NCBI RefSeq assembly: GCF_023238205.1
Contig: NZ_CP096659.1
Location: 1,054,001-1,118,000 of the forward strand
DNA: 64,000 bases
Source: Halorussus limi
GTDB lineage: Archaea > Halobacteriota > Halobacteria > Halobacteriales > Haladaptataceae
Reading direction: 5' to 3'
Shown here: positions 1 through 64,000 of the stretch, one piece after another
Position numbering within the stretch: the first letter of the stretch is position 1
How the letters are laid out: each line of letters starts with the position of its first letter
The notes under the pieces: generated by a model
What the model saw: the letters and a program-made list of their open reading frames with translations, nothing else
Database searches by the model: none
What the model was told of the DNA's origin: nothing
Position numbers and translations under genes: made by a program

Positions 1-163
1 CGTCGGGGTCGAAGACAGGGAGGTCGTACTCGCGCACGTCCAGCAGTTCGGTGTCGGCACCGCGCTCGGCCGCCGCGTCGAGGGCGTGGGTCAGGGCGAT
101 GCGGGTGTAGCTTCCGTCGCGCATACTCCCGGAGAGCGCCACGACGACGGGGGTTCGAGTCAT
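1..163 (-). CDS. NADPH-dependent FMN reductase family protein (partial, N-terminal part)
   Basis: Reading the minus strand from an ATG at 163 gives 54 residues before the window edge. The start, TPVVVALSGSMRDGSYT, is the phosphate-binding loop of the flavodoxin-like NADPH-dependent FMN reductase family (SsuE/ArsH/chromate-reductase type), where the SGS-R-S/G-S stretch holds the FMN phosphate. A later LLDVREYDLPVFDPD segment matches the usual second strand of the fold. Members reduce FMN, quinones or metals with NAD(P)H in the cytoplasm. The C-terminal two thirds lie outside the window. It lies 83 bp upstream of the P450 start on the same strand, so the two could be expressed together, but an electron-donor role is only inference. 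Confidence 0.8.
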   Translation of the reverse strand, partial: MTRTPVVVALSGSMRDGSYTRIALTHALDAAAERGADTELLDVREYDLPVFDPD

Positions 164-246
164 CTTGGTCGGTGGTAGGGGTCTGAGAAGGAAAACAGTT
201 TCCGGAACCTCGTTTCTGTAAAAATTGTGAGAATACCGGTGGGCGC

Positions 247-1611
247 TCAGCGTCGCTCCGCTTTCGGCGTCGCTCGGGGCGCTCGGTCGTCGCGCTCGCG
301 GCGGCGGGTCGTCACCGGCACGTCGCCTTTCGGCTGAAGCGTGACCGCCGCCGAGAGGTCGAGGTCGCCGTACTCGCGCTCTATCGTCCACTCGTCGGCC
401 ATCGTCGCCAGCACGAGTTGGGCCTCGGTCATGGCGAACTGCTGGCCGATGCACCGGCGGGGACCGCCGCCGAACGGGAAGAACGCGTACTCCGGCCGGT
501 CTCGGCTCTCGCCGTCGAGCCATCGCGACGGCCGGAACGCCTCGGGGTCGTCCCAGAACCGGTCGTCGCGGTGGAGGACCCACGTCGGCAGGACGAGCAT
601 CGACCCCTCCGGGACCGCGTAGTCGCCGAACGTCACCTCCTCGGCGGGTTCGCGCCGAATCTCGTGGGCGGGCGGGTAGAGGCGCATCGCCTCCCTCACG
701 ACCGCCTCGGCGTACTCGAACTCGAACACGTCCTCGACGGTCGGGCGCTCGTCCACGACGGCGTCGACCTCCTCGCGGAGTCGGGCCTCGGCCTCGGGGT
801 TGCGCGACAGCAGGTCCCAGACGTAGGTCAGCGTGAGCGCGGAGGTCTCGTGGCCCGCGAACAGGAAGGTCAGCATCTCGTCGCGTATCTGGTCGTCGCC
901 CATCTCGGCGTCCGCGTCGAGCAGCATCGCCAGCAGGTCCTCGCGGTCGGTGTCGGCGCGGCGGCGCTCGTCGATGATGTCGTAGACCTGCGCGTCGAGG
1001 TGGTCGCGAGCGCGGTTCGCCCGCCGGAGGAAGGGCACGGGCGCCCAGTCGGGCGCGAGGAAGGTGACTGGCTGGTTCTGGGGCTTCATTGGTTCCTGCA
1101 TCGCCTCGACCGCGTCGTAGATGCCGCGGGCCGCCAAGTCGATATCCTCTCCGAACATCGATTCCACGAGGATTTCGAGCGTCGTGCGCATCATCTCGTC
1201 GCGGAGGTCCACCGTGCCGCCGTCGCGCCACCGACCGACGGTGTCCTCGGTCCGCGAGACCATGACGTCGGCGTAGTTCTTGATGTTGCTCATGAAGAAC
1301 GCGGGTCGGATGGCCTCGCGCTGGCGCTCCCAGCGGTCGCCCTCGCTGGTGAGGAGACCGTCGCCGACGATTTCGCGGAGTTCGTCCGTGCTACTGTCGT
1401 GCTTCGGGAACGTGTCGGTGTCCTCCAGCACGCGCTTGACGTCGGCGAGGTCGGTCAGCATGTAGGCGTCCCAGCCGATTATCTCGAAGTTGACCACTCT
1501 GCCGTACTCCTCGGCGCAACGCTCGCGGAAGTCGCAGGGGTCGCGCGCCCACTGGTGGGTGTTGCCGACGAACGGCAGGCCGCGCGGCCCCGGCGGAGTT
1601 CGTGTCGTCAT
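247..1611 (-). CDS. Cytochrome P450
   Basis: A 454-residue soluble P450 of full family length. Visible hallmarks are the I-helix oxygen-activation motif AGHETS (252-257), the K-helix ExxR as EAMR (307-310), and the heme-ligand loop FGGGPRRCIG with proximal Cys387. There is no N-terminal membrane anchor; the protein begins with the Pro/Gly-rich PPGPRGLPFVGN hinge common to class I and bacterial fatty-acid hydroxylating P450s. It should use molecular oxygen and electrons from a ferredoxin or flavoprotein to hydroxylate a hydrophobic substrate, which cannot be named from sequence. An FMN reductase lies behind it. The C-terminal 20 residues are a basic tail (RRRERDDRAPRATPKAERR) beyond the conserved fold. 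Confidence 0.95.
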   Translation of the reverse strand: MTTRTPPGPRGLPFVGNTHQWARDPCDFRERCAEEYGRVVNFEIIGWDAYMLTDLADVKRVLEDTDTFPKHDSSTDELREIVGDGLLTSEGDRWERQREAIRPAFFMSNIKNYADVMVSRTEDTVGRWRDGGTVDLRDEMMRTTLEILVESMFGEDIDLAARGIYDAVEAMQEPMKPQNQPVTFLAPDWAPVPFLRRANRARDHLDAQVYDIIDERRRADTDREDLLAMLLDADAEMGDDQIRDEMLTFLFAGHETSALTLTYVWDLLSRNPEAEARLREEVDAVVDERPTVEDVFEFEYAEAVVREAMRLYPPAHEIRREPAEEVTFGDYAVPEGSMLVLPTWVLHRDDRFWDDPEAFRPSRWLDGESRDRPEYAFFPFGGGPRRCIGQQFAMTEAQLVLATMADEWTIEREYGDLDLSAAVTLQPKGDVPVTTRRRERDDRAPRATPKAERR

Positions 1612-1694
1612 GTGCGAACGTAAGGGAGCGTGCGGCCTGACTCTGCTGCCGTGGATACGCGGCTTCTTTATCAGGGGCGACCGTAGCCGAACCC

Positions 1695-2354
1695 GTGCGA
1701 TACGCGCGAGTCCGAGTCACGCCGACCGAGGGAACGGGCGACCATCCGCTCGGCGCGCGCCTCGCCGAAGTCGAGGGGGTCGAGCGCGAACGAGTCCACC
1801 GCATCGAACTCCTCGACGACGGCACCGGCCTGTTGCTGGCCGAGGCGAGCGGCGACCGGGACCGGTACGAGCGAGTGCTCGCCGACAGCGAGTTCGTCCA
1901 CGACTACGCCGTCACCGGGGCCGAGGGCGACTGGTACGCCTACGTCCACTTCGAACCGAACGAGCGCGTCAGGGAGACGCTGGCCGCGTTCCGGGACTCG
2001 GAACTGATGGTCGAGATGCCGATCGAGGCCCTGCCCGACGGCGCGCGCGAGATTACCTTCGTCGGCGACGAGGACGCCTTCGCGGCCGCGATGCCGACCG
2101 ACACCGACCACTACGAGGTCGAACTGCTGGAGACCGGCGAGCGTCCGCCGCGGGCCGACGACCTCTTCGCCCGCCTCACCGAGCGCCAGCGGGAAGTGCT
2201 GGACGCCGCGGTCGGACTGGGCTACTACGAGAACCCCCGGCAGGCGACCCACGAGGACGTGGCCGACGAACTCGGCGTCTCGCCGGGCACCGCGGGCGAG
2301 CACCTCCGGAAGATAGAGTCGCGAGTGTTCGCGCAGTTCGCCCGCGAGCGGTGA
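1695..2354 (+). CDS. HTH-10 (bacterioopsin-activator type) transcriptional regulator
   Basis: A 219-residue protein. The C-terminal 60 residues contain LTERQREVLDAAVGLGYYENPR followed by THEDVADELGVSPGTAGEHLRKIE, the signature of the HTH-10 DNA-binding domain of haloarchaeal Bat-like regulators. The N-terminal 150 residues form the usual alpha/beta sensor-like domain of this family without recognisable ligand residues. The start is a GTG at 1695, because no in-frame ATG occurs before the conserved region. It stands divergent from the P450 gene with about 80 bp between them, so it may control that gene. That is inferred from position only. Confidence 0.9.
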   Translation: MRYARVRVTPTEGTGDHPLGARLAEVEGVERERVHRIELLDDGTGLLLAEASGDRDRYERVLADSEFVHDYAVTGAEGDWYAYVHFEPNERVRETLAAFRDSELMVEMPIEALPDGAREITFVGDEDAFAAAMPTDTDHYEVELLETGERPPRADDLFARLTERQREVLDAAVGLGYYENPRQATHEDVADELGVSPGTAGEHLRKIESRVFAQFARER

Positions 2355-2450
2355 GGCGGCGTCGCCGGGGCGCGAATCCGGGCGCTACGGGGTCGGCGTG
2401 CGACCGGCCCACGCGGTGGTTTTTTCGGCCGGGGTGGCGACGTTGGAGGT

Positions 2451-3851
2451 ATGGAGACGCCGATTTCGTTCGGAACCGACGGCTGGCGAGCGACGCTCGA
2501 CGAGTTCACCGCACCGCGCGTCCGGATGGTCGGGCAGGCGGTCGCCGACTACCTCCGGGAGGTCGAGGACCGCGACGGCGGCACGGTCGCGGTCGGCTAC
2601 GACGCCCGCGAGACCTCGCGCGGGTTCGCCGAGGAACTGTGCCGCGTGCTGGCGGCCAACGGGTTCGACGCGCTGATTCCGCCGCGGGACTGCCCGACGC
2701 CGCTGGCGGTCTGGACCATCGCGGACCGCGAGTTGGCGGGCGCGCTGGTGGTGTCGGCCTCCCACAACCCGCCGAACTACAACGGCGTGAAGTTCTTCCC
2801 CCACGACGCCGCGCCCGCCCTGCCGGACGTGACCGACGAAATCATGGCCCGCATCGCCGAACCCCGCGCGCTCCCCGACGACGAACAGGGGAGCGTCCGC
2901 GAGGAGGACCTGCTGGAACCCTACGCCGAACACGTGTTCGACGTGGTGGGCGTCGGTCCCGACGAGGACGGAAATCTGGACGACCTCGAAGTCGTCTACG
3001 ACGCGATGCACGGGTCGGGCCGCGGGTTCACCGACGAACTGCTCGAACGCGCCGGGGCGACCGTCCACCGGCGGCGCTGCGAGCGGGACCCCGAGTTCGG
3101 CGGCACGAATCCCGAACCCAGCGCCGAGAACCTGCAGGGGTTGGTCGAGGAGGTCCGCGAACGCGACGCCGACCTCGGCATCGCCAACGACGGCGACTCG
3201 GACCGCATCGCCGTCGTGACGCCCGACCGGGGCTTCCTCGACGAGAACCTCTTCTTCGCGGCGACGTACGACTACCTGCTCGAAAGCGACTCGGGACCGG
3301 CGGTCCGGACCGTCTCGACCACCTTCCTCGTGGACCGGGTCGCGGAGGCCCACGGCGAGGAGATAGTCGAGACCGCAGTCGGCTACAAGTGGGTCGCCGA
3401 GGCGATGGGCGAACACGACGCGCTCATCGGCGGCGAGGAGTCGGGCGGGTTCTCGATTCGAGGCCACGTCCGCGAGAAGGACGGCGTGCTGATGGCGCTG
3501 CTCGCCGGTGCGGTCGAGAGCGACCGCTCCTACGACGACCGGGTGGACGGCCTGCTCGACGAGTTCGGCGAGATTCACCAGAGCAAGGTCAGCGTGGACT
3601 GTCCCGACGACCGAAAACAGGACGTGCTGGCCGCCCTCGAAACCGAACTCCCCGAGGAGGTCGGCGGCGAGCGCGTCGAAGAGGTCAACGACACCGACGG
3701 GTTCAAGATTCTGCTCGAAGACGGGTCGTGGCTGCTGGTGCGGCCGAGCGGGACCGAACCCAAGATGCGAATCTACGCCGAGGCCGCGAGCGAGGACAGG
3801 GTGTCGGAACTGCTGGACGCCGGGCGCGAGTTGGTCGAGCCGTTGGTCTAA
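2451..3851 (+). CDS. Phosphohexomutase (phosphoglucomutase/phosphomannomutase/GlmM family)
   Basis: A 466-residue alpha-D-phosphohexomutase of standard four-domain length. All four signature loops are intact: the catalytic phosphoserine loop SASHNP (Ser104), the metal-binding DGDSDR, the sugar-specificity loop GGEESGG and the phosphate-binding RPSGTEPK near the C terminus. It interconverts hexose 1- and 6-phosphates through a bisphosphate intermediate. Which sugar (glucose, mannose or glucosamine) cannot be settled, because GEES-type loops occur in all three specificities. The cytoplasmic product would feed nucleotide-sugar synthesis for S-layer glycans or polysaccharide. Its stop overlaps the end of the convergent membrane-protein gene by 4 bp. 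Confidence 0.93.
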   Translation: METPISFGTDGWRATLDEFTAPRVRMVGQAVADYLREVEDRDGGTVAVGYDARETSRGFAEELCRVLAANGFDALIPPRDCPTPLAVWTIADRELAGALVVSASHNPPNYNGVKFFPHDAAPALPDVTDEIMARIAEPRALPDDEQGSVREEDLLEPYAEHVFDVVGVGPDEDGNLDDLEVVYDAMHGSGRGFTDELLERAGATVHRRRCERDPEFGGTNPEPSAENLQGLVEEVRERDADLGIANDGDSDRIAVVTPDRGFLDENLFFAATYDYLLESDSGPAVRTVSTTFLVDRVAEAHGEEIVETAVGYKWVAEAMGEHDALIGGEESGGFSIRGHVREKDGVLMALLAGAVESDRSYDDRVDGLLDEFGEIHQSKVSVDCPDDRKQDVLAALETELPEEVGGERVEEVNDTDGFKILLEDGSWLLVRPSGTEPKMRIYAEAASEDRVSELLDAGRELVEPLV

Positions 3852-4051
3852 GGTTCGCTCTCGCCGAGGTCCAGCATTCCGCCGGGGTTCGCGTAGTAGA
3901 CGTACGCCAGTCCGAGACCCAGAAGCACCGCGACCAGTCCGAGTACGTCGCTCGCGCCGACCGTGAACCCGTCGGCGAGCACGATGTAGGCCATCACGGC
4001 CGCGAACGCGGTCCAGATGACGGCGACTCGTCGGCGTCGTTGCTCGTCCAT
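3848..4051 (-). CDS. Small two-helix membrane protein
   Basis: A 67-residue protein starting at MDEQRRRR, an ATG at 4051. An upstream start at 4114 would add a Pro/Asn-rich stretch that looks non-coding. After the basic N terminus come two hydrophobic segments (about residues 9-29 and 35-52) and a short acidic tail ending DLGESEP. By the positive-inside rule the N terminus would be cytoplasmic. There is no recognisable domain; many haloarchaea carry such miniproteins. It is convergent with the mutase gene, overlapping it by 4 bp. Confidence 0.7.
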   Translation of the reverse strand: MDEQRRRRVAVIWTAFAAVMAYIVLADGFTVGASDVLGLVAVLLGLGLAYVYYANPGGMLDLGESEP

Positions 4052-4241
4052 GCACGGTGGAGGGGCGTCGGGGAAGTTGGGTCTGTTGGACTCGTCCGGC
4101 GCGGTTTGGCGCATCTGCCACGGTGTAGAGGCGTTTGGAACATCTCTAGATTTCTTTTACAATCACACATCATTGTCTGAGGCTTCGATACCGACCGCCG
4201 GACGTGACTGATAGCAGTCGGCGTCGCGTCTCCCCGGTCAG

Positions 4242-4727
4242 TCACGCCCCGTCGGCGTCGTAGCGCCCGCGGAGTCGGTCGGCGTCGCTCTCGCTCCGCG
4301 AAATCTCGAAGCCCAGCGAGTCGTAGAACGGCCGGACGCCGGGGTCGAACGCGGCGGTGAGTGGCGCGCGGCGCTCGGCCGCGGCGCGGACCAGCGCGGC
4401 CCCGACGCCCTGCCCGCGGCGGGCGCGCCGGACCGCCACGGCGTCGATGTGCGCGGCGTCGCCGGTCACGGTGGGCGCGGCCTCGTCGGTCGCGTCCGGC
4501 CCACCGTCGCCGTGCGGAACCAGCACGAGCGCGCCGATAATCGGCCCGTTCTCGCGGTCTCGCTCGTTAGCGACCAGCACGTCTCCGGCGTCGATTCGCG
4601 CTTCGAGGTCGTCGCGCACGTCGAGCATCGCGGCGTCGAGGACGCGCCGGACGCCGAGTCGGTCGTCCGCGGTGGCCTCGCGGACCGCGACGCGGTCCGG
4701 GCCGTCCGCGCCCCGGTCCCCGCTCAT
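4242..4727 (-). CDS. GNAT family N-acetyltransferase
   Basis: A 161-residue protein starting at MSGDRGADG (ATG at 4727), which overlaps the stop of the upstream SAMP2-redoxin gene as ATGA and implies coupled translation. The acetyl-CoA-binding motif A reads RRARRGQGVGAALVRAA, preceded by the beta strand DAAHIDAVAVR, and the C terminus carries FYDSLGFEISR, the usual GNAT end. The acceptor (protein amine, amino acid or small molecule) is not apparent. Coupling to a gene bearing a ubiquitin-like domain raises the possibility of a lysine-directed enzyme, which is speculation from context. Confidence 0.88.
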   Translation of the reverse strand: MSGDRGADGPDRVAVREATADDRLGVRRVLDAAMLDVRDDLEARIDAGDVLVANERDRENGPIIGALVLVPHGDGGPDATDEAAPTVTGDAAHIDAVAVRRARRGQGVGAALVRAAAERRAPLTAAFDPGVRPFYDSLGFEISRSESDADRLRGRYDADGA

Positions 4728-5533
4728 TCCCCGTCTGCGAGCATGCGGTCGACCATCGCCAGCACGTCGTCCACCGACGGCCTGTCGGCGGGCTTGTCGC
4801 CGCGGTGGACGGCGAACAGTCGCAGGTCGCCGCCGCGGCCGTCCAGAATCGCGGTCTCGGGAAGCCGACCCACGAGGTCGTGGAGACCGCCGAGTTTGCC
4901 CAGTCGCGTCGGCTGGCCGTACTGCTCGGCGACCGACTTGTCGGCGTCGGCGACCACCGGAAACGGCGAGTGGGTCTTTTTCTGCCACTTCTCGGCCTTC
5001 TCCCGCGACTCGGGCAGGACCGAGACGACCGCGGCGTCGCGCTCGCGGAACTCGCCGTACCGGTCGGCCACCTCCTGAACCTGCTGGCGGCAGTTCCGAC
5101 AGCGGTAATCGCGGTGGAACAGCAGGACGACGGCGGCGTTGTCGTCCGGCGGCGTCTTGCTGGCCGTCCGGCGTCGCCCGACGGTGTCGGGGTCGGCCGC
5201 GAGGTCGGACAGACGGAGCGGGTCGGGCCCCGCGCCGGCGTTGGGCAACTCGAAGTCGAGTTCCGAGACCCCGAGGTCCCGGCGCTCGCGGTCGAATTCG
5301 TGGACGAGTCCGGCCTCGACTTCTTCTCTGGGGCCGCTCCCGCCCTTGATGAGTCGAAGCACTTTCACGTGGTCGGTCTCGACGGGTTGGTCCTCGGGCA
5401 CCGGGCGGCCGTCCACCATCACCGAGACCTCGTGGGGGCTGAGGTCAACCTCGGCCAGCAGGTCGGCGTAAGTCGCGTCCTCGACTTCGAAGTCGTGGCT
5501 CCCCTCGCCGACGACTTCGACGGTCACGTTCAT
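4724..5533 (-). CDS. SAMP2-like ubiquitin-fold domain fused to a CxxC redoxin (AhpC/TSA-like)
   Basis: One uninterrupted 269-codon frame from ATG 5533 joins two domains. Residues 1-65 closely resemble the archaeal ubiquitin-like modifier SAMP2, starting MNVTVEVVGEG and ending VKVLRLIKGG, with the diglycine at 64-65 that is the conjugating end of free SAMP2. Instead of a stop, the frame runs through an acidic linker (SGPREEVEAGLVHEF) into a redoxin domain from about residue 90: FELPNAG, the strand VVLLFHRDY, a CxxC at Cys145/Cys148 and a thioredoxin-fold C terminus. I found no internal ATG, GTG or TTG near the junction that would start a separate redoxin, and the codons read cleanly through it. 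The redoxin lacks the PxxxTxxC of classical peroxiredoxins and resembles the haloarchaeal redoxin/BCP-like group. Confidence 0.85.
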   Translation of the reverse strand: MNVTVEVVGEGSHDFEVEDATYADLLAEVDLSPHEVSVMVDGRPVPEDQPVETDHVKVLRLIKGGSGPREEVEAGLVHEFDRERRDLGVSELDFELPNAGAGPDPLRLSDLAADPDTVGRRRTASKTPPDDNAAVVLLFHRDYRCRNCRQQVQEVADRYGEFRERDAAVVSVLPESREKAEKWQKKTHSPFPVVADADKSVAEQYGQPTRLGKLGGLHDLVGRLPETAILDGRGGDLRLFAVHRGDKPADRPSVDDVLAMVDRMLADGE

Positions 5534-5695
5534 GCTAGCGAGGTTCCGCGTCGCGAGTGGTAAGCGTGTCGGGAGTGGCGGAGAGCGTGCATCGCGTTCG
5601 CGGCGGTCCGAGAGTGCTTCGGGAGCGTCGATCGAATCCGGAGGGAGCGGCCGCTTTGCGAAAATCTATGGAATCCACGACGCTACGTTCGCACG

Positions 5696-6334
5696 ATGGA
5701 CGTACTTCTACTCGGCGCGAGCGGACGCATCGGTCGACGAACCGCAGACGAACTGCTGGAGCGCGGCCACGCCGTCACCGGCGTCTCCCGGAGCGGCACC
5801 GTCGAGGAGGTCGACCACCCCGCCTTCGCCGCCGTCGCTGGCGACGCAACCGACGCCGACGACGTGGCCAAGCTCGCAGCGGGCCACGACGCGGTCGTCT
5901 CGACGCTCGGCCCGTCGGGCGAGGAGGACCCCGCGGTCCTCACGGAGATGATGGAGGCGGTCATCGACGGACTGCGGCGCGCCTCGGTCGACCGACTCGT
6001 CTGGACCGGCGGCGCTGGCGGCCTCGAAGTGGCCCCGGACACGAAACTGGTCGAGACCGACGACTTCCCCGAGGAGTGGGAGTCGCTCGCGCGGGCCGCC
6101 ATCGACGCCTACGATGTCCTCCGGGAGGCCGACGACCTCGACTGGTCGTACGTCGCGCCCGCCGCCGTCATCGAACCCGGCGAGCGGACCGGCGAGTACC
6201 GCACCGCCGAGGGCGAACTCGTCGCCGACGAGGACGGCGACAGCTACATTTCGATGGAGGACTTCGCCATCGCGCTCGCCGACGAACTGGAGGAGGAGAA
6301 CGCGGTCCACACCTACCTCGGGACCGGCTACTGA
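5696..6334 (+). CDS. NAD(P)H-binding protein, atypical short-chain dehydrogenase/NmrA type
   Basis: A 212-residue single Rossmann domain. The N terminus VLLLGASGRIGRR (residues 3-15) is the GxxGxxG dinucleotide loop, followed by DATDADDVAKLAAGHDAVVSTLGP, the characteristic second half of YwnB/NmrA-like NAD(P)H-binding proteins. The WTGGAGGL stretch replaces the YxxxK active site of classical SDRs. It probably works as an atypical reductase or redox sensor in the cytoplasm; the substrate is unknown. It is divergent from the SAMP2-redoxin gene, with 162 bp between the two starts, and is transcribed alone. Confidence 0.88.
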   Translation: MDVLLLGASGRIGRRTADELLERGHAVTGVSRSGTVEEVDHPAFAAVAGDATDADDVAKLAAGHDAVVSTLGPSGEEDPAVLTEMMEAVIDGLRRASVDRLVWTGGAGGLEVAPDTKLVETDDFPEEWESLARAAIDAYDVLREADDLDWSYVAPAAVIEPGERTGEYRTAEGELVADEDGDSYISMEDFAIALADELEEENAVHTYLGTGY

Positions 6335-6417
6335 CCGGCGGCTTCCGACGCGCCCCGATTGCACTGCCGAGAACCCGCGGTCGGACGCGGAATCGTGCGG
6401 GGCGGCGACCCCGCGAG

Positions 6418-7476
6418 CTACACCGCCGTCTCGCGGTCGTACTCGTCCGCCCGGCGACTGCGCCGCTTCCGCAGGCCGCCCCAGACGCCCGCGGCCAACG
6501 CGCCGAGGCCGAGCAAGAGGACGACGAACTGGAGCAGGCCGCCGAGAATCGGGACGAAGCCGACCAGCGAGACCACCGCGAGACCGACCGCGAGCGCGAC
6601 CCACCTGCTGTCGCCGTCGGCGAGTCCGACCAGCCATCCGCCGAGCGCGAACGCGCCGTAGACGTATCCCAGCCACAGCGCGAAGCCGTAGAGCAGTATT
6701 CCGAGGAGACCGAGCGGAATCCCGACGAGCGAGATGAATAGCAGGACAAGCAGTACCGGAACCCCGACGAACAGCAGGAGACCGACTCCGGCCGACCGGA
6801 GCGGGTCCGCGGCGGCCCGGTCGGCGACGCCCGCGGAGAACCGCGGGAAGACCAACAGCGCAATCGCGCCGAGGACGAAGTTCGCGACGAACCCGTACAC
6901 CGCGCCGACCCAGTTCGGGAACAGCGGCCCGGTGAACCCGACCCCGAGGTCGAGGTCGGGTTCTCGGCGGACCTCGCCGTCGATTCGGGCGCCCGGCGCC
7001 CGGTCGAGGTCGCCGTCGTAGACGAAGTCGCCGCCCACGGCCGCGCTCGGGCCGAGTCTGATGGTTCCCGCACCGACCCGCGCGGTCCCGCCGATTTCGC
7101 CCTCGACCACGGCGTTGCCGGTGGCGGCCTCCAACTGACCGCCGATTCGACCGCCCTCGGCGAGGAGGAAGTTGCCGCCCGCGACGTTGGCGTCGCCGGT
7201 CACGGTGCCGTTGACCCGGACGTTCCCCGCGAAGGCGTCGAGGTCGCCGTTCACCCGCCCCTCCACGAACACGTTGCCCGCGAACGCGGTCACGTCGCCG
7301 TCGACCGTGCCCCGAACGACGACCGTCCCGCCGAACGCGGTCAGGTCCTCGGCGACCGTCTCGCCCTCCTCGACGACGACGGTGCCGCCGCTCCGGGTCT
7401 CGTCGGCCGCGACCGGCGCGGGCACCGCGGCGAGGACGACCAGCACCGCGAGGAGGAACGCGTATCGCTTGTCCAT
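6418..7476 (-). CDS. Secreted/membrane polymer-forming (bactofilin-like) beta-helix protein
   Basis: A 352-residue protein from ATG 7476. It opens with a Sec-type signal (MDKRYAFLLAVLVVLAAVPAPVAA). Residues 25-170 are short repeats such as GTVDGDVTAFAGNVFVEG, GRVNGDLDAFAGNVRVNG and GTVTGDANVAGGNFLLAE, the beta-helical rungs of the polymer-forming/bactofilin family. The last 160 residues contain four or five strongly hydrophobic segments ending in a basic, cytoplasm-like tail (RKRRSRRADEYDRET). The rungs should face the cell exterior. Relatives are common in haloarchaea and are thought to scaffold the envelope, but no function has been assigned here. It is divergent from rfcS. Confidence 0.85.
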   Translation of the reverse strand: MDKRYAFLLAVLVVLAAVPAPVAADETRSGGTVVVEEGETVAEDLTAFGGTVVVRGTVDGDVTAFAGNVFVEGRVNGDLDAFAGNVRVNGTVTGDANVAGGNFLLAEGGRIGGQLEAATGNAVVEGEIGGTARVGAGTIRLGPSAAVGGDFVYDGDLDRAPGARIDGEVRREPDLDLGVGFTGPLFPNWVGAVYGFVANFVLGAIALLVFPRFSAGVADRAAADPLRSAGVGLLLFVGVPVLLVLLFISLVGIPLGLLGILLYGFALWLGYVYGAFALGGWLVGLADGDSRWVALAVGLAVVSLVGFVPILGGLLQFVVLLLGLGALAAGVWGGLRKRRSRRADEYDRETAV

Positions 7477-7665
7477 GTCGAACCTGTCGGCGGGTCGGTG
7501 GATAGTAGTTTCGCGGTTATCGTCAAAACCGAAGGTTAAGCCCGCCCTACGGGCCGACGAGTCGGAATGTCGAGGAGACGGGGCCAAACGCTCCGGGGAA
7601 ATCGAGCGTCGGTCGGGGTCGGAGTCCGACGCCGGCGGGGGACGGCCGGCCGGAACCTCGGGGAG

Positions 7666-7671
7666 TTTAAG
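7666..7671 (+). promoter_or_regulatory. TATA-like box for rfcS
   Basis: TTTAAG lies 25 bases before the rfcS ATG at 7696, the spacing expected for a haloarchaeal leaderless transcript. Confidence 0.5.
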
Positions 7672-7695
7672 ACCGGGAAGCCCCACGTCTCTCTC

Positions 7696-8724
7696 ATGAG
7701 CGAGGTCGAGAGCGAGGCCGACGAGGTGGCCGAATCGGACGAGGCCGTCGAACCGGACGAGGCGGCCGAGGCCGGGCGCGACGAGATATGGATCGAGAAG
7801 TACCGGCCCGAGCGACTGGACGAGGTGGCGGGCCACGAGGACATCACCGAGCGCCTGAGCCGATACGTCGAGCGCGACGACCTGCCGAACCTGCTGTTCT
7901 CGGGACCGGCGGGCGTCGGCAAGACGACTTCGGCGGTCGCCATCGCCAAGGAACTCTACGGCGACGACTGGGAGAGCAACTTCCTCGAACTCAACGCCTC
8001 CGACCAGCGCGGCATCGACGTGGTCCGGGACCGCATCAAGAACTTCGCGCGGTCGTCGTTCGGCGGGTACAACTACCGCATCATCTTCCTCGACGAGGCC
8101 GACTCGCTGACCAGCGACGCCCAGTCGGCGCTCCGCCGGACGATGGAGCAGTTCTCGTCGAACACCCGGTTCATCCTCTCGTGTAACTACTCCAGTAAGA
8201 TTATCGACCCCATCCAGTCGCGGTGCGCGACGTTCCGGTTCGGCCCTATCTCTGACGAGGGCGTCACCGAGCAGATTCTGAAGGTCGCCGAGCAGGAGGG
8301 CATCGAGACCACCGAGGACGGCGTCGAAGCGCTGGTCTACGCCGCCGACGGCGACATGCGCAAGGCCATCAACGCGCTACAGGCCGCGGCCGTGATGGGC
8401 GAGGTCGTCGACGAGGAGGCCGTGTTCACTATCACCAGCACGGCCCGCCCCGAGGAGATAGAGGAGATGGTCACTCACGCCATCGAGGGCGACTTCAGCA
8501 AGTCGCGCTCGATTCTCGACGACCTCCTGACGAACAAGGGGATGGCGGGCGGCGACATCATCGACCAACTCCACCGGTCGGTCTGGGAGTTCGACCTGAG
8601 CGACGAGGCCACGGTCCGACTGATGGACCGCGTGGGCGAGGTCGATTACCGCATCACCGAGGGCGCGAACGAGCGCGTCCAGTTGGAGGCGCTGCTGGCG
8701 TCGCTGTCGCTCGAACAGAATTAG
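7696..8724 (+). CDS. rfcS: Replication factor C small subunit
   Basis: A 342-residue AAA+ clamp-loader subunit. After an acidic 28-residue haloarchaeal extension, the RFC box [17 protein letters not shown] is followed by Walker [11 protein letters not shown] (69-78), Walker B FLDEAD, sensor 1 SCNYSSKI and the SRC arginine-finger motif in QSRCATFRF. It loads the PCNA clamp on primed DNA with ATP. The start at 7696 is chosen because upstream in-frame codons are Arg/Gly rich and precede the TATA-like box. No intein is present, although archaeal RFC genes often carry one. Confidence 0.97.
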
Positions 8725-8876
8725 AGCGGGACTGACGCCGACGCAATCGACCGTTTCTGACCGTTCGGCGCGAGCGACGCGCGTTGCTCCCGAGAAAGCC
8801 GGCGTTGTGAGGAAAAACGGTTCAAAACGGCCACCTCTCTTATACCTCAGACCGGTGTAGCCCCGAAGGAGTACAC

Positions 8877-9059
8877 ATGGGACGCTATCCGCGAGAGGCA
8901 CGGGACGCGCGCTTGAAGTGTATCGAGTGCAACGCGCCCGTCGTCGAGACGGTCGAAGGAAGTTACGCCTGCGTGGACTGCGGTGCCGCGCCGATTAGCG
9001 CCCGGTCGAACGCGACGGCGTCCGCCTCGGAGGACGCGCGGTCTCCAGCGGACGACTGA
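8877..9059 (+). CDS. CPxCG-type zinc-ribbon miniprotein
   Basis: A 60-residue protein with two CxxC knuckles, CIEC and CVDC, spaced as a zinc ribbon (LKCIECNAPVV then YACVDCGAAPI), followed by a Ser/Ala-rich acidic tail. It belongs to the abundant haloarchaeal class of one-domain zinc-finger proteins, mostly of unknown partner. An AGGAG Shine-Dalgarno sequence lies 5 bases before the ATG and a TATA-like CTTATACC at 8839-8846, so this transcript probably has a short leader. It is a monocistronic gene between rfcS and the ABC operon. Confidence 0.8.
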   Translation: MGRYPREARDARLKCIECNAPVVETVEGSYACVDCGAAPISARSNATASASEDARSPADD

Positions 9060-9120
9060 CCGCCGTTCGGGCGCGCCGACACCGGCGACCGACCGTCACT
9101 CGGCCGCACCGACACGAACC

Positions 9121-9129
9121 ATATTTTTG
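9121..9129 (+). promoter_or_regulatory. TATA-like box for the leader-ORF/ABC operon
   Basis: ATATTTTTG ends 25 bases before the ATG at 9154, so transcription should begin very close to that codon rather than at the ABC start (9228). Confidence 0.5.
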
Positions 9130-9153
9130 TCACTGGTCGGCGAAGGAGCGTGC

Positions 9154-9231
9154 ATGAGCAACGCCCGTCTCGACCCGACGACAGACGCGCTCGCACTCCT
9201 CGAATCGCTTTGCGCTCTCGGCCATCGATGA
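9154..9231 (+). CDS. Possible 25-residue leader peptide ahead of the ABC genes
   Basis: An ATG at 9154 opens a 25-codon frame (MSNARLDPTTDALALLESLC and five more residues, ending GHR) whose TGA overlaps the ATG of the ABC ATPase gene as ATGA. The TATA-like box at 9121 places the predicted transcript start at or just before this codon, and AGGAG lies 5 bases upstream of it. Translation of this peptide could be coupled to translation of the ATPase. The peptide has no recognisable motif and may instead be a chance frame in the 5' leader. Confidence 0.4.
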   Translation: MSNARLDPTTDALALLESLCALGHR

Positions 9232-10010
9232 CCGCGACGCCATCCATCCGGACCGAGTCGCTGACGAAGCGGTACGGCGACGCGGTCGCGGTCCGTGACC
9301 TCACCCTCGAAGTCGAGCGGGGCGAGGTGTTCGGCTTTCTCGGGCCGAACGGCGCGGGCAAGACCACGACGATGCAAATGCTGACGACGCTGACCCGGCC
9401 CACCGCCGGCGAGGCGTGGGTCGCGGGCGAACCGGTCACCGACCGGGACGCGGTGGTCGAACAGTTGGGCTACCTGCCCGAGGAACCGCCCGTCTACGAC
9501 GAACTCACCGGGCGCGAGCAGTTGGAGTACGTCGCGGGCCTCCGGGACCTGCCCGACGCCGAGGCCGACCGAACGATTCGGGACCTGCTGGCGCGCTTCG
9601 ACCTCGCGGCGGACGCCGACGACCGCATCTCGACCTACTCGAAGGGGATGAAACAGAAGACCGCGCTGATTCAGGCCCTCGTCCACGACCCCGCGGTGCT
9701 GTTTCTGGACGAACCCACCTCGGGGCTGGACCCCCGCGCGGCCCGGACCGTCCGGAACCTGATTGCGGAGTTGCGCGAGGAGGGGATGACCGTCTTCCTC
9801 TCGACGCACATCCTGCCCGTCGTCGAGGAACTCGCCGACCGCGTTGGCGTCCTCCACGACGGCCGCCTCGTCGCCGAGGGGTCGCCCGAGTCGCTGACCC
9901 ACCGGGCCGAGTCGGGCGAGGAGTCCACGCTCGAAGAGGTGTTCCTCGAAGTGACCAGCGAACGCCCCGAGGAGACGGTCGCCGAGGGGTCCTCCGAGTA
10001 CGCGCGATGA
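9228..10010 (+). CDS. ABC transporter ATP-binding protein
   Basis: A 260-residue nucleotide-binding domain. Walker A is FGFLGPNGAGKTTTMQML, the signature is YSKGMKQKTALIQAL (the YSxGMKQ variant common in Nat/CcmA-type exporters), Walker B is VLFLDEPTSGLDP, and the switch His lies in FLSTHI. It energises the membrane protein encoded next, whose ATG overlaps its TGA (ATGA). The start at 9228 is preferred because the 5' extension to a GTG at 9150 encodes an Arg-rich stretch unlike family N termini. The substrate is unknown. Confidence 0.93.
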   Translation: MTATPSIRTESLTKRYGDAVAVRDLTLEVERGEVFGFLGPNGAGKTTTMQMLTTLTRPTAGEAWVAGEPVTDRDAVVEQLGYLPEEPPVYDELTGREQLEYVAGLRDLPDAEADRTIRDLLARFDLAADADDRISTYSKGMKQKTALIQALVHDPAVLFLDEPTSGLDPRAARTVRNLIAELREEGMTVFLSTHILPVVEELADRVGVLHDGRLVAEGSPESLTHRAESGEESTLEEVFLEVTSERPEETVAEGSSEYAR

Positions 10011-11713
10011 AGGTCCCGAACCTCTCGCACGCGACGCGAATCGCCCGGGTCGAGGTCCGGCGGAGCGTCCGGGCGGTCCGGTCGAGCAACACCCGGACCG
10101 CCGCGTTCGGCGTCGCGCTCCTGTTCTGGGTCGCGCTCCCGACGTTCGGCGGCGGCTTTCTGGCGTACCGACTCGGGCAGGAACTCCCCGAAGTCCCGTT
10201 CGGGTTCCCGGTGCTGGACGCGGTCCGCGGCGGGGCCGCGGTCGGATGGGTCGGACTCGCGGCGCTGGCGGCGGCCCGGACCGCGGGCAAGAAGGGCGAA
10301 CTCGACTCGCCGGAGGGCGTTCTGACGACCGTGCCCGCGCGGGACGCCGCGCTCGGCCTCCTGCTCGCGGAGTACGCCCGGATGGCGACGGTCGCCGCGA
10401 TTCCCGTAGTGACCGTCGCCGCGGCGCTCGCGGTCGGCGCGGGCGCGGTCGCGCCGCTTCTCGCGGTCCCGGCGACCGCCGCGGTCCTGCTCGGGGTCGG
10501 TCTCGCGGTCGGCTTCCCGGTCGGCATCGGCGTCAAGTGGATCACGCTCAGGACCCCGTGGTTGGCCCGCCACAGGACCGCGCTGTTGGTCGCCGCGTTC
10601 GCCCTCTACTTCGTCGCCATCACGTCGGAGGCGTTCGACGACGTGGTTTCGGTCCTCCAGCGCGCGCTCCGGGACACGCCGCTGGCGTGGTTCGGCGACG
10701 CCGCCCTGCTCGGTCTGCCGGGCATCTCGGCGGTGCCGGTCCACGCGGTCGGCGCGGCCGCGCTGGCGGCGGTCCTGCTCCCGGCGCTCGCGGCCGTCGG
10801 ACTCCGCTCGGCGACCACGCTCTGGTACACCGACCGAGCGCAGACGACGGGCGACGAATCGGACCGCAAAACGGCCGACGGGGCCGCGAACGGCCGCGTC
10901 GGCGCGACAGGTGAAGATGAATCGAGTGCGGGCGAGCGGACGGGCGCGTCGAGCGTCGGCGAGCGTGCGCTCGCACCGCTCTCGGGGGTCCTCGCCCGGC
11001 CGACCCGAATCGTGACGCTCGCGGTCTGGCGCCGGACGAAGCGCTCGCCGATTCGACTGCTCTACGTGGCCTACCCGCTGTTCCTGCTCTACGCGCCGCT
11101 CCGGACCGCGTTCGAGACCGGCGTCTCGACCGTCCTGCCGGTGGTGTTGGCGCTCTACGGGACGTGGGCCGCGGGCGCGACGGTGCTGAACCCGCTGGGC
11201 GACGAGGGGTCGGTCCTGCCGACGACCCTGCTGTCGGGCATCGACGGCCGCCAGTTCGTCGCGGGGCACGTCCTCTCGGCGGCGCTGTTCGGGGTGCCGG
11301 TCGTGGCGCTGACGACCGCGGTGGCGGGCGCGCTGAGTCCGCTCGCGCCCGCGAAGTGGCTGACAGTCACGGCCGCGACCGCGGTCCTCGTGGTCTCGGG
11401 CACCGTGCTGGCGGTGGCGGTGGGCACCCTCTTCCCGCGGTTCGGCACGGTCGAGGTGTTCCGAAGCCGCGAGGTCACGATGCCGAGCAAGGGCGCGTTC
11501 GCGGCCTACTCGCTGGCGCTCGTCGGCGGAGCGGTCGGCGCGATGGTCGCGCTCCTAGCACCGCTGGCCGGATTCGCGGCCGGAGTCGTCGGCGTGCCGG
11601 CGATTGCGGTCCGAGCGGTCGGCGGCGTCCTCGCGGTGTCAGTCGGCGTCGTCGGTCCGGCGGCGGGGTTCCGGTGGGCGGCCCGGAAGTTCGAGACGTT
11701 CGTGGTGGACTGA
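10007..11713 (+). CDS. ABC exporter permease subunit, about 12 membrane segments
   Basis: A 568-residue polytopic membrane protein made of two hydrophobic halves joined by an acidic soluble loop (about residues 285-330, rich in Asp, Glu, Gly and Ser). Starting at [19 protein letters not shown], it overlaps the ATPase gene by ATGA and is its obvious partner. The C-terminal half contains the phrase [20 protein letters not shown] seen in haloarchaeal ABC-2-like permeases. No substrate can be assigned. The pair forms a complete exporter without a substrate-binding protein. Confidence 0.85.
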
Positions 11714-11770
11714 GCGCGTCGGGACCGTCTCGCATCGCCGTCTCCGACGCAGTCACAGACTTGCGGAACT

Positions 11771-11778
11771 GTTTTACC
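11771..11778 (+). promoter_or_regulatory. TATA-like box for alaS
   Basis: GTTTTACC ends 26 bases before the alaS ATG at 11805, consistent with a leaderless transcript. Confidence 0.4.
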
Positions 11779-11804
11779 CGTTCGTTGGCGAAATACGGGT
11801 AATA

Positions 11805-14597
11805 ATGAGCGAACTCGAAGAGGAGTACCGCCTCGATTATTTCGAGGAAGAGGGCTTCGTCAGGAAGGAGTGTACCGAGTGCGGTGACTTCTTCTGGACG
11901 CGCGACGAGGACCGCGAGACCTGCGGCGAACCGCCGTGCGAGAACTACCAGTTCATCGACGACCCCGGGTTCCCCGAGCGACACACGCTCGAAGAGATGC
12001 GCGAGGCGTTCCTCTCGTTCTTCGAGGAGAACGACCACGAGCGCATCGAACCCTACCCGGTCGCGGCGAACCGCTGGCGCGACGACGTGCTGCTGACCCA
12101 AGCGTCCATCTACGACTTCCAGCCGCTCGTCACGTCGGGCGAGACCCCGCCGCCGGCCAACCCGCTGACAATCAGCCAACCCTGCATCCGGATGCAGGAC
12201 ATCGACAACGTGGGCAAGACCGGGCGCCACACGATGGCCTTCGAGATGATGGCCCACCACGCGTTCAACGCCCGCGAGGACCTCGAAGACCCCGAGAAGT
12301 ACGCCTATCAGGGCGAAGTCTACTGGAAGGACGAGACCGTCGAGTACTGCGACCGGTTCTTCGAGTCGATGGGGGCCAATCTGGACGAAATCACCTACAT
12401 CGAGGACCCGTGGGTCGGCGGCGGCAACGCCGGCCCCGCCATCGAGGTCATCTACAAGGGCGCGGAGTTGGCGACGTTGGTCTTCATGTCGATGGAGCAG
12501 GACCCCGACGGCGAGTACGAGATGAAGGACGGCAACCGGTACTCCAAGATGGACACCTACATCGTGGACACCGGGTACGGACTGGAGCGCTGGACGTGGG
12601 TCTCGCAGGGCACCCCGACCGTCTACGAGGCGGTCTACCCCGAGATGATATCGTTCCTGAAGGACAACGCCGGAATCGACCACTCGGACGACGAGGAGAC
12701 GCTGGTCCACCGCGCCTCGAAACTCGCGGGCCACATGGACATCGACGAGGCCGAGGACATGGAGGCCGCCCGCGACAACATCGCCCGCGAGTTGGACGTG
12801 TCCACCGACGAGCTAGAGGCCCTGCTCGAACCCCTCGAAGACATCTACGCCATCGCCGACCACTGCCGGACGCTGGCGTACATGCTCGGCGACGGCATCG
12901 TGCCGAGCAACGTCGGCACGGGCTACCTCGCGCGGATGGTCCTCCGGCGGACCAAGCGCCTCTGCGACAACGTCGGCGTGGACGCGCCGCTCGACGAACT
13001 CGTGGACATGCAGGCCGAGCGACTGGGCTACGAGAACCGCGACACCGTCCGCGACATCGTCCGGACCGAGGTCGAGAAGTACCGCGAGACGCTCGAACAG
13101 GGCGGCCGCCGCGTCGAGCGCCTCGCCGAGGAGTACGCCGAGCGGGGCGACCCGATTCCGACCGACGAACTGGTCGAACTCTACGATTCCCACGGCATCC
13201 AACCCGACATGGTCGAGGAGATAGCCGCGGAGTTCGGCGCGGAGGTGGACGTGCCCGACGACTTCTACAGCGTCGTCGCCTCGCGCCACGACTCCGGGCA
13301 GGCCTTCGAGGACGAAGAGGAGCAGGACGACCGACTCGGCGACCTGCCCGAGACCGAGCGCCAGTTCTACGAGGACCAGTACGGCACCGACTTCGAGGCC
13401 GTGGTCCTCGACGTGTTCGAGCGCGAGGGCGAGGACGGCGAACCGGTGTACGACGTGGTGCTGGACCAGACGATGTTCTACCCCGAGGGCGGCGGCCAAC
13501 CCGCCGACCACGGGACGCTGACCACCGACGAGAAGAGCGTGCAGGTCAGCGACGTTCAGACCCGGAACGGCGTCATCCTCCACCGGACCGACGACGAAAT
13601 CGACAAGGGCGACATCGTCCGCGGGAAGATAGACCGCGAACGCCGTCGTCGCCTGATGCGCCACCACACCGCGACCCACCTCGTGGTCCACGCGGCCCGC
13701 GAGGTGCTGGGCGACCACGTCCGGCAGGCGGGCGCCCAGAAGGGCATCGATAGCTCTCGCATCGACGTGCGCCACTACGAGCGCATCGACCGCGAGACCC
13801 GCGAGGAGATAGAGATGGTCGCCAACGAACTCGTGATGGAGAACACGTCGGTCCAGCAGGAGTGGCCCAACCGCCACGAGGCCGAGGAGGAGTACGGCTT
13901 CGACCTGTATCAGGGCGGCATCCCCGCGGGTCAGAACATCCGACTCATCCACGTCTCCGAGGACGTGCAGGCCTGCGGCGGCACCCACGTCCGGCGCACG
14001 GGCGACGTGGGCACCATCAAGATTCTGAACACCGAGCGCGTGCAGGACGGCGTCGAGCGCATCACCTTCGCCGCGGGCGAGGCCGCCATCGAGGCGACCC
14101 AGCGCACCGAAACCGCGCTCGCGGAGGCCGCCGACGTGCTGGACGTTGCCCCCGAAGAGGTCCCCGAGACCGCCCAGCGGTTCTTCGACGAGTGGAAGGG
14201 CCGGGGCAAGCAGATAGAGGACCTCAAGGAACAACTCGCGGAGGCCCGCGCCTCGGGCGGCGGAGGCGGCGAGGAGGTAGAGGTCGGCGACGCGGTGGCC
14301 GTCGTCCAGCGCCTCGACGCCGACATGGACGAACTCCGGGCGACCGCCAACGCGCTCGTCGAGGAGGGCAAGATAGCGGTCCTCGGAAGCGGCGCTGACG
14401 GCGCGACGTTCGTGGTCGCGGTGCCCGACGGCGTCGGCGTCAACGCCGGCGAAGTCGTCGGCGAACTCGCCCAGAAGGTCGGCGGGGGCGGCGGCGGCCC
14501 GCCGGACTTCGCGCAGGGCGGCGGTCCGGACGCCGACAAACTGGACGACGCGCTGGACGAGGCCCCGGACGTGCTGAAGCAGGTTCGGAACGCCTGA
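11805..14597 (+). CDS. alaS: Alanyl-tRNA synthetase
   Basis: A 930-residue archaeal-type AlaRS charging tRNA-Ala. It starts with the archaea-specific zinc module containing Cys23, Cys26, Cys40 and Cys45 (CTEC...CGEPPC). The catalytic domain contains [18 protein letters not shown], class II motif 2 and [13 protein letters not shown]. The editing domain carries the HxxxH of HHTATHL and the [11 protein letters not shown] motif that clears mischarged Ser and Gly. The C terminus has a Gly-rich linker and the C-Ala/DHHA1-like end. ATG 11805 is chosen over upstream in-frame codons because it gives the canonical archaeal [13 protein letters not shown] start. Confidence 0.97.
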
Positions 14598-14636
14598 GGA
14601 ACACCTCCAGAACCGCTCTCACACCTCCGACATCTC

Positions 14637-14642
14637 TTTTAA
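14637..14642 (+). promoter_or_regulatory. TATA-like box for the 14668 gene
   Basis: TTTTAA ends 25 bases before the ATG at 14668, in an AT-richer patch just after alaS. Confidence 0.45.
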
Positions 14643-14667
14643 GGCGGCGAGCGATTTCGCACGGACG

Positions 14668-15189
14668 ATGACCGACTCGACGCCGACGACCGGGGACGCG
14701 ACGCCGTTCCGTCGGGTCTCGGTCGCGGAGGTTCCGCCGCCGAGCGTGATTCCGGCCGACCTCTCGGTCGAGATGCTGAACGGAGACGTGACCAGCGAGA
14801 CGCCCGCGACGGTTCGCGTCGAGTTGCGCTGGACCGGCGACGAGGAGGTGCGACTGGAGGGCGGTCCGCCCCCGCTGAAACTCCCTGTGGTGGACGACGT
14901 CTCGAACCCGACGCTAGCGCTCGTTCCGAGCGACCGCTTCGACCGGGACGACGCCCGACCGGAGTGCTGGCGGGTCGGGAAGGACCCGAGCGAGGGCTAC
15001 GGCCTCGGACTGTGGACCGGCGAGGTTGGTCCGGGCGACGAGTTCGCCTGCGAGGCCCAACTCTGGACCGACCACCGCGCGGAGGGGTGTCTGCCGGTCG
15101 GCCGCTACTCGTTCGGGGGGCGGAGTTACGTCGCCGACTGGGACGCCGTCGCCGAGTGGGAGTTCACGCTCCGCGTGAGCGACCCGTAA
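14668..15189 (+). CDS. Uncharacterised beta-rich haloarchaeal protein
   Basis: A 173-residue acidic protein with no signal peptide or membrane segment. It alternates short strand-like stretches (ATVRVELRWTGDEEVRL, GDEFACEAQLW) with Gly/Pro turns and ends in a strand (WEFTLRVSD), suggesting an immunoglobulin-like or jelly-roll fold. Three cysteines are present, one in each of the ECWRVG, FACEAQL and EGCLPVG stretches. I do not recognise the family. It has its own promoter and converges on the BrkB-like gene. Confidence 0.7.
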   Translation: MTDSTPTTGDATPFRRVSVAEVPPPSVIPADLSVEMLNGDVTSETPATVRVELRWTGDEEVRLEGGPPPLKLPVVDDVSNPTLALVPSDRFDRDDARPECWRVGKDPSEGYGLGLWTGEVGPGDEFACEAQLWTDHRAEGCLPVGRYSFGGRSYVADWDAVAEWEFTLRVSDP

Positions 15190-15224
15190 CGACCGGCAGG
15201 TCCGGGCCGCCGCGTTCGGGCGGA

Positions 15225-16466
15225 CTACCGGTCGAACAGCCACCGCTTGGCCCGTTCCGCGACCGACCGGCGGCGGGTGAGTCGCCGGTTCAGCGCGTCG
15301 TTGACCCGACGGAGTCGCTCGTTGTCGGCCTCTAGCTGTCGAGCCTCCTCGCGGAGTCGCCGGCGGTCGGCGTCGAGTCGGCGGTACGCCTGACGGAGTT
15401 CCGCGTCCGAGTGCGGTAGTTCGGCGTCCGAAGGCGGCAGTTCCGTATCGGAACGCGACCATTCCCCGTCCGAATGTGCCAGTTCCGCGGTCCGGGCGCG
15501 GTCCGAGGAAAGACCGCTGTCCGAGGGCGAGAACGACCCGCCGTTCGGAGCGCGGTCGGCCGTCGAACTGCGGTCCGAGGCGCGGCCGCGGGTCGGCCCG
15601 GTCCCGCGGTCGGTCCGGTCGGTCTCGCTCCGCTCCGGATAGAGGGCCGCCAGCGCGCGTTCGTCGCGGATGCGGCCCGCGAGGACCGCGTTGACGACGC
15701 CGCCGACGAGCAGGACGAGACTGCTGAAGTAGAGCCAGATGAGCAGGATGAACACGCTCCCGAGGGTGCCGTACACGGCTTCGTAGCGGCCGGCGAGGAC
15801 GACGTAGCCCTGAAACAGCGCCTCCAGCACGGTCCACCCGAGGGCGGCGACGACCACGCCGGGCAGGACCTCGCGGGCGGTCACGTCCGCGTCGGGGAAG
15901 ACGTAGTAGATGGGGAAGAACGCGACCCCGAGTCCCGCGGCGAGCAACAGCGGATTGAGGACCGCCGGATACGGCAGGTCGGGGACCCGCGAAGCCACCG
16001 CGCCGACGACGAGGAAGGCGGCCACCGCGAATCCGAGCGCCACGAACACGACGGCGGCGTTCTCCAACTGCGCGAGCAGGCGTTTGTTCGACTGGGTGCC
16101 GTAAATCTCCGAGAACGCCACGTCGAGACCCCGGAATATCTTCGACATGCCCCAGAGGAGCGTCACCGCCCCGAGTACCGAGATGCCGGTCCGAGCGGTG
16201 GCGACGTCGAGCGACTCGGCCAGCAACTCGCGGGCGTACGGCGTCAGGAACGGTTCGGTCGCCTCGGTCAGCGACGCCGTGAACGCCTCGCTGCCGACCG
16301 TCGTGAGAATTACGATGACGAACAGCAACAGCGGGAGCATCGAGACGAAGGCGTGGTAGGCGATGCTTCCCGCCATGAACGTGATGTTCTGGTCGTGTAT
16401 CTCGCGCCACGACGCGCGGACGACCCGCTTGGTCGCGCTCCAGACCTCCCTCCCCCGACGCCCCAT
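15225..16466 (-). CDS. YihY/BrkB family membrane protein with a coiled-coil tail
   Basis: A 413-residue protein. Residues 1-265 are the YihY/virulence-factor BrkB domain with six hydrophobic segments, including NITFMAGSIAYHAFVSMLPLL and the hallmark YGTLGSVFILLIWLYFSSLVLLVG split across about residues 232-255. The family is poorly understood; the old ribonuclease BN assignment is considered wrong. Residues 270-326 are a disordered Arg/Ser/Asp-rich linker, 327-361 are five heptad copies (see the repeat entry), and 362-413 form a strongly charged probable coiled coil. Typical family members stop shortly after the membrane domain, so the tail is an added cytoplasmic region. Confidence 0.88.
   Translation of the reverse strand: MGRRGREVWSATKRVVRASWREIHDQNITFMAGSIAYHAFVSMLPLLLFVIVILTTVGSEAFTASLTEATEPFLTPYARELLAESLDVATARTGISVLGAVTLLWGMSKIFRGLDVAFSEIYGTQSNKRLLAQLENAAVVFVALGFAVAAFLVVGAVASRVPDLPYPAVLNPLLLAAGLGVAFFPIYYVFPDADVTAREVLPGVVVAALGWTVLEALFQGYVVLAGRYEAVYGTLGSVFILLIWLYFSSLVLLVGGVVNAVLAGRIRDERALAALYPERSETDRTDRGTGPTRGRASDRSSTADRAPNGGSFSPSDSGLSSDRARTAELAHSDGEWSRSDTELPPSDAELPHSDAELRQAYRRLDADRRRLREEARQLEADNERLRRVNDALNRRLTRRRSVAERAKRWLFDR
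15384..15488 (-). repeat. Five degenerate 21-bp repeats inside the BrkB-like gene
   Basis: Codons 327-361 encode five consecutive 7-residue units: AELAHSD, GEWSRSD, TELPPSD, AELPHSD and AELRQAY. The DNA shows matching 21-bp periodicity. The last unit merges into the coiled coil, suggesting that a heptad segment expanded by slippage. Confidence 0.75.
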
Positions 16467-16812
16467 GCCACTACGTCACGGTCCTCCGGGGTAAAACGTC
16501 GTTGCCCGTTGGAGAACGATTTTTCTTCTTCATATAATCTTTCGTACGTGGTAAGAGTGTCTATATCTGTCCGAGACGGCTCGAAGCGGTCTCGTCGGTG
16601 CTGTGCTTCGGTGTCGCGCCGCGTCGGTGTTACATCTCGTCGGTGTCGGATTCTTCCGATTCGGCGGTGGCGTTACGGCGGCACGCCGTCGGCCGGAACC
16701 GACGCGCTCCGCTCGTCGGCCGCGCGCTTCGACGCCGCGTCGTCCGGCGATTTCGATTTCTCGCCCGAACCTTCTTACCCGGCGTCGTCGTTCGCTGTCC
16801 GGGGGAGAAACG
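16467..16812. other. 346-bp divergent intergenic region upstream of dpsA
   Basis: There is no credible gene here. An AT-rich patch around 16520-16545 (ATTTTTCTTCTTCATATAAT) stands out from the high-GC surroundings and could serve as a promoter on either strand. Four copies of TCGGTG start at 16595, 16608, 16624 and 16640. A possible box for dpsA is TTCTTACC near 16770, and GGGGGAG precedes its ATG. Confidence 0.5.
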
Positions 16813-17568
16813 ATGAGTTCACAGCGACAGTCACGACGCAGACAGTCCGGACCGACCGAACGACAGCGACAGGGGAGCCAGCAGTCCCGGACCGGAACTC
16901 CGTTCCAGACCGGCCAGCAGTCCGGAAACGGCCGACGCCACGGACGGACGTACCGGAGCGCGGTGGGCCTCCCGGACGAGACCCGGCGAGCGATGGTGGG
17001 ACTGCTCAACCAGACACTCGCCGACACCACCGACCTGATGACCCAATGCAAGTTCGCCCACTGGAACGTCAAGGGGATGAACTTCTACCAGTTGCACCTG
17101 CTGTTCGACGAAATCGCCGAGACGCTCGAAGAACACGCCGACATCGTCGCCGAGCGAGCGACGGCGCTCGGCGGGGAGGCGACCGGGACGGTCCGAACCG
17201 CCGCCGCCAACAGTCGGATTCCCGAGATTCCGCCCGACGCGACCACCGGCCCGGAGTACGTCGCGGCGCTGGTCGACCGCGTCGGCATCCACGCCAACAA
17301 CCTCCGGCGCGAAATCGAAATCGCGGTCGAGCGCGACGACGAGGACACCGCCGACATGTACACCGAACTCTCCCGCGAGGTGGACAAGCAGCTCTACTTC
17401 CTCGAAGCACACCTGCAAGCGGTCAGCCCCGAGGCGATTCCCGAGAACCCGGGCGGGTCGCTGCAAGGAGGCCAGCAGTCACAGGGAGACCTCCCGTCGC
17501 AGTACCGCCAGCAGTCCCAGACGGGCCACCCGCCGGGCCAGCGCCGGTACGGCGGACCCAGACAGTAG
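16813..17568 (+). CDS. dpsA: Dps-family ferritin (DpsA) with long Q/R-rich tails
   Basis: A 251-residue protein. The core (about residues 45-210) is a Dps ferroxidase four-helix bundle with KFAHWNVKGMNFYQLHLLFDE (split at 80-100; His83, His95 and Asp99 are likely iron ligands) and EEHADIVAERATALGG. Dps oxidises ferrous iron with peroxide, stores it in a 12-mer and protects DNA. The first 44 residues and last 40 residues are low-complexity, rich in Gln, Arg, Ser and Gly (QSRRRQSG, QQSRTG, GGQQSQGD, YRQQSQTG). Known haloarchaeal DpsA is about 180 residues, so both tails are extensions. ATG 16813 follows a good Shine-Dalgarno. Confidence 0.9.
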   Translation: MSSQRQSRRRQSGPTERQRQGSQQSRTGTPFQTGQQSGNGRRHGRTYRSAVGLPDETRRAMVGLLNQTLADTTDLMTQCKFAHWNVKGMNFYQLHLLFDEIAETLEEHADIVAERATALGGEATGTVRTAAANSRIPEIPPDATTGPEYVAALVDRVGIHANNLRREIEIAVERDDEDTADMYTELSREVDKQLYFLEAHLQAVSPEAIPENPGGSLQGGQQSQGDLPSQYRQQSQTGHPPGQRRYGGPRQ

Positions 17569-17614
17569 CGCGAGCGACGCTCCGAACCGCGGTCCCGTCG
17601 CTCCGTTCGCGCCG

Positions 17615-18778
17615 TCAGGTCGCCAGTCCGAGGACGCGCTCGGCCGCCGCCTCGACCTCCGGAAGCGACTCCTCGGGCGCGTAGACGCCTAGCCGCCACT
17701 GGGAGCGACCGGCCGCGCGCAGGCCCTCGACCAGCGGCGACTCGTCGGCGAGTCGCCGAACCTCGCCGTCCACGACCACGCGCGTCGAGGACTCGGGCAT
17801 GCTGGGTTCGCCGGGCGTATCGACCAGCACGGACTCGGGAGGCACGTCGGCGACCGACGCGATGTCGCGCTCGAACGCCCGGACGTCGTCGCGGTCGGCG
17901 GTCACGACCGCTCGCGGAACCGCGTCGAGTTTCGCCCAGACCGCCCGCTTGTGGAGGTCGCGGCGTTCGAGTCGCCGGGCGGCGTCGGCCGTCGCCTCGC
18001 AGTCGCGCAGGGCCCCGAGCAGGCGGTCGTCGGTCATCCGAGCGAACTCCTCCGGCAGGAGGTCGGTCGCGTCGAGCAGGCGCTCGCCCGCGCGTTCGAG
18101 CATCGCGCCCGCGATGCGCGAGACGTGGTGGCGGTAGACGGTGGCGTTCATCAGCGTCCGGGCCACGAGCGTCCCCTCGGCGGTCTGGACGTTGCCCGCC
18201 GAGAGGACGAGGTCGTCGTCGCGGAACTGGAGCGCGGCCAGCAGGCGCGAGTGGTCGATGGTGCCGTAGGGGACGCCGGTGTGGTGGGCGTCCCGGACGA
18301 GGTAGTCCATGCGGTCCACGTCGAGTTCCCCGGCGACCAACTGCCCGAGTCGCCCTCTCCCCTCGACCAGCGCGGCGACCTCGGCGGGGTCGAGTCCGTG
18401 GCGCTCCAGCACCGCGGCGAGTCGCCCGGACGTGAGCAGGTCGCCGACCTCGTCGTGGTGGCGGCCGAGTCGCCGCTCGATGATGCCCTCTGTCTGGTGG
18501 CCGTAGGGTCCGTGACCCACGTCGTGGAGGAGCGCGGCCGCCCGCACCGCCAGCGCACGGTCGCCCTCGACGCCGAGGAGCGAGCAGGCCTCGCGGGCGA
18601 GATGGTAGACGCCGAGACTGTGTTCGAATCGCGTGTGGTTCGCGGAGGGGTAGACGAGGCGGACCGTGCTGAGTTGCTTGATGTGGCGCAGGCGCTGGAG
18701 TTCGGGCGTGTCGAGCAGGTCGGCCGCGAGGTCGCAGACGGGGACGTGGTCGTGGACGCTGTCCTTGATGGCCTTCAT
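17615..18778 (-). CDS. HD-domain phosphohydrolase (dGTPase-like)
   Basis: A 387-residue protein with the core of the dNTPase/YdhJ-like HD superfamily: the IKDSVHDHVPV start, TRFEHSLGVYHLA (first metal His), ALLHDVGHGPYGH (HD motif plus conserved Gly) and DVDRMDYLVRDAHHTG. It probably hydrolyses deoxynucleoside triphosphates or a related nucleotide in the cytoplasm. A start further upstream at 18877 would add an Arg/Pro-rich stretch that precedes the conserved N terminus, so ATG 18778 is preferred. It ends 47 bp beyond the convergent dpsA gene. Confidence 0.9.
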   Translation of the reverse strand: MKAIKDSVHDHVPVCDLAADLLDTPELQRLRHIKQLSTVRLVYPSANHTRFEHSLGVYHLAREACSLLGVEGDRALAVRAAALLHDVGHGPYGHQTEGIIERRLGRHHDEVGDLLTSGRLAAVLERHGLDPAEVAALVEGRGRLGQLVAGELDVDRMDYLVRDAHHTGVPYGTIDHSRLLAALQFRDDDLVLSAGNVQTAEGTLVARTLMNATVYRHHVSRIAGAMLERAGERLLDATDLLPEEFARMTDDRLLGALRDCEATADAARRLERRDLHKRAVWAKLDAVPRAVVTADRDDVRAFERDIASVADVPPESVLVDTPGEPSMPESSTRVVVDGEVRRLADESPLVEGLRAAGRSQWRLGVYAPEESLPEVEAAAERVLGLAT

Positions 18779-18899
18779 TGGGTCCGGATTGACAGACCGA
18801 TGGCAAAAGTGGCCCGTCTCGTCGCCTTCGCGCGTCGGCGGTCTCCCTCGGACGGGCGGTCGCACGACCGACTGCAAAAAGTATCTGCGGTCGAGGTGG

Positions 18900-20096
18900 T
18901 CAGTCGTCGCCGCGATTCAGTAGGTACCCTGCGGCTCCGGCGAGTCCGCCGAGCGTGGTGAGCACTCCAAAACCGGGTGCGCGTGCCCGTTGTGCTACCT
19001 CGCTCGCACCGATATCGTTCGCTGCCGTCGTCTGATTCCGCTCGGTGGTCCCCGGACTCAAGGTAGTCCTCCTGGTGGTTCGCGTCCTCGCTCCTCCGAG
19101 CGGTCGAACCGGTCCGCGCAACAGTCCATCGGGATACTGTTCGGTCTGTACCTCGACGTACACGTTGCCACTGCGTATCGCCTGGATCAGCGGGACGAGA
19201 GGCCGACCCTCGAACGGTCCCTCGAGATCGTAAGCCGTGAGTACGGCGTCTACTAGCGTTCCTTCGACGTGATCGACGGGGTTTGTCGTATCGAACAGTC
19301 GAGCCACGATTGGATCGTCTCGTCCCGGCCGGTTCAGACGGAGGTACGCCGCGGTCACGTCGTTGACGTTCTGCACGTACAGCGCGTACATGAGCTTCGC
19401 TCGGACACCGTTGGGCGGATGTAGCGTGAAGTAGGTCGTTCCCTTGGCGTCCGATTGTATCCCCTGTGCTGGCGCTAAACGGGCGATATACTTCTGGGGC
19501 CCTTCCCCGAGCGCCCCTTCCGGTGGTTGGGGAATTTGCTCGGTAGTCGTTCCGGGTCCCGCCGTGGTCGTCTGATTCTGGGTCGGGGTTGCGGTCGTCT
19601 GGTTCGAGGCGAGCTGGTTCTGCGTCGTCCCTTGGGCCCGGGTCGTCTGATTCTGTGCCGTCTGGGTCGTCTGTCCCCCACCGCCGAACTGGACCGGTCC
19701 CTGCATCGACGACGGATGGACCTGACAGAGATACTCCGCCATACTCTCCTTGGCCGTGAACGTCACCGTCTGGGAACCTTGACTGATGATCTCGGTTCGC
19801 ACCATCACGTCTCCGTTCTGACTGAGCACGGCGAAGTTGTGCGGGGCACCGTCGACGTTTTCCCACGTCACCTCGTACTTCTTCCCCGCTTCTAATCTCA
19901 ACGTCGGGTTGACCGCGTCCGCGATCGACTCCGGTCTGCGCCCTCGCCAACCGCTCGTGACACCACCGAGGGCGTACGACGTTGCGACCTGTTGGCGGCC
20001 GCGTGCGATGCCTCCGAGTCCGAAGACCGCTCCGGTCGTCGCCGTCGTCGAGAGGAACCGCCGCCGGGACGACCCTCCCGTCGAGTTATCTGCCAT
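18900..20096 (-). CDS. Tat-exported cupredoxin-CHRD domain protein with a C-terminal anchor
   Basis: A 398-residue protein. A Tat signal (SRRRFLSTTATTGAVFGLGG) leads into a type I copper cupredoxin with ligands His86 (APHNF), Cys124, His127 and Met131 (CQVHPSSM). Residues 140-195 are a Gln/Thr/Asn linker with several NQT sequons, typical of glycosylated surface linkers. Residues 198-325 form a CHRD domain (YIARLAPAQGIQSDAKGTTY...), also found in secreted bacterial proteins. A C-terminal hydrophobic stretch (APGFGVLTTLGGLAGAAGYLL) should anchor it. It sits 3 bp behind the PQQ gene. Codons such as GTA, GCA, CAA and GGA are unusually frequent for this window, suggesting transfer. It could accept electrons from the quinoprotein. 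Confidence 0.87.
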   Translation of the reverse strand: MADNSTGGSSRRRFLSTTATTGAVFGLGGIARGRQQVATSYALGGVTSGWRGRRPESIADAVNPTLRLEAGKKYEVTWENVDGAPHNFAVLSQNGDVMVRTEIISQGSQTVTFTAKESMAEYLCQVHPSSMQGPVQFGGGGQTTQTAQNQTTRAQGTTQNQLASNQTTATPTQNQTTTAGPGTTTEQIPQPPEGALGEGPQKYIARLAPAQGIQSDAKGTTYFTLHPPNGVRAKLMYALYVQNVNDVTAAYLRLNRPGRDDPIVARLFDTTNPVDHVEGTLVDAVLTAYDLEGPFEGRPLVPLIQAIRSGNVYVEVQTEQYPDGLLRGPVRPLGGARTRTTRRTTLSPGTTERNQTTAANDIGASEVAQRARAPGFGVLTTLGGLAGAAGYLLNRGDD

Positions 20097-20099
20097 GAA

Positions 20100-21797
20100 T
20101 TAGCCCTCCATCGAGTAGACCGCGATGACGTTCTGCTCGGTTCCACCGCCGCCTTGGATGTAGACGTACTGTTTCCCAGTCGTCGGGTCGACCCACGTGA
20201 CGGGATTTCCGTCGAGGCGGGGGATGATCTGTTCGGTCCACAGCCGGTCGCCCGTCTCGGAATCGTACGCGACGAGGTTCCCCGACGGCGTGCCGGCGAA
20301 GGTGAGGCCGGTCGTCGTCGAGAGCAGCCCGCCCCAGGGCGCTTCGTCCATCCAGTCCTGCCACTTTATCTTCCCGGTCACCGGGTCCAGCGCCGTGATG
20401 TTCCCCGGCGGTTTCTCCCACTCGGGAATCGAACCTTGCTGGTTGTCGCTGGCCGTGATGAACGTCTCGCCCTTGTACTCTTCGCCCATCTCGTAGTCGA
20501 TGTACGACCACGCCATCTTCATCGGCTGATTGTTCGCCTTCAGGAACAACGTCCGGCGCTGGGGATCGAACGACGAGGGCTGGGGGTCAGTCCCGCCGAG
20601 GAGGTGCGGAGCCGTCCACTCCGCATCCTCCATGTTCTGTGGCGGGATCGCCCAGGTGTTAATGTGTTCGACGTACTCCTCGCTTCGCTCGACGAGGTCG
20701 CCTGTTTCGAGGTCCACGGTGTACACCCATCCGGTCTTGCCGGGCCACGAGGCGAGCTTCCGCGTCTCGCCGTCCATCTCCGCTTCGTAGATGACCGCGG
20801 GGCTCGGCGAGTCGTAGTCCCACCAGTCGTGGGGCGACTCCTGATAGTTCCACTTCACATCGCCGCTGTGGAAGTCGACCGCCACCTTCCCGGCACTGTA
20901 GGGGTTCCACCCGGGTCGGACGGTGCCGAACCACGGGCCCGGATTTCCGGTCGGCAGCACCGTCGTCCCGGACTCGGGGTCGATAGCGGGAGCCTGCCAG
21001 ACGGTCGAACCACCGTGCTTCCACGCGTCGCCGACCCACTGGTCCGGCGGCGTCATCCCCGTGTGCCACGCTTGCTCGCCGTCGGTCGTGACGCCATCGG
21101 CCCACCCGTGGACGCCCCACTCGCCGCCACTGCTCCCCATGACGAACATGTCCTCGAAGGGGACGATGGGGTAGTTCGACGCCTGACTGCGGTTGCGCTT
21201 CCACGTCTGTAGCTCGTCGTGCATCGCCAACTGACGGGAGCCTTCGGCCGTTTCGCCCCGGTACTCGTAGGCTCCGTTGTAGTACCACTTTTCGGTCCCG
21301 TCGTAGCGGTTCAGCGCGAGTACGCCGTGGTCGAGCGTCGCCTTGTACACTGTGTCACCCAGAACGCCCACGCCGCGGTTAGCGGGCGGTTCGGATTCGC
21401 TCACGATTCCTTTGGGGTGGTACTGGTGGAACCAGAGAACCTCGCCGGTGCGGGCGTTGATCGCCCGCGTCTGTTCGGTGCCGTTCGTCTGATAGATAAT
21501 CGGGGGATCGCCGGGGATGACGAGCACCGAGCCTTGGAACCATGCGGCCTGCCTCGCGTTCTGGACGGTCTCGTGTTTCCACTCGAGCGAGAGATTCGAG
21601 ACGTTCTTCGGCGTGATGATGTCGGCAGTGCTGAAGTGGTGACGTTCGTAGTTGTTGCCGTACAGTAGCCACCCCTCCGGGTCGTCGCCGCTGTCGAGGA
21701 GTTGTTTCTGGGTCACCTCGCGCTTCGGAATGTCGTCGACGTTTTCGTACTGTTCGATTTCTGCAGTGCCTGGCTTGGGAATATGTCCGTCCTGCAT
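20100..21797 (-). CDS. PQQ-dependent dehydrogenase-like beta-propeller protein
   Basis: A 565-residue eight-bladed-propeller protein of the quinoprotein alcohol dehydrogenase family. Repeated tryptophan-docking motifs are seen (AINARTGEVLW, ALNRYDGTEKW, ALDPVTGKIKW, AYDSETGDRLW), as are the metal/PQQ regions TGNPGPW and DWWDYDSPSPAV. No cysteine occurs, so the vicinal disulfide that stacks on PQQ in methanol dehydrogenases is absent. It also lacks an export signal although the family acts outside the membrane; the preceding Tat protein may carry it. Start ATG 21797 is chosen because it follows the stop of that gene by 2 bp. The substrate is unknown and no pqq biosynthesis gene is in the window. 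Confidence 0.88.
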   Translation of the reverse strand: MQDGHIPKPGTAEIEQYENVDDIPKREVTQKQLLDSGDDPEGWLLYGNNYERHHFSTADIITPKNVSNLSLEWKHETVQNARQAAWFQGSVLVIPGDPPIIYQTNGTEQTRAINARTGEVLWFHQYHPKGIVSESEPPANRGVGVLGDTVYKATLDHGVLALNRYDGTEKWYYNGAYEYRGETAEGSRQLAMHDELQTWKRNRSQASNYPIVPFEDMFVMGSSGGEWGVHGWADGVTTDGEQAWHTGMTPPDQWVGDAWKHGGSTVWQAPAIDPESGTTVLPTGNPGPWFGTVRPGWNPYSAGKVAVDFHSGDVKWNYQESPHDWWDYDSPSPAVIYEAEMDGETRKLASWPGKTGWVYTVDLETGDLVERSEEYVEHINTWAIPPQNMEDAEWTAPHLLGGTDPQPSSFDPQRRTLFLKANNQPMKMAWSYIDYEMGEEYKGETFITASDNQQGSIPEWEKPPGNITALDPVTGKIKWQDWMDEAPWGGLLSTTTGLTFAGTPSGNLVAYDSETGDRLWTEQIIPRLDGNPVTWVDPTTGKQYVYIQGGGGTEQNVIAVYSMEG

Positions 21798-21799
21798 AG

Positions 21800-22726
21800 T
21801 CAGTCGCCTCCGAGTCGCGGCGCTCGCATGTCGTCGCTGATGCGGACGAGGTCGTACTGGAAGTCGGTCTGCGCGGCGATCATGATTGCCGCACTCCCGG
21901 ACACGAGCGCGGTCAGTTCCTCGTCGGAGATCTCCCCGCGACCGAGTCGGTCCGCGGCCGCGCTCAGGAGGTAGAACCCACCGAGCATTGCGCGGACGTC
22001 GGCGATGCCGTCGTCGAGCATCTCGTCGGTTATCAGCACCTCGTTCTTGCGGAGGTGCTTGTCTAACCCGTCTATCCAGAGGAGAGCGCCGCTCGCCGCC
22101 CGTTTCTGGAGCGGCGAGACGTAGTCGGGATTCACCTCTTCGACCGGCGCTTCCTCCAGCACCCACGTGGGTTCCCAGAGCGCGAGTCGGTCGGCCTGAC
22201 TGACCACGTTCGCGACCAGTGCCGTCTGTTCGCGCTCGTCGAACCCGACTTCAGAGAGAGTCCCCGCGAGCGACGCCGTGTGGACGAGCTGTTTCGTCAT
22301 GCGCTCGATGTGTTCGGACGTGAACCGCGGGAGGTTGGCTTCGGCGCTCGCGTAGAAGTCGACCTCGGTCAGGTGGTCGTCGATTCGCCACGCCGGAGTC
22401 GTCAGTTCCGCGTACAGTTCCTCGCCGCGGTCCGGAACGCCTGCGGCGCGTACCGCCGACAGGCCCTCTATCGCGTCGGCGACGCCCGTCATCTCCGTCG
22501 CCAGTAGTTCGGCGTCGAGTGCGCCGGAGAGGTCGTTTCGGATGGCCTCCCCGCGGCGAGCGAACTCGCCCGCCGACTCGACGGCGACGAGGTCCTGCAG
22601 GTCGCTCAGTGTCACGTCGTCGACGGCCGAACCGCCGGTCGCGGCGGCACTGGCCACGCCGAGTACCTTGAGGAACTCCCGACGATCCTCGTCCGATATC
22701 TGTGAGTAGTGGTGTTCTCCTGGCAT
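21800..22726 (-). CDS. Tat-signal helical protein of unknown function, partner of the PQQ protein
   Basis: A 308-residue protein. Residues 12-35 are a twin-arginine signal (EDRREFLKVLGVASAAATGG). The remainder is predominantly helical, acidic and cysteine-free, with an amphipathic C-terminal half (LLSAAADRLGRGEISDEELTALV). I recognise no domain. Similar two-gene arrangements in bacteria pair a folded cofactor protein with a small Tat partner that gives it the signal, so this could be a structural or electron-transfer subunit. It starts the three-gene operon that continues with the PQQ protein and the cupredoxin-CHRD protein; gaps are 2 and 3 bp. Confidence 0.75.
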   Translation of the reverse strand: MPGEHHYSQISDEDRREFLKVLGVASAAATGGSAVDDVTLSDLQDLVAVESAGEFARRGEAIRNDLSGALDAELLATEMTGVADAIEGLSAVRAAGVPDRGEELYAELTTPAWRIDDHLTEVDFYASAEANLPRFTSEHIERMTKQLVHTASLAGTLSEVGFDEREQTALVANVVSQADRLALWEPTWVLEEAPVEEVNPDYVSPLQKRAASGALLWIDGLDKHLRKNEVLITDEMLDDGIADVRAMLGGFYLLSAAADRLGRGEISDEELTALVSGSAAIMIAAQTDFQYDLVRISDDMRAPRLGGD

Positions 22727-23159
22727 TCTTGCTCCTCATTCACCGGATAGCCGAGTGCGGTGAACCGCGACGACGTACGCTAACTACACACATACCTACC
22801 GACAATCGTTCAACGCGAAACGCGAGGTTCGATGGAGAGCGCCGTCTCCGGAACGGTCCGGGAGAGTTCGAAGACGCCGTTTCGCAATCGAGTGCGCGAG
22901 TATTGCTCGTCACCGCTCGCGACGGTCGCGCGAACTCGGTCAAGTTTCGAGTAACCGACGCCGCGGGAGTCGCCAAGACGAGCGCCGACACGGCGGCGGG
23001 GCGTAAGATTTCTAACATCACTCGCAGTCCGGTCCGCCGGGCTGACAGTGGCGTCACACGAGAGTCCGCGCTCGAAGTTCGATCGAGTCTGTCTCGGTGC
23101 GCCACGCGGCCGACTCGAAGAGCGAACCACTGAAACGACCCGACCTCGAACCCCCGGCC
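22727..23159. other. 433-bp divergent intergenic region
   Basis: This lies between the PQQ operon (minus) and the degenerate hydrolase gene (plus). I see no convincing gene: the frames spanning it on the plus strand are short and Arg/Ser rich and show no motif, and those on the minus strand are shadows. No strong TATA box for either direction stands out; the most AT-rich stretch is CTAACTACACACATACCTAC near 22780. It may hold a decayed gene. Confidence 0.4.
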
Positions 23160-23978
23160 ATGCCACACGCGGACAACGACGGCGTCTCTATCCATTACGA
23201 GGTCGGCGGCGACGGCGCAGTCGAGAGCGACGCGCCGGTCGTCCTGCTGGCCGACGCGGGCTACGGCCCGTGGCAGTGGGGTTGGCAGTACTCGGCGCTC
23301 GCAGGCCCCTTCGAAGTCGTCATCCCCAGCACGCGCGGAACCGGCGACTCCGACACCCCGGACCCGGACGCCGCCGACTCGTACAGCATCGAGACGATGG
23401 CCGCGGACCTCGAAGCGGTCCTCGCCGACTACGGCGCGCGCAAGGCCCACCTCGTCGGCGCGGGGATGGGCGGGATGGTCGCGCTCCGGTACGCGCTCGA
23501 CTTCTCGCGCGCTCGGACGCTGACCCTGCTCGGCACCTCGCCGGGCGGTCCGCGCGCGACGCCCGTCGCCGACGGCCTGCGCGAGCGACTGCGCGCAGAC
23601 CCCGACGACGCCGGGTCCCTCCGCCGGTCGCTCGAACCGGTCGCCTCCGCGGAACTGCTGGAGACCGAGGACCTCGTGGAGCGAATCGCGGCGTGGCGGC
23701 GCGACGAGGACGCCTCGGAGACGGTCCAGCTCGCGCACTTCGACGCGATGGCCGAGTTCGACGCCAGCGACAGCCTCTACGAGATTACGATTCCCGCGCT
23801 CGTCTGCCACGGCGCGGACGACCGGGTGATTCCGGCCGAGGACGGCCGCCTGCTGGCCGACGGCCTCCCGAAGGGCGAGTTCGAGGCGTTCCCCGGCGAA
23901 CGCCTCTTCTACGTCGAGCGCTCGAAGGCGGTCAACGACTCGCTGGTCGGATTCCTCACCGACCGAACCGAGGAGTGA
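23160..23978 (+). CDS. Alpha/beta hydrolase-fold protein lacking catalytic Ser and His
   Basis: A 272-residue protein with the full alpha/beta hydrolase layout: the oxyanion-region strand PVVLLADAGYG, the PSTRGTGDSD loop, the nucleophile elbow, a cap and C-terminal strand VCHGADDRVIP (acid Asp221). The elbow reads VGAGMGGMVALRYAL, so the Ser of GxSxG is Gly102, and the GH that normally supplies the catalytic His is Gly-Glu (246-247, PGERLFYVERS). It is therefore probably not a hydrolase. The next gene, an AMP-ligase-like protein, is equally stripped of catalytic residues. ATG 23160 is used because the upstream frame lacks family similarity. Confidence 0.85.
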   Translation: MPHADNDGVSIHYEVGGDGAVESDAPVVLLADAGYGPWQWGWQYSALAGPFEVVIPSTRGTGDSDTPDPDAADSYSIETMAADLEAVLADYGARKAHLVGAGMGGMVALRYALDFSRARTLTLLGTSPGGPRATPVADGLRERLRADPDDAGSLRRSLEPVASAELLETEDLVERIAAWRRDEDASETVQLAHFDAMAEFDASDSLYEITIPALVCHGADDRVIPAEDGRLLADGLPKGEFEAFPGERLFYVERSKAVNDSLVGFLTDRTEE

Positions 23979-24122
23979 GCGGGCCGGATTTCGCCGGACT
24001 GCTCCGAGACACTCGCCGAGAGACACCCGATTTCTACGGTAGTTCTCCCACCACCTCCGAGACGACGGAGTACCCCCGTCTTCGCAACAACGCCTACGGT
24101 CGGTGACGCCGAACCTCTCGAC

Positions 24123-25667
24123 ATGACGCTCTCGCTCGAACGCCGGGCCGCGCTCTGGGGGGACCGAACTGCGGTGGTGGACGCGAGCGCCGACCGCCGG
24201 GTCAGCTACGCCGACCTCGAATCGGAGGCCGACGCGATGGCGCGCAGACTCTCGGCGCTCGGGGTCGGACCGGGCGACCCGGTCGCGGTCGTCTCGCGCA
24301 ATCGGGTCGAGACGCTGGCGCTGTTGTTCGCCGTCCGGCGACTCGGCGGCGTCTTCGCGCCGGTCTCGTATCGGCTCACGCCCGCGACGGTCGAGGGACC
24401 GCTGGAACGCATCGACCCCGCGGTGGTGGTCCACGAGGCCGGACAGCGCGACCTCGTCCGTGAGTTACCAGACGAGCGGACCCACTCCTTCGAGGAGTTG
24501 GGTCGCCGCGACGGCGCCGACTACGAGCGCGCCGACCGCGACCCGGAGGACTCGCTGGTCTACCTCCACTCGAAGGCCGAGGCCGACCGGCCCATGGTCG
24601 GGGAGGACGAGGAGCGCGAACGCCGCGACGAGTCGCTGAGCGAGGGCCCGACGACGGCCCCGCAGGTGGTGGACTACCCGGCGCGGGCCGTGGAGTGGAA
24701 CTGCGTCACCGCCGCGGCCGCGTGGGGACTGGGCCGGAGCGACTGCGCGCCCGCCCTGCTTCCCTTCTCGGACGCCGACGGCCTCCTCCGCCTCGTCCTG
24801 CCGCTGCTCTACGTCGGCGGGCGAGTCCCCCTGCTCCGGGCGTTCGACCCCGAGGACGCGCTGGCCGCGATCGCCGAGGAGGGCGCGACCGCGCTGTTCG
24901 GCGGCGCGACCGAGTACCGCGAACTCGTCGCCAGCGACGAGTTCGGCGCGACCGACTTCGACGCCGTCGAGTGGGTCGGCACGCGGTCCCCGCTCCCGGC
25001 GGACGCCCGCGAGGAACTGGCCCGGCGCGCGCCCGTGGTCCGGACCTACGGCCGGGTCGAGACCGGTCCGAGCAACCTCTTCGTGCCGCCCGGCGAGTCC
25101 GGGAGCGCGGCCGATTCCCCGAAGCGCGACGCCGACCGGGTGGGCCGACCGTTCCCCGACTGCGAGGTCCGCGTCGCCGACGACGACGGAACGGCGGTAG
25201 AAGACGGCGAAATCGGTGAACTCCGGTTCAGGGGGGTCGTGACGCCGAAGGGACGGCTGACAGACGACGGGACGACCGAGGCGTTCCCCGAGTGGGTGCC
25301 GACGGGGGACCTCGGCTTCCGCGAGGGCGACGACTACTACCTCCTCGGGCCGGCGACCGAGGCGTTGGATTCGGGGGCGGACGGGTCGGCCCGGGTCCAC
25401 CCGCGGGAAATCGAGCGCGCGCTGGAGGCGCGAAACGGCGTCACCGCGGCGGGAGTGGTCCCGGACGCGGAGGGCGTGCTGGCGGCGTTCGTCGGCGACG
25501 CCGACCCCGGCGAGTTGCAGGGCGTCCTCGGCGACGAACTGCCGGAGGACGCGACGGTTCGGGAGGTCAACCGCGTCGAATCGCTTCCACGGCGGCGGAC
25601 CGGCGAGATAGACCGGGCCGCGCTCCGGCGGCAACTGGACGACGAGGAGCGCATCGGCAAGGGGTGA
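24123..25667 (+). CDS. AMP-dependent ligase-fold protein with degenerate active site
   Basis: A 514-residue protein of the ANL (acyl-CoA synthetase) superfamily by overall layout: SYADLESEADAMARRL, the A5 motif YGRVETGP (309-316), the A7 motif TGDLGFREGDDYYLLG (394-409) and a C-terminal subdomain. The ATP P-loop (normally YTSGTTGxPKG) is unrecognisable in LVYLHSKAEADRP (145-157), and an acidic insert of some 20 residues follows. The A10 lysine that orients the carboxylate is Glu495 in PRRRTGEIDR. These changes predict loss of adenylation. It lies 144 bp behind the degenerate hydrolase on the same strand. Confidence 0.85.
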   Translation: MTLSLERRAALWGDRTAVVDASADRRVSYADLESEADAMARRLSALGVGPGDPVAVVSRNRVETLALLFAVRRLGGVFAPVSYRLTPATVEGPLERIDPAVVVHEAGQRDLVRELPDERTHSFEELGRRDGADYERADRDPEDSLVYLHSKAEADRPMVGEDEERERRDESLSEGPTTAPQVVDYPARAVEWNCVTAAAAWGLGRSDCAPALLPFSDADGLLRLVLPLLYVGGRVPLLRAFDPEDALAAIAEEGATALFGGATEYRELVASDEFGATDFDAVEWVGTRSPLPADAREELARRAPVVRTYGRVETGPSNLFVPPGESGSAADSPKRDADRVGRPFPDCEVRVADDDGTAVEDGEIGELRFRGVVTPKGRLTDDGTTEAFPEWVPTGDLGFREGDDYYLLGPATEALDSGADGSARVHPREIERALEARNGVTAAGVVPDAEGVLAAFVGDADPGELQGVLGDELPEDATVREVNRVESLPRRRTGEIDRAALRRQLDDEERIGKG

Positions 25668-25688
25668 CGCCGACCCGCGCCCGACGAC

Positions 25689-26759
25689 TCAGTTCGCGTC
25701 GCTTCCCGAGTCCGCGGAGTTGCCGGAGGTGCCGGAGTCGCCGGAGTCGCTCGCGAGTTTGAGACCCGACACGAGGCGGTTGGTGACGACGCGCGCCACG
25801 ATGCCGACGAGTTCGGCGTCGGTCCCGCTGGCGGTCAGGTCCGCGAAGACGCCGAGCGGAATCTGACCGCCGGCCATCTCGCGGTGGCCGCCCGCGCTCC
25901 CCACGTCGCCGAAGATGTCGCCGAGGGCGTTGCCGATGTGGATTCGCGGGTCGGTAGAGCGCGCGCTGAGTTCTATCTCGTCGTCCACGATGCCGAAGAC
26001 GATGGCGGTTTCGACGCCCTCCAGCGTCGCGAGGTAGTCGGCGGCCTGCGGGAGCGCGTCGCGTTCGCTCGTCCGGCCGACGTGGGAGATGAGGACCGAC
26101 CCTTTGACGGTCCGGTTGTCCACCGCGTCGGCGATGGCGTCCACCGTCGCGCCGCTGACCGCCGGGGTCGAGAGTCGCCGGAGCATGTCGGGGTCGGCGT
26201 AGTCGTGGAGAGTCCGGGCGGCCTCGTACTCGTCGCGGGTCACGCCTCGGAGGAAACCCAGTGTCTCGCGCCGGATGGCGAACAGCAGGCCGGTCGCCAG
26301 CACCTCGTCGAACGCCACGTCGAGTTCGCTGACGTACTCGGTCAGGATAGTCGCCGTCGCGCCGACCGCCTCGCGGTGGTCGACGAACCGGGCCTCGATG
26401 CCCTCGGCGGGGTGGTGGTCGATGACCACGTCTATCGGCACGTCCTCGGGCACCTCGTTGTTCACGCCGGGCACCGAGTGGTCCACGAGCGCGACCAGCG
26501 AGTTCTCCGCCCGGTCCCGGACGCTCTCGGGGTCGAACTCCCGGAGGTCGACCTCCAGCAGGTTGACGAACGCCCGGTTCTGCTGGTGGGAGATGTCGCC
26601 GCTGTAGAGGATGCGGCGCTCGTCGATGCCCGCGGCGGCCGCGATGCGGCCGAGCGCGAGCGCGCTGGCCAGACAGTCCGGGTCGGGGTTGTTGTGACAG
26701 ACGATGGCGAGTTCTTCGCCGTCGGCGAGGAGTTCGCGGAGCGTCTCGGCCTTGCTCAT
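25689..26759 (-). CDS. DHH-family phosphoesterase (NrnA/RecJ-like)
   Basis: A 356-residue protein. The DHH core shows VCHNNPDPDCLASALAL (motif I), VALVDHS (motif II) and VVIDHHPAEG (the DHH motif), and the DHHA1 nucleic-acid/substrate-binding domain ends in the typical GGHREMAGGQIP. Relatives are manganese-dependent nanoRNases, pAp phosphatases or c-di-AMP phosphodiesterases. Residues 340-356 are a disordered SGDSGTSGNS tail. It converges on the AMP-ligase-like gene with 21 bp between the stops. Confidence 0.9.
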   Translation of the reverse strand: MSKAETLRELLADGEELAIVCHNNPDPDCLASALALGRIAAAAGIDERRILYSGDISHQQNRAFVNLLEVDLREFDPESVRDRAENSLVALVDHSVPGVNNEVPEDVPIDVVIDHHPAEGIEARFVDHREAVGATATILTEYVSELDVAFDEVLATGLLFAIRRETLGFLRGVTRDEYEAARTLHDYADPDMLRRLSTPAVSGATVDAIADAVDNRTVKGSVLISHVGRTSERDALPQAADYLATLEGVETAIVFGIVDDEIELSARSTDPRIHIGNALGDIFGDVGSAGGHREMAGGQIPLGVFADLTASGTDAELVGIVARVVTNRLVSGLKLASDSGDSGTSGNSADSGSDAN

Positions 26760-26892
26760 TTCCTCTCTCTACTCGATACAGCGCCAAGAGACTGTGCATG
26801 GAGTCGCACGCCGGGGTCGAACGCTTCGACCCCGGGGACGGCGGAGGCCCGAATCGTTAGACTCGCGCCACGTTTCGCGGAGGACCAGAGAG

Positions 26893-26900
26893 TATTTAAA
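26893..26900 (+). promoter_or_regulatory. TATA box for the beta-helix surface protein
   Basis: TATTTAAA lies 24 bases ahead of the ATG at 26925 within a strongly AT-rich island, the clearest leaderless-type promoter in the window. Confidence 0.7.
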
Positions 26901-26924
26901 ATAGCCATAATACATTGAATTCGC

Positions 26925-28463
26925 ATGGCACGCAAGAAGCGGGCAGGCGAGGACGGACGAAGCGAGTCGCGTCTCGACCGGCGCGACTATCTCAGGGCGA
27001 CCGGCACGGCGCTGGTCGGGGCCGTCGCCGGCGCGGGCGTTACCGCGACCACCGCACGGGCCGCCAGTCCCGTGAGCGGGAGTTGGGAGATTCGGAACCG
27101 CTACATCGAGACCGGCAGCAACGAACTCGGCATCGGGTGCGCCGTCACGGACCCCGACGGCGAAGGGGTCATCGAACACGTCTACATCCGGTCGACCGAC
27201 AGCAGCGACAAACCCGCCATCTGGGTCGACCCGAAACAGCACCTCGGCCACCTGACCATCAGGAACGTCCACATCGAGGGACACGCCGACAACGCGGTCT
27301 ACGCCGAACTCCACGAACCGTGGGGGAAGGGCGGGACCCTCACCATCGAGGACTGCTACTTCCACGACAACACGCGGGGAAACCTCCGCGTCAACGGCGG
27401 CACCGAGGTCCGGAACACCCACATCCACAACACGGGCGAGAACTTCCCGACCCGCGGCTACCTCTGTGCTGGTCATTTCTCGTACTACGAAGGCGGCGGC
27501 GAAATCAACATGCGCCACTGCCAGATAGACATCGACGGGTCGAACGTCAAACACGGGAGCAACTCGCTCGCGCTCATGACCCGCGGTTCGACCAGCGCGT
27601 ACGGCGACTACGGGTCGAACATCCCGACGGTCACCGTCTCGAACTCGCAGGTGGCGGGCGAAATTAGGGGCCACGAGGGCAACATCACGCTCCAGAACTC
27701 GGGGCGAAACCCGACAATCAATCCGCCGAAAGGCGTGCCGATGACCGCGTCCGAGGCCGAAAACGGCACCAGCAGCGCGACCGGTCCGACGTGGAGGGAG
27801 GTCAGCAGCGGCGGCGGTAGTTCCGACTCGGACTCGTCCGAGAGCGACCAGCAGGCGACTGTCCTCGAACTCGTCGCAAACGCGGACGCGCAGAACGCCG
27901 CGTACGAGTTCACGGTCGACGGCACGGTCACGAAACACTCCGTCAGCGACGGAATCGCGGCCGAGGGCAACGACACGCTCACCGACAACGGCGACGGCAC
28001 GGTGACGGTGACGGGCGCGTCCGGAAACGGCTACGGCGACGCCTACGCGGTCGAGGGTTCGATTACGGCGATGCGACTCGACAAGAGCGAGTGGACGCTC
28101 AGGTACGGCGGCCAACAGACCAGCGTCGCCGACCTGACCGCCACCGGGTCCGACTCCGGCACGACGACCGACTCCGGTTCGGGGGCCGATTCGGGGTCCG
28201 CGTCGGGGACCGGCGACCTCCCGAACACGCTGATAATCGACGGAGGCGGCGCGCCGAACGCGGCCTGCACCTACAGGTTCGCGGTCAGCGGAAGCGCGGC
28301 GAAGAGCGGCGAACTCGGCTCGATCAACGTCGCCGACGAAGTGAACGACGGCGTGATAACCGGCCGAGTTATCGGCGGGAAGGACGCCTACCGGTTCAGC
28401 GGCGACATCACCGAGTTCGCTGTCGAGGGGCCGGTCGGCGTCGAACTCGACAGCCAGTCCTGA
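26925..28463 (+). CDS. Tat-exported right-handed beta-helix protein with two C-terminal Ig-like repeats
   Basis: A 512-residue exported protein. The N terminus carries a Tat signal (LDRRDYLRATGTALVGAVAG, ending ARAAS). Residues 45-275 are beta-helix rungs (HLTIRNVHIEGHADNAV, NTHIHNTGENF, PTVTVSNSQVAGEIRGHEGN). An Asp/Ser linker is followed by two copies of a domain: copy 1 (305-403, ELVANADAQNAAYEFTVDGT) and copy 2 (427-510, TLIIDGGGAPNAACTYRFAV), each with an AYxFxVxG strand and an SITAMRLDKS/DITEFAVEGP end. The second is closer to the haloarchaeal C-terminal consensus; the first is diverged. It probably binds or cleaves polysaccharide at the surface, but no lyase catalytic residues are evident. 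Confidence 0.87.
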   Translation: MARKKRAGEDGRSESRLDRRDYLRATGTALVGAVAGAGVTATTARAASPVSGSWEIRNRYIETGSNELGIGCAVTDPDGEGVIEHVYIRSTDSSDKPAIWVDPKQHLGHLTIRNVHIEGHADNAVYAELHEPWGKGGTLTIEDCYFHDNTRGNLRVNGGTEVRNTHIHNTGENFPTRGYLCAGHFSYYEGGGEINMRHCQIDIDGSNVKHGSNSLALMTRGSTSAYGDYGSNIPTVTVSNSQVAGEIRGHEGNITLQNSGRNPTINPPKGVPMTASEAENGTSSATGPTWREVSSGGGSSDSDSSESDQQATVLELVANADAQNAAYEFTVDGTVTKHSVSDGIAAEGNDTLTDNGDGTVTVTGASGNGYGDAYAVEGSITAMRLDKSEWTLRYGGQQTSVADLTATGSDSGTTTDSGSGADSGSASGTGDLPNTLIIDGGGAPNAACTYRFAVSGSAAKSGELGSINVADEVNDGVITGRVIGGKDAYRFSGDITEFAVEGPVGVELDSQS

Positions 28464-28576
28464 CCGGAGACCGTCGGGGTCGCTTCCCACCGTCGGATAT
28501 CGCCGCCAGTCGCGAGTACCGGCAGTACTCCCCACAGGGGAACGCCTTTTGAGGTAGAAGCATTTCGTATCTGGTA

Positions 28577-29293
28577 ATGAGTCGATTGCGAATCGCGTTC
28601 GTCAACGCCGCCCACGACGGCGCAGACACTCGGCGGAACTTCCGGCGGGAGTTGGACGCCGACCTCGTGGAGTTCGACGCGACCGGCGGCGACCTGCCAG
28701 AGACCACCGACTTCGACGGCGTCGTGGTCTCGGGGTCCCGGTCGTCGGTCTACTGGGACGAAGAGTGGATAGCACCGACGAAAGCGTGGGTCCGCGAGGC
28801 CATCGACGCCGGACTCCCCTGCCTCGGCGTCTGTTGGGGCCACCAACTGCTCGCGGACGTGTTGGGCGGCGAAGTCGCCGACATGGGCGAGTACGAAATC
28901 GGGTATCGGGAGGTCGAACAGACGGGCGACGCGCGACTGTTCGACGGCATCGACGACCGGTTCACGGTGTTCACGACCCACTCCGACGCGGTAACGGAAC
29001 TCCCGCCGGGCGCGGAAGAAATCGCCGCGAACGACTACTCGAACCACGGTTTCCGGAAGGACCGCGTGTTCGGCGTGCAGTTCCACCCCGAGTACGACAC
29101 CGAGACCGCCGAATCGGTGACGAAGGGCAAGGACCTCGCCGACGACCGGATGGACGAGGTGCTCTCGGGCATCAACGAGGAGAACTACCGGGCGGCCTGC
29201 GAGGCGAAACTCGTCTTCGAGAACTTCTGTGACTTCGTCCGCGAGGTCCGCGAGCGCGACTCCGAGGGCGGAAGCGGAACCGTCTCGGCGTAG
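28577..29293 (+). CDS. Type 1 (class I) glutamine amidotransferase
   Basis: A 238-residue stand-alone glutamine amidotransferase domain. The nucleophile lies in GLPCLGVCWGHQLLADVLGG (second Cys), and the His/Glu pair in GVQFHPEYD. It resembles the GMP-synthase/anthranilate-synthase glutaminase type. Without a synthetase partner nearby, it may instead belong to the family acting on gamma-glutamyl compounds. It starts 36 bp after a possible CTTTTGA box and is not operonic with its neighbours. Confidence 0.9.
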   Translation: MSRLRIAFVNAAHDGADTRRNFRRELDADLVEFDATGGDLPETTDFDGVVVSGSRSSVYWDEEWIAPTKAWVREAIDAGLPCLGVCWGHQLLADVLGGEVADMGEYEIGYREVEQTGDARLFDGIDDRFTVFTTHSDAVTELPPGAEEIAANDYSNHGFRKDRVFGVQFHPEYDTETAESVTKGKDLADDRMDEVLSGINEENYRAACEAKLVFENFCDFVREVRERDSEGGSGTVSA

Positions 29294-29303
29294 CGACCAG
29301 TCG

Positions 29304-29312
29304 TTTTATATT
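29304..29312 (+). promoter_or_regulatory. TATA box for the 71-residue membrane protein
   Basis: TTTTATATT ends 24 bases before the ATG at 29336. Confidence 0.65.
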
Positions 29313-29335
29313 TCTAATCAGATACGCGGTGAGTG

Positions 29336-29551
29336 ATGGCTCCGCCGAGGCGGTTCGACACGCTGTTGGAGTACAAGTTCTTCGAAGCGAAACTCTCGCT
29401 CGTTCTCCTCGTGGTGTTCGGCGTCGCGACGGTACTTGCGGAGGTTCTGGGATACCTCTCCTCGAACGACGTCGAGTTCGCCTTTTATCTCGCCGCGCTC
29501 TGTCTCGGTACAGTCATCCTCATACTGTGGTGGGCCGGGAAGTACGACTAA
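29336..29551 (+). CDS. Small two-helix membrane protein
   Basis: A 71-residue protein starting MAPPRRFDTLLEYKFFEAKLS. Two hydrophobic segments (about 20-41 and 47-65) surround a short polar turn (GYLSSNDVEF); the C terminus is WWAGKYD. A GTG one codon upstream could also start it, but the ATG fits the TATA spacing better. No domain is recognised. Confidence 0.72.
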   Translation: MAPPRRFDTLLEYKFFEAKLSLVLLVVFGVATVLAEVLGYLSSNDVEFAFYLAALCLGTVILILWWAGKYD

Positions 29552-29584
29552 TCCCCACTCCACCCCGGCGGGGACGACTACTCC

Positions 29585-30727
29585 TCACGTCACCTCGGCG
29601 TCCACGACGACGTGCCAGACGCCCTCGCTGTGGCTCTTTACTTTCCGGCGGTCCAGCACCTCGACGTCGCGTCCGGCGTTCGCGGCCGCCTCGCGCAGGC
29701 GCGAGACCGGCCGGTCCCAGAGCAACTCCTCGGGAGTGGCCTCGTGCATGTGGACGACGCCGCCGGGTTTCAGCGCCGCGAGCGCCGAATCGAGGTACTC
29801 GTAGGAGGCGTCCGACGAATCGGGAGCGTCCGCCGACCGGGGTTCGGAGGCGTCGTAGTAGCCCATGACGACGCGGTCGGCGCGGGGGTCCGTCTCCGCG
29901 TCGTTGGACTCGGTCTCGCTACCAGTCGAGAACTGCTCGACGACGTCGCGGCAGTCGGCGCGGAACGCCGAGACGCGCTCGGACACGTCGTTGAGCATCG
30001 CGTTCTCTATCAGGAACCGGAACGCGGCGGGGTTGCGCTCGGCCGCGGTCACGTCGGCCCCGGCCCGGGCCATCGGCAGGGTGAAGTAGCCGATGCCGGC
30101 GAACATGTCGAAGACGCGCTCGCCGGGTTCGACCACCTCGCCCATGCGGGCGCGCTCGGCCTTGTTGCCCGGCGAGAACATGACCTCCGCCAAGTCGAGC
30201 GCGTACCGGGTGCCGTGTTCGGTGTGGACCGTCTCGGTGTCGCCCGCGCCCGCCACGACCGACACCGAGGGTTCGCGGTGGACGCCCGAGACGCCCTCGT
30301 TGGCCAGCACGGTGTCGGCCTCGCCGTGGAGGGCGAGTAGCGCCTCGCCGACTTCTTCCCTGCGGGGGCAGTCCTCGAAGGTGACGAGGACGACGCTTCC
30401 GACGACCGCCCACGACCCCGGCGCGCGCTCGATTTCCGCCTCGGTCCACCCGCGCTCGCGGAGGCGGGATTCGAGGTCCGGCAGGCGTCGGTCCGGGGCG
30501 ACCTGTTCGACAACGTCGAGAACGTCGGTCTCGCTCGGCGGGTCGGTCACGGGGAGTTCGACCAACGCCTCGTCGTGCTCCCGGACTTTCCGGGTCGCGT
30601 CGTAGACGCCCTCCCCGCGCAGGGCCGCGATGGTCGCCTCGCTCTCGGGTTTCCGGACGACCGCGGCGAGGTGACGTTCGGCGTCGTCTGCGTCGCTCTC
30701 GTCGCCGAGACCGTCGCGCTCGGTCAT
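29585..30727 (-). CDS. tRNA-modifying SAM-dependent transferase, Taw2/Trm5 family
   Basis: A 380-residue class I SAM enzyme. The SAM loop is VFDMFAGIGYFTLPMARAG, preceded by the RYALDLAEVMFSPGNKAER strand typical of Trm5/TYW2 proteins. Trm5 (tRNA m1G37 methyltransferase) carries an NLP motif after the fifth strand; here the corresponding site reads VVMGYYDAS and is followed by GGVVHMHEATPEE, a pattern nearer the TYW2/Taw2 aminocarboxypropyl transferases that build wyosine at position 37 of tRNA-Phe. I therefore lean to Taw2. It starts inside the stop of nmd3 (ATGA). Confidence 0.85.
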   Translation of the reverse strand: MTERDGLGDESDADDAERHLAAVVRKPESEATIAALRGEGVYDATRKVREHDEALVELPVTDPPSETDVLDVVEQVAPDRRLPDLESRLRERGWTEAEIERAPGSWAVVGSVVLVTFEDCPRREEVGEALLALHGEADTVLANEGVSGVHREPSVSVVAGAGDTETVHTEHGTRYALDLAEVMFSPGNKAERARMGEVVEPGERVFDMFAGIGYFTLPMARAGADVTAAERNPAAFRFLIENAMLNDVSERVSAFRADCRDVVEQFSTGSETESNDAETDPRADRVVMGYYDASEPRSADAPDSSDASYEYLDSALAALKPGGVVHMHEATPEELLWDRPVSRLREAAANAGRDVEVLDRRKVKSHSEGVWHVVVDAEVT

Positions 30728-31872
30728 TCGTCCTCGCCGTCTCCGCGTTCGTCCGGCACGATGTGGAGGCCCGCGCGACTCTTCAGCACCGGCACCGTCT
30801 CTGCGTCCGTGTCCACGTAGTCGGGCCGGGCGATGGTCTTCGTCCGGTAGGTCTCGGGGTCCAGCACTTGGACCGCGCGCTCGTCCTCGACCGCGACGAG
30901 CGTCGTCTCCTCGGCGTCGGCGAGGCGGCCGAGTCGCCGGGCCTCGGGCGCGTCGCCGACCTCGTATCCGGCCTCGTAGTCCTCGCCGGTGGTGAGTCGC
31001 GTGCCCTTCAGGTTGCCGCGGACGCTCCGGACGAGGACCGGGCCGCCGTCGTCGTCCTGCAGGTCGATTATCTCGCCGGGCGAGTACGGCGGCAGGTGGA
31101 CCGCGTAGGTCACGCGGTAGACCTCCTCGCCGTCCTCGTCCTCGGTCACGAGCGTCTCGGAGTCGGAGAAGTCGCCGCCGAACTCCTCTGTCATCTTGGC
31201 CGCGATTTTCTTCCCGATGTTGGTGGTCGAGACCTTGATGTTCACGCCGTCGTCGGTCTCGCTGACCTCGGTGACGAAGGCGTTGCGGTCGCCGGTCTCC
31301 TCCATCTCCGCGACGATTTCGTGGGCGATTTCCTCGGCCCGCTCGACCTCCTCGCTCGTCGGGTCGCGCTCGCGCGCTCGGACCTGCACCGTGCTGGCGT
31401 AGTAGTCGCCCGCGATGCGACCGCACCGCGTGCAGGTCTGGCGCGAGATTTTCACTGGGACCACGACCGTCTCCTCCACGAACGTCTCGCGGACGATGCC
31501 CGAGAAGTGACAGTGCATCCGGATGGTGTTCTGGTCGACCTGCTCGGGGTCGACCTGCCACGACACGTCGTAGGCGTCGAGGTGGACGCCGAGCGCGTCG
31601 CTGACCTCCTCGATGGCCACGTCGGTGTAGTCGCGGGCGTCGATGTCCACCCAGCGGTTGCCGCGGTGGACCGCCCCGCATCGCGCGCAGACCAGCACCT
31701 CGATGCGGTCGGGCGCGTCCACGAGGTCGAATCGGTCGAAGTAACACGAATCGCAGAGCTTCTGCTCCTTGCCGCGCTTGCCGGCGGTATCGGGGAGGGG
31801 CGTCCGCTCGGCGGGGTCCACTTCCATGGGGTCCCCGCAGTTGGGACAGAACTCGCGGGCTTCGGTAGTCAT
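30724..31872 (-). CDS. nmd3: NMD3 family protein
   Basis: A 382-residue protein matching the archaeal form of NMD3, the eukaryotic 60S export adaptor. The N terminus has zinc knuckles FCPNCGDP, LCDSCYF, LVCARCGAV and TCTRCGRI. The middle and C-terminal parts (e.g. VHLPPYSPGEIIDLQ and GPVLVRSVRGN) form the eIF5A-like and SH3-like domains that contact the large subunit. In archaea without a nucleus it is thought to take part in large-subunit maturation. Translation is coupled to the tRNA-modification gene behind it by ATGA. It starts at ATG 31872. Confidence 0.93.
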   Translation of the reverse strand: MTTEAREFCPNCGDPMEVDPAERTPLPDTAGKRGKEQKLCDSCYFDRFDLVDAPDRIEVLVCARCGAVHRGNRWVDIDARDYTDVAIEEVSDALGVHLDAYDVSWQVDPEQVDQNTIRMHCHFSGIVRETFVEETVVVPVKISRQTCTRCGRIAGDYYASTVQVRARERDPTSEEVERAEEIAHEIVAEMEETGDRNAFVTEVSETDDGVNIKVSTTNIGKKIAAKMTEEFGGDFSDSETLVTEDEDGEEVYRVTYAVHLPPYSPGEIIDLQDDDGGPVLVRSVRGNLKGTRLTTGEDYEAGYEVGDAPEARRLGRLADAEETTLVAVEDERAVQVLDPETYRTKTIARPDYVDTDAETVPVLKSRAGLHIVPDERGDGEDE

Positions 31873-31933
31873 GGGAGTCGGTAGGGGTTTGGCGGGTTTA
31901 AGTCTGAAGAACCGCCGGAAGTCCGGAGCCGAC

Positions 31934-32383
31934 TCACCGCGTCACCGCGAGAATTCCCGCGCCCAGAAGCAACAGACTCGCCCCGACCCAGTGGGGATTG
32001 AACGCCTGCGTGCCGTGAACGACGTCGTGAATCCCCAGCACGTAGTGGTCCACGATACCGTCGAAGAGGTTGAACAGTCCAGCACCGACGAAGATAGCGC
32101 CGAGCGCCCGGACGGCCGAGTGCGATTCAGAGGCCCGGTTCAGTTCTCGCCAGACCGCCCCCATCCCCACCGCCATCACGCCGACCATGGCGAGCGAGAA
32201 CAGTCCGTCGTAGTAGATGTTCGTCCGCAGGCCGGCGAGCGTGTTCGGCGTGAAGAAGTCCGAGAGCAGGTGGTGCCACTGGAAAATCAGGTGGAAGACG
32301 AGCACGTCGAGGAGCGCCCCCGACCCGAAGCCGAAGACGCCCGCGCCGAACAGGACGGTTCGCTCACCCTCGGGTCGAGCCAT
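31934..32383 (-). CDS. DUF2243 membrane protein
   Basis: A 149-residue protein from ATG 32383 with four hydrophobic segments. The GSGALLDVLVFHLIFQWHHL region and the later GLFNLFDGIVDHYVLGIHDV region, with conserved His and Asp residues within helices, are the family marks of DUF2243. The function is unknown. Histidines such as HxxF, WHH, DHY and IHD within membrane helices suggest heme or metal coordination. It sits 44 bp after the epimerase gene on the same strand, so they may share a transcript. Confidence 0.85.
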   Translation of the reverse strand: MARPEGERTVLFGAGVFGFGSGALLDVLVFHLIFQWHHLLSDFFTPNTLAGLRTNIYYDGLFSLAMVGVMAVGMGAVWRELNRASESHSAVRALGAIFVGAGLFNLFDGIVDHYVLGIHDVVHGTQAFNPHWVGASLLLLGAGILAVTR

Positions 32384-32427
32384 ACGGGCGGTTCGAGCGA
32401 GAGAGCGAAAGAACCGGCGGCCGAACC

Positions 32428-33324
32428 CTACTCGTCCCGGACCAGTTCCGGCCCCGCGATTTCCTCGTCCGCCGCCTCGCGCCACGAGTGGTCGGGGTCC
32501 CAGTCCAGCACTTCGTCGGCCTTCGCCACCGACAGCGCCGACTCGTCACCCGAGACGTTGCAGTGGTCGGGGAGTTCGCCGAAGAACGATTCGAGCGCCT
32601 CCTCGATGGGGCGCTCCAGATAGTTGTCCGCGGCCGCGGCGTGGAACGCCTCGTGGCCCGAGAAGTCGGCGTCGAGTGCGTGGGCGACGATGCCGGCCAC
32701 GTCGCGGGCGTCCACGTACGACCAGAAGTTGCCCGCACCCGCCGCGAGGTCCTCTCGGCCCTCGACGCACTCGTATTCGCCGGGGTACTGAATCCACGAC
32801 GGACGAATCGAGGCGACCGGCACGCCGAACCGCCGAGTCACCATCTTGGCTACCTCCTCGCCGACGACCTTCGAGGTCCCGTAGGGGTCCTCGGGGCGCA
32901 GGGCGTCGGCCTCCCGAATCGGCAGGCGGTCGGGCAGGCGCTTCTCTTCGGCGAAGGCGTAGCCGTAGGCGCTCTCGCTGGAGGCCCACGCGACGCGCGC
33001 TCCCGCCCGGCCCGCGCCCACGAGGACGTTGTACGCCGCCAGCACGTTCGTCTCGAAGACCCGGCCCCCGGCGTGGCGCGTCGGCGAGGGCAGGGCGGCC
33101 CAGTGGACCACGGCGTCGGGGTCGAGGTCCGCGAGGAGGTCGAAGGCTTCGCCCCGGTTCGTGAGGTCCGCCGCGCGGAAATCGAGGTTCTCGCGCGCGT
33201 CGATTTCCCACCCGGGGTGAGTCTGGTCCACGCAGACGACCTCCCGCCCGTCGTCCGCGAGGTGGTCGACTATCCAGCGCCCCGAGCGTCCGAGGCCGCC
33301 GGTGACGATGACTTGCTCTGGCAT
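32428..33324 (-). CDS. NAD-dependent epimerase/dehydratase (extended SDR)
   Basis: A 298-residue extended short-chain dehydrogenase. The N terminus VIVTGGLGRSGRWIV holds the GxxGxxG loop; the catalytic site is SSESAYGYAF plus EDPYGTSKVVGEEV (Tyr and Lys of YxxxK). Such enzymes epimerise, dehydrate or reduce nucleotide sugars; the residue pattern does not fix which. It is followed by the DUF2243 gene and lies 25 bp from the end of the CPBP gene, all on the minus strand. Confidence 0.9.
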   Translation of the reverse strand: MPEQVIVTGGLGRSGRWIVDHLADDGREVVCVDQTHPGWEIDARENLDFRAADLTNRGEAFDLLADLDPDAVVHWAALPSPTRHAGGRVFETNVLAAYNVLVGAGRAGARVAWASSESAYGYAFAEEKRLPDRLPIREADALRPEDPYGTSKVVGEEVAKMVTRRFGVPVASIRPSWIQYPGEYECVEGREDLAAGAGNFWSYVDARDVAGIVAHALDADFSGHEAFHAAAADNYLERPIEEALESFFGELPDHCNVSGDESALSVAKADEVLDWDPDHSWREAADEEIAGPELVRDE

Positions 33325-33349
33325 CGGTTCGGGGTACGGCCAGACGGGT

Positions 33350-34108
33350 CTAAACGTTCAGGGCCACGGCAGAGGCTCCGTCGGGAAGCGTCTCCGAGGA
33401 CAGCACCAGATACGCCAGTCCGAACAGGAGCGCGTCGTAGAAGCCGTGGACCAGAATGGGGACGACCAGATTGTCGGTCCAGACGTAGAGATACCCCAGC
33501 AGCAGCGAGAGGCCGAACAGGATGACGAGCGTCACCGAGACCGCAATCGGGTTCGGCGTGGCTATCCACGTCGTCGGCAGGTGGACCAGCGCGAACAGGG
33601 CGCTGGTGAGGACGACCGCGAGCGCACGCGAGAACGCGCCGTCAAGGTACGGTTGGATGACCCCGCGAAAGAGGAACTCCTCGGCCGGACCGACCACGAG
33701 GACGGAGAGCGGGACGAGCAGGAGGAGAGTGGCGAGGACGCCCTGTTCGGCGAGTTGCGTCACCGAGTTGCCAGCCAGCGGGAGACCGGCGGCCTGCGCG
33801 GTCAGGATGGCGACGAGTCGGTAGCCGAACAGCGCGACGGTCCCGGCGACGACGACGCCGAGCGCCCGGAGGTCGGGCGTCCGAATCCGGAGGAAGTCGA
33901 GGCCCTCGTCGGTCGCTCGGAGGAAGACGAGTCCGGCCGCGACGAATCCCAACTCCGAGAGGACGAGTGCGACCGCGAACTGCGCGACGGTTCCCAGCGA
34001 GACGACGAAGACCGGAATCGACAGCAGGACGCTGAGGACGACGCCGAGGACCGCGAGACCGGTCGCGACTCCGACGCGCCGGGCGGGACTGACGGACTGG
34101 TGAGACAT
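33350..34108 (-). CDS. CPBP-family intramembrane metalloprotease
   Basis: A 252-residue multi-pass protein with the three CPBP (Rce1-like) motifs: EEFLFRG (143-149), the FxxxH region ALFALVH (His176) and HGFYDA (His221), within seven or eight membrane segments. The glutamates and histidines coordinate the catalytic metal. Eukaryotic Rce1 trims CAAX-prenylated proteins; in archaea the substrates are unknown and could be lipid-anchored or C-terminally processed surface proteins. ATG 34108 is chosen over a TTG five codons upstream. Confidence 0.9.
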   Translation of the reverse strand: MSHQSVSPARRVGVATGLAVLGVVLSVLLSIPVFVVSLGTVAQFAVALVLSELGFVAAGLVFLRATDEGLDFLRIRTPDLRALGVVVAGTVALFGYRLVAILTAQAAGLPLAGNSVTQLAEQGVLATLLLLVPLSVLVVGPAEEFLFRGVIQPYLDGAFSRALAVVLTSALFALVHLPTTWIATPNPIAVSVTLVILFGLSLLLGYLYVWTDNLVVPILVHGFYDALLFGLAYLVLSSETLPDGASAVALNV

Positions 34109-34204
34109 CGCGAGTACTGACAACGCCGAGTAACAAGTAGATTTGCGGGAGGTCGAACCGCCCGCCCGTGTCGTCGTCGCCGCGAGGACGAGCGTCGACG
34201 AACG

Positions 34205-34210
34205 TTTAAA
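34205..34210 (+). promoter_or_regulatory. TATA-like box for htpX
   Basis: TTTAAA (within CGTTTAAACG) ends 24 bases before the htpX ATG at 34235. Confidence 0.6.
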
Positions 34211-34234
34211 CGGTGTGAAACCCTACGGTCGGAC

Positions 34235-35101
34235 ATGAAGTGGAAAGCAGACTGGGGACTTCGCGGGCGCATGGCCCTGACGATGTTCCTGTTGTTCGCG
34301 CTGTACGTCGCCTTCGTCGGCGGGTTGTTGTTGTACTTCAACAACATCTTCTTCGCGGTCGTACTGCTGGGCGGGTTCTCCATCGCCCAGTTCTTCTTCA
34401 GCGACAAACTGGCGCTGTGGAGCATGGGCGCGAAGGAGGTCACGGAGGACGAGTACCCGGAACTGCATCGCATGCTCGGCCGCCTCTCCCAGCAGGCCGA
34501 CCTGCCGAAACCGAAGGTCGCCGTGGTCGATAGCCGCGTTCCCAACGCCTTCGCGACCGGGCGCTCGCAGAAGAACGCCGCGGTCGCGGTCACGACCGGT
34601 CTCATGAACACGCTCGACAGCGACGAGTTGGAGGGCGTGTTGGCCCACGAACTCGCCCACGTCAAGAACCGCGACATGATGGTGATGACCGTCGCGTCGT
34701 TCCTCTCGACCATCGCGTTCCTCGTGGTCCGGTGGGGCTGGTGGTTCGGCGGCGGCGACCGCGAGCGGGGGCAACCGGCCATCTGGGTCGCCATCGTCGC
34801 CTCGTTGGTTGTCTGGGTCGTGAGTTTCCTGCTCATCCGGGCGCTCTCGCGCTATCGCGAGTTCGCGGCCGACCGCGGCGGGGCGACCATCACGGGCAAG
34901 CCTTCGGCGCTGGCCTCGGCGCTGATGACCATCGACAGCGGCATGAGCAAGGTTCCGAAGGAGGACTTCCGCGAGCAGTCCGAGATGAACGCGTTCTTCA
35001 TTATCCCGCTGAAGAACGACTTCATCGGCAAGGTGTTCAGCACCCATCCGAGCACGGAGGCCCGCGTCGAACGACTCCGAGAACTGGAACGCGAACTGTA
35101 G
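34235..35101 (+). CDS. htpX: HtpX-type membrane zinc metalloprotease
   Basis: A 288-residue M48 peptidase. Two membrane helices (13-35 and 37-56) precede the catalytic domain with HELAH (138-142); the third zinc ligand is the Glu in RYREFAADRGGA. Two further hydrophobic segments (150-165 and 180-203) sit between. HtpX removes misfolded membrane proteins in heat and envelope stress. The next gene, pspAB, is a known companion in actinobacterial Psp systems. Its own TATA box is about 25 bp upstream. Confidence 0.95.
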   Translation: MKWKADWGLRGRMALTMFLLFALYVAFVGGLLLYFNNIFFAVVLLGGFSIAQFFFSDKLALWSMGAKEVTEDEYPELHRMLGRLSQQADLPKPKVAVVDSRVPNAFATGRSQKNAAVAVTTGLMNTLDSDELEGVLAHELAHVKNRDMMVMTVASFLSTIAFLVVRWGWWFGGGDRERGQPAIWVAIVASLVVWVVSFLLIRALSRYREFAADRGGATITGKPSALASALMTIDSGMSKVPKEDFREQSEMNAFFIIPLKNDFIGKVFSTHPSTEARVERLRELEREL

Positions 35102-35108
35102 AACGACT

Positions 35109-35117
35109 CTTTTTATC
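35109..35117 (+). promoter_or_regulatory. TATA-like box for pspAB, overlapping a T-rich end of htpX
   Basis: CTTTTTATC ends 22 bases before the ATG at 35139. The T5 run, 11 bases after the htpX stop, could equally terminate htpX, so the two genes may be separately transcribed. Confidence 0.45.
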
Positions 35118-35138
35118 CGCGGACCCGAAGGGAGAGCC

Positions 35139-35762
35139 ATGGGACTGTTCGACGGACTGCGGGAAGTGCTGGGTATCCGGGCCGAGACCGACGCCACTCG
35201 GAAGGCCGACCCCGACGACCTGTTCGGGATGAGTACGGCCTACGTCACGATGGAGGCCGAACTGGGCTACGAAGCGGTCGGCGAGGCGGCGCTCTGCTTC
35301 TCGGAGGTCGACAGCGCCGACTTCTCCGACGCCGTCGAGGAGGTCCACGAGATTCTGGAGGTCGGCGCGGAGGAGACCGGCACCGAGACCGAGGCCCACA
35401 CCGACGACTACGGCTACTCGTGGGTGATTCTGCGCGACTCCGACTTCGAGGACCTCGTGACCAGCCTCAACTTCGCCGCCGACACGCTGATGGAGCGAGG
35501 GTACGGGTCGCGCCTGCTCGCGGCGTTGTTTGGATTCCGGGACACGTCGGGCCGACAGCAGGACGGCCGGTACGCCTACTGGGTCTACTCGTTCCGCCGG
35601 GGCGCGTACTACCCTCTCGTGCCGAAGGGGACCAACGACCGCGACTCCAGCGCGGAGTTCAAGCTGGAGAGCAAACTCGACGGCGAACTCGACATCGAGA
35701 ACGACAAGGAGTACTGGTACGCGCTGCTGCCGAGTACGTCCGGTAAGCATCCGTGGGAGTAA
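35139..35762 (+). CDS. pspAB: PspAB-like protein, HtpX companion
   Basis: A 207-residue soluble protein. The start MGLFDGLREVLG, the AYVTMEAELGYEAVGEAALCF stretch, the central DDYGYSWVILRD and YWVYSFRRGAYYPLVPKG, and the end ELDIENDKEYWYALLP match the layout of PspAB, the small protein that accompanies HtpX and PspA in actinobacteria. Its activity is unknown; it is assumed to act with the membrane protease. Here it lies 37 bp behind htpX. A PspA coiled-coil partner is not in the window. The acidic composition is normal for a haloarchaeon. Confidence 0.82.
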   Translation: MGLFDGLREVLGIRAETDATRKADPDDLFGMSTAYVTMEAELGYEAVGEAALCFSEVDSADFSDAVEEVHEILEVGAEETGTETEAHTDDYGYSWVILRDSDFEDLVTSLNFAADTLMERGYGSRLLAALFGFRDTSGRQQDGRYAYWVYSFRRGAYYPLVPKGTNDRDSSAEFKLESKLDGELDIENDKEYWYALLPSTSGKHPWE

Positions 35763-35903
35763 TTCGCGGTCGGGAGCGGTCCGCGAGAGCACCGCCCGCG
35801 TGACGTCGTTCGCTCGAATCTTCTCATCTTAAACTGCGTCAGACGTGCGTCATCACGCCGTCGCCCTCCCGCATTTTCACTTTCAGTATGGTGTTAACGG
35901 GGG

Positions 35904-35910
35904 TTTATAT
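35904..35910 (+). promoter_or_regulatory. TATA box for radA
   Basis: TTTATAT ends 26 bases before the radA ATG at 35937, placing transcription start within a base or two of the codon. Confidence 0.65.
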
Positions 35911-35936
35911 GAAGTGGGGCACAAGGCAAGCATACG

Positions 35937-36971
35937 ATGGCAGCAGACGTAGACCTCGAAGAACTGCCGGGCGTCGGTCCGGCGACCGCAGAAAAGCTCC
36001 GAGACGCAGGCTTCGACTCCTACGAGGGCCTCGCAGTCGCGGCCCCCAGCGAACTCTCGAACACCGCCGACGTGGGCGACTCGACCGCCTCCGACATCGT
36101 GCAGGCGGCCCGCGAGGCCGCCGACGTGGGCGGGTTCGAGACCGGCGCGGCCGTGCTGGAGCGCCGCGAGAAGATCGGGAAACTGAAGTGGAAAATCGAC
36201 GAGGTGGACGACCTCCTCGGCGGCGGCGTCGAGACTCAGTCGATTACGGAAGTGTACGGCGAGTTCGGCGCCGGGAAGTCGCAGGTCACCCACCAACTCG
36301 CGGTCAACGTCCAGCTTCCGCGCGAACACGGCGGTCTCGGCGGCAGCGCCATGTTCGTGGACAGCGAGGACACGTTCCGACCCGAGCGTATCGACGACAT
36401 GGTCCGGGGCCTGCCCGACGAGGCGATTCAGGCCGCGATGGACGACCGCGAAATCGAGGGCACGCCGGACGACGACGAGGCGATGGAGGCGCTCGTCGAG
36501 GACTTCCTCGACAAGATTCACGTCGCCAAGGCGTTCAACTCCAACCACCAGATGCTGCTGGCCGAGAAGGCTCAGGAACTCGCCAACGAGACGCAGGACG
36601 ACGAGTACCCCGTCCGCCTCCTCTGCGTGGACTCGCTGACGGCCCACTTCCGCGCGGAGTACGTCGGCCGTGGCGAACTCGCCGAGCGCCAGCAGAAACT
36701 CAACAAGCACCTCCACGACCTCGACAAGGTCGGCAACCTCCACAACACCGCGGTCGTCGTGACGAATCAGGTCGCGTCGAACCCCGACTCGTTCTTCGGC
36801 GACCCGACCCAGCCTATCGGTGGTAACATCCTCGGGCACAAGTCCACCTTCCGCATCTACCTCCGCAAGTCGAAGGGCGACAAGCGCATCGTCCGACTCG
36901 TGGACGCGCCGAACCTCGCCGACGGCGAGGCCGTGATGCGCGTCGAGGACGGCGGCCTGAAGCCCGAGTAA
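35937..36971 (+). CDS. radA: DNA repair and recombination protein RadA
   Basis: A 344-residue archaeal Rad51/RecA homologue. The N-terminal helix-hairpin-helix ([20 protein letters not shown], residues 10-29) is followed by Walker [10 protein letters not shown] (108-116) and Walker [12 protein letters not shown]. The L2 DNA-binding loop [17 protein letters not shown] and C-terminal end [11 protein letters not shown] are typical. It forms the nucleoprotein filament for strand exchange. No intein is present. The gene is followed by a pyrimidine-rich tract. Confidence 0.98.
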
Positions 36972-37251
36972 GCGTTTCGCCGCCGCCTTCTCGGTTCGCG
37001 TCTCTTCTCTCTACTTTCGTCTTCTCGCATCTGTTTGGGGCGTTCGGCGCTCTGCTTTCGACGTTCGCCGCTGTTTTCGCCCCCGTTCGTTTCCCTGCCT
37101 TCGTCTCCCCTCTCGGCCTGCCGAGAAATCCCCGACGAACGCCACGTTTCGCCACTGCCGAGTCGAAGCGCGGCCAGAACGCGCGTGTCCCGCCGTAACG
37201 CAGCGAGTCGGCCGCTTGCCATTTACGCGGCGGTAGCGTCTGTTCCCACAC
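36972..37251. other. Pyrimidine-rich intergenic segment after radA
   Basis: For roughly 36985-37130 the plus strand is mostly C and T, with many TTCG and TCTTCT words, unlike the balanced coding DNA around it. No gene is supported. The purine-rich complement and absence of start codons argue for a transcription-end or structural region. Confidence 0.5.
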
Positions 37252-38241
37252 ATGAAGGCGCGGACCGCGTTCGCCGCCATCTTGGTCGGGGTACTGGCAG
37301 TCCTGTCGGTGCTCGTCGTCAGGCCGTTCCTCGATTACGTCCTCGCGGCGATGCTGCTGGCGTTCGTCCTCAGGCCCGCCCAGCGCCGACTCGCGCCGGA
37401 AATCGGAGCGCGGCTCTCGGCGTTCGCGCTCGTCACGCTGACCGTCCTGCTGTTCGTCGGTCCGGTCGGACTGTTCGTGCGAGTCGTGCTCTCGGACGTG
37501 GACGACCTGCCGACTAGCGTGAGCGAACTGCCGACGTATCGGTCGGTCGAGCGAATCGTCGAGCGCTCCCTCGGCGTCCAAATCGGCGCGCAGTTCGACC
37601 AGGTTCTCGGGAGTTTCACCTCCGCGCTCGCCCAGCGGAGTTCCGGACTGGCGAGCGCCGGAGTCCACTTCACGCTGGGCATCCTCCTGTTGCTGTTCCT
37701 GCTCTACTACCTGCTTAAGGACGCCGACACGCTGGTTCGGTGGGCCAAGCGCGTCACGCCGCTTCCCCGGAACGTGCAGGACGACCTCTACGCCGAGGCC
37801 GAGGAAGCGGCGTGGGCGGTGCTGAAGGGTCACGTCCTCGTCGCCACCGTGCAGGGGTTCGTGTCCGGTCTCGGACTCATCGCGCTCGGAGTTCCGAACG
37901 CGATGTTCTGGACCGTGGTATTGATGTTCTTGGCGATGATTCCCATCGTCGGCGTCTCGCCGGTTCTCGGCGGCGCGACCGTCTATCTCGTGGTGAACGG
38001 CCGAATCCTCGCGGCCGCGCTGCTGGTCGTCTACGGCATGACGGTGGTCGCCGTCACCGACGACTACCTCCGGGCGCTGGTCATCGACAAGGAGTCGTCG
38101 CTCCACTCGGGGGTCATCCTGCTCGGGGTGTTCGGGGCGGCCTACTTCCTCGGCGCTATCGGTATCTTCGTCGGTCCGATAATCCTCGCGCTGTTCAAGG
38201 AGACTGTCGAGGTGTTCGTCGAGTACTACGACCTCACCTGA
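37252..38241 (+). CDS. AI-2E family (TqsA/PerM-like) transporter
   Basis: A 329-residue polytopic membrane protein with seven or eight hydrophobic segments. Landmarks are VRPFLDYVLAAMLLAFVLRP near the N terminus, the LLLLFLLYYLLKDAD segment, ALGVPNAMFWTVVLMFLAMIPIVG and the C-terminal AIGIFVGPIILALFKETVE. The family exports small molecules, sometimes signalling or sodium-coupled ones; the AI-2 label is historical. The final acidic segment (FVEYYDLT) is cytoplasmic. The start at 37252 gives a normal family-length N terminus. Confidence 0.9.
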   Translation: MKARTAFAAILVGVLAVLSVLVVRPFLDYVLAAMLLAFVLRPAQRRLAPEIGARLSAFALVTLTVLLFVGPVGLFVRVVLSDVDDLPTSVSELPTYRSVERIVERSLGVQIGAQFDQVLGSFTSALAQRSSGLASAGVHFTLGILLLLFLLYYLLKDADTLVRWAKRVTPLPRNVQDDLYAEAEEAAWAVLKGHVLVATVQGFVSGLGLIALGVPNAMFWTVVLMFLAMIPIVGVSPVLGGATVYLVVNGRILAAALLVVYGMTVVAVTDDYLRALVIDKESSLHSGVILLGVFGAAYFLGAIGIFVGPIILALFKETVEVFVEYYDLT

Positions 38242-38301
38242 GACGACCGCGACGCTCGCGACGCTCTCCGCGGAGACCGGAACGCAGAATCGAGAACTCG
38301 C

Positions 38302-38730
38302 TTACTCGTCGTCCGATTCGGTCGTCGTCTTGTCGAGTTGCTTCTCGCCCTCGTAGATGTCCGCGCCGTCCTGCACCACCTTCTCGGCGAGGACCGCGCA
38401 CTTGACGCGCATCGGACTGATGTCCACCCCGAGCATGTCGATGACGTCGTCGCGGTCGAGGTCCTGCATCTCCTCGACGGTCATGCCCTGCAACTCGCCG
38501 GTCAGCATGCTCGCGCTGGCCTGACTGATGGCACAGCCATCGCCGCGGAAGGCGACGCGTTCGATGACCTCGTCGTCCTCGTCGAGTTGCACGTCTATCG
38601 TTATCTCGTCGCCGCACATCGGGTTCTCGCCAGCGTGGGAGAAGGTCTTCTCCTCCAGTTCCCCGTAGTTGCGGGGACTCTTGTAGTGGTCGAGAATCTG
38701 CTGGCGATACATGTCCGAGCCCATGCCCAT
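38302..38730 (-). CDS. sufU: Iron-sulfur cluster scaffold SufU (IscU-like)
   Basis: A 142-residue SufU/NifU-N scaffold or sulfurtransferase. The three conserved cysteines are Cys39 (NPMCGDE), Cys66 (GDGCAIS) and Cys111 (RVKCAVL), with Asp41; the FRGDGCAISQASASML stretch is diagnostic. SufU takes sulfur from SufS. In many genomes sufS and sufU are neighbours; here SufS (41871-43115) lies 3.1 kb upstream on the same strand with three other genes between. Confidence 0.93.
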   Translation of the reverse strand: MGMGSDMYRQQILDHYKSPRNYGELEEKTFSHAGENPMCGDEITIDVQLDEDDEVIERVAFRGDGCAISQASASMLTGELQGMTVEEMQDLDRDDVIDMLGVDISPMRVKCAVLAEKVVQDGADIYEGEKQLDKTTTESDDE

Positions 38731-38790
38731 TGTTGAAAGAGGGTAGGTGAGTATCGCGTAAAAGAGTTGCGCAGACGCGGTTTCGCCGGT

Positions 38791-39237
38791 TCAGACCACG
38801 TAGCCGATGAGCGCGGCGTCCACTACCAGCAGGGTGGCGACCAGCGAGTTCGTCCGGAAGGCCATCTTGAGTCGGGTCGGGAGTTCCCGGACGCCGTCCT
38901 CGCGGGCGCTCTTGGTCTCGTACCACGACCAGACGCTCGTCAGCGCGAAGACGCCGTAGAGCGTCATCATGGCAATGAGCGCGGTTCCCCGCGTTCCCCC
39001 CGGAAGTTCGTTGTTGTAGATGTACCAGAGCGCCGCGCCGCCCGACGCGCCCATCACGACGATGCCGCCGAACGCGAACCACTTCAGCGAGTCCAGCACG
39101 TCGAGCGCGAACTCCGGCGCGTCGTTGCGCCGGGCCGCGGGCAGGACGAGCATACCGGTCACGAGGTAGCCGCCGGTCCAGAGGACGGCCATCAGTACGT
39201 GAATCGACATCACGGCCGCGAGCGTCCAGTTTACCAT
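38791..39237 (-). CDS. CopD/DUF2269-like four-helix membrane protein
   Basis: A 148-residue integral membrane protein from ATG 39237, with four hydrophobic helices. The start is MVNWTLAAVMSIHVLMAVLW; a His on the first helix (IHV) and the GGYLVTGMLVLPAARR segment, then WFAFGGIVVMGASGG, recall the CopD/DUF2269 heme- or copper-associated membrane families. The function is unknown. It stands between sufU and the HD gene. Confidence 0.7.
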   Translation of the reverse strand: MVNWTLAAVMSIHVLMAVLWTGGYLVTGMLVLPAARRNDAPEFALDVLDSLKWFAFGGIVVMGASGGAALWYIYNNELPGGTRGTALIAMMTLYGVFALTSVWSWYETKSAREDGVRELPTRLKMAFRTNSLVATLLVVDAALIGYVV

Positions 39238-39291
39238 GACCGGAAGGTGCGACGGAACCGACAAAAAGCGGCCGGTTCCGGTCTCTCGGAG

Positions 39292-39918
39292 TCAGGCGTC
39301 ACCCGCGACTTCGCGCTCGAACCGCCCGGCGAACTCGGCGACGTACTCGCTGCGGGCCGCCGCTATCTCCCGGCCCGCGTCGGTGTACATCCGGTCGCGG
39401 AGCGAGAGGACTTTCTTGTGGAGGTGGTTGAACTGCGTCTCTCCGGTCTCGGTGTCGTCGGCCTCGGGCGGCAGGTCGGGGTCGTGCATCGGTTGGCCGA
39501 GTTCGCCGCCGTAGACGAAGGTGCGCGCGACGCCGACCGCACCGAGCGCATCGAGGTTGTCGGCGTCCGAGAGAATCTCGGCCTCGCGGGTCTCGGGTTC
39601 CACGTCGTTGGAGTAGCGGTGGGCGCGAATACAGTGCTGGACCGCCTCGACGGTGTCGTCGTCCGCGCCGAGGTCCCGGAGGATGTCCGCGGCCTCGGTC
39701 GCGCCCCACTCGGCGTGGTCCTCGATTTCCCCGCGGTCCTCCTTCGCGCGGCCGATGTCGTGTAGCCAGACCGCCGCGAACAGCACGTCCTCGTCCGGGT
39801 CGTACTCGTCGGCGAGCGTCTCGGCGAGTCTGGCGACTCGCCGGACGTGCTGCCAGTCGTGGGAGGGCGACACGTCTCCGAAGTACGTCTCGGCGCGTTC
39901 GCGCACCTCGTCTCGCAT
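39292..39918 (-). CDS. HD-domain phosphohydrolase
   Basis: A 208-residue HD protein. Motifs include SHDWQHVRRVARLAETLA (His), WLHDIGRAKEDRGEIEDHAEWGA (the HD pair) and AHRYSNDVEPETREAEILSDADNLDALG (distal His and Asp). These are the YedJ/uncharacterised HD superfamily marks. It probably hydrolyses a phosphoester or nucleotide; the substrate is unclear. It lies upstream of the CopD-like gene. Confidence 0.88.
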   Translation of the reverse strand: MRDEVRERAETYFGDVSPSHDWQHVRRVARLAETLADEYDPDEDVLFAAVWLHDIGRAKEDRGEIEDHAEWGATEAADILRDLGADDDTVEAVQHCIRAHRYSNDVEPETREAEILSDADNLDALGAVGVARTFVYGGELGQPMHDPDLPPEADDTETGETQFNHLHKKVLSLRDRMYTDAGREIAAARSEYVAEFAGRFEREVAGDA

Positions 39919-40005
39919 AATCCGACAGACAAACGAGGCGGTGAAAAAACGACCGACTCGTACGTCGAACGAGGACGAACGGTGTCCGGTCGGTCGATTC
40001 GCCCG

Positions 40006-41739
40006 TTACGGCTGAGTCACGAAAACGTCGAGCGTCCCGTCGTTCTCTCCCAACGTCACCGTCGCTCCGACGAAGTTCCCGTCGTCGTTCGTCGCGTACG
40101 ATACGCCCTCGACTCCGCCGTTCGCTCGACCGAACGCGAGTTTCGGCGGGCGAGAGTACGCCCGGTCGAACTCCACGCTCACTTCCGTCCCGGAGTCCGC
40201 CGACAGGCCCCGATGGACGCCCGTCGGCGGGTCGTTGTTCCGGACTCGGGACGCGGGACTGGCGAACCGCCACGGGTCGTCGCCGTCCGCCCAGTTCCCT
40301 TCGTAGACGTTCCCTTCGACGCCGGCGGGTTCGGCTATCGCGGCGGCGTCGTTCCGGCGGACGGCGTTGCCGCGAACTCGCACTCCGCCGTCGCGAACTG
40401 CAATCCCGGGGGACGACTTCGACGACCGCCGGCCGCTGTTCTCGACGTAGTTGTCGGCGATTTCGTTGCCAGTCGGCGACTGCGAACCGCCGACGGCGAT
40501 GCCTTCCGTGCCGGCCCCGCGGACGAAGTTGCCACGAACGACGGTGTCGGTAGCCTCTTCGAGTCGAATCCCGGCTTTCGTCGCGTCCGTAATCAGGTTG
40601 CCGTCGATGAGACTGTCCGCGCCGCCGACGAATCGGATTCCGGCGAGTCCCGGACTGGCGAGGGTGTTGTTCTGGATGCTCGTGTCCGAAACGTCGCTGT
40701 CGACGCGGACGCCGTGGCCGCTGTAGTCGTAGAACTCGTTGTTCTTGACGGCGAGGTTGCGTATCTCCGAGACGTCTACGGCGACGCCCGAGAAGTTCGT
40801 CGTCTGCTTCGTTTTGAGGTCGTCGGTCTTCTGGAGGCTCACGTTGTTCTGGACGTTCACGTTCCGGAGCGGTTTCGACCCGCGAACGTGACAGAACGAC
40901 TTGTGCGTTCCGAACCCCACGTTGCCGTAGATTCCGACGTATCCGTCGCTCACCGACGATGAGGTGTTCCGCGCGATGCCGACGAGGCTTCCCTGAACGC
41001 TGTTGCCCAACAGATTACCGAAGATAGAGACGCTCTGGGCGGTGGGGTTCTTGCCCTTCGACGACCAGAGGTCGCACGCTATCGGTCGGTCGAGTCCGTT
41101 CGTGACGACGTTTCCGAACACCACGTGGCGCTTCCCGGCGAGTTGGATACCCCTGTCGCCGTACTCGTGGATTTGGTTGTTGACGATTCGAACGCCAGAG
41201 CAGTTGTGCGTGACGCTGATTCCGCTCCCGCCGTTGCCGTGCTTGACGGGGTACGTCCGACGGATGTGGCTCCGCTCGACGGTCACGTTCGTCGCGTCCC
41301 GAACGGCGATAGCGTGAAGCCGTTCGGTCCGCTTCGGTCGCCCCGACGGAGTCCCGTGATAGCCGACTCCGCGGATGTCTATCTCCGAACACTGGCCGTC
41401 GTGGCCGATTCGGAATCCGCCGACGTCGGCGCTCTCGGCGGGTTGGATTAGCGCCCGGACTCCCGGCCCGATGACCGTCACCCCGTCCGCGTCGATGTCG
41501 AGCCACTGGGTCGTGCGGTAGGGCGCGTTCTCGTCCGTGATGCGTATCGTGTCCCCCGGAGAGAGGGTCTCGAACGCCGATTCGAGTCCCTTCCGGGTGG
41601 TGACGACGGTGACGTCCCCCGCGTCGTTCTGTCGGTTCGTCTCCGCCGGCCGGTCCTGACTCATCGTGGTACACCCCGACGCGGTTCCGGCCGACGCTGC
41701 CAGCAGGGCGCAGAACGTCCGCCGGGGAATCTCCCCCAT
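40006..41739 (-). CDS. Lipoprotein with a long right-handed beta-helix (NosD/CASH-like)
   Basis: A 577-residue surface lipoprotein. A twin-arginine signal (IPRRTFCALLAASAGT) ends in a lipobox-like TASGC, with Cys23 as the predicted lipidated residue. Residues 100-480 are many rungs with N-N and NxVxx turns (VRIVNNQIHEYGDRGIQL, NLAVKNNEFYDYSGHGVRV, SLIDGNLITDATKAGI), the right-handed beta-helix of NosD/CASH and alginate-epimerase-like proteins. A C-terminal 70-residue beta domain follows. The codons are visibly less G/C-biased than in the neighbours. Together with its place between sufU and sufS, this suggests insertion by transfer. Confidence 0.83.
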   Translation of the reverse strand: MGEIPRRTFCALLAASAGTASGCTTMSQDRPAETNRQNDAGDVTVVTTRKGLESAFETLSPGDTIRITDENAPYRTTQWLDIDADGVTVIGPGVRALIQPAESADVGGFRIGHDGQCSEIDIRGVGYHGTPSGRPKRTERLHAIAVRDATNVTVERSHIRRTYPVKHGNGGSGISVTHNCSGVRIVNNQIHEYGDRGIQLAGKRHVVFGNVVTNGLDRPIACDLWSSKGKNPTAQSVSIFGNLLGNSVQGSLVGIARNTSSSVSDGYVGIYGNVGFGTHKSFCHVRGSKPLRNVNVQNNVSLQKTDDLKTKQTTNFSGVAVDVSEIRNLAVKNNEFYDYSGHGVRVDSDVSDTSIQNNTLASPGLAGIRFVGGADSLIDGNLITDATKAGIRLEEATDTVVRGNFVRGAGTEGIAVGGSQSPTGNEIADNYVENSGRRSSKSSPGIAVRDGGVRVRGNAVRRNDAAAIAEPAGVEGNVYEGNWADGDDPWRFASPASRVRNNDPPTGVHRGLSADSGTEVSVEFDRAYSRPPKLAFGRANGGVEGVSYATNDDGNFVGATVTLGENDGTLDVFVTQP

Positions 41740-41870
41740 GCGTATGAAGGACCCGCGAGAGCGTCGTAGCTTCTTTGGCCGGACGGCAACAGGTCGTCGT
41801 TTTGCCCGCTCGCTTCCGTCGGTTGCTCACGGAGTTCCGTCGGTCGCCCGCGAAAAGTCGAGAGAAGAGT

Positions 41871-43115
41871 CTACGCGAACAGCTGTCGCGCGCTGTCTAT
41901 GGCGTCCATCAGCGCGTCGATTTCGTCGGTCGTGTTGTAGACGTAGAACGACGCTCGCGCGGAGGCCGCCACGCCGAGTTTGTCGTGGAGCGGTTGGGTG
42001 CAGTGGTCGCCCGCGCGGATAGCGACAGCGTGGTCGTTCATGATGGACGCGAGGTCGTGAGCGTGGACTCCGTCGAGGTTGAACGCGACGAGGCCGCCGC
42101 GGTCGGTCGGGTCGGTCGGGCCGTAGATTTCGATGTCGTCGAACTCGGCCATCCGGTCGAGCGCGTACTCGGCCAGCGCCTCCTCGTGGCGCCGAATCGC
42201 GTCCATGCCGATATCTTCGAGGTACTCGACCGCTTCGGCGAGGCCGATGCCCTGCGCGATGACCGGCGTCCCGGCCTCGAACTTCCACGGCAGGTCGTTC
42301 CACTTGGCCTCCTCGAAGGTGACCTTCGTTATCATGTCGCCGCCGTACTGGAACGGCTCCATCGCTTCGAGAATCTCCCGCTTGCCGTAGAGACCCCCGA
42401 CGCCGGTCGGTCCGGCCATCTTGTGGCCCGAGAAGGCGTAGAAGTCGGCGTCGATGTCCTTCACGTCCACCGGGCGATTGGGCACCGCCTGCGCGCCGTC
42501 CACGAAGATGTACGAGTCGTGATTGTGGGCGATGTCGGCGAGTTCCGAGACGGGGTTGACGGTCCCGAGCGTGTTCGAGACGTGGAGGACGCTGACCATC
42601 TCGGTGTCGTCGGTAATCATCTCGGCGGCGGCGTCCATGTCGAGGTAGCCGTCCTCGGTCACGGGGATGTACTTCACGTCCGCGCCGGTCCGCTGGCCGA
42701 TTTGCTGCCACGTCACCAGCGAGGCGTGGTGTTCCATCTCGGTCAGGACGATTTCGTCGCCCGGCCCGAGTTCGTTCAGGCCCCACGCGTAGGCCACGAG
42801 GTTCTCGGCCTCGGTGGTGTTCTTCGTGAAGACCATCTCCTCGCGTCCGTCGGCCCCGACGAATTCCGCGACCGTGTCGTGGGCCTCCTCGTAGGCGATG
42901 GAGGCCTCTTGGCTCAGGTGGTGGATGCCGCGGTGGACGTTGGCGTTGTAGTTCCGGTAGTAGTCCGCGATGGCGTCGATGACCTGATTGGGCTTCTGAG
43001 TCGTCGCGCCGTTGTCGAGGTAGACGACCTGCTCGCCGTCGAACTCCCGCTCTAAGATGGGGAAGTCCTCCCGTATCCGCGCCGCGTCGAGCGCGTCCGA
43101 TTGTTGTAGTCCCAT
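41871..43115 (-). CDS. sufS: Cysteine desulfurase SufS
   Basis: A 414-residue class II cysteine desulfurase. The PLP lysine is Lys232 in FYAFSGHKMAGPTG; the aldimine environment includes NVHRGIHHLSQEA and EHHASLVTWQ, and the mobile-loop nucleophile is the Cys of RAGDHCTQPLHDKLG. It frees sulfur from L-cysteine for Fe-S assembly, handing it to SufU. It starts at ATG 43115. A 131-bp gap separates its stop from the start of the beta-helix lipoprotein gene. Confidence 0.95.
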   Translation of the reverse strand: MGLQQSDALDAARIREDFPILEREFDGEQVVYLDNGATTQKPNQVIDAIADYYRNYNANVHRGIHHLSQEASIAYEEAHDTVAEFVGADGREEMVFTKNTTEAENLVAYAWGLNELGPGDEIVLTEMEHHASLVTWQQIGQRTGADVKYIPVTEDGYLDMDAAAEMITDDTEMVSVLHVSNTLGTVNPVSELADIAHNHDSYIFVDGAQAVPNRPVDVKDIDADFYAFSGHKMAGPTGVGGLYGKREILEAMEPFQYGGDMITKVTFEEAKWNDLPWKFEAGTPVIAQGIGLAEAVEYLEDIGMDAIRRHEEALAEYALDRMAEFDDIEIYGPTDPTDRGGLVAFNLDGVHAHDLASIMNDHAVAIRAGDHCTQPLHDKLGVAASARASFYVYNTTDEIDALMDAIDSARQLFA

Positions 43116-43220
43116 TGCCCGGAGGTAGGGTTTCGAGCAAGAACATTCCTTCGGTCCCGGCGACAGTCCGTAACCGGAACTAGTTTCGTTCGCCGCCGAG
43201 CGCGCGTCGGTGAAACCGAA

Positions 43221-43340
43221 GTCGAACCGCCGAACGGGAGTCGGGCAGGACCGCCGGGAGCGTTGGGCGAGACCACCGGACAGGAGTCAAGCGAGACAAC
43301 CGGACGGAAGTCGGAGAAGACCACCGGGGACGGGGTTAAG
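43221..43340 (+). repeat. About five degenerate 24-bp tandem repeats
   Basis: The stretch reads as imperfect units with an (A/C)ACCGGA/ACCGCCG core and a GGAGTC/GAAGTC tail: starts near 43222, 43246, 43268, 43292 and 43316. Units three and four agree at about 20 of 24 positions. The spacing follows a codon-like multiple of three, and the plus-strand frame reads as ETTGQESSETTGRKSEKTTG, but no ATG precedes it and it lies outside the accepted gene, which begins at 43364. Confidence 0.65.
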
Positions 43341-43363
43341 ACGTTTCGACCCGATGCCACGGT

Positions 43364-43564
43364 ATGGTCTCGAAACGACGACTCGGCGCGAGCATGCTCC
43401 TGCTTGGGTTGGCGTTCGTCGGTGCGTTTCACGCCGTCGCGGCCGTCGCGTTCGACACCGGACTGGCCTCGGTCGGGGCGGGACTGGCGGGCATCTCCGT
43501 GCTGTCGCTGCTTGTCGTCAACCTCCCGGCGCTCGGCGGGGGGAGCGGGGACGACGCCGATTGA
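43364..43564 (+). CDS. Small two-helix membrane protein
   Basis: A 66-residue protein (MVSKRRLGASMLLLGLAFVG...). A basic start leads into two hydrophobic helices (about 8-32 and 36-54), then a Gly/Asp tail (GGGSGDDAD). The start is at ATG 43364 just after the tandem repeats. TTAAG at 43336, 24 bases upstream, could be its TATA element. No recognised domain. Confidence 0.68.
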   Translation: MVSKRRLGASMLLLGLAFVGAFHAVAAVAFDTGLASVGAGLAGISVLSLLVVNLPALGGGSGDDAD

Positions 43565-43630
43565 ACGACGCTCGGGGCGCGCCGCTCGGTGGCGATAAGA
43601 GCTATGCGAAACGAAGCCCGGTAGTATAGC

Positions 43631-43918
43631 ATGGTAACGTACACCGTACTCGCCGACGTGAACGAACAGGAGTTCCAGAACCCGCAGGAGCTAGTGACGG
43701 TCTGGGGCGAAATCCGAGCGGACATCGAACGACTCGGCGGAGAGTTACGCGAGAGTTACGCGCTCATCGGCGACTACGACTTCCAACTCACGTTCGAGGT
43801 CGAAGAGGAGGACGCCGCGATTCAAATCGCGATGGCTATCGAGCGGCACGGGCTGGACACGAAGACGATGCGAGCGATGTCTATCGACCGGTTGGGCGAA
43901 CTCGTCGACGACGTTTGA
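43631..43918 (+). CDS. GYD-domain protein
   Basis: A 95-residue protein of the GYD-domain family: IRADIERLGGELRESYALIGDYDFQLTFEV contains the GxYD-like motif (IGDYDF), here within residues 27-56, preceded by an N-terminal beta strand and followed by a helix (AAIQIAMAIERHG). Family members form ferredoxin-like dimers of unknown role. It lies alone on the plus strand 66 bp after the small membrane protein gene. Confidence 0.85.
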   Translation: MVTYTVLADVNEQEFQNPQELVTVWGEIRADIERLGGELRESYALIGDYDFQLTFEVEEEDAAIQIAMAIERHGLDTKTMRAMSIDRLGELVDDV

Positions 43919-44011
43919 GAGTAGCGTGCGAACGCAGACTGACCGCTCTGGCTTACGTTCGAATCAACGAGTTCGCGAGACAGACCGAACTCCCGCCCGG
44001 GCGGTGGGCGA

Positions 44012-44302
44012 CTACATCCGGAGGAACTGGGCGTGGCGCGTCGACTCCACGTCGAGGACGTTGGCCTCGTCCACGAACCCCTCTCGAATCGCCAGTTCGA
44101 CCGCCTCGGTCCCCACGAGGTTCGCCACCGACGCGCGGGCGAGGCTGTCCACTACGGCCTGCTCGTCCACCTCGTCGCCGCCGTAGAACTCCTCGGTGAC
44201 GGTCAGCGAGACGCCGTCGTCCTCGAACGTCTCGCCGAGAACGTCGTCGTCGCAGACGGCCACGAGCAGTCCCTCGTCGGTCCGGCGCTCGTTCAGAATC
44301 AT
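44012..44302 (-). CDS. DUF424 protein
   Basis: A 96-residue protein from ATG 44302, overlapping the TPR gene's stop by ATGA. The start MILNERRTDEGLLVAVCDDDVLGE, the mid part SLTVTEEFYGGDEVDEQAV and the C-terminal RASVANLVGTEAVELAIREG are the DUF424 layout found near translation genes in archaea. No catalytic function is known. It is the distal gene of a two-gene unit with TPR. Confidence 0.85.
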   Translation of the reverse strand: MILNERRTDEGLLVAVCDDDVLGETFEDDGVSLTVTEEFYGGDEVDEQAVVDSLARASVANLVGTEAVELAIREGFVDEANVLDVESTRHAQFLRM

Positions 44303-45054
44303 CGCTCCTGTCGCTGTTGCTCCTGCTGGTCGATGAGTTCCTGCTCGGCCTGCTCGCGGAGGTCCTCGGCCTCCTCGGCTATCTCCTCGGCCTCGTCGTA
44401 CTGACCCAGTTCTTCGAGGGCGCGTGCCTTCTCGTCCAGCACCTGCGAGTTCCGGAGTCCGAGTCGGATGGCGTTTTCTAGGCTGTTCAGCGCGTCCTCG
44501 GCGAGGCCGCGTTCGAGCAGGAAGAACCCGCGGTTGAACCACGCCTCGGCGAACCGCTCGTCTATCTCGACCGCCTTCTCGGCGTGTTCGAGCGCCTGCT
44601 CGCTCTGGCCCGCCTCCCAGAGCGCGTAGGCCAGATTCGTCTCGGCGGTGGCGGCGTGTTCGCTGTCGTCGTCGATGCGGATGGCCTCCCGGTAGTCGCC
44701 GATGGCGGCGTCCCACTCTTCGAGTTCCGCGTGGGCCGCGCCCTTGTTCGTCCACGCCTCCTGTTCGAGTTTGCTCTCGTCGGGCGCGAACTGGGCCGCG
44801 CGCTCGAAGGTGTCGGCGGCCTGCTCGAACCGGTTTATCTTCATGTAGTTCAGTCCGACGTCGATGAGTTCCTCGACGTCTACTTCCTCGTCGGGGACGC
44901 TCTGGTCGTCGAGCAGGTCGGCGACGACGCGCGAGTCCACCGGGTCCACCTTGTCGGGGTCCACGTCCAGTTCGGGCGGGTCGAGGTCGAACCCCTCGTA
45001 GGGGTCGTCGAACCGCTCGTCCTCGGAGAAATCGTGGTCCTCGGGCTCAGTCAT
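44299..45054 (-). CDS. TPR repeat protein
   Basis: A 251-residue protein: an acidic 55-residue N terminus, then tetratricopeptide repeats (about residues 62-215) such as LIDVGLNYMKINRFEQAADTFERAAQ, WDAAIGDYREAIRIDD, AEAWFNRGFFLLERGLAEDALN and an EELGQYDEAEEIAEEAEDL. A Gln/Glu/Arg-rich coiled end (REQAEQELIDQQEQQRQER) follows. TPRs mediate protein contacts; the partner is unknown. Translation is coupled to the DUF424 gene. Confidence 0.88.
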   Translation of the reverse strand: MTEPEDHDFSEDERFDDPYEGFDLDPPELDVDPDKVDPVDSRVVADLLDDQSVPDEEVDVEELIDVGLNYMKINRFEQAADTFERAAQFAPDESKLEQEAWTNKGAAHAELEEWDAAIGDYREAIRIDDDSEHAATAETNLAYALWEAGQSEQALEHAEKAVEIDERFAEAWFNRGFFLLERGLAEDALNSLENAIRLGLRNSQVLDEKARALEELGQYDEAEEIAEEAEDLREQAEQELIDQQEQQRQER

Positions 45055-45174
45055 GTCTCGGGGTTTGGCGTTCAGCGGGGTTAAGAACTACGCTATCGAG
45101 ATTCCGCGGTCGCGCCGAGTCGTTCCGGGCGTGCGTTTCGGCGACCGACGGAGCGTCGCGAATGGGCCGCCGCG

Positions 45175-45504
45175 CTACTGGCGCTGGGTCTCGACCGCAG
45201 TCCCCGAGAGGTTGACCCAGAGCATGCCCTCGGCCATCTCCTCGTAGTCGAACGACGCGCCGACGACCGCGTCGGCACCGAGGTCCTCGGCCTCCGCGCG
45301 GAGGTCCTCGATGGCCTCCGTCCGAGCCGTCTCTATCTTCTTCTCGTAGGACCCGCTCCGGCCGCCGACCACGTCGCGGATGCCCGCCGCGATGTCGCTG
45401 ACGACGTTCGCGCCGACGACCGCCTCGCCCGAGACGACGCCGAGGTACTCCGAGACTTCGCGGCCGTCGAGACCGTCCGTGGTCGTGATGGTGACTTCAT
45501 CCAT
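45175..45504 (-). CDS. YbjQ family (UPF0145) heavy-metal-binding-like protein
   Basis: A 109-residue protein from ATG 45504. It shows TTDGLDGREVSEYLGVVSGEAV, VSDIAAGIRDVVGGRSGSYE, ARTEAIEDLRAEAEDLGADAVVG and the C-terminal strands WVNLSGTAVE, the YbjQ/UPF0145 fold (homopentameric in bacteria). It is divergent from thpR. The metal-binding description is inherited from annotation and not supported by visible metal ligands. Confidence 0.9.
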   Translation of the reverse strand: MDEVTITTTDGLDGREVSEYLGVVSGEAVVGANVVSDIAAGIRDVVGGRSGSYEKKIETARTEAIEDLRAEAEDLGADAVVGASFDYEEMAEGMLWVNLSGTAVETQRQ

Positions 45505-45633
45505 ACGGGGTCGAATTGAACGCGATGTAACATAAATTCGCCGTGAGAGCGGGCGGCAAGGTCGCGCACGACCGGCGAGTCCCGGCGTTCGCTGACCACC
45601 TACCTTCAAGCCCTCGGACGACCACACGAGACC

Positions 45634-46191
45634 ATGCGACTCTTCGTTAGCATCGACCTCCCCGACGAGTTCGCCGCGGAAGTCGAGGCGGTCCAAGACG
45701 AGTTCGCGGACGCCTCGGGGCTGAGTTTCACCGACCCGGAGCAGGCCCACGTCACGCTCAAGTTCCTCGGCGAGGTGAATCAGGGCGAACTCCCGCGGGT
45801 CAAGAACGCCGTCCGGCGTGCAATCGGGAAGGCGGAGGTCGGTCCCTTCGAGACCACCTACGAGGGCCTAGGCGTCTTCCCCGGCCTCGGCTACATTCAG
45901 GTCCTCTGGCTCGGGGTCGGCGCGGGCGGCGAGGAGATGACCGGACTCCACGAAGCCATCGAACGCGAGGTGACGCGACTCGGCTTCGACCCCGAAGACC
46001 ACGACTTCACGCCCCACGTCACCCTCGCGCGGATGGAACACGCCGGGGGCAAGGAACTCGTACAGGAGAACGTCGAGGAACTGACTCCGACGGTGGGGAC
46101 GACCGAAGTGTCCGAGATTCGACTGACCGAGAGCGTCCTGACCGACGACGGGCCGGAGTACTCGACGGTCGAGTCGTTCGAACTGGAGTGA
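45634..46191 (+). CDS. thpR: RNA 2',3'-cyclic phosphodiesterase / 2',5' RNA ligase family
   Basis: A 185-residue two-H phosphoesterase. The HxTx motifs are [10 protein letters not shown] (about residues 45-54) and HVTLARMEH (about 128-136), the arrangement of the ThpR/LigT family. It opens 2',3'-cyclic phosphates or (in vitro) forms 2',5' linkages on tRNA halves. It is divergent from ybjQ and precedes the L39e-L31e-eIF6 cluster. Confidence 0.95.
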
Positions 46192-46275
46192 GACGGCCTC
46201 GTTCCGGACCGGCCTCTCGGCGGGCGAATCGCCCGTCGATTGCCGACTACGGGGACCGGGCCCAAAGCAACACGA

Positions 46276-46281
46276 TTTTAA
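46276..46281 (+). promoter_or_regulatory. TATA-like box for the rpl39e operon
   Basis: TTTTAA ends 26 bases before the rpl39e ATG at 46308. Confidence 0.6.
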
Positions 46282-46307
46282 GCTACGACGGGGAAGAGCA
46301 TGGTACC

Positions 46308-46460
46308 ATGAGTAAGAAATCGAAGGCGAAGAAGAAGCGCCTCTCTAAGCTCGACCGGCAGAACAGCCGCGTTCCCGCGTGGGTCATCATGAAGACCGAC
46401 CGCGAGACGCAGCGCAACCCCAAGCGCCGAAACTGGCGGCGTAACGACACCGACGAATAA
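46308..46460 (+). CDS. rpl39e: Ribosomal protein L39e
   Basis: A 50-residue, strongly basic protein ([20 protein letters not shown]...) ending in [14 protein letters not shown]. The length and the [20 protein letters not shown] segment are those of archaeal L39e, which lines the peptide exit tunnel. Its TAA shares an A with the ATG of rpl31e (TAATG). It is one of the few basic proteins in the window. Confidence 0.97.
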
Positions 46461-46738
46461 TGAGTGCCAACGACTTCGAGGAGCGCGTCATCACGGTGCC
46501 GCTTCGCGACGCCAAGGCCGCGGCGAAGCACGAGCGCGCCGACAAGGCGATGACGCTCGTCCGCGACCACCTCGCACAGCACTTCAAGGTAGACGACGAC
46601 GAAGTCCGCCTCGACCCCTCCATCAACGAGGCCGTCTGGTCGCGCGGTCGCAAGAAGCCCCCGAGCAAGCTTCGCGTCCGCGCCGCCCGGTTCGAGGAAG
46701 AGGGCGAAACGGTCGTCGAAGCGGAACACGCCGAGTAG
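46460..46738 (+). CDS. rpl31e: Ribosomal protein L31e
   Basis: A 92-residue protein: [35 protein letters not shown] and [24 protein letters not shown] match archaeal L31e, located at the exit-tunnel rim near the SRP site. It has an acidic C-terminal tail ([12 protein letters not shown]). It is in the second position of the rpl39e operon. Confidence 0.97.
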
Positions 46739-46742
46739 ACCT

Positions 46743-47408
46743 TTGCTCCGCGCCGCTTTCGTCGGGTCGTCGTACGTCGGTGTCTTCGCTCGCGCCACTG
46801 ACGAGTATCTGCTGGTGCGCCCCGACATCGACGACGAGATGGTCGCCGACGTGAGCGACGAACTCGACGTAGACGCCATCGAGACCACGGTCGGCGGTTC
46901 GTCGACCGTAGGTGCGCTGGCGGTCGGCAACGAGAACGGGCTACTGGTCAGTAGCCGCGTCACCGACCGCGAGCGCGACCGCATCGCCGACGCCGCGGAC
47001 GTGGACGTGACCGAGCTGCCGGGCAAAATCAACGCCGCGGGGAACGTCGTCCTCGCTAACGACAACGGGGCCTACGTCCACCCGGACCTCTCCCGGAAGG
47101 CGATGCAGGCCGTGGAGGACGCGCTCGAAGTGGAAATAGAGCGCGGCGAACTCGCCGACGTTCGGACGGTCGGCACCGCCGGTGTCGCCACGAACGACGG
47201 CGTCCTCTGCCACCCGAAGGCGACCGACGCCCAACTCGACCGTCTGGAGGAGGTGCTGGACGTGCCCGCCGACATCGGCACCATCAACTACGGCGCGCCG
47301 CTGGTCGGGTCGGGCCTGCTCGCGAACGAAAACGGCTACGTCGTCGGACAGGAGACGACCGGGCCGGAACTTGGTCGCATCGAGCAGTCGCTCGGCTACA
47401 TCGAGTAG
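46743..47408 (+). CDS. eif6: Translation initiation factor 6
   Basis: A 221-residue pentein-fold protein with repeated [51 protein letters not shown] and [15 protein letters not shown] elements of the five-fold pseudo-symmetric eIF6. It binds the 50S subunit and prevents joining. The start is a TTG at 46743, 5 bp behind rpl31e; no in-frame ATG gives the canonical LRAAF N terminus. It would be expected to precede LX, but a 7.4-kb block lies between. Confidence 0.95.
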
Positions 47409-47410
47409 CG

Positions 47411-47540
47411 CTATTCGGCGTACCAGAGCAGGCTGTTGCCGATTCTCTCCTTCCGAACGATTTCGTCTTCTGAGAGTCGATTCAGGCAGTCGAATGTCGA
47501 CGACGCCGCGCCTCGGTAGCTCGCGCCGCGGTCGGCCTCA
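47411..47540 (-). pseudogene. Remnant of a winged-helix domain C terminus
   Basis: The minus strand reads EADRGASYRGAASSTFD followed by CLNRLSEDEIVRKERIGNS and LLWYAE, then TAG at 47411. The pattern (recognition-helix Tyr/Arg region, then xVxRKxxGNSLLWY wing) is typical of haloarchaeal winged-helix regulators. No upstream start is present; the frame runs into the end of the 55-residue gene on the same strand in a different frame. It is likely a decayed fragment or a short product of frame shift, judged only by motif. Confidence 0.4.
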
Positions 47541-47705
47541 CTCCTCGTCGGACTCCTCTTCGCGGCGCTCGCTCAGGTGTTCCCAGATTTCCGTGCATCC
47601 CGCCCCGTCTTCCACGTCCGTCAGATGGCTCCGTTCGGCGTCGGCGTCCCCGTCGGCCGACTCCTCGCCCGCGGACTGCTCGTCGAATTTCTCTTCGGCG
47701 GTCAT
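47538..47705 (-). CDS. Small acidic protein with a GAGCTEIWEHLSE motif
   Basis: A 55-residue protein (MTAEEKFDEQ..., ending SERREEESDEE). The core LTDVEDGAGCTEIWEHLSERR, at about residues 28-48, contains a single cysteine in GAGCTEIWEHL and resembles small haloarchaeal proteins of unknown function. A TATA-like TTTATTCG sits 24 bases upstream of the ATG at 47705, supporting expression. It is the first gene past eif6, convergent with it. Confidence 0.65.
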   Translation of the reverse strand: MTAEEKFDEQSAGEESADGDADAERSHLTDVEDGAGCTEIWEHLSERREEESDEE

Positions 47706-47728
47706 TGATACGCGATAGTGGGACGAAG

Positions 47729-47736
47729 CGAATAAA
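47729..47736 (-). promoter_or_regulatory. TATA-like box for the 55-residue gene
   Basis: Read on the minus strand the bases are TTTATTCG, ending 24 bases before the ATG at 47705. Confidence 0.55.
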
Positions 47737-47953
47737 CCCGCGCTCAGGTGTAATCGCTACCGATGCTCTCCTTCGGAGGCGGTTCTTTCCGGTAATCGTG
47801 ACGGGCGCCAGTCGGCGCTGGCGTTCGGGAGGCGCTCTGAGACGCCGCGTCGGGATACTTTCTGCGTCTCGTCAGCGTCAACGAATCCCGGAACACTCGG
47901 CAAGCGTCGCGGGCGGCGACACGCTTACTCGACGGCTGGTCCTCCACGAGAGC

Positions 47954-48292
47954 ATGGTCGTCTCTATCCACCAGTTGGACGACGGCGCGTGGCTCAGCGT
48001 CAACGACTCGCGGTCGGTGCCGGTGAGCGAACTCTGGCTACTCGCGCGCCACGACTTCTGCGAGTGCGAACCCGCCGACTTCCTCGCGGAGGGGTTCGTG
48101 GAGGTCGGCGTCGATTGGCCCGACGTGGAGGGTCGCATCGCGGGCCAGTGCGTGCGCTGCGGTGCGAGCGGCGTCACCGACTGGCTGGCGCTCGGTCGCG
48201 TCGAGCGCGCGACCGGAGAGTTCCGTCGGGTCGACCCGTCGAGCGTTCACGTGCCCGAGCGCCGGACTCGGCTGGCGACGCCTGCGGAGTGA
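47954..48292 (+). CDS. Uncharacterised CxxC-containing protein
   Basis: A 112-residue protein from ATG 47954. It contains CECEP and CVRCGASG, so up to four cysteines could bind a metal. The N-terminal part reads VSIHQLDDGAWLSVNDS; the C-terminal tail is Arg/Pro rich. I do not recognise the family. Its position immediately upstream of the nitrite/sulfite reductase gene may be meaningful, but 167 bp and a likely separate promoter lie between. Confidence 0.7.
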   Translation: MVVSIHQLDDGAWLSVNDSRSVPVSELWLLARHDFCECEPADFLAEGFVEVGVDWPDVEGRIAGQCVRCGASGVTDWLALGRVERATGEFRRVDPSSVHVPERRTRLATPAE

Positions 48293-48459
48293 CGAGAACT
48301 CGGCTAGCCGCCCCGACGTGACCGGACCCGGTCGGTCGCGTCGGCGGAGCGACGCGCCGGGCCGTCCCGAACACCGGCAACGTCCGCCGGTTAACGAGAG
48401 CCTCGGGGAAGTTTGACGGAGCAACTGCCCCTTTACTGTCCGCTCGCGTTGCAACGCCC

Positions 48460-50238
48460 ATGCCGAGTAAAGTCGAAAGCTGGAAGGACGAGCTTTACGG
48501 CGTGGAGATTCGGGACCACCTCGAACGATTCGCCGAGGAGGGGTGGGACGCCATTCCGGAGGACGAACACGACGCGTGGTTCGAGCGGTTCAAGTGGTGG
48601 GGGCTGTACCACCAGCGGAAGGGCCAAGAGTCGTACTTCATGATGCGGGTCGGCGTCCCGATGGGTCGGCTGACCCCCGAGCAGTTGCGGGTCGTGGGCG
48701 AAATCGCCCGCGACTACGCGACCGGCCCGGTAGACAACCCGGAGTTCGGCGCGGCCTACGCCGACTTCACGACGCGCCAGTCGATTCAGCTCCACTGGAT
48801 AAAGGTCGAGGACGTGCCCGATATCTTCGAGAAACTGGAGTCTGTCGGTCTCTCTACGATTCAGGCCTGCGGCGACTCGTGGCGCAACATCGTCGGCTCT
48901 CCGGTCGCGGGACGGGACGCCGACGAACTCCTCGACGTGTGGCCCGTCGTGCAGGACCTCCACGACGAGTTCAAGGGCAACGACCTCTACGAGAACCTGC
49001 CCCGGAAGTGGAAGGTCGCGGTCACGGGCGACACTCGCGGCGCAGGACAGGGCGACATCAACGACCTCGCCTTCGAACCGGCCGTCAAGGAAGGCGACGA
49101 CGGCGAGGGAATCGCGGGGTTCAACGTCCGGGTCGGCGGCGGACTCGCCCGGAAGGAACCCCGGTTCGCCCGCGACATCGACGTGTTCTGCCGACCGGAG
49201 AACGCCGCCGAGGTCGCCGCGGGCCTCTCGGGCCTGTTCCGCGACTACGGCGACCGCGACGACCGATTCAGCGCCCGCATGAAGTTCCTCGTCGACGAGT
49301 GGGGACCGGAGAAAGTCCGGAACGTGCTTCAGGAGGAGTACGTCGAGTACGACCTCCCGACCGCGGGCGAGAACCTGCGCGAGCAGTACGACTACAACGC
49401 CGGGCGCGCCGACGCACCCGGCGACTACGTCGGCGTCCACGACCAGAACGACGGCGACCACTTCGTCGGTCTCTCGGTGCTGGTCGGCCGGATGTCCGCC
49501 GAGGACGTCATCGACCTCGCCGACCTCGCGGAGTCGTACGGGTCGGAGATGATAGGACTCACTCAGCGACAGAACGTCATCGTCGGCGACATCGCCTCCG
49601 AGGAGTTGGACGACTTCCTCGGCGAGTCGCTGCTGGACGAGTACTCGCCCGACCCTCACCCGTTCCTCCGCGGGTCCATCGCCTGCACCGGAACCGAGTA
49701 CTGCTCGCTGTCCATCGTCGAGACCAAGAACCGGATGGTGCGCTACGGCCGCTGGCTGAAGGAGAACGTGCCGGTCCCCGAGGGCGTCGAGGACTTCCAC
49801 ATCCACCTCTCTGGCTGTACGGCCTCCTGCGCCCAGCCCCAAATCGCGGACATCTCGCTCCGCGGGATGAAGGCGCGCAAGGACGGCGAACCGGTCGAGG
49901 CGTTCGACGTGGGTCTCGGCGGCGGACTCGGCGAGAATCCGGAGTTCGCCGACTGGGTGGAGATGCGCGTCCCCGCCGACGAAATTCCGGGCTACGTCCG
50001 GAACCTGCTCGCGACCTACGAGGAGGAGCGAGAGTCGGGCCAGAGCTTCCGGGACTTCGTGCGAGAGCGCGACGAAGACGAAATGCAGGCCCTCGCAGAC
50101 CCCGAGGAGACCGACTACGAGGACCCCTACATGCACAACACGAAGATGACGTGGTACCCCTACGCCGACGACGACGAGATGGCCGACTCGCCCGCGCCGA
50201 CCGACGCGCAGGGAGCGCCCATCACGGGGGACGACTGA
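48460..50238 (+). CDS. nirA: Ferredoxin-dependent nitrite/sulfite reductase
   Basis: A 592-residue siroheme-[4Fe-4S] reductase. The two ferredoxin-like half domains (DFTTRQSIQLHWIKVEDVPDIF and GLTQRQNVIVGDI) precede the cluster motifs: IACTGTEYCSLSI (Cys-x5-Cys) and HLSGCTASCAQPQ (Cys-x3-Cys), which ligate the cluster and bridge siroheme. The two siroheme-binding halves and an acidic C-terminal tail follow. Nitrite versus sulfite cannot be decided by eye; the order of arginines at the active site needs alignment. The downstream genes make siroheme. Start ATG 48460 follows CCTTTACTG as a possible TATA element. Confidence 0.92.
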   Translation: MPSKVESWKDELYGVEIRDHLERFAEEGWDAIPEDEHDAWFERFKWWGLYHQRKGQESYFMMRVGVPMGRLTPEQLRVVGEIARDYATGPVDNPEFGAAYADFTTRQSIQLHWIKVEDVPDIFEKLESVGLSTIQACGDSWRNIVGSPVAGRDADELLDVWPVVQDLHDEFKGNDLYENLPRKWKVAVTGDTRGAGQGDINDLAFEPAVKEGDDGEGIAGFNVRVGGGLARKEPRFARDIDVFCRPENAAEVAAGLSGLFRDYGDRDDRFSARMKFLVDEWGPEKVRNVLQEEYVEYDLPTAGENLREQYDYNAGRADAPGDYVGVHDQNDGDHFVGLSVLVGRMSAEDVIDLADLAESYGSEMIGLTQRQNVIVGDIASEELDDFLGESLLDEYSPDPHPFLRGSIACTGTEYCSLSIVETKNRMVRYGRWLKENVPVPEGVEDFHIHLSGCTASCAQPQIADISLRGMKARKDGEPVEAFDVGLGGGLGENPEFADWVEMRVPADEIPGYVRNLLATYEEERESGQSFRDFVRERDEDEMQALADPEETDYEDPYMHNTKMTWYPYADDDEMADSPAPTDAQGAPITGDD

Positions 50239-50239
50239 G

Positions 50240-50563
50240 ATGGCCGACCGCGTCCTCAAAGTCAACGCGTACACGACGCTGGACCTCGTGGACGCCCGCG
50301 CCGAGGGCCACGACTTCGAGGAGTCGGCGTACGCCACGCTGAACGCGACCGCGGCCCGCAACGACCCCGAGAGCGTGGAGTTGCAACTCGAACTCGACAA
50401 CACGGACCTCGACGCGCTCCCGGCACACGCCGACAGCGTGGACCTCTCGCCCGAACAGGCCCGGACGCTCGCCGCGGAGTTGGAGAAGCACGCCGAGCGA
50501 GTCGAGCGGGCGCAGGAGAGCGCCGGCGAGCGAACCACGGCCACCGCCACCGACGATGACTGA
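50240..50563 (+). CDS. DUF6360-like haloarchaeal protein
   Basis: A 107-residue protein (MADRVLKVNAYTTLDLVDAR...) starting 1 bp after the reductase stop. Recognisable pieces are HDFEESAYATLNATAARN, SVELQLELDNTDLDALPAHADSVDL and LSPEQARTLAAELEKHA, the form of the haloarchaeal DUF6360 family. The function is unknown. It always seems to be acidic and small; here it overlaps the CbiX gene's start, which implies co-translation within the siroheme operon. Confidence 0.82.
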   Translation: MADRVLKVNAYTTLDLVDARAEGHDFEESAYATLNATAARNDPESVELQLELDNTDLDALPAHADSVDLSPEQARTLAAELEKHAERVERAQESAGERTTATATDDD

Positions 50564-52172
50564 GCAGGCGCTCGTCGTCGCGGGCCACGGCTCTCACCGG
50601 AACCCGGACTCCGCGACGCCGGTCCACCGGGCGGTCGAGGCCGCCCGCGAGGAGGGCCACTTCGCCGAGGTCCGCCCGGCGTTCTGGAAGGAGGCCCCGT
50701 CGCTGCGCGAGGTCGTCCACACCGTGGACGCCGACGAGGCAATCGTCGTCCCGCTGTTCGTCAGCGAGGGCTACTTCGTCGAGCAGGTCCTCCCCCGAGA
50801 GTTCGGTCTCGGCGAGGACGACCGCGGTGACGACGCGCCGACGCTGCGCTACGCCGACCCGATAGGTACCCATCCCGCGATGACGGAGGTCATCGCGGCC
50901 CGCGCTCGACGGATGCTGAAAGGCGAGTCCGCCGACGAGTCGTCGGCGGACGCCGCGCCCGTCGCGACCGAAGACGCCGCGCTCGCGGTAATCGGCCACG
51001 GCACCGAGCGCAACCCCAACAGCGCGGACGCGGTGTACGACCACGTCGAGGCGCTCCGCGAGCGAGGCGAGTTCGCGGAGGTCGGCGCGCTGTTCATGGA
51101 CGAAGCGCCCTACGTCGACGACGTTCTCGACGAGTTCGCGGCCGAGGAAATCGCCGTGGTCCCGCTGTTCACCGCCGACGGCTTCCACACGCAGGACGAG
51201 ATTCCCGAACTGCTCGGCCTGACCGACGACCCCGCGACGGGCTACCCCGTCCCCGGCACCGTCGAGGACCGGCGAATCTGGTACTCCTCGGCGGTCGGCA
51301 CGGACCCGCTGGTCGTGGACGTGGTACTCGAACGCGCCGCGGAGGCGGGTGCGAATCTCGACGGCGACTCGGCGAACGGCGAGTCGCGATTCGTCCGCGA
51401 GGCGGCGGGCGACGCCTTCGTCTCGTGGGTCGAGGAGGCCGGGAGCGATTCGAGCGACGCCCGCGTCTGGGGCGAACTCGCGGTCAGTGCGACCGGCGAG
51501 GGCTACGACCTGCGCCACCGGAGCGACCGCGGGGTACCCGACTTGGACCTCGAATCGCGGTCGGTCGGCGACCTGCGCGAGTCGGTCCGATACGCCGACG
51601 ACGGCCGATACCGGCCGTTCGCGGGCGAGGCGACCCTGCCGACCGGGTGGGTCTGCTCGGGACTCGACCGCGGAGAGTTCCTCCGGGCCGTCTCGGCGGT
51701 CTACCCCGCCGGGGTCGAACACTGGGCCGCCGAGCGCGCGGGCGACCTCGACCCGGTTCCGTTCCGGGCGGTCGCCGACCGCCAGACCGGCATCTACGAG
51801 TGCGTGAGCGACTGCTCGCGGAGCGAGGTGTCCGGAACCATCGAAGCGACCTGCGGTAACTGCGCGAAGCGGCGAGCGTGGGACGCCGAGGGCGCGCCCG
51901 CCGACGGAGCGGCGGCGGGAGAGGCCGAGGGCGACGCGGTCCCGTGCCGAGAGCCGTGTTCGTTCCTCGTCGCGGCGGCCCGCGAGTTCCATCAGCACGA
52001 GGGAGACGCCGCGAGCGACGGACCCGCGGCGAGCGGAGACGCATCGACCGACGACCGACCGACAGAGAGCGACCCGTCCGTCCCGCGCGGCGACCTGACC
52101 GACCCCGCGAACGTCTACCGGGTCCGGTACCGCCGGGCGCGAGACGGACCACAGCACCGACCGAAACCATGA
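50556..52172 (+). CDS. Sirohydrochlorin chelatase (CbiX) tandem domains fused to a DR2241-type Fe-S domain
   Basis: A 538-residue protein. Two CbiX-like domains are visible: AGHGSHRNPDSATPVHRAVE (residues 9-28) with VPLFVSEGYFVEQ, and IGHGTERNPNSADAVYDH with VPLFTADGFHTQDEIP. The His of each GHG region is the metal-delivering residue. The C-terminal 270 residues form the DR2241-type region, with cysteines in CVSDC, CGNC and CREPC, likely a [4Fe-4S] site. It inserts iron (or cobalt) into sirohydrochlorin; the reductase upstream argues for siroheme. ATGA overlap joins it to cobA. Confidence 0.88.
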   Translation: MTEQALVVAGHGSHRNPDSATPVHRAVEAAREEGHFAEVRPAFWKEAPSLREVVHTVDADEAIVVPLFVSEGYFVEQVLPREFGLGEDDRGDDAPTLRYADPIGTHPAMTEVIAARARRMLKGESADESSADAAPVATEDAALAVIGHGTERNPNSADAVYDHVEALRERGEFAEVGALFMDEAPYVDDVLDEFAAEEIAVVPLFTADGFHTQDEIPELLGLTDDPATGYPVPGTVEDRRIWYSSAVGTDPLVVDVVLERAAEAGANLDGDSANGESRFVREAAGDAFVSWVEEAGSDSSDARVWGELAVSATGEGYDLRHRSDRGVPDLDLESRSVGDLRESVRYADDGRYRPFAGEATLPTGWVCSGLDRGEFLRAVSAVYPAGVEHWAAERAGDLDPVPFRAVADRQTGIYECVSDCSRSEVSGTIEATCGNCAKRRAWDAEGAPADGAAAGEAEGDAVPCREPCSFLVAAAREFHQHEGDAASDGPAASGDASTDDRPTESDPSVPRGDLTDPANVYRVRYRRARDGPQHRPKP

Positions 52173-53023
52173 GTCACCCGAACCAGAACGCGACCACCGG
52201 AACCGCCTACCTCGTCGGCGCGGGACCGGGCGACCCCGAACTGCTGACCGTGAAGGCCCGGCGACTGCTCGACGAGGCCGACGTCGTCCTCCACGACAAC
52301 CTCGTGGGCGACGACCTCGTGGAAACGATTCCAGACTGCACGACCCTACGGAACGTCGGCAAGCGACCCGGCGGCGAGCGGACGCCGCAAGCCGAAATCA
52401 ACGAGATGCTCGTCCGGGAAGCGCGGGCGGGCCGCGACGTGGTCCGCCTCAAGGGAGGCGACCCGACCACCTTCGGCCGGGGCGGCGAGGAGGCCGAGTA
52501 CCTCGCGCGCCACGGCGTCGCCTTCGAGTTCGTGCCCGGCGTGTCCAGCGCAATCGCGGGGCCGAGCGCCGCGGGCATCCCGGCGACCCACCGCGACCAC
52601 GCCTCGGCGCTCGCGGTCGTCACGGGCCACGAGGACCCGACCAAGGCCGACAGCGCCATCGACTGGGAGGCGCTCGCCGACATCGTCTCGGCGGGCGGTA
52701 CGCTCGTCGTCCTGATGGGCGTGGGCCGACTCCCGGACAACGTCGCGGCGCTCGAATCCCACGGCGTCGACACCGAGACGCCGGTCGCCATGGTCGAGCG
52801 CGCGACGCTCCCCACCGAGCGCACCGTGACCGGGACCCTCGACACCATCGTCGAGCGCGCCCGAGCGGTCGACGTGGAACCGCCGGCCGTCACCGTCGTC
52901 GGCGACGTGGTGAACGTCCGCGAGACGGTCGCCGACTGCCTCGGCGGGGCCGCGGGCGAGTTGGGGCCGGCGGTCGGCGTCGGCAGTCGGGCCGACGAGG
53001 AAATCGGGGTGAACCACCAGTGA
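52169..53023 (+). CDS. cobA: Uroporphyrinogen-III C-methyltransferase
   Basis: A 284-residue SAM-dependent methyltransferase. The start TAYLVGAGPGDPELLTVKA, then VRLKGGDPTTFGRGGEEAE and FEFVPGVSSAIAGPSAAGIP, are the signatures of CobA/CysG-type enzymes that methylate uroporphyrinogen-III to precorrin-2. The final 40 residues are an unusual hydrophilic tail. The start at ATG 52169 overlaps the CbiX stop (ATGA), and its end overlaps the next gene's GTG. With CbiX it supplies siroheme; precorrin-2 oxidation would need another enzyme, not seen here. Confidence 0.95.
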   Translation: MSHPNQNATTGTAYLVGAGPGDPELLTVKARRLLDEADVVLHDNLVGDDLVETIPDCTTLRNVGKRPGGERTPQAEINEMLVREARAGRDVVRLKGGDPTTFGRGGEEAEYLARHGVAFEFVPGVSSAIAGPSAAGIPATHRDHASALAVVTGHEDPTKADSAIDWEALADIVSAGGTLVVLMGVGRLPDNVAALESHGVDTETPVAMVERATLPTERTVTGTLDTIVERARAVDVEPPAVTVVGDVVNVRETVADCLGGAAGELGPAVGVGSRADEEIGVNHQ

Positions 53024-54135
53024 GCGGCGAGCAGATCCGGAACGACGCGAGCGAGGCGACCGAAATCGACGGCGAGTGGCCGCTCCGTCGCCTCCTGACC
53101 GAAGTCGTCGGCTCCGGGCCGAAGACGGCCGACGACATGAGCTACGAACAGGCCCGCGAGGCGTTCGACCGCGTGCTGGTCGGGGACCCCGACGATGCCA
53201 CGCTCGGCGCGTTCCTGCTGGCGAACCGCTGGAAGGAGAGCACGCCCGAGGAACTGGCCGGGTTCGTGGACGCGATGCGCGAGCGATCGGTCGTCTCGGC
53301 GGCCCCCGACGCCGACCCGGTGGACTGCGGCGGCAACTACGACGGCAAGCGGAAGACGGCCGTGCTGGGGGTCGCCTCGGGACTGGTCGCGGCGGCCGCG
53401 GGGACGCCGGTAGTCGCCCACAGCGGACCGTCGCTCCCCGCCAAGCACGGCGCGACCTACGGCGACGTGTTAGGCGAGTTAGGCGTCCCGACCGACCTCG
53501 ACCCCGCGGCGAGCGCGGCGATGACCGACGAGGTCGGCTTCGGCTTCTACGCCCAGTCGCGGTTCAACCCGCTGGTCCACGACCTGCGGGAGACTCGCGA
53601 GTCGGTCGGCGTCCGGACCTCGGTCAACACCGTCGAGACGCTGGCGAACCCGGCGGACGCGAGCGTCCACTTCGGGAGCTTCTACCACCTGTCGTACGCC
53701 GAACGCATCGCGGGCACCGTCCGCGAGAGCCGAGAACTCCCCGCCGAGCGGGTCGTGATGGCGCAGGGCATCGAGGGGTACGACGACGTGCGCCCCGGCA
53801 CCACGCGGGTCGCCGAGTGGGAGGCGAGTTCCGGGACCGAGGGCGGCCGAATCGAGGACGGCGAGGTGGAAACCGCCGACTTCGGCGCGGACTTCGAACG
53901 CGAGGAGTTGCGCGTCGACGACTTGCCGGCCGACTCCGCCCGCGTCACCGAGGAGGTGCTGACGGGCGAACGCGACGGCGCGTTCGCCGACGCGGTGGCG
54001 CTCAACGCCGGGTTCCGAATCTACGCGGGCGGCGACGCCGAGTCGGTCGGCGAGGGCGTCGAGCGGGCGCGAGACGCCCTCACCGACGGGAGCGCCGCGG
54101 AGCGACTCGATGCGCTCCGCGCGTTCGAACAGTGA
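53020..54135 (+). CDS. Anthranilate phosphoribosyltransferase-like (TrpD2/YbiB) protein
   Basis: A 371-residue protein starting at a GTG (53020) in a GTGA overlap with cobA. It resembles the TrpD family: a helical N-terminal domain (MSYEQAREAFDRVLVGDPDDATLGAFLLANRW within residues 40-71) and a C-terminal phosphoribosyl transferase-like domain. The loop that in TrpD reads GTGGD is CGGNYDG and the KHGN motif is AKHGATYG, so substrate binding has changed, as in TrpD2/YbiB proteins that bind nucleic acid. Its place at the end of the siroheme operon is notable. Confidence 0.83.
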   Translation: MSGEQIRNDASEATEIDGEWPLRRLLTEVVGSGPKTADDMSYEQAREAFDRVLVGDPDDATLGAFLLANRWKESTPEELAGFVDAMRERSVVSAAPDADPVDCGGNYDGKRKTAVLGVASGLVAAAAGTPVVAHSGPSLPAKHGATYGDVLGELGVPTDLDPAASAAMTDEVGFGFYAQSRFNPLVHDLRETRESVGVRTSVNTVETLANPADASVHFGSFYHLSYAERIAGTVRESRELPAERVVMAQGIEGYDDVRPGTTRVAEWEASSGTEGGRIEDGEVETADFGADFEREELRVDDLPADSARVTEEVLTGERDGAFADAVALNAGFRIYAGGDAESVGEGVERARDALTDGSAAERLDALRAFEQ

Positions 54136-54258
54136 CTCGGTAGATAGATTTTCCTGTGCTTGGGGTAGGCGAACCTGTTTTAAAGCAATGTATCGTCACC
54201 CGACGGGCGCGAGCGCCGACGTAAACGCTTATCTGAATGCTCGCTCAACTGGCTCTCG

Positions 54259-54339
54259 ATGACCGAAGCCGACCACCGTCTCCGGCGACTGCTCGACGGG
54301 AGAACCGACAGCGAGCGCCGAGCGCGGAGCGAGCGATGA
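54259..54339 (+). CDS. Possible 26-residue leader peptide before the phosphatase gene
   Basis: An ATG at 54259 gives 26 codons (MTEADHRLRRLLDGRTDSER and six more) whose TGA overlaps the ATG of the downstream gene (54336) as ATGA. The arrangement matches that at 9154. It may be a regulatory or coupled peptide, or a chance frame; no motif is recognised. Confidence 0.35.
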   Translation: MTEADHRLRRLLDGRTDSERRARSER

Positions 54340-54749
54340 CCGCCGTCGCCTTCGTCTGCGTCCAAAATGCGGGTCGAAGCCAGATGGCGACCGCTTTCGC
54401 CGAGCGGGAGCGCGAGCGACGAGGGGTCTCCGAGTCGGTCGAAATCGTCACCGGAGGCACCGACCCCGCCGACCACGTCCACGAGGAGGTGGTCGAAGTG
54501 ATGGCCGAGCGCGACTTCGACCTCTCGGACCGGACGCCCCGCGAAGTGACTCACGAGGAGTTGCAGGACTGCGATTACGTCATCACGATGGGCTGTTCCG
54601 CCGAGGACGTGTGTCCCGCGACGTGGGCGGGAGAGAACCGCGACTGGGGGCTCGACGACCCCGACGGCCGGGACCTCGACGCCGTGCGGGCGATTCGAGA
54701 CGAAATCGAGGGCCGCGTCGCCGACCTGTTCGACGAACTCGCCGACTGA
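54336..54749 (+). CDS. Low-molecular-weight phosphatase / arsenate-reductase-like protein
   Basis: A 137-residue protein with the CX5R signature VCVQNAGRSQMATAFAE (Cys8 to Arg14) of low-molecular-weight protein tyrosine phosphatases and ArsC, and the acid in GLDDPDGRDLDAVRAIRDEI (the DP motif). Additional Cys in CDYVITMGCSAEDVCPA may form the relay disulfides of thioredoxin-coupled arsenate reductases. Hence arsenate reductase is likely, phosphatase possible. It is upstream of LX and immediately follows the 26-codon frame. Confidence 0.88.
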   Translation: MTAVAFVCVQNAGRSQMATAFAERERERRGVSESVEIVTGGTDPADHVHEEVVEVMAERDFDLSDRTPREVTHEELQDCDYVITMGCSAEDVCPATWAGENRDWGLDDPDGRDLDAVRAIRDEIEGRVADLFDELAD

Positions 54750-54809
54750 GTTCGAAACGTCCGTCCCCGAGTAGGAAGATTCTTCCCTCCGCGTGTCCCA
54801 GATTCCCCC

Positions 54810-54986
54810 ATGAGTGAGTTTACTGTACGCGGCAAGTTCCAAGCCAGAGACGGCTGGCAGAAGTTCGAGACTAGCATCGACGCCGAGAACGAGAACGTCG
54901 CCGAGGAGCGAACCTACACCAACTTCGGCAGTCAGCACGGCGTGAAGCGCACGCAGCTCGAAATCGAGGAGGTCGAGGCACAATGA
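54810..54986 (+). CDS. rplX: Ribosomal protein LX (L18Ae/L20e family)
   Basis: A 58-residue protein: MSEFTVRGKFQARDGWQKFE, then AENENVAEERTYTNFGSQHG, ending TQLEIEEVEAQ. This matches the archaeal LX protein (a short L18Ae/L20a relative) of the large subunit. Its TGA overlaps the ATG of prefoldin alpha. It normally follows eif6 in many archaea; here it is separated from it by 7.4 kb. Confidence 0.95.
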   Translation: MSEFTVRGKFQARDGWQKFETSIDAENENVAEERTYTNFGSQHGVKRTQLEIEEVEAQ

Positions 54987-55444
54987 TGGGCGGCGGGAAC
55001 CCCGAACTGCAGGAACTGTCCCAGCAGCTTCAGGAACTCGAAGAGCAGCAGGAGGAACTCGAAGGCGAAATCGAGGACCTGAAAGACGAGAAGGACGACA
55101 TCAGCGAAGCCATCGACACCCTCGGCGCGCTGGAAACCGGTTCCATCGTGCAGGTGCCCCTCGGCGGCGGCGCACACGTCCGAGCGGAAGTCCAGGACCT
55201 CGACGAGGTCGTCGTGGAACTGGGCGGCGGCTACGCGGCCGAGCGCGACGAGGAGAGCGCGGTCGAGACCCTCGAAAACAAGCAGGACACCCTCGACGAG
55301 CGCATCTCGGACCTCGAAGACGAGGTCAGCGAGGTCGAAGAGCAGAGCTCCGAACTGGAGCAGAAGGCCCAGCAACTCCAGCAACAGCAGATGCAACAGC
55401 AGATGCAGCAGATGCAGGGCGAGCAGAACGGCGAGGACGAGTAA
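54983..55444 (+). CDS. pfdA: Prefoldin subunit alpha
   Basis: A 153-residue protein: an N-terminal coiled coil (LQELSQQLQELEEQQEELEG), a beta-hairpin region LETGSIVQVPLGGGAHVRAEV, and a C-terminal coiled coil (EEQSSELEQKAQQLQQQQM). This is the prefoldin alpha layout, which with beta forms the jellyfish-shaped cytosolic chaperone. The final residues are a glutamine-methionine repeat and an acidic tail. The start ATG overlaps the LX stop. It is followed 6 bp later by ftsY. Confidence 0.95.
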   Translation: MMGGGNPELQELSQQLQELEEQQEELEGEIEDLKDEKDDISEAIDTLGALETGSIVQVPLGGGAHVRAEVQDLDEVVVELGGGYAAERDEESAVETLENKQDTLDERISDLEDEVSEVEEQSSELEQKAQQLQQQQMQQQMQQMQGEQNGEDE

Positions 55445-55450
55445 CCGGCG

Positions 55451-56566
55451 ATGTTCGACAGCCTGAAGGACAAACTCGGGAGTTTCCGCAAGGACGTAGA
55501 GGAGACGACCGAGGAGAAGGCCGAGGAAGCCGAAGCTGAAGCCGAGGCGGAAGCGGAAGCAGACGCCGAAGCGTCCGCCGAGTCCGAGGCGTCAGCCGAC
55601 GCCGAGACGCAGGCGGCGGCCGAACCTGAAACTGCGGAGTCCGACGACGAGGAGGAGAGTTCCGCCTCGTCCGGCCGCGGCTTCGCGCAGAAGGCCAAGT
55701 CGTTCGCCAAGGGCGAAATCGTCATCGAGGAGCAGGACGTCGAGGACCCGCTCTGGGAGTTGGAGATGGCTCTGCTGGAGAGCGACGTGGAGATGAACGT
55801 CGCCAAGGAGATTCTGGAGAACATCCGCGAGGACCTCGTGGGCGCGACCCGGTCGTTCAACAGCGAGACCGCCGACGTGGTCGAGCAGGCGCTCCACGAC
55901 TCGCTGCTGAAGGTCATCTCGGTCGGCCAGTTCGACTTCGACCAGCGAATCGCCGAGGCCGACAAGCCCGTCACCATCATCTTCACGGGCGTCAACGGCG
56001 TTGGCAAGACGACGACCATCGCCAAACTCTCGAAGTACTTCGAGGAGCAGGGACTCTCGACGGTGCTGGCCAACGGCGACACCTACCGCGCCGGGGCCAA
56101 CGAGCAGATTCAGGAGCACGCCGACAACCTCGGCAAGAAGCTCATCTCCCACGAACAGGGCGGCGACCCCGCGGCGGTCATCTACGACGCCGTGGAGTAC
56201 GCCGACTCGAACGGCATCGACGTGGTGCTGGGCGACACCGCGGGGCGACTCCACACCGACGAGGGCCTGATGGACCAGTTGGAGAAGATCGGTCGCGTCG
56301 TGGACCCCGACATGACCCTCTTCGTGGACGAGGCCGTGGCCGGACAGGACGCGGTCCAGCGCGCCAAGCAGTTCAACGAGGCCGCCGAAATCGACGGCGC
56401 GGTGCTGACGAAGGCCGACGCCGACTCGCAGGGCGGTGCGGCCATCTCCATCGCGCACGTCACGGGCAAGCCCATCCTCTTCCTCGGCGTCGGGCAGGGC
56501 TACGACGACGTCGAGAAGTTCGACCCCGAAGACCTCGTCGACCGACTGCTCGGCGACGAGGAGTAG
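55451..56566 (+). CDS. ftsY: Signal recognition particle receptor FtsY
   Basis: A 371-residue SRP GTPase. Residues 18-65 are an acidic Glu/Ala-rich A-domain with no membrane helix. The NG domain shows the G1 loop FTGVNGVGKTTTIAKL, DTYRAGANEQIQEHA, the G3 VVLGDTAGRLHTDEGLMDQL, the TKAD motif and the closing GQGYDDVEKFDPEDLVDRLLG. It pairs with SRP54 at 57097. It is immediately upstream of a T7 tract that probably terminates the LX-pfdA-ftsY operon. Confidence 0.97.
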   Translation: MFDSLKDKLGSFRKDVEETTEEKAEEAEAEAEAEAEADAEASAESEASADAETQAAAEPETAESDDEEESSASSGRGFAQKAKSFAKGEIVIEEQDVEDPLWELEMALLESDVEMNVAKEILENIREDLVGATRSFNSETADVVEQALHDSLLKVISVGQFDFDQRIAEADKPVTIIFTGVNGVGKTTTIAKLSKYFEEQGLSTVLANGDTYRAGANEQIQEHADNLGKKLISHEQGGDPAAVIYDAVEYADSNGIDVVLGDTAGRLHTDEGLMDQLEKIGRVVDPDMTLFVDEAVAGQDAVQRAKQFNEAAEIDGAVLTKADADSQGGAAISIAHVTGKPILFLGVGQGYDDVEKFDPEDLVDRLLGDEE

Positions 56567-56579
56567 TCCGGTCGGTCGC

Positions 56580-56586
56580 TTTTTTT
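56580..56586 (+). terminator. T7 tract terminator after ftsY
   Basis: Seven consecutive T residues occur 14 bases after the ftsY stop, following a GC-rich CGGTCGGTCGC. Oligo-T tracts are the usual archaeal terminator. Confidence 0.6.
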
Positions 56587-56606
56587 GCCGAGTCGGTCGA
56601 ACCGGC

Positions 56607-56876
56607 TCAGTCGCGGTATCGCAGCGCGACTACCACGTTCACCGCGATGAGTGCGGTCGTCACGAGGCCGAGCGTGAACAGTTCGACCGGGAGGTTCCGG
56701 AAGACGAGCCAGTAGGCCGTCAACAGAAACCCGAGCGCGGCGACGATGTTGTACGCGTCGGCCGCGAGTTCGCCCGCCAGTCCGCCGGTCGCGCCGCTCG
56801 GGTCGCCTACCACGTCGGTGCGTTCGCCGTTCGTTCCCACCGAGTTATCGCGTGCCTTGTTTAAATCGCGTGCCAT
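56607..56876 (-). CDS. Small membrane protein with two helices
   Basis: An 89-residue protein from ATG 56876. A hydrophilic 38-residue N terminus leads into two hydrophobic segments (about 43-60 and 65-84, IVAALGFLLTAYWLVF and LFTLGLVTTALIAVNVVVAL), ending in RYRD. It is convergent with ftsY. On the minus strand a TATTATAT-like box at 56912-56919 could drive it. No known domain. Confidence 0.75.
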   Translation of the reverse strand: MARDLNKARDNSVGTNGERTDVVGDPSGATGGLAGELAADAYNIVAALGFLLTAYWLVFRNLPVELFTLGLVTTALIAVNVVVALRYRD

Positions 56877-57062
56877 GCATTGAACTTATGCGGCCGAGAG
56901 TTTCTGACGGGATATAATAAGCGTATCGGCCGATTTCCCCCGGGACGGTCGAACCGAGCGCCGACGAATCGGGTCCGGAGAGCGGTTCCAAACTTCGCTC
57001 AAGCGTCGTCGCTTGGGCGCGACGGGATGGCTCGGCGGCTCACCTGTGGAGGTAGAAAAAGG

Positions 57063-57069
57063 CTTTAAC
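57063..57069 (+). promoter_or_regulatory. TATA-like box for srp54
   Basis: CTTTAAC in the run AAAAAGGCTTTAACGG ends 27 bases before the ATG at 57097. Confidence 0.55.
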
Positions 57070-57096
57070 GGCCGCGCGGTCTATCCTACGGTAACA

Positions 57097-58497
57097 ATGG
57101 TACTCGACGACTTGGGAAGTTCCCTCCGCGACTCCCTCGGCCAACTCAGCGGGCAGTCCCGCGTGACCGAGGAGGACGTGGAGGACATCGTCAAGGAGAT
57201 TCAGCGGTCGCTCCTGCAGGCCGACGTGGAAGTCAGCCTCGTGATGGACCTCTCGGACTCCATCAAGGAGCGCGCGCTGGAGGAGGAGTCCCCGGCGGGC
57301 ACCTCCGCTCGGGACCACGTCCTGAGCATCGTCTACGAGGAGATGGTGGACCTCGTCGGCGACAGCACCGAGATTCCGCTGGAGAACCAGACCATCCTGC
57401 TGGCCGGTCTGCAGGGGTCGGGGAAGACGACCACGTCCGCGAAGATGGCGTGGTGGTTCGCCAAGAAAGGACTCCGGCCCGCAATCGTCCAGACCGACAC
57501 CTTCCGGCCCGGCGCGTACGACCAGGCCAAGGAGATGGCGAGTCGCGCCGAGGTGGACTTCTACGGCGACCCCGACGAGGAGGACCCCGTGGAAATCGCC
57601 CGGAAGGGCCTCGAAGCGACCAGCGAGGCCGACGTTCACATCGTGGACACCGCGGGTCGGCACGCGCTCGAAGACGACCTCATCGACGAAATCGAGGAGA
57701 TAGAGCGCGTGGCCGAACCCGACCGGAACCTGCTTGTCCTCGACGCCGCCATCGGGCAGGGAGCGAAGGACCAGGCCCGCCAGTTCGACGACTCCATCGG
57801 CATCGACGGCGTCGCCATCACGAAACTCGACGGGACCGCGAAGGGTGGCGGGGCGCTGACCGCGGTCAACGAGACCGACTCCTCCATCGCCTTCCTCGGG
57901 ACCGGCGAGGAGGTCCGGGACATCGAGCGGTTCGAGCCGTCGGGATTCATCTCGCGCCTGCTCGGCATGGGCGACCTCAAGCAGTTGACCGAGCGCGTCG
58001 AGCGCGCGATGGAGGAGACCCAGCAGGAAGAGGAGGACTGGGACCCCGAGGACATGCTGAAGGGCGAGTTCACCCTGAAGGACATGCGCCGACAGATGCA
58101 GGCGATGAACAACATGGGACCGCTCGACCAGGTCATGGACATGATTCCCGGCATGGGCGGCGGTGGCGGCCTGATGGACGAACTCCCCGACGACGCCATG
58201 GACGTGACCCAGGACCGCATGCGAAGCTTCGAGGTCATCATGGACTCGATGACCGAGTTGGAACTCGAGAACCCCCGCGCCATCGGCGCGAGTCAGGTCG
58301 AGCGCATCGCTCGCGGGAGCGGGAAGGACGAGGAGCGCGTGCGCGAACTCCTCGAACAGCACAAGATGATGTCCCAGACGCTCAAGCAGTTCCAGGGCAT
58401 GGGTCAGGGCAACATGGAGCGCATGATGAAGAAGATGCAGGGCGGCGGCGGTGGCGGTGGCGGCGGCATGGGCGGCATGGGGCCGTTCGGCGACTGA
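57097..58497 (+). CDS. srp54: Signal recognition particle GTPase SRP54
   Basis: A 466-residue SRP54/Ffh. The N domain runs from [19 protein letters not shown] to about residue 90. The G domain shows [18 protein letters not shown] (G1), [34 protein letters not shown] (G3) and [14 protein letters not shown] (G4). The methionine-rich M domain contains [20 protein letters not shown], binding 7S RNA and signal peptides, and ends in a glycine-run tail ([18 protein letters not shown]). ATG 57097 is favoured by the promoter spacing. It pairs with FtsY. Confidence 0.97.
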
Positions 58498-58683
58498 CGC
58501 CGGCGGCGCAGTCGCGGCCGACGCCGAGTTCGGTCTTCTCCTTCGACGTTCTCGCGGTCGATGCCGCCACGAGCGACTTCGGTAACTCTCAATCCATCGC
58601 GCGCCTGCCGGAGCGACGCGTCGGACTCGACTGCCGCCGACGATACACCGCTTTTTTGCCGGGGGACCGTCTTGTCACGACAG

Positions 58684-59259
58684 ATGTCCGTCCGCGACGT
58701 CGCCGCGCAGGCGTATCGAGAGGCCCTCCCCGCGCTGGCCGCGAGCGTGGTCGGCGGCCTGTTCGCCGGGGTCGTCCTCGGCGGGATGCGCGCGGAGTTG
58801 CGGGCCGTCCCGGGCCTGCTCGTCCTCGTGCCGGCGCTGCTGGCCACCCGCGGGAACGTCTACGGGTCGCTCGGCGCGCGACTCTCGACCGGTCTCCATC
58901 AGGGGTTGGTCGAACCCGCGTTCGGCTACGACGACCGACTGGCCGCGGCCGTGGCCGCGGCGCTGGCCAACGGAATCCTGGCCAGTCTCTTCGCGGCGGT
59001 CGTGGCGGTTCTGGTGCTCACCCTGCTCGCCGAACCGGTCGCGTCCGTGGCGACGCTGTTGGCCATCGCGTTCGTCGCGGGCCTGCTCTCGGGCCTCGCG
59101 CTGACGGTCGCGGTGGTCTCGGTCGTCTTCGTCGGCTTCCGGCGGGGGTACAACCCCGACACGCTGGTCGGCCCGCTGGTGACGACGACCGGCGACGTGT
59201 TCGGTATCGCCTTCCTCCTGTTGGCCGTCCGGTTCGTCCTCGCGCTGGGAGGGGCGTAG
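58684..59259 (+). CDS. MgtE-like divalent-cation transporter half 1
   Basis: A 191-residue membrane protein with five hydrophobic segments, e.g. LAASVVGGLFAGVVLGGM and LLVLVPALLATRGNVYGSLGARLSTGLHQG. The PALLATRGNVYGSLGARL segment corresponds to the pore helix of MgtE (SLC41 type). The soluble N-terminal and CBS domains of bacterial MgtE are absent. Its TAG abuts the ATG of the second half. ATG 58684 starts at the conserved MSVRDVAAQ. Confidence 0.88.
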   Translation: MSVRDVAAQAYREALPALAASVVGGLFAGVVLGGMRAELRAVPGLLVLVPALLATRGNVYGSLGARLSTGLHQGLVEPAFGYDDRLAAAVAAALANGILASLFAAVVAVLVLTLLAEPVASVATLLAIAFVAGLLSGLALTVAVVSVVFVGFRRGYNPDTLVGPLVTTTGDVFGIAFLLLAVRFVLALGGA

Positions 59260-59817
59260 ATGCAGACGGAGTGGAGCGTCCGGGCGATTACGCGGGCGAC
59301 GCTCCCGGTTTTGCTCGGACTCACGGTGGTCGAAATCGGGAGCGGACTCGTGTTGGGGTCGTTCGAGACGACGCTGTTGACCTACCCCTCTCTCCTAACG
59401 CTCGTTCCCGTGACCATCGGGACGGCCGGGAACCTCGGGAGCATCCTCGCGGCGCGACTCTCGACGGCGTTCCACCTCGGGACGCTCTCGTTCGACCCCG
59501 CGGACGACCAACTCGCGGGCAACGCGGTGGCGACGGTGGCGCTCGCGCTGACCATCTTCCCGGTCGTGGGCGCGGGCGCGTGGGCGCTATCGCTCGCGCT
59601 CGGGAACGCGCAATTGGCGCTGAGTACGGTTGTGGCGGTGGCACTGGCCAGCGGCGCGGCGCTCTCGCTCATCGCCGTCGCCGTGACGCTGGTGGCGACC
59701 TACGCGGCGTACCGCTTCGAGTTGGACCCCGACGACGTGGTGATTCCCGTCGTCACGAACGTCTGCGACGTACTCGGCGTCGTGGTGCTGTTCGCGGTGG
59801 TGCAGGTGTTGGTGTGA
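59260..59817 (+). CDS. MgtE-like divalent-cation transporter half 2
   Basis: A 185-residue membrane protein with five hydrophobic segments. It carries the matching motif LLTLVPVTIGTAGNLGSILAARLSTAFHLG, homologous to the first half, so the two halves are paralogous and form a heteromeric channel. The PVVTNVCDVLGVVVLF end corresponds to the last pore helix. There is no gap to the previous gene (TAG followed by ATG), so they are co-transcribed. Confidence 0.88.
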   Translation: MQTEWSVRAITRATLPVLLGLTVVEIGSGLVLGSFETTLLTYPSLLTLVPVTIGTAGNLGSILAARLSTAFHLGTLSFDPADDQLAGNAVATVALALTIFPVVGAGAWALSLALGNAQLALSTVVAVALASGAALSLIAVAVTLVATYAAYRFELDPDDVVIPVVTNVCDVLGVVVLFAVVQVLV

Positions 59818-59875
59818 CGCTGGCGTGGACCGAACCCGTCGCGAGCGGCCGCGGTCGCGTCACCGACACGAGAGG

Positions 59876-59880
59876 TTTAT
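59876..59880 (+). promoter_or_regulatory. TATA-like box for the 58-residue lipoprotein
   Basis: TTTAT (in GGTTTATCTC) ends 23 bases before the ATG at 59904. Confidence 0.5.
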
Positions 59881-59903
59881 CTCACCGGGGAACAGTCCCG
59901 ACC

Positions 59904-60080
59904 ATGCGCCGCCGAACCGCCCTCCGAGTCGCCGCCAGCGCCTCCGTCGGTCTCTCGACGGCCGGATGTCTCGGCGGCGAGCAGGGAAGCCCCGACCGGA
60001 CGCTCACGACCACGACCGACTGTCCGCCGAAGGACGCCCCCGCCACGACCTGCGGCGGCGAGTTCGAGGTCACCGGATAG
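59904..60080 (+). CDS. Very short Tat lipoprotein, likely truncated
   Basis: A 58-residue protein: MRRRTALRVAASASVGLSTAGC is a basic n-region, hydrophobic core and lipobox STAGC (Cys22). The mature part is only 37 residues and contains the two cysteines of DCPPKDAPATTCGG. Haloarchaeal lipoproteins of this kind are normally 150 residues or more, so this may be a truncated remnant or a tiny surface anchor. It converges on the kynureninase gene with 3 bp between stops. Confidence 0.65.
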   Translation: MRRRTALRVAASASVGLSTAGCLGGEQGSPDRTLTTTTDCPPKDAPATTCGGEFEVTG

Positions 60081-60083
60081 CGT

Positions 60084-61421
60084 TCACGTCACCCCGCCGC
60101 CCCGCGTCTCGTACTCCTCGTACTCCCGATTCTCCACGACCTGCTTCAACTGCTCGACGACCTCCCACACGTCCTCGTAGCCGGTGTAGAGCGGCGACGG
60201 GCAGATGCGGACCACGTTCGGCGGGCGGAAGTCCGCGACGACGCCCCGCTCTTTCAGCGCCTCGCCGACCCGGTAAGCCTCGGGATGCTCGACGGCGACG
60301 TGGCCGCCCCGGCGTTCGGGGTCGCGGGGCGTGCCGACCTCGCACTCGGGCAGGCGCTCGTCCACGAGGAACATCAGGTACGCGGTGAGTCGGAGCGACT
60401 TCTCGCGGACCGCCTCGATGCCGGCGGCAGCGGCGGCGCTCGCGTCGGCGGCGTCGGTCGCCCCGGAATCGGTCGCCTCACCCGCCGCCTCGAAAATCTC
60501 CAGCGACCCCGCGAGCGGCGCGGACGAGAGAATCGGAATCGTCCCGATTTGGTAGGCTCCGGCGGTCTCGGCGGGCGTGTAGGTCGGGTTCATCTCGAAC
60601 TGGGTCTCCTTCTCGTGGCCCCACCACCCGGCGAGCGCGGGTCGCAGGCCGAAGTGGTCCTCGTTGACGTAGAGGCCCGCGATGGCTCCCGGCCCGGCGT
60701 TGAGGTACTTGTAGCTGCACCAGACCGCGAAATCGACGCCGGTTCGCGAGAGGTCGTGGGGCACCGCACCGACCGAGTGGGCGAGGTCGAAGCCGGCCAG
60801 AATCCCGCGGTCGTGGGCCGCCTCGGTGATGCGCTCCACGTCCAGCAACTGGCCGCTCCGGTAGAGAACCGACGGGAGAAACACCAGCGCGGTGTCGTCG
60901 TCCAGCGCGTCGATGACGTCGTCCTCCTCGATGGTCCGGCCGTCCCTGCTCTCGACCACGGTCAGCGCCTCGTCGGGGTCCGCGCCGCGCTGGCGCAACT
61001 GGGCGCGGACGGCGTAGTGGTCGGTCGGGAAGTCGAGGTCGTCCACGACGATTTTGGTCCCCTCGGCGCGGTCGTAGAAGGTCCCGACCAGCGTGTGGAT
61101 GTTGACCGTCGTGGAGTTGGCGACGACCACCTCGTCCTCGCTCGCACCGACGAGCGGTGCGAGCCTGTCGCCCAACCGCTCGCCGTAGTGGAACCACGGC
61201 GGGTCGGCGTCGGTCCACCCGCGGATGGCGAGGTCCTTCCACTCGGAGACCGCTCGGTCGAGCGCGTCCTCGGCGTCGGCCGACAGCAGGCCCAGCGAGT
61301 TGCCGTCCACGTACCACTCGTCGTCGGGGTCGTAGAACCGGTCGGCGAGGTGGGCCAGCGGGTCGGCCGCGTCGCGTTCGGCGGCGAAGTCGGCCCCGAG
61401 TTCGAAGTCGTCGGCGTCCAT
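60084..61421 (-). CDS. kynU: Kynureninase
   Basis: A 445-residue PLP enzyme. The Schiff-base lysine is Lys238 in CSYKYLNAGPGAIAGLYV; the substrate pocket regions NSLGLLS, NSTTVNIHTL and DLAHSVGAVPHDL fit kynureninase, as does the VADFRPPNVVRICPSPLY end. It cleaves L-kynurenine to anthranilate and alanine. No tryptophan dioxygenase or formamidase gene is in the window. An Ala/Asp-rich insert (ATDSGATDAADASAAAAAG) lies at about 317-335. Closely related haloarchaeal enzymes carry similar inserts by inference only. Confidence 0.93.
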   Translation of the reverse strand: MDADDFELGADFAAERDAADPLAHLADRFYDPDDEWYVDGNSLGLLSADAEDALDRAVSEWKDLAIRGWTDADPPWFHYGERLGDRLAPLVGASEDEVVVANSTTVNIHTLVGTFYDRAEGTKIVVDDLDFPTDHYAVRAQLRQRGADPDEALTVVESRDGRTIEEDDVIDALDDDTALVFLPSVLYRSGQLLDVERITEAAHDRGILAGFDLAHSVGAVPHDLSRTGVDFAVWCSYKYLNAGPGAIAGLYVNEDHFGLRPALAGWWGHEKETQFEMNPTYTPAETAGAYQIGTIPILSSAPLAGSLEIFEAAGEATDSGATDAADASAAAAAGIEAVREKSLRLTAYLMFLVDERLPECEVGTPRDPERRGGHVAVEHPEAYRVGEALKERGVVADFRPPNVVRICPSPLYTGYEDVWEVVEQLKQVVENREYEEYETRGGGVT

Positions 61422-61552
61422 GCGCGAAGCGACCGGCGGAATCGGGTTAGTAGTTTGGTCTGCGGATGTCGGTCGGCCGAAACGCCAGTCCGAACCGGAC
61501 TGGCGCCGACCATCCCGGAGATTTATGTCACGGAAGCGTCTCTCGCCGGTGA

Positions 61553-62056
61553 ATGACAGTTTCGGAGTTCAGAACCCTCCTCGCCGAACCGGTCGGCGCG
61601 TTCGTCTGTTACGTCGTCGGAAGCCTCTGCTTCTCGCTCGTCGCCGCCGCGCTACTTCCCGTGAGTTGGGTCGCGCTCCTCGCCTTCGCCGTCGCCTGCT
61701 ACACCGTCTCCGCGAAGGCGATGCTGGCGAGTCGAAGTCCGAGTCCGCCGAGCGGAATCGACTACGGGAGAGAGAGCGGGGTCGGGAACTACGGCAAGTG
61801 GGAGGCCCGCAACTTCGTCCGTTCGATGTCGACCATAGCGCTGGTGGCCGCGCTCTCTGCCCCCGTCTTCTTCGGGGAACTCCGGTGGATGGGCGAGACC
61901 GCCGAATCGTCGTTTGCGACGCTCTTCTACCTCGGAGTCGTTCCGACGGCGTACTGGATGTCGGACCGACTGACCGCGCAGTACCTGCCGAGTTACAGAC
62001 CCCACCTCTACCCCGACGACTACACTCGACCGCTGGACGGGCAACAGGGAGAGTAG
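61553..62056 (+). CDS. Four-helix membrane protein, uncharacterised
   Basis: A 167-residue protein with four hydrophobic segments (about 15-31, 36-58, 94-110, 120-137). A soluble loop (PSPPSGIDYGRESGVGNYGK) separates the second and third. The C terminus (YRPHLYPDDYTRPLDGQQGE) is polar. It is not recognised. The start ATG is 131 bp from the divergent kynU. Confidence 0.7.
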   Translation: MTVSEFRTLLAEPVGAFVCYVVGSLCFSLVAAALLPVSWVALLAFAVACYTVSAKAMLASRSPSPPSGIDYGRESGVGNYGKWEARNFVRSMSTIALVAALSAPVFFGELRWMGETAESSFATLFYLGVVPTAYWMSDRLTAQYLPSYRPHLYPDDYTRPLDGQQGE

Positions 62057-62117
62057 CCGCTACGGTTCCGCCGACCAGAGGCCTCGGGCACGCTCCGGGC
62101 GCTTCGCCGCAGTTCGA

Positions 62118-63017
62118 CTACTCCGCGGGCAGGTACTCGATTTCGGTTATTTCGGCCCGCCAGTAGGGCAGGTCGCCGTCGGGCAGGTTCCACTCGACTT
62201 CGCCTTCGGTCGGGACGAGCAGGCCGTTTCGCTCCCGGTAGTTCCGGAGACGGACCGTCCACGCCCTCCGCTCGTAACCTCCGTCGTCGGTCGCTCGCGG
62301 GCGTTCGGCCGCGATGCGCTCGACTCGGTGGTCGTCGCCGAAGTGGAACACCGCGCTCGCCGTCGCGTCGCCGTGTTCGACGGTCGCCAGCGCCGAGTCG
62401 TCGTCTCTCGCCTCCCACTCGACGCCCTCGCCGGGGACGAGCGCGGTCGGGAACCAGACCGTCTCGGCGAGATACCGGAGGAGTTCGCCCTCGTCGAGCG
62501 CCGGGCCGGGGTCGGCGTTCGCGACCGGGAGCGACCCGAAAACCGCGGCGCGGAGCGACCCCGAGCCGCCGACGTAGGCGTCCACGGCCCGAATCGGAAC
62601 GAACGGGGCCAGTTCGACGGTCGCGTCCCAGACGAACCCCGGCGGCCGGACGGTGAACCGCTGGGTGGCTTCGAGCGGTTTCCACGGCGCGTCGGCCCCG
62701 CCGAGTCGGAACTCGCCGCGCTGTTCCAGTCGGACCGTCCGGACGTACGACCGCCCGTCCCGAATCGCGTGGTCGAGGTAGTCGCCGACCGGGTCGGGCA
62801 GACCCGCCAAGTCGTCGTTCGTGACCGTGCGGTCGGTGTCCGTGACGATTCGGCGCTCGCCAGCGACCGCTCGCTCGGGGCGGCCCTCGGCGTCCGCGAG
62901 CAGTTCGTCCGTGAGAGCGGCGGTCTCCCGGTCGAAGCGGGCGCGGCCGACCGCGGCGGCCGCGCCGACACCGACCGCGGCCGCGCCGAGTCCCTTCAGG
63001 GCGGTCGTGACTCGCAT
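62118..63017 (-). CDS. DUF6544/DUF6920-like protein with N-terminal hydrophobic anchor
   Basis: A 299-residue protein. A short hydrophobic segment (ALKGLGAAAVGVGAAAAVG) follows the start and could be a membrane anchor or signal. The remaining residues include LPDPVGDYLDHAIRDGRSYVRTVRLEQRGEF, FTVRPPGFVWDATVELAPF and GDLPYWRAEITEIEYLP, the layout of the DUF6544/DUF6920 family. The function is unknown; the beta-rich, lipocalin-like pattern is inferred. Confidence 0.75.
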   Translation of the reverse strand: MRVTTALKGLGAAAVGVGAAAAVGRARFDRETAALTDELLADAEGRPERAVAGERRIVTDTDRTVTNDDLAGLPDPVGDYLDHAIRDGRSYVRTVRLEQRGEFRLGGADAPWKPLEATQRFTVRPPGFVWDATVELAPFVPIRAVDAYVGGSGSLRAAVFGSLPVANADPGPALDEGELLRYLAETVWFPTALVPGEGVEWEARDDDSALATVEHGDATASAVFHFGDDHRVERIAAERPRATDDGGYERRAWTVRLRNYRERNGLLVPTEGEVEWNLPDGDLPYWRAEITEIEYLPAE

Positions 63018-63136
63018 ACGTCCCGTTCGCTCTCGGTCGTCAAGAGCGTCGTGGCGTGACCGAACGAGTCCCCGACGAGTGACGGACGAGTCCCCGACCG
63101 CCGCCTACTTTCCCGCTCGCCCGCCTACGCCCGGGC

Positions 63137-64000
63137 ATGACCGAACCCCTGCGCACCGAACTGGACCCGGAGGTAGCCGAAGTCGTCGCGGACATCGAGT
63201 CCGCGGGCGTCCCCGAGTGGTCGGCCATGTCGGTCGAGTCCGCCCGGCGAGTCGAGGACGAGGTCTTCTCCGGCGGCGACCCGCCGGAGGTCGGGTTCGT
63301 GCGCGAGTTGGCGATTCCGGGGCAGGACGCGTCGGCGGGAGAGATTCCGATTCGGGTCTACCGCCACGAGGAGATCGCGAACTCGGACCGCGCGCCCGTT
63401 CTCGTCTACTACCACGGCGGCGGGTGGGTTCTCGGCACGCTCGACTCCATCGACGGCGTCTGTCGCCGCCTCGCCCGCCGCGGGGAGTGCGTCGTCGTCT
63501 CGGTCGATTACCGACTTGCGCCCGAACACCCGTTCCCCGCCGCGGTCGAGGACGCCGACGCCGCGCTCCGGTGGGTCGCCGACCGCGCCGAGTCGTTCGG
63601 CGGCGACCCCGAGCGCCTCGCGGTCGGCGGGACCAGCGCGGGCGGGAATCTGGCCGCCGTGACCGCCCTGCGGTCGAGGGAGACCGGCGGGCCGCGACTG
63701 TCCCGCCAGTTCCTCTTCTACCCCATCACCGACTACGCCTTCGACACCGATTCCTACGCCGAGAACGGCGACGGACCGCTCCTGACAGAGGCGGACATGC
63801 GGTGGTTCTGGGACCGCTACCTCCGGAGCGAGGTGGACGGCGCGAACCCCTACGCCGCGCCGCTCCGCGCGCCCGACCTCTCGGGACTCCCGCCCGCGAC
63901 GGTCGTGACCTGCGGATTCGACCCGCTCCGCGACGAGGGCGTGGCCTACGCGGAGCGACTCGCGGAGGCGGGCGTCGAGGTCCGCCACGACCACCACCCC
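63137..64000 (+). CDS. Alpha/beta hydrolase (HSL/esterase type), C-terminal end beyond window
   Basis: 288 residues are visible from ATG 63137 and the frame is open to the window edge. It has the HSL-type oxyanion motif YYHGGGWVLG (His93), the nucleophile GGTSAGGNLA (Ser167) and the acid in GFDPLRDEG, and will have its His beyond the edge. It hydrolyses short-chain esters or lactones. N-terminal residues 1-60 form a cap helix region typical of acetylhydrolases. It is unrelated to the degenerate hydrolase at 23160. Confidence 0.9.
   Translation, partial: MTEPLRTELDPEVAEVVADIESAGVPEWSAMSVESARRVEDEVFSGGDPPEVGFVRELAIPGQDASAGEIPIRVYRHEEIANSDRAPVLVYYHGGGWVLGTLDSIDGVCRRLARRGECVVVSVDYRLAPEHPFPAAVEDADAALRWVADRAESFGGDPERLAVGGTSAGGNLAAVTALRSRETGGPRLSRQFLFYPITDYAFDTDSYAENGDGPLLTEADMRWFWDRYLRSEVDGANPYAAPLRAPDLSGLPPATVVTCGFDPLRDEGVAYAERLAEAGVEVRHDHHP

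Follow-up and report, generated by a model that had tools for sequence, protein, structure and literature searches.

Halorussus encodes its only SAMP2 as an in-frame fusion to a redoxin, a likely precursor of the ubiquitin-like modifier

The window analysed here, a stretch of 64,000 nucleotides from Halorussus limi (contig NZ_CP096659.1, positions 1,054,001 to 1,118,000), contains a gene in which the ubiquitin-like modifier SAMP2 runs in frame into a redoxin. The locus raises the question of how a modifier whose diglycine lies in the middle of a chain becomes functional, and why its partner is a redoxin. From comparative sequence evidence we consider it likely that the sole SAMP2 of Halorussus is a precursor cleaved after Gly65, most likely by the protease JAMM1, with release of SAMP2-GG and the redoxin.

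An earlier note, made from the letters of this DNA alone, had described residues 1-65 as a complete SAMP2-like modifier ending in LIKGG. This description was borne out by the SAMP2 equivalog model NF041919, which matched with 115.7 bits (cut-off 70) over its full length (model positions 1-66 of 66), and by the Pfam SAMP2 family (PF21965, 1e-30). As the note had also stated, the redoxin follows in the same frame; the 269 amino acids are read without a stop from the minus strand, which the note had left unstated. Residues 132-232 matched AhpC-TSA (PF00578, 1.8e-17, 63.9 bits, curated cut-off 26) and residues 134-258 Redoxin (PF08534, 1.3e-9, 38.4 bits, curated cut-off 26.6), so that the HMM search of both domains suggested in the note recovered the SAMP2 and AhpC/TSA families above their cut-offs. 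With the model for SelL-related redox proteins (NF040769), the redoxin remained below the curated cut-off (60.7 bits vs 120). The AF2 model, based on a shallow alignment of 20 fused homologues, was confident for the SAMP2 domain, which displayed the SAMP2 strand and helix pattern, and mostly confident for the redoxin domain. The pLDDT was below 50 over residues 64-106, which places the diglycine at the edge of a predicted disordered segment. As modelled, the SAMP2 domain has a beta-grasp-type fold with a diglycine tail that is internal rather than terminal. The linker was not simply acidic, as had been claimed, but of mixed charge. The coupling of the GNAT gene by ATGA was correctly recognized: its ATG at 4727 overlaps the stop codon of the redoxin. 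The features of the locus are listed in Table 1. The promoter-like element GACACGCTTAC may act as a TATA/BRE, and its position would be compatible with a leaderless transcript beginning at SAMP2.

Table 1. Features of the SAMP2-redoxin locus, in positions of the window
Feature	Position	Strand	Basis
SAMP2-redoxin fusion gene, 269 aa	4724..5533	(-)	stop-free translation; orthologues in 17/18 Halorussus genomes
SAMP2 domain, residues 1-65, end LRLIKGG	5339..5533	(-)	NF041919, PF21965, AF2 pLDDT ~92
Internal diglycine Gly64-Gly65 (GGC GGG), cleavage predicted after Gly65	5339..5344	(-)	invariant in 18/18 Halorussus
Linker, residues 66-92, disordered and hypervariable (18-56 aa in Halorussus)	5258..5338	(-)	pN/pS, AF2, lengths multiple of 3 nt
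AhpC/TSA-type redoxin domain, residues 93-269	4727..5257	(-)	PF00578, PF08534, Foldseek
Cys148 codon, near-invariant redoxin Cys, candidate peroxidatic Cys	5090..5092	(-)	5enu alignment; redoxin alignment
Cys145 codon, first Cys of CRNC; Ser in 7/18 Halorussus	5099..5101	(-)	
GACACGCTTAC, promoter-like element upstream of SAMP2 ATG	5560..5570	(-)	same or near sequence in 18/18 Halorussus loci
GNAT acetyltransferase gene, ATGA overlap with fusion gene	4242..4727	(-)	PF13508, 3.6e-9

A fusion seen in one assembly could be an artefact of sequencing or assembly that conceals a stop after the diglycine, as the earlier note had itself pointed out. Nothing in the window supports this explanation, and its probability is negligible: SAMP2 and redoxin lay in one frame in 17 of 18 separate Halorussus genomes, the window's included and with one SAMP2 each, every one of the 17 fusions had a linker whose length was divisible by three, and fusions were present in other genera too. 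The note had also raised the possibility of a second SAMP2 copy, but the window genome holds no SAMP2 besides the fused one. A second copy of the fused redoxin was not found in this genome, and a search of plasmids yielded redoxins, with no SAMP2-redoxin fusion among them. In the order as a whole, SAMP2 was near-universal and almost always present as a single copy (386/392 genomes).

The remaining Halorussus genome, G017, has a Gly codon run that is one base shorter (L021:1440-1470); its SAMP2 reads GGAV before the stop, which shares bases with a GTG (GTGA). This split would fit a mode of expression in which internal initiation, reinitiation or frameshifting near the diglycine yields two separate products. 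As G017 is nested inside the genus in the redoxin tree, however, its split appears to be either a derived reversal or a homopolymer error. Furthermore, 10 of the 17 linkers are devoid of any in-frame ATG, GTG or TTG, among them that of the window, for which the note had rightly reported no plausible internal start, and no start codon is conserved among the linkers. Two separate products are thus very improbable, and because a conserved internal start is lacking, the SAMP2-linker-redoxin chain would be translated as one unit that begins at the start codon of SAMP2. The redoxin of G012 (a 62%-complete MAG) is broken near residue 203. This 3' end and the G150 locus look like broken MAG genes and were not relied on; G150, a 72%-complete MAG, was rejected as a further fusion because its SAMP2 is garbled before the diglycine.

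Selection along the fusion was assessed as pN/pS by Nei-Gojobori proportions in 16 Halorussus fusions. The values were 0.14 for the whole SAMP2 domain, 0.033 for its last ten residues (ten codons only), 0.78 for the linker, and 0.44 for the redoxin, the switch from strongest constraint to near neutrality occurring right after Gly65. A ratio for the g38 redoxin pair was set aside as meaningless because the matches were fragmentary. Gly64 and Gly65 were invariant in 18/18 Halorussus genomes with synonymously varying codons, and the LRLIKGG tail was kept. Such strong selection suggests that the tail is in use, as a C-terminus that is never activated would be expected to drift. The sister genera g2 and g3, which belong to the same family, have a SAMP2 that ends in GG-stop and overlaps the ATG of the next gene (GGATGA), which reads like a GNAT gene. 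The tail of these unfused SAMP2s was under similar constraint (pN/pS 0.061), showing that the fusion left the constraint on the tail unrelaxed.

The window genome (G000) encodes a JAMM1-type protein (C1:607818-608267) with the motif E...HSH-x7-S-x2-D and relatedness to PfJAMM1 (5lda, E 1e-6), and in addition a JAMM2-like protein, a JAB-E1 protein, UbaA-type and NcsA-type genes, and two further genes for ThiS/MoaD-type ubiquitin-like proteins (Ubls). JAMM1 was present in 18/18 Halorussus genomes and in all four genomes with fusions outside the genus, as judged by a cut-off chosen by eye on the PF14464 best matches, which were distributed bimodally across the order (~1e-15 to 1e-25, or ~1e-7 to 1e-13). 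The C-terminus of SAMP2 was inspected in 190 genomes, and the 171 near-complete ones (>=90%) were used for counts. Residues after the GG were present in 55/139 genomes with JAMM1 vs 0/32 without it (Fisher p 1e-6), in 38/122 vs 0/32 when Halorussus was left out (p 5e-5), and in 22/42 vs 0/14 when counted by genus (p 3e-4), p values that are indicative only, since related genomes are non-independent and the sample favours high-scoring SAMP2s. That tails occur only together with JAMM1 among near-complete genomes is predicted by a role of JAMM1 in SAMP2 maturation. Two JAMM1-negative genomes had a tailed SAMP2, and both are incomplete (63% and 71%).

Several other proteins with related features were observed. 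Many haloarchaea have SAMP2 tails of 1-24 residues after the diglycine. One ThiS/MoaD-type Ubl of the window genome (C1:660920-661171) reads ...FPPVAGG followed by ~22 more residues, and a 475-aa protein of the same genome (C1:1447851-1449188) consists of an N-terminal JAB followed by an E1-like ThiF domain and adjoins a same-strand ORF of 163 aa.

Processing of such fusions has precedents. HvJAMM1 cleaves a linear SAMP1-MoaE fusion precisely after the GG in vivo and in vitro, the uncut fusion being inactive (PMC4443979), and archaeal Ubl precursors are substrates of CsJAMM and CsRpn11 (PMC6043591). By analogy, the SAMP2 of Halorussus, a modifier that needs a free terminal glycine pair, very probably must be cut free before it can work. 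A JAMM/MPN+ metalloprotease, most likely JAMM1, would cut the chain after Gly65, although JAMM2 or another protease could take its place. Judging from orthology to Haloferax volcanii, where SAMP2, UbaA, and NcsA are required for thiolated tRNA-Lys(UUU) (PMC4048286), the freed SAMP2-GG would be adenylated by UbaA and would serve wobble-uridine thiolation with NcsA as well as sampylation. The redoxin would be set free in an amount equal to SAMP2. With less certainty, it probably acts in the same redox-linked SAMP2 pathway, as target or thiol partner, given the recurrent adjacency or fusion of the two genes in haloarchaea.

The earlier note had weighed a precursor cut by a JAMM-type protease against a permanently modified redoxin. 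If the protein stayed fused, it would be a constitutively SAMP2-tagged redoxin, and other Ubls, for which the two further ThiS/MoaD-type genes would be candidates, would carry tRNA thiolation and sampylation; the intact fusion could also bring the redoxin close to SAMP2-binding proteins. An unused C-terminus should drift, however, whereas LRLIKGG is under strong selection in 18/18 genomes and the residues next to it vary freely. Moreover, tRNA thiolation in H. volcanii depends on SAMP2 itself (PMC4048286), and near-complete genomes show tails only with JAMM1. The single copy of SAMP2, selection, predicted disorder, the presence of JAMM1, and the distribution of tails therefore favour the cleaved precursor, as we infer, and make a permanent fusion improbable. 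The cleaved precursor could also be refined, rather than replaced, by partial and redox-regulated cleavage, in which intact and cut forms coexist and the fusion serves as a reserve of SAMP2 under the control of stress. This would be in agreement with the induction of H. volcanii sampylation by mild oxidants (PMC5587910), with a redoxin as the fusion partner, and with a fused state that arose more than once, but an element regulating cleavage was not found and the linker sequence is unconserved, so that we regard such a reserve as rather unlikely.

The survey of haloarchaeal genomes for the same fusion or for adjacent split genes, as proposed in the note, revealed both kinds. In ~35 genomes of families f3, f5, f6, f8, and f15, unfused SAMP2 and redoxin genes are same-strand neighbours, usually <=350 bases apart. 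For 41 genomes the hit tables held both coordinates, and in 24 of these, which include G017 and some fusions, no more than 1 kb separated the genes, which in every case shared a strand. Other in-frame fusions outside Halorussus were found in G265, in G221 and G097, and in G324. For the fused label, a tree of 71 redoxins requires four changes, three of them forced by starred branches, so that fusion or its reversal took place three times or more among haloarchaea; the simplest account would be gains in Halorussus, in g38 plus g89, and in g82, together with the reversal in G017. The nearest relatives of the Halorussus redoxins in this tree belong to genus g8 of family f6, where the gene order is SAMP2, redoxin, GNAT and where, in G032, a TGA follows the diglycine. 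The GNAT gene completes the SAMP2-redoxin module. In genus g55 of family f5, a Pfam scan revealed redoxin and GNAT as one protein downstream of a separate SAMP2 gene.

A Foldseek search with the redoxin gave peroxiredoxins (Prx1, Prx4, PrxQ) as top matches (probability 1.0, E 5e-8). In a phmmer alignment to the PrxQ-type protein 5enu, Cys148 stood opposite the peroxidatic Cys (TPGC) and Cys145 at the usual T/S position. The note had spoken of a CxxC redoxin; the redoxin was confirmed and CxxC is present here, but this motif is not conserved, since the first Cys is replaced by Ser in 7/18 Halorussus genomes (SxxC) and the second in 1/18 (CxxS), namely in G007, which reads CRKS. Outside Halorussus the first Cys is sometimes Ala. 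Across haloarchaea generally, the first position varies among Cys, Ser, and Ala and the second is nearly fixed. The alignments suggest that the second Cys, Cys148, is likely the active thiol. We also considered whether the degenerate CxxC signifies loss of function and did not adopt this reading, as SxxC is close to the T/SxxC typical of peroxiredoxins and only one Halorussus genome lacks the second Cys. The window sequence RDYRCRNC deviates from the strict PxxxT/SxxC motif by Arg for P and Cys for T/S, and we therefore call the domain a peroxiredoxin-fold redoxin rather than a peroxiredoxin.

The link to thiol stress assumed in the note was supported as far as genomic association goes, SAMP2 and redoxin genes being neighbours or fused in six families and the tree forcing the fused state to change at least three times. 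In yeast, Urm1 is conjugated to Ahp1, and Sulfolobus Urm1 does so in yeast as well (PMC12645042); S. islandicus Urm1 modifies two peroxiredoxins (PMC12625751). Together with the oxidant-induced sampylation cited above, these reports make a functional link between SAMP2 and the redoxin plausible. Their repeated linkage suggests, if less firmly, that the redoxin is a dedicated partner of SAMP2, an echo of the yeast Urm1-Ahp1 pair. A tentative extension, which we consider possible but would not expect, is that SAMP2, redoxin, and GNAT make up one functional module of haloarchaea: the redoxin, whether target, carrier, or E2-like adaptor, would use its thiol to sense the oxidative state or to pass it on to the activation or conjugation of SAMP2. 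Both fusions, of SAMP2 to redoxin and of redoxin to GNAT, would then be frozen forms of this module, which would be the archaeal equivalent of the Urm1-Ahp1 axis.

Ubl precursor fusions and JAMM processing are already known. The closest design is that of MoaD-MoaE and SAMP1-MoaE proteins (Deinococcus DR2607, mycobacterial MoaX, engineered SAMP1-MoaE), in which an N-terminal Ubl with an internal GG is fused to a functional partner and released by JAMM (PMC8832034, PMC4443979), a release that is predicted here. Halorussus shares with them the Ubl-GG followed by an in-frame partner domain and an intact-motif JAMM/MPN+ protease in the genome, but the partner is a redoxin instead of MoaE, and the Ubl is SAMP2, with functions in tRNA thiolation and sampylation, instead of MoaD. 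The Caldiarchaeum ubiquitin/SAMP precursors are likewise archaeal Ubls from which the residues after the GG are removed by Rpn11 or JAMM (PMC6043591), yet these residues form a short tail, whereas Halorussus has a folded, separately conserved domain. Makarova and Koonin described in 2010 Ubl-Cgi121 (KEOPS) fusions in Thaumarchaeota and Ubl-OsmC neighbourhoods in Thermococcales (PMC2948915). The former are also lineage-wide archaeal Ubl fusions, though with another partner and with processing undescribed in that paper; the latter likewise place a Ubl gene beside one for a peroxiredoxin-type protein, but of the OsmC family rather than AhpC/TSA and with no fusion reported there. Yeast Urm1-Ahp1 also couples a Urm1-type modifier to a peroxiredoxin in oxidative stress (PMC12645042), as a post-translational lysine conjugate, whereas in Halorussus the modifier is genetically fused to the N-terminal end of the redoxin. 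In the literature searched, which took in few subscription papers, neither a fusion of SAMP2 to a redoxin nor a pairing of their genes was reported.

If the proposed cleavage takes place, the whole genus Halorussus would rely on proteolysis for its only SAMP2 and would offer a naturally occurring genetic experiment on whether JAMM1 is a maturation protease. Through fusion and gene pairing, an archaeal ubiquitin-like modifier is also tied to a peroxiredoxin-fold protein, with a bearing on the coupling of Urm1 and peroxiredoxins in eukaryotes. In related archaea the two genes stand next to each other or were fused independently, a sign of an inherent connection of protein tagging with thiol stress.

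Elsewhere in the window, an ORF at 6418-7836 (-) combines a stretch of the polymer-forming bactofilin type with a hydrophobic C-terminal portion. At its upstream end it overlaps the gene for the replication factor C small subunit at 7567-8724 (+), and its true start therefore probably lies further downstream.

Follow-up and report, generated by a model that had tools for sequence, protein, structure and literature searches.

Gene organization of the locus

The window, a stretch of 64,000 nucleotides from the Halorussus limi genome, carries three minus-strand open reading frames between positions 22726 and 18900, arranged in the order helper, propeller, cupredoxin-CHRD:

21800..22726, minus strand: helper protein, 308 aa, all-helical, with an N-terminal Tat-type motif; obligate partner of the propeller
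20100..21797, minus strand: quinoprotein (PQQ-type) 8-bladed propeller, 565 aa, ATG start, without signal peptide and without cysteine
18900..20096, minus strand: cupredoxin-CHRD surface protein, 398 aa, Tat-signalled

The intergenic gaps are 2 bp (helper/propeller) and 3 bp (propeller/cupredoxin-CHRD), which agrees with the tight spacing given in the original prediction. For each of the three genes, dN between species is far lower than dS, indicating that they are real genes and not chance ORFs.

The propeller

The propeller matches PF01011 with an E value of 8.9e-46 and passes the Pfam gathering score (157.2 versus 26.7 bits). Its best NCBIfam match is TIGR03075 (PQQ-dependent dehydrogenase, methanol/ethanol family), where its 292.1 bits fall below the curated cut-off of 480; the match to TIGR04528 (acido-empty-quinoprotein group A) is likewise below cut-off (205.5 versus 650 bits). 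The closest solved structure is the lanthanide-dependent alcohol dehydrogenase PedH, top of 964 aligned chains (Z 38.3, 2.6 A over 492 residues), with XoxF, MxaF and quinohemoproteins just behind (Z 33-37), and PedH is also matched by profile (E 1e-70). Against the solved quinoproteins listed, Z was 33-38 with mostly 485-499 of the 565 residues aligned, confirming the 8-bladed fold; the structure model is weak at the active-site loops. Residues aligned with the active site are:

21120..21122, minus strand: Glu226, metal ligand by alignment (PedH Glu199)
20943..20945, minus strand: Asn285, metal ligand by alignment (PedH Asn281)
20811..20819, minus strand: Asp327-Tyr-Asp329, in which Asp327 is the catalytic residue and Asp329 the additional Asp of the lanthanide signature (PedH Asp323/Asp325)
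20736..20738, minus strand: Lys354, replacing the PQQ-facing Arg of XoxF/PedH; Lys in 96/96 relatives

All 96 haloarchaeal propellers have R141, D327, D329 and K354, 95 of them keep N285 and W267, and 93 have E or D at position 226; the N285 exception is due to a frameshift in the L149 propeller. The vicinal Cys-Cys of methanol dehydrogenases (MxaF/XoxF) is missing from the window propeller, which has 0 Cys. The original prediction had called this a PQQ-type propeller and named loss of the metal and PQQ residues in a structure alignment as the finding that would speak against it. These residues are present, and by fold and residues the protein is of the quinoprotein alcohol-dehydrogenase type, with PQQ binding and activity predicted from sequence. 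No signal peptide was found on the window protein, as had been noted before, or on any of the 96 haloarchaeal relatives.

The helper protein

22667..22684, minus strand: RREFLK twin-arginine motif, helper residues 15-20

The TAT_signal match of the helper is weak (E 0.0036), and 12 of 18 homologues also match. Profile searches gave no Pfam family, sequence searches gave no PDB match, and Foldseek found no clear fold match (best E 0.22); the best VIA Z score, 6.3, is a value that helical bundles are expected to give. This protein represents a new family, entirely helical, previously unnamed and annotated as "hypothetical protein".

Among 292 haloarchaeal genomes the helper occurs in 51 and the propeller in 50; all 50 propeller-bearing genomes have a helper, and the one surplus helper is fragmentary. 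It lies directly upstream of the propeller: in 96 of 98 unique pairs the helper stop codon and the propeller ATG are -10 to +26 nt apart. This invariable pairing bears out the earlier proposal of a Tat-signalled helper as the propeller's partner. The RREFLK motif of the window helper, the absence of a signal from every propeller (0/96) and the 50/50 co-occurrence form a Tat hitch-hiker pattern.

Copper partners

20058..20066, minus strand: RRR (residues 11-13) in the cupredoxin protein's Tat signal
19839..19841, minus strand: His86, type-1 copper ligand
19704..19727, minus strand: Cys124, His127 and Met131, the other type-1 copper ligands
19482..19685, minus strand: Thr/Asn-rich linker with N-x-T sequons, from sequence
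19110..19481, minus strand: CHRD domain (PF07452, E 2.3e-12)
18903..18983, minus strand: PGF-CTERM-like tail (PGFG, hydrophobic stretch, basic end)

The copper ligands, glycosylatable linker, CHRD domain and membrane anchor described in the original prediction are all seen, and the H. limi genome encodes archaeosortase A. The His-Cys-His-Met set of a type-1 cupredoxin is complete (H86, C124, H127, M131), with the domain scoring 21.1 bits against a Copper-bind gathering score of 21.2; CHRD passes its own (48.3 versus 24.1 bits). The joining of cupredoxin and CHRD, which had been singled out as unusual, is real but found at only three Halorussus loci (the window, L004 and L148). We rejected CHRD as a core component; it is a Halorussus-specific addition.

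The synteny search suggested earlier found helper and propeller always paired, and 59 of the 98 pairs have a cupredoxin that is either fused or no more than 6.5 kb away. Nearly all separate cupredoxin partners have Tat signals. In seven members of one clade (support 100), which is also present in the H. limi genome, the cupredoxin is fused to the N-terminus of the propeller; all seven fusions have the H-C-H-M ligands and no signal peptide, and their helpers carry Tat. Copper cupredoxins function outside the cytoplasm, and we know of no earlier cupredoxin-quinoprotein fusion. Signal-less propellers, a signal-less fused cupredoxin beside a Tat-bearing helper, and Tat signals on the separate cupredoxins together support export by the helper and a copper acceptor. 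No cupredoxin lies within 6.5 kb of fifteen Tat-bearing loci, among them the second paralogue of the H. limi genome.

Proposed function

We consider it fairly probable (about 0.62) that this gene set specifies a respiratory enzyme of the cell surface, a dehydrogenase of the quinoprotein alcohol-dehydrogenase type, exported by its helper and passing electrons to the copper protein. The signal-less propeller would fold before export, in a cytoplasmic complex with the helical helper, whose twin-arginine signal would then take both proteins, already folded, out through the Tat pore. Outside, below the S-layer, the propeller would hold PQQ and a metal (Glu226/Asn285/Asp327/Asp329) and oxidise an alcohol or aldehyde. 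PQQ would be acquired from the surroundings, since the H. limi genome has no canonical synthesis genes. As adjacency and fusion suggest, single electrons would pass to the type-1 copper of the membrane-held, halocyanin-like cupredoxin, and from there would reach a terminal oxidase without going through menaquinone or complex III. The surface dehydrogenase-to-copper path of the original prediction gains support from the cupredoxins that adjoin the pair at most loci and from the fusions of one clade; its export and activity stay predictions. That prediction did not include the D-x-D signature, the missing PQQ synthesis genes, the fusion paralogue or the helper Tat losses.

We counted the following against our explanation: the absence of PQQ synthesis genes, the missed TIGR03075 cut-off, the lack of Cys-Cys, the change of the PQQ-facing Arg to Lys, the occurrence of D-x-D in Ca/Mg enzymes, the Tat losses, the 15 Tat loci without cupredoxin, and the weak model of the active-site loops.

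Comparison with known systems

PedH/ExaF of Pseudomonas putida (6ZCW) shares with the propeller the 8-bladed fold, the Glu/Asn/Asp/Asp metal site and the Trp under PQQ. At 27% identity to it, the propeller differs in lacking Cys-Cys, in having Lys for Arg, in having no signal peptide of its own, in being paired with a helper that would export it, in its likely copper rather than cytochrome c acceptor, and in a host without PQQ synthesis genes. XoxF-type methanol dehydrogenases have the D-Y-D metal motif in common with the propeller (31% identity to the Sinorhizobium pSymB XoxF control). The propeller has no adjoining XoxG/XoxJ partners. Type II quinohemoprotein alcohol dehydrogenases (e.g. 1KB0) resemble the haloarchaeal fusion clade in joining propeller and acceptor domain, although theirs is a C-terminal cytochrome c and that of the fusions an N-terminal cupredoxin; at the window locus the acceptor is a separate gene. 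Halocyanin, an electron carrier, is like the window cupredoxin a haloarchaeal type-1 copper protein, Tat-signalled and membrane-held; the window protein differs in being joined to CHRD, in its place in a dehydrogenase operon and in having relatives fused to the dehydrogenase. Halocyanin serves haloarchaea as a one-electron carrier in place of cytochrome c (PMC8305020).

PQQ-type dehydrogenases of marine heterotrophic Thaumarchaeota are likewise archaeal; as described in the part of the source used here, some have D-Y-D, all lack Cys-Cys, and blue copper proteins have been proposed as their acceptors (PMC7300363). Unlike haloarchaea these organisms encode PQQ synthase, and that part of the source describes neither a helper nor a copper fusion for them (PMC7300363).

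The metal

The D-x-D rare-earth signature is present in the window propeller (D327-Y-D329), and we regard the metal as probably a lanthanide. It is somewhat unlikely that the propeller is instead an active surface quinoprotein using Ca2+ or Mg2+, with no rare-earth meaning in the second Asp. Both ions are abundant in hypersaline brine, and Lys354 in place of Arg resembles membrane glucose dehydrogenase. Characterised enzymes of that kind have D-x-D with Ca, Mg, Zn or Sr as metal, the E. coli type accepting Ca, Mg and others (PMC11996626), so D-x-D alone is no proof of lanthanide use. Against the Ca2+ or Mg2+ reading, both Asp residues are invariant in the 96 relatives, PedH is nearest in both sequence and structure, and structures of XoxF and PedH show the lanthanide bound by this additional Asp (PMC11845868).

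PQQ supply

Looking for PQQ genes elsewhere, as suggested earlier, found no synthesis genes: PqqC was detected in 0/292 haloarchaeal genomes (positive control pSymB, 428 bits), and H. limi has only remote PqqB- and PqqE-like matches. We rejected the PqqE-like matches (131 and 69 bits; cut-off 381) as being at the general radical-SAM/SPASM level, which 14/14 control genomes also reach, and the PqqB-like match (41.9 bits; cut-off 245) as being at the metallo-beta-lactamase-fold level. The literature searched contained nothing specific on haloarchaeal PQQ or lanthanide dehydrogenases.

Missing PqqC means that PQQ is scavenged, made otherwise, or not used. An "empty" quinoprotein without PQQ, having a binding or scaffold role or another cofactor, would fit these searches, the missing vicinal disulfide and the 205 bits to the acido-empty-quinoprotein model, though that score is under cut-off. 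We think it improbable, given that selection has kept R141, W267, N285, D327, D329 and K354 almost without exception across distant clades, that fusion to a redox-active copper domain is sensible only for an electron-transfer enzyme, and that many quinoprotein-bearing bacteria scavenge PQQ (PMC12124388).

Loss of the helper Tat signal

Tat was scored as RR plus an uncharged stretch, because searching for RR alone also picked up false positives (L012, L088, L106, L108, L109, L116, L140); the borderline L094 was hand-scored as Tat-less. By this measure the motif has been lost, with the body kept, in 43 of 96 loci through two losses on the tree. Nineteen of the 43 keep an adjoining cupredoxin, so a helper-borne Tat signal cannot be the sole route. 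One Tat-less lineage, of single origin, has ferredoxin neighbours in place of cupredoxin and also adjoins a tungsten aldehyde oxidoreductase and a CDC48-type ATPase. Helper Tat and neighbour type are strongly clustered on the tree; with only two losses and a single ferredoxin-neighbour origin, independent-pairs tests are powerless and we do not call the correlation significant.

These losses and the ferredoxin clade would suit a cytoplasmic helper and propeller, with the helper a chaperone, its RR not a working Tat signal and the cupredoxin an incidental neighbour, but this is rather improbable because the fusion clade places a signal-less type-1 copper domain in the propeller chain beside Tat-signalled helpers, and every propeller lacks its own signal, which is what a carried partner should show. 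We know of no cytoplasmic PQQ enzyme.

Building on the surface dehydrogenase, we suggest very tentatively, and regard as unlikely in full, that rare-earth quinoprotein respiration has a branch of its own in haloarchaea, with scavenged PQQ, a helical escort that decides location, a copper acceptor and fusions. One descendant lineage might have lost the escort's Tat signal and the copper partner, its enzyme moving into the cytoplasm beside ferredoxin and aldehyde:ferredoxin oxidoreductase.

Significance

If the surface dehydrogenase is real, quinoprotein and probably rare-earth metabolism would reach haloarchaea, bringing with it a still unnamed family of obligate partners and an electron route through copper, a cupredoxin-quinoprotein fusion included. 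As PQQ synthesis was found in none of the 292 genomes searched, PQQ would become a testable shared nutrient in brines. The route of electrons to halocyanin in species without bc1 has been called unresolved (PMC8305020, PMC3403918); the system would provide direct, complex-III-independent electron entry into halocyanin.

Gene organization and conservation

The three genes occupy one strand of the window:

22726-21800, minus strand, ORF, helper gene
21797-20100, minus strand, ORF, propeller gene
20096-18900, minus strand, ORF, cupredoxin-CHRD gene

The gaps between them are 2 bp (helper-propeller) and 3 bp (propeller-cupredoxin-CHRD). Because the flanking genes encode an HD-domain phosphohydrolase (downstream) and, on the opposite strand, an alpha/beta hydrolase (upstream), the trio looks like a self-contained operon. 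The three-gene arrangement of the original prediction recurs in Halorussus aquaticus XZYJ18 (L004), with protein identities of 96-99%, and in interspecies comparison dN is well under dS for all three genes. Between the window and locus L148, representing two Halorussus species, dS is 0.21 for the helper (21800-22726), 0.70 for the propeller and 1.10 for the cupredoxin-CHRD gene, an inequality that suggests recombination across the operon.

The propeller and its predicted metal site

The propeller matches Pfam PF01011 with 157 bits and falls below the NCBIfam subfamily cut-off (292 bits, 480 needed). Its AlphaFold model (pTM 0.85, mean pLDDT 76, some active-site loops weak) aligns best with the lanthanide-dependent enzyme PedH (Z 38.3, 2.6 A, 492 residues, 27% identity), with other alcohol and methanol dehydrogenases close behind. 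In a profile alignment, propeller residues Glu226, Asn285, Asp327 and Asp329 correspond to Glu199, Asn281, Asp323 and Asp325 of PedH, whose metal ligands are listed in PMC11845868, whereas in the calcium-type enzyme MxaF the last Asp is replaced by Ala. Across 96 haloarchaeal propellers R141, D327, D329 and K354 never vary; N285 and W267 are each present in 95, and 83 have Glu and 10 have Asp at position 226. The metal and PQQ residues on which the quinoprotein reading depended are thus present and conserved. Unlike the bacterial quinoprotein family, the propeller contains zero cysteine and has Lys for the PQQ-facing Arg. Since D-x-D, which published work takes to indicate lanthanide use, also occurs in classical membrane glucose dehydrogenases (PMC11996626), we grade the predicted lanthanide dependence as likely and no firmer.

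A search for PqqC that did recover it in the positive control, Sinorhizobium pSymB, found none in 292 haloarchaeal genomes, 50 of them with a propeller, and PqqB- and PqqE-like matches in the source genome were at superfamily level only. PQQ scavenging is common among bacteria with quinoproteins (PMC12124388), and a propeller outside the membrane could acquire PQQ with no need for import.

The helper and probable export

The helper, entered as "hypothetical protein" in public records, gave no domain match, no PDB sequence relative and no clear fold match; its model is all-helical (pTM 0.87). It occurs in 51 of the 292 genomes and the propeller in 50, the surplus one being a fragmentary helper, and in 96 of 98 unique pairs the helper stop lies -10 to +26 nt from the propeller start. 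Only 8 of 72,556 plasmid records encode it, all haloarchaeal. The helper is an obligate partner of the propeller, either subunit or chaperone.

None of 96 haloarchaeal propellers has a signal peptide, and at 53 of 96 loci the helper carries RRxFLK together with an uncharged stretch. The strongest argument for helper-borne export comes from a clade of seven paralogous loci (support 100), one in the source genome (C1:2687834). Their propellers carry an N-terminal cupredoxin domain that retains the full set of four copper ligands. These fusions lack a signal peptide and their helpers have a clear Tat motif. Because one would not expect a type-1 copper domain to function in the cytoplasm, the helper most likely carries its folded partner out of the cell. 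The source-genome fusion (G000:C1:2687834-2689387; L003, L084:5334-7433) is a single chain with its own Tat-signalled helper upstream, and is followed by a putative membrane-protein gene and by one for a Tat-signalled NMT1/THI5-like binding protein.

On the tree the helper Tat motif was lost twice. In one Tat-loss clade of 4 loci and another of 15, a cupredoxin gene with its own Tat signal adjoins the pair, mostly directly downstream, and its product might do the carrying there. Where tandem cupredoxins directly follow Tat-less pairs (L106, L108, L109, L111, L112, L116 and others), the first domain retains the copper ligands and the second has lost them (H-D-Q).

Candidate electron acceptors

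A cupredoxin is fused or within 6.5 kb in 59 of 98 helper-propeller pairs; 15 Tat-bearing loci, including the second paralogue of the source genome, have none nearby. Of 539 plasmid records matching the fusion protein, only one reaches 80% coverage, as two adjacent ORFs, and since it is haloarchaeal, no fusion was seen in bacterial plasmids among these records. Further features of the window cupredoxin protein are a T/N-rich linker, a CHRD domain (confined to three Halorussus loci) and a PGFG tail; its L095 equivalent scores above the PGF-CTERM cut-off, and the source genome encodes archaeosortase A. In haloarchaea the copper protein halocyanin stands in for cytochrome c (PMC8305020).

Many cupredoxin-type loci (L095, L100, L108, L111, L112, L117-L120, L122, L134, L144) have a formate dehydrogenase-type molybdopterin oxidoreductase some 1-3 kb away, a hint of one-carbon compound or aldehyde oxidation. 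Annotated sodium:calcium antiporters adjoin quinoprotein loci L163 and L165, on plasmids of Natrinema and Halomarina.

In a further clade, of 24 loci, the helper is Tat-less and cupredoxin is absent; in 21 of these a halophilic 2Fe-2S ferredoxin is encoded within 6.5 kb. Pairs of this ferredoxin-neighbour clade are L085-L090, L098, L121, L124-L139 and L160. Many of the 24 also neighbour a CDC48-type ATPase, a methyltransferase and a tungsten aldehyde:ferredoxin oxidoreductase. Cupredoxin and ferredoxin neighbours were never seen together at one helper-propeller locus; on the tree the ferredoxin type arose only once and therefore counts as one event, not a statistic. The propeller active-site residues are retained here too, and the clade is a candidate lineage without export, whose enzymes may be cytoplasmic. 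Because electron transfer from PQQ to ferredoxin would be uphill in redox potential, the ferredoxin may work with the neighbouring oxidoreductase rather than with the propeller. A protein of about 260 aa (L095:6315-7091, minus strand, and relatives) with RRPEYTGENRCLPC, a hydrophobic stretch, CxxC motifs and no Pfam match recurs near pairs of both the cupredoxin and ferredoxin groups.

Relation to known systems

The literature searched gave no earlier description of a haloarchaeal quinoprotein-helper-copper system. The closest archaeal precedent in it is the quinoproteins of marine Thaumarchaeota (PMC7300363), for which blue copper proteins are proposed as possible acceptors and which, unlike the haloarchaeal system, are accompanied by a PQQ synthase. 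The system is probably a haloarchaeal quinoprotein dehydrogenase of predicted rare-earth type. Its obligate helper, in most cases Tat-signalled, represents a new family, and a copper protein is the putative acceptor.

Follow-up and report, generated by a model that had tools for sequence, protein, structure and literature searches.

An alpha/beta-hydrolase-fold protein without its nucleophile and a neighbouring ligase derivative without its adenylation motifs are conserved under purifying selection in haloarchaea

Two adjacent genes of Halorussus limi, one encoding an alpha/beta-hydrolase-fold protein without a nucleophile and the other an ANL-fold ligase derivative without the adenylation motifs, are neither an artefact nor a pair in decay. 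Judging by their sequences, both proteins probably have functions that differ from the textbook hydrolase and acyl-CoA ligase reactions. We tentatively favour, at slightly less than an even chance, a reading in which the hydrolase-like protein has been repurposed as a nucleophile-free ligand-binding protein and the ligase derivative serves as its noncatalytic partner. The genes lie in a stretch of 64,000 nt from H. limi, referred to here as the window (GCF_023238205.1, NZ_CP096659.1, positions 1,054,001–1,118,000, forward strand).

Results

The gene pair

Both reading frames are intact, as an earlier note on this DNA had reported, and they are separated by 144 bp (Table 1). That note had also described their codon bias as normal, and their RSCU indeed correlates with that of neighbouring genes at r 0.92 and 0.94, where an antisense control reaches 0.81; their GC3 is 0.91–0.92. 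Each protein belongs to its fold superfamily, the hydrolase scoring 65.5 bits with Abhydrolase_1 (cut-off 25.8) and the ligase 148.3 bits with AMP-binding (cut-off 29.9). Neither reaches any of the NCBIfam equivalog cut-offs among those listed: the hydrolase scores 85.7 against a curated cut-off of 255.85 for PcaD and 71.1 against one of 238.5 for RutD, and it likewise falls outside the curated BioH/MenH equivalogs.

Both proteins are predicted to have intact folds. The AF2 model of the hydrolase has a pLDDT of 86.7, the other four of the five models being less confident, and its closest solved structures are the esterases 6eb3 and 8v16 (Z 34.7). With esterases, enol-lactonases and RutD-type enzymes (6eb3, 8v16, 2xua, 3v48) it shares the whole fold, the elbow and the Asp position at 20–29% identity (Z 31–35), but it differs from them in having no Ser nucleophile, an acid in the oxyanion-turn region and, in the window copy, Arg at the His site. 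The ligase model (pLDDT 87.0) is closest to 8wev (Z 47.0), an ANL feruloyl-CoA synthetase whose fold it matches over 457 residues. Unlike active ANL acyl-CoA synthetases, the pseudo-ligases have no P-loop, no A8 Arg/Lys region and no A10 Lys, and the C-terminal domain is often missing.

Table 1. Features of the locus, with positions numbered from the first letter of the window
Feature	Position	Strand	Evidence or remark
Alanyl-tRNA synthetase (AlaRS), upstream flank of the ancestral locus	11796..14429 (matched span, not exact limits)	+	77.8% identity over 880 aa to the Natrialbaceae AlaRS adjoining the hydrolase
HD-domain gene	17615-18877	-	Between AlaRS and hydrolase
Ser-less alpha/beta-hydrolase-fold protein, 272 aa	23160..23978	+	Pfam Abhydrolase_1, E 7.6e-18
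Codon of Asp32, acid for the paralogues' Gly, end of strand beta3 (oxyanion-turn region)	23253..23255	+	Asp/Glu in 105/107 orthologues
Codon of Gly102, nucleophile position	23463..23465	+	Gly in 107/107 orthologues, Ser in 16/16 paralogues
Codon of Asp221, catalytic acid kept	23820..23822	+	Invariant in 107/107 plus 16 paralogues
Codon of Arg248, catalytic-His position	23901..23903	+	His in 99/107, Arg in 8/107 orthologues
Pseudo acyl-CoA/AMP ligase, ANL fold, 514 aa	24123..25667	+	Pfam AMP-binding, E 3.6e-43
Patch conserved in pseudo-ligases, residues 80-113	24360..24461	+	T86, P87, Q108, R109, D110, R113
Former P-loop (A3) region with variable acidic insertion specific to Halorussus	24567..24671	+	Motif table; pLDDT <50
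Codon of Glu495, A10 Lys position	25605..25607	+	TGExDR/TGExNR in C-domain-bearing pseudo-ligases
DHH-type phosphoesterase gene	25689-26759	-	Weakly like Mn-dependent pyrophosphatase
Class-I glutamine amidotransferase (GATase)	28577..29293	+	Pfam GATase, E 1.4e-25

A single, ancient loss of the hydrolase nucleophile

We set the residue register of the hydrolase by alignment to paralogues that retain the full triad (nucleophile 102, acid 221, His 248). The earlier note had read Gly in place of the nucleophile Ser and had called for an alignment of orthologues; in ours, the substitution extends to every orthologue, drawn from eight haloarchaeal families, although a few genomes, such as those with Halalkalicoccus-like loci, contribute two of the 107 rows each and the independent number is slightly lower. 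No Ser, Cys or Asp nucleophile thus stands in the GxNxG elbow, which sets the family apart from serine hydrolases and means that it cannot form the acyl-enzyme of the alpha/beta-hydrolase family. A Cys beside the nucleophile position was considered as a migrated nucleophile and rejected, as position 101 varies among A, C, L, V and S.

The window protein also departs from serine hydrolases in lacking the His after strand 8, which most orthologues keep. The earlier note had placed this catalytic position at Glu247; alignment to the triad paralogues reveals a register error of one residue, the His column being 248, with Arg in the window. All 16 Ser-bearing paralogues have His at this position. 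Exchange between His and Arg requires at least five changes on the tree, and Arg248 is a recent, recurrent change found mostly inside Halorussus. As far as the alignment indicates, position 248 stays cationic throughout, as His or sometimes Arg.

Residue 32 is Gly in all 16 Ser-bearing paralogues. In a profile alignment it coincides with the end of strand beta3, the usual site of one oxyanion-hole residue (PMC7034887), and the new acid there would face the pocket. Two Ser-less hydrolases (L286 and L287) have Pro rather than an acid at this position. W38 and N259 are invariant or nearly so.

In the tree, the Ser-less hydrolases, thinned to 99 rows, all fall on one side of one branch (SH-aLRT 100). 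On this phylogeny, the family is an old haloarchaeal paralogue of a Ser-dependent alpha/beta-hydrolase of the esterase type, and the change from Ser to Gly was fixed in it once. The hydrolase is present at ortholog-level identity in 17 of 18 sampled Halorussus genomes, the one without a match being a 62%-complete assembly in which the ligase lies on a short contig, and in 124 of 125 Natrialbaceae genomes (E <= 1e-50). Families beyond Haladaptataceae and Natrialbaceae were reached by following the GATase, and six of these (f4, f5, f6, f7, f9 and f15, the last of which we take to be Halalkalicoccus) also hold a Ser-less hydrolase near AlaRS and/or the GATase. Across the order, 333 of 392 genomes have a match at 1e-50, a count that includes some Ser paralogues, and a phylum search at 1e-30 returned, among the matches listed, only genomes from the order of H. 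limi itself. At 20 hydrolase loci from Natrialbaceae genomes with no pseudo-ligase above threshold, the elbow residue is always Gly, and most of these loci have the GATase inside the fetched stretch.

A younger ligase derivative that has lost its adenylation motifs

The lack of a P-loop, noted earlier for the window ligase, proved to be a property of the whole pseudo-ligase clade, in which the A3 motif [ST]GxTGxPK is absent; with the A10 Lys replaced in the window copy by Glu495, as had also been seen, the protein falls outside the catalytic ANL enzymes. The active paralogue's motif LHTGGSTGVPKETV is replaced in the window ligase, and the A8 motif GRKK is gone. An acidic residue occupies the A10 Lys position in all C-domain-bearing pseudo-ligases, within TGDLDR in Halomicrococcus and SGELDR in two Haladaptatus, where active relatives have SGxxK[IL]DR. 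The C-terminal domain itself is absent from the ligases of Natrialbaceae and family f15 and from three Halorussus copies, a distribution that requires at least three changes on the tree. In one of these Halorussus copies (L080, genome G009), an in-frame deletion has removed nearly the whole domain and left its last 19 codons; no remnant C-domain DNA was seen in the other two. With no P-loop, no A10 Lys and a C-domain that is often gone, adenylation by the ligase derivative is very unlikely.

The acidic insertion described in the earlier note is real, variable among Halorussus and predicted to be disordered (pLDDT <50, residues 153–173). Its DNA pattern is confined to Halorussus ligase loci among 297 fetched loci, and we reject a mobile element on the grounds that the pattern occurs in ligase loci only within this set. 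Nor did the insertion cause the loss of the P-loop, which is also missing from insertion-free Halorussus and from all Haladaptatus; without the insertion, the region has 20 residues, compared with 23 in the active paralogue.

Within the pseudo-ligases, residues 80–113 (TP...QRDLxR) are strongly conserved, whereas nothing is left of the conservation at A3, A4 and A10, and that at A5 and A7 is eroding. The patch residues are each conserved in 96–100% of 90 pseudo-ligase rows and mostly not conserved in 14 active rows, a pattern which indicates that constraint has shifted away from the adenylate site and onto this patch.

The P-loop-less ligases form one clade of 57 (SH-aLRT 99). Its closest relatives keep the GGTTGxPK and SGxGK motifs and are active ligases; on this tree, the pseudo-ligase derives once from ANL ligases. 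It is the younger of the two genes. Most active sister ligases adjoin Liv-type ABC transporter genes by our reading of the sequences (L105–L107, L140), and those in Liv operons likely serve carboxylate uptake and activation. At a further locus (L142), an active CoA-ligase relative lies in a Liv-type branched-chain ABC transporter operon that is accompanied by an active Ser hydrolase.

The clade spans three families, comprising genera of Haladaptataceae, Natrialbaceae and probable Halalkalicoccus. All 18 sampled Halorussus genomes have the pseudo-ligase, and the other sampled Haladaptataceae, nine Haladaptatus and one Halomicrococcus, all have both genes, which in Halomicrococcus lie ~35 kb apart. 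Among 125 Natrialbaceae genomes, the pseudo-ligase is found in 86 and was not detected in 39, at least one of which (G379) has an active ligase relative. Wherever a checked genome has a pseudo-ligase, it has a Ser-less hydrolase too, including genomes in which the two genes are unlinked.

An older locus joined by the ligase

Elsewhere the gene order reads AlaRS, hydrolase, ligase where present, GATase and often a gene that by our reading of its sequence encodes an acyl-CoA dehydrogenase. The GATase adjoins the Ser-less hydrolase in most loci across families, including those that are free of the ligase. We therefore reject the hydrolase–ligase pair as the ancestral unit, the association of hydrolase and GATase being older and wider; the ligase-like gene joined an older AlaRS–hydrolase–GATase locus later and is dispensable. 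Neighbourhood alone does not prove a partnership with the GATase, because AlaRS travels with the block, and the hydrolase–GATase link may be plain synteny, given that the conserved neighbourhood also takes in genes for AlaRS, an HD-domain protein and acyl-CoA dehydrogenase. This class-I GATase, which resembles the amidotransferase domain of GMP synthase and gamma-glutamyl peptidase 1, occurs in 51 of the 59 genomes sampled across the order. In several Halorussus, the DHH-type gene is inserted between the ligase and the GATase, and in the window one plus-strand gene of unrecognised family lies between it and the GATase.

Selection on both genes

Pairwise NG86 medians of dN/dS are 0.324 (Halorussus) and 0.264 (Natrialbaceae) for the pseudo-hydrolase and 0.375 and 0.381, respectively, for the pseudo-ligase. 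For comparison, the active hydrolase paralogue gives 0.239 and the GATase 0.218 and 0.231. These medians likely exceed the true ratios, because strong GC3 bias probably depresses dS. These values indicate purifying selection on both genes, somewhat relaxed for the ligase. Together with the finding that no orthologue has Ser102 or a P-loop, they support the earlier note's proposal that the pair is repurposed rather than decaying.

Discussion

We tentatively favour a model in which the Ser-less hydrolase would reversibly bind a small ligand in a charged, nucleophile-free pocket, without hydrolysis, and may serve in sensing, as a carrier or as a regulatory subunit. The ligase derivative would be a noncatalytic partner or scaffold that touches the hydrolase, or a common partner, through its N-terminal patch; such a role is suggested by the shift in its conservation and by the fact that it occurs together with the hydrolase whether or not the genes are linked. 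The same co-occurrence agrees in part with the earlier note's idea that the adjacent pair had become a complex, but the hydrolase is by far the older of the two and often stands alone. Indeed, the hydrolase must be able to play its role without the pseudo-ligase, given the number of Natrialbaceae genomes in which none was detected. Two considerations weigh against binding: the Asp-His pair kept in most orthologues is more than a pure binding protein needs, and Gly at the strained elbow may serve folding alone.

That retained pair is what makes a changed chemistry possible, though we consider it somewhat improbable. The Ser-less protein would then still be an enzyme, its general base being the Asp221–His248 dyad together with the acid at 32, an idea that fits the invariance of Asp221, the prevalence of His248 and the acid gained at 32. 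There is also precedent for nucleophile-independent use of a His-Asp pair in the cofactor-independent HOD/AqdC-type dioxygenases of the same fold, in which the nucleophile is dispensable and some members have Ala in its place (PMC10548524). Most Ser-less hydrolases resemble these dioxygenases in keeping the pair, which the window copy does not; unlike them, they have Gly rather than Ala and an extra acid at 32, and their His is not universal. Arg248, present in the window and seven other orthologues, cannot act as a base, yet the Halorussus copies are under purifying selection, and no substrate or pathway context points to a reaction. Because Arg248 variants, the window's included, persist under selection, binding without turnover is slightly favoured.

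Two further explanations are less likely. Neutral decay, in which both would be dying pseudogenes or mere fold relics, could account for the erosion of ligase motifs A3–A10, the repeated loss of the C-domain and a ligase dN/dS above that of the neighbouring GATase. However, dN/dS is well below 1, the frames are open with rare exceptions, each pseudoenzyme clade has a single origin and is widely retained, and Asp221, W38 and N259 are (nearly) invariant. Selection and retention together lead us to reject a simple pseudogene, and decay is largely refuted. It is also unlikely that the pair regulates active Ser-hydrolase and CoA-ligase paralogues as a decoy or dominant-negative subunit. Most Halorussus genomes do carry such an active pair elsewhere (GASMGG; LHTGGSTG; SGPSKIDR), but the window's genome (G000), which is 99.99% complete, lacks it and still keeps the pseudo-pair; its next hydrolase match is 30% identical.

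In a broader and more doubtful version of these ideas, a haloarchaea-wide nucleophile-free family with an Asp-His(Arg)-acid pocket would carry out either a new noncovalent chemistry or ligand sensing with the class-I amidotransferase, and three families would have added, as a subunit, an ANL ligase that no longer has its ATP site.

To our knowledge, conserved pseudoenzymes are little documented in archaeal metabolism. The open-access collection searched, which excludes most subscription journals, yielded no description of haloarchaeal Ser-less hydrolases or pseudo-ANL ligases, and no paper was found there for four guessed Haloferax locus tags. Both proteins resemble pseudoenzymes generally in being conserved under selection with catalytic motifs missing (PMC10211241), although the terms hydrolase fold, acyl-CoA and adenylation do not occur in that review. 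Families of both kinds are known; what appears to be undescribed in the literature searched is an order-wide, conserved loss of a nucleophile and the later addition of a second dead enzyme.

Named by family match, the two genes would be taken, probably wrongly, to encode an active hydrolase and an acyl-CoA ligase. The active paralogues offer built-in controls for the role of an alpha/beta-hydrolase without a nucleophile. Genetic tools exist in this lineage, in which an order-wide nucleophile loss of single origin was followed by the recruitment of a second crippled enzyme.
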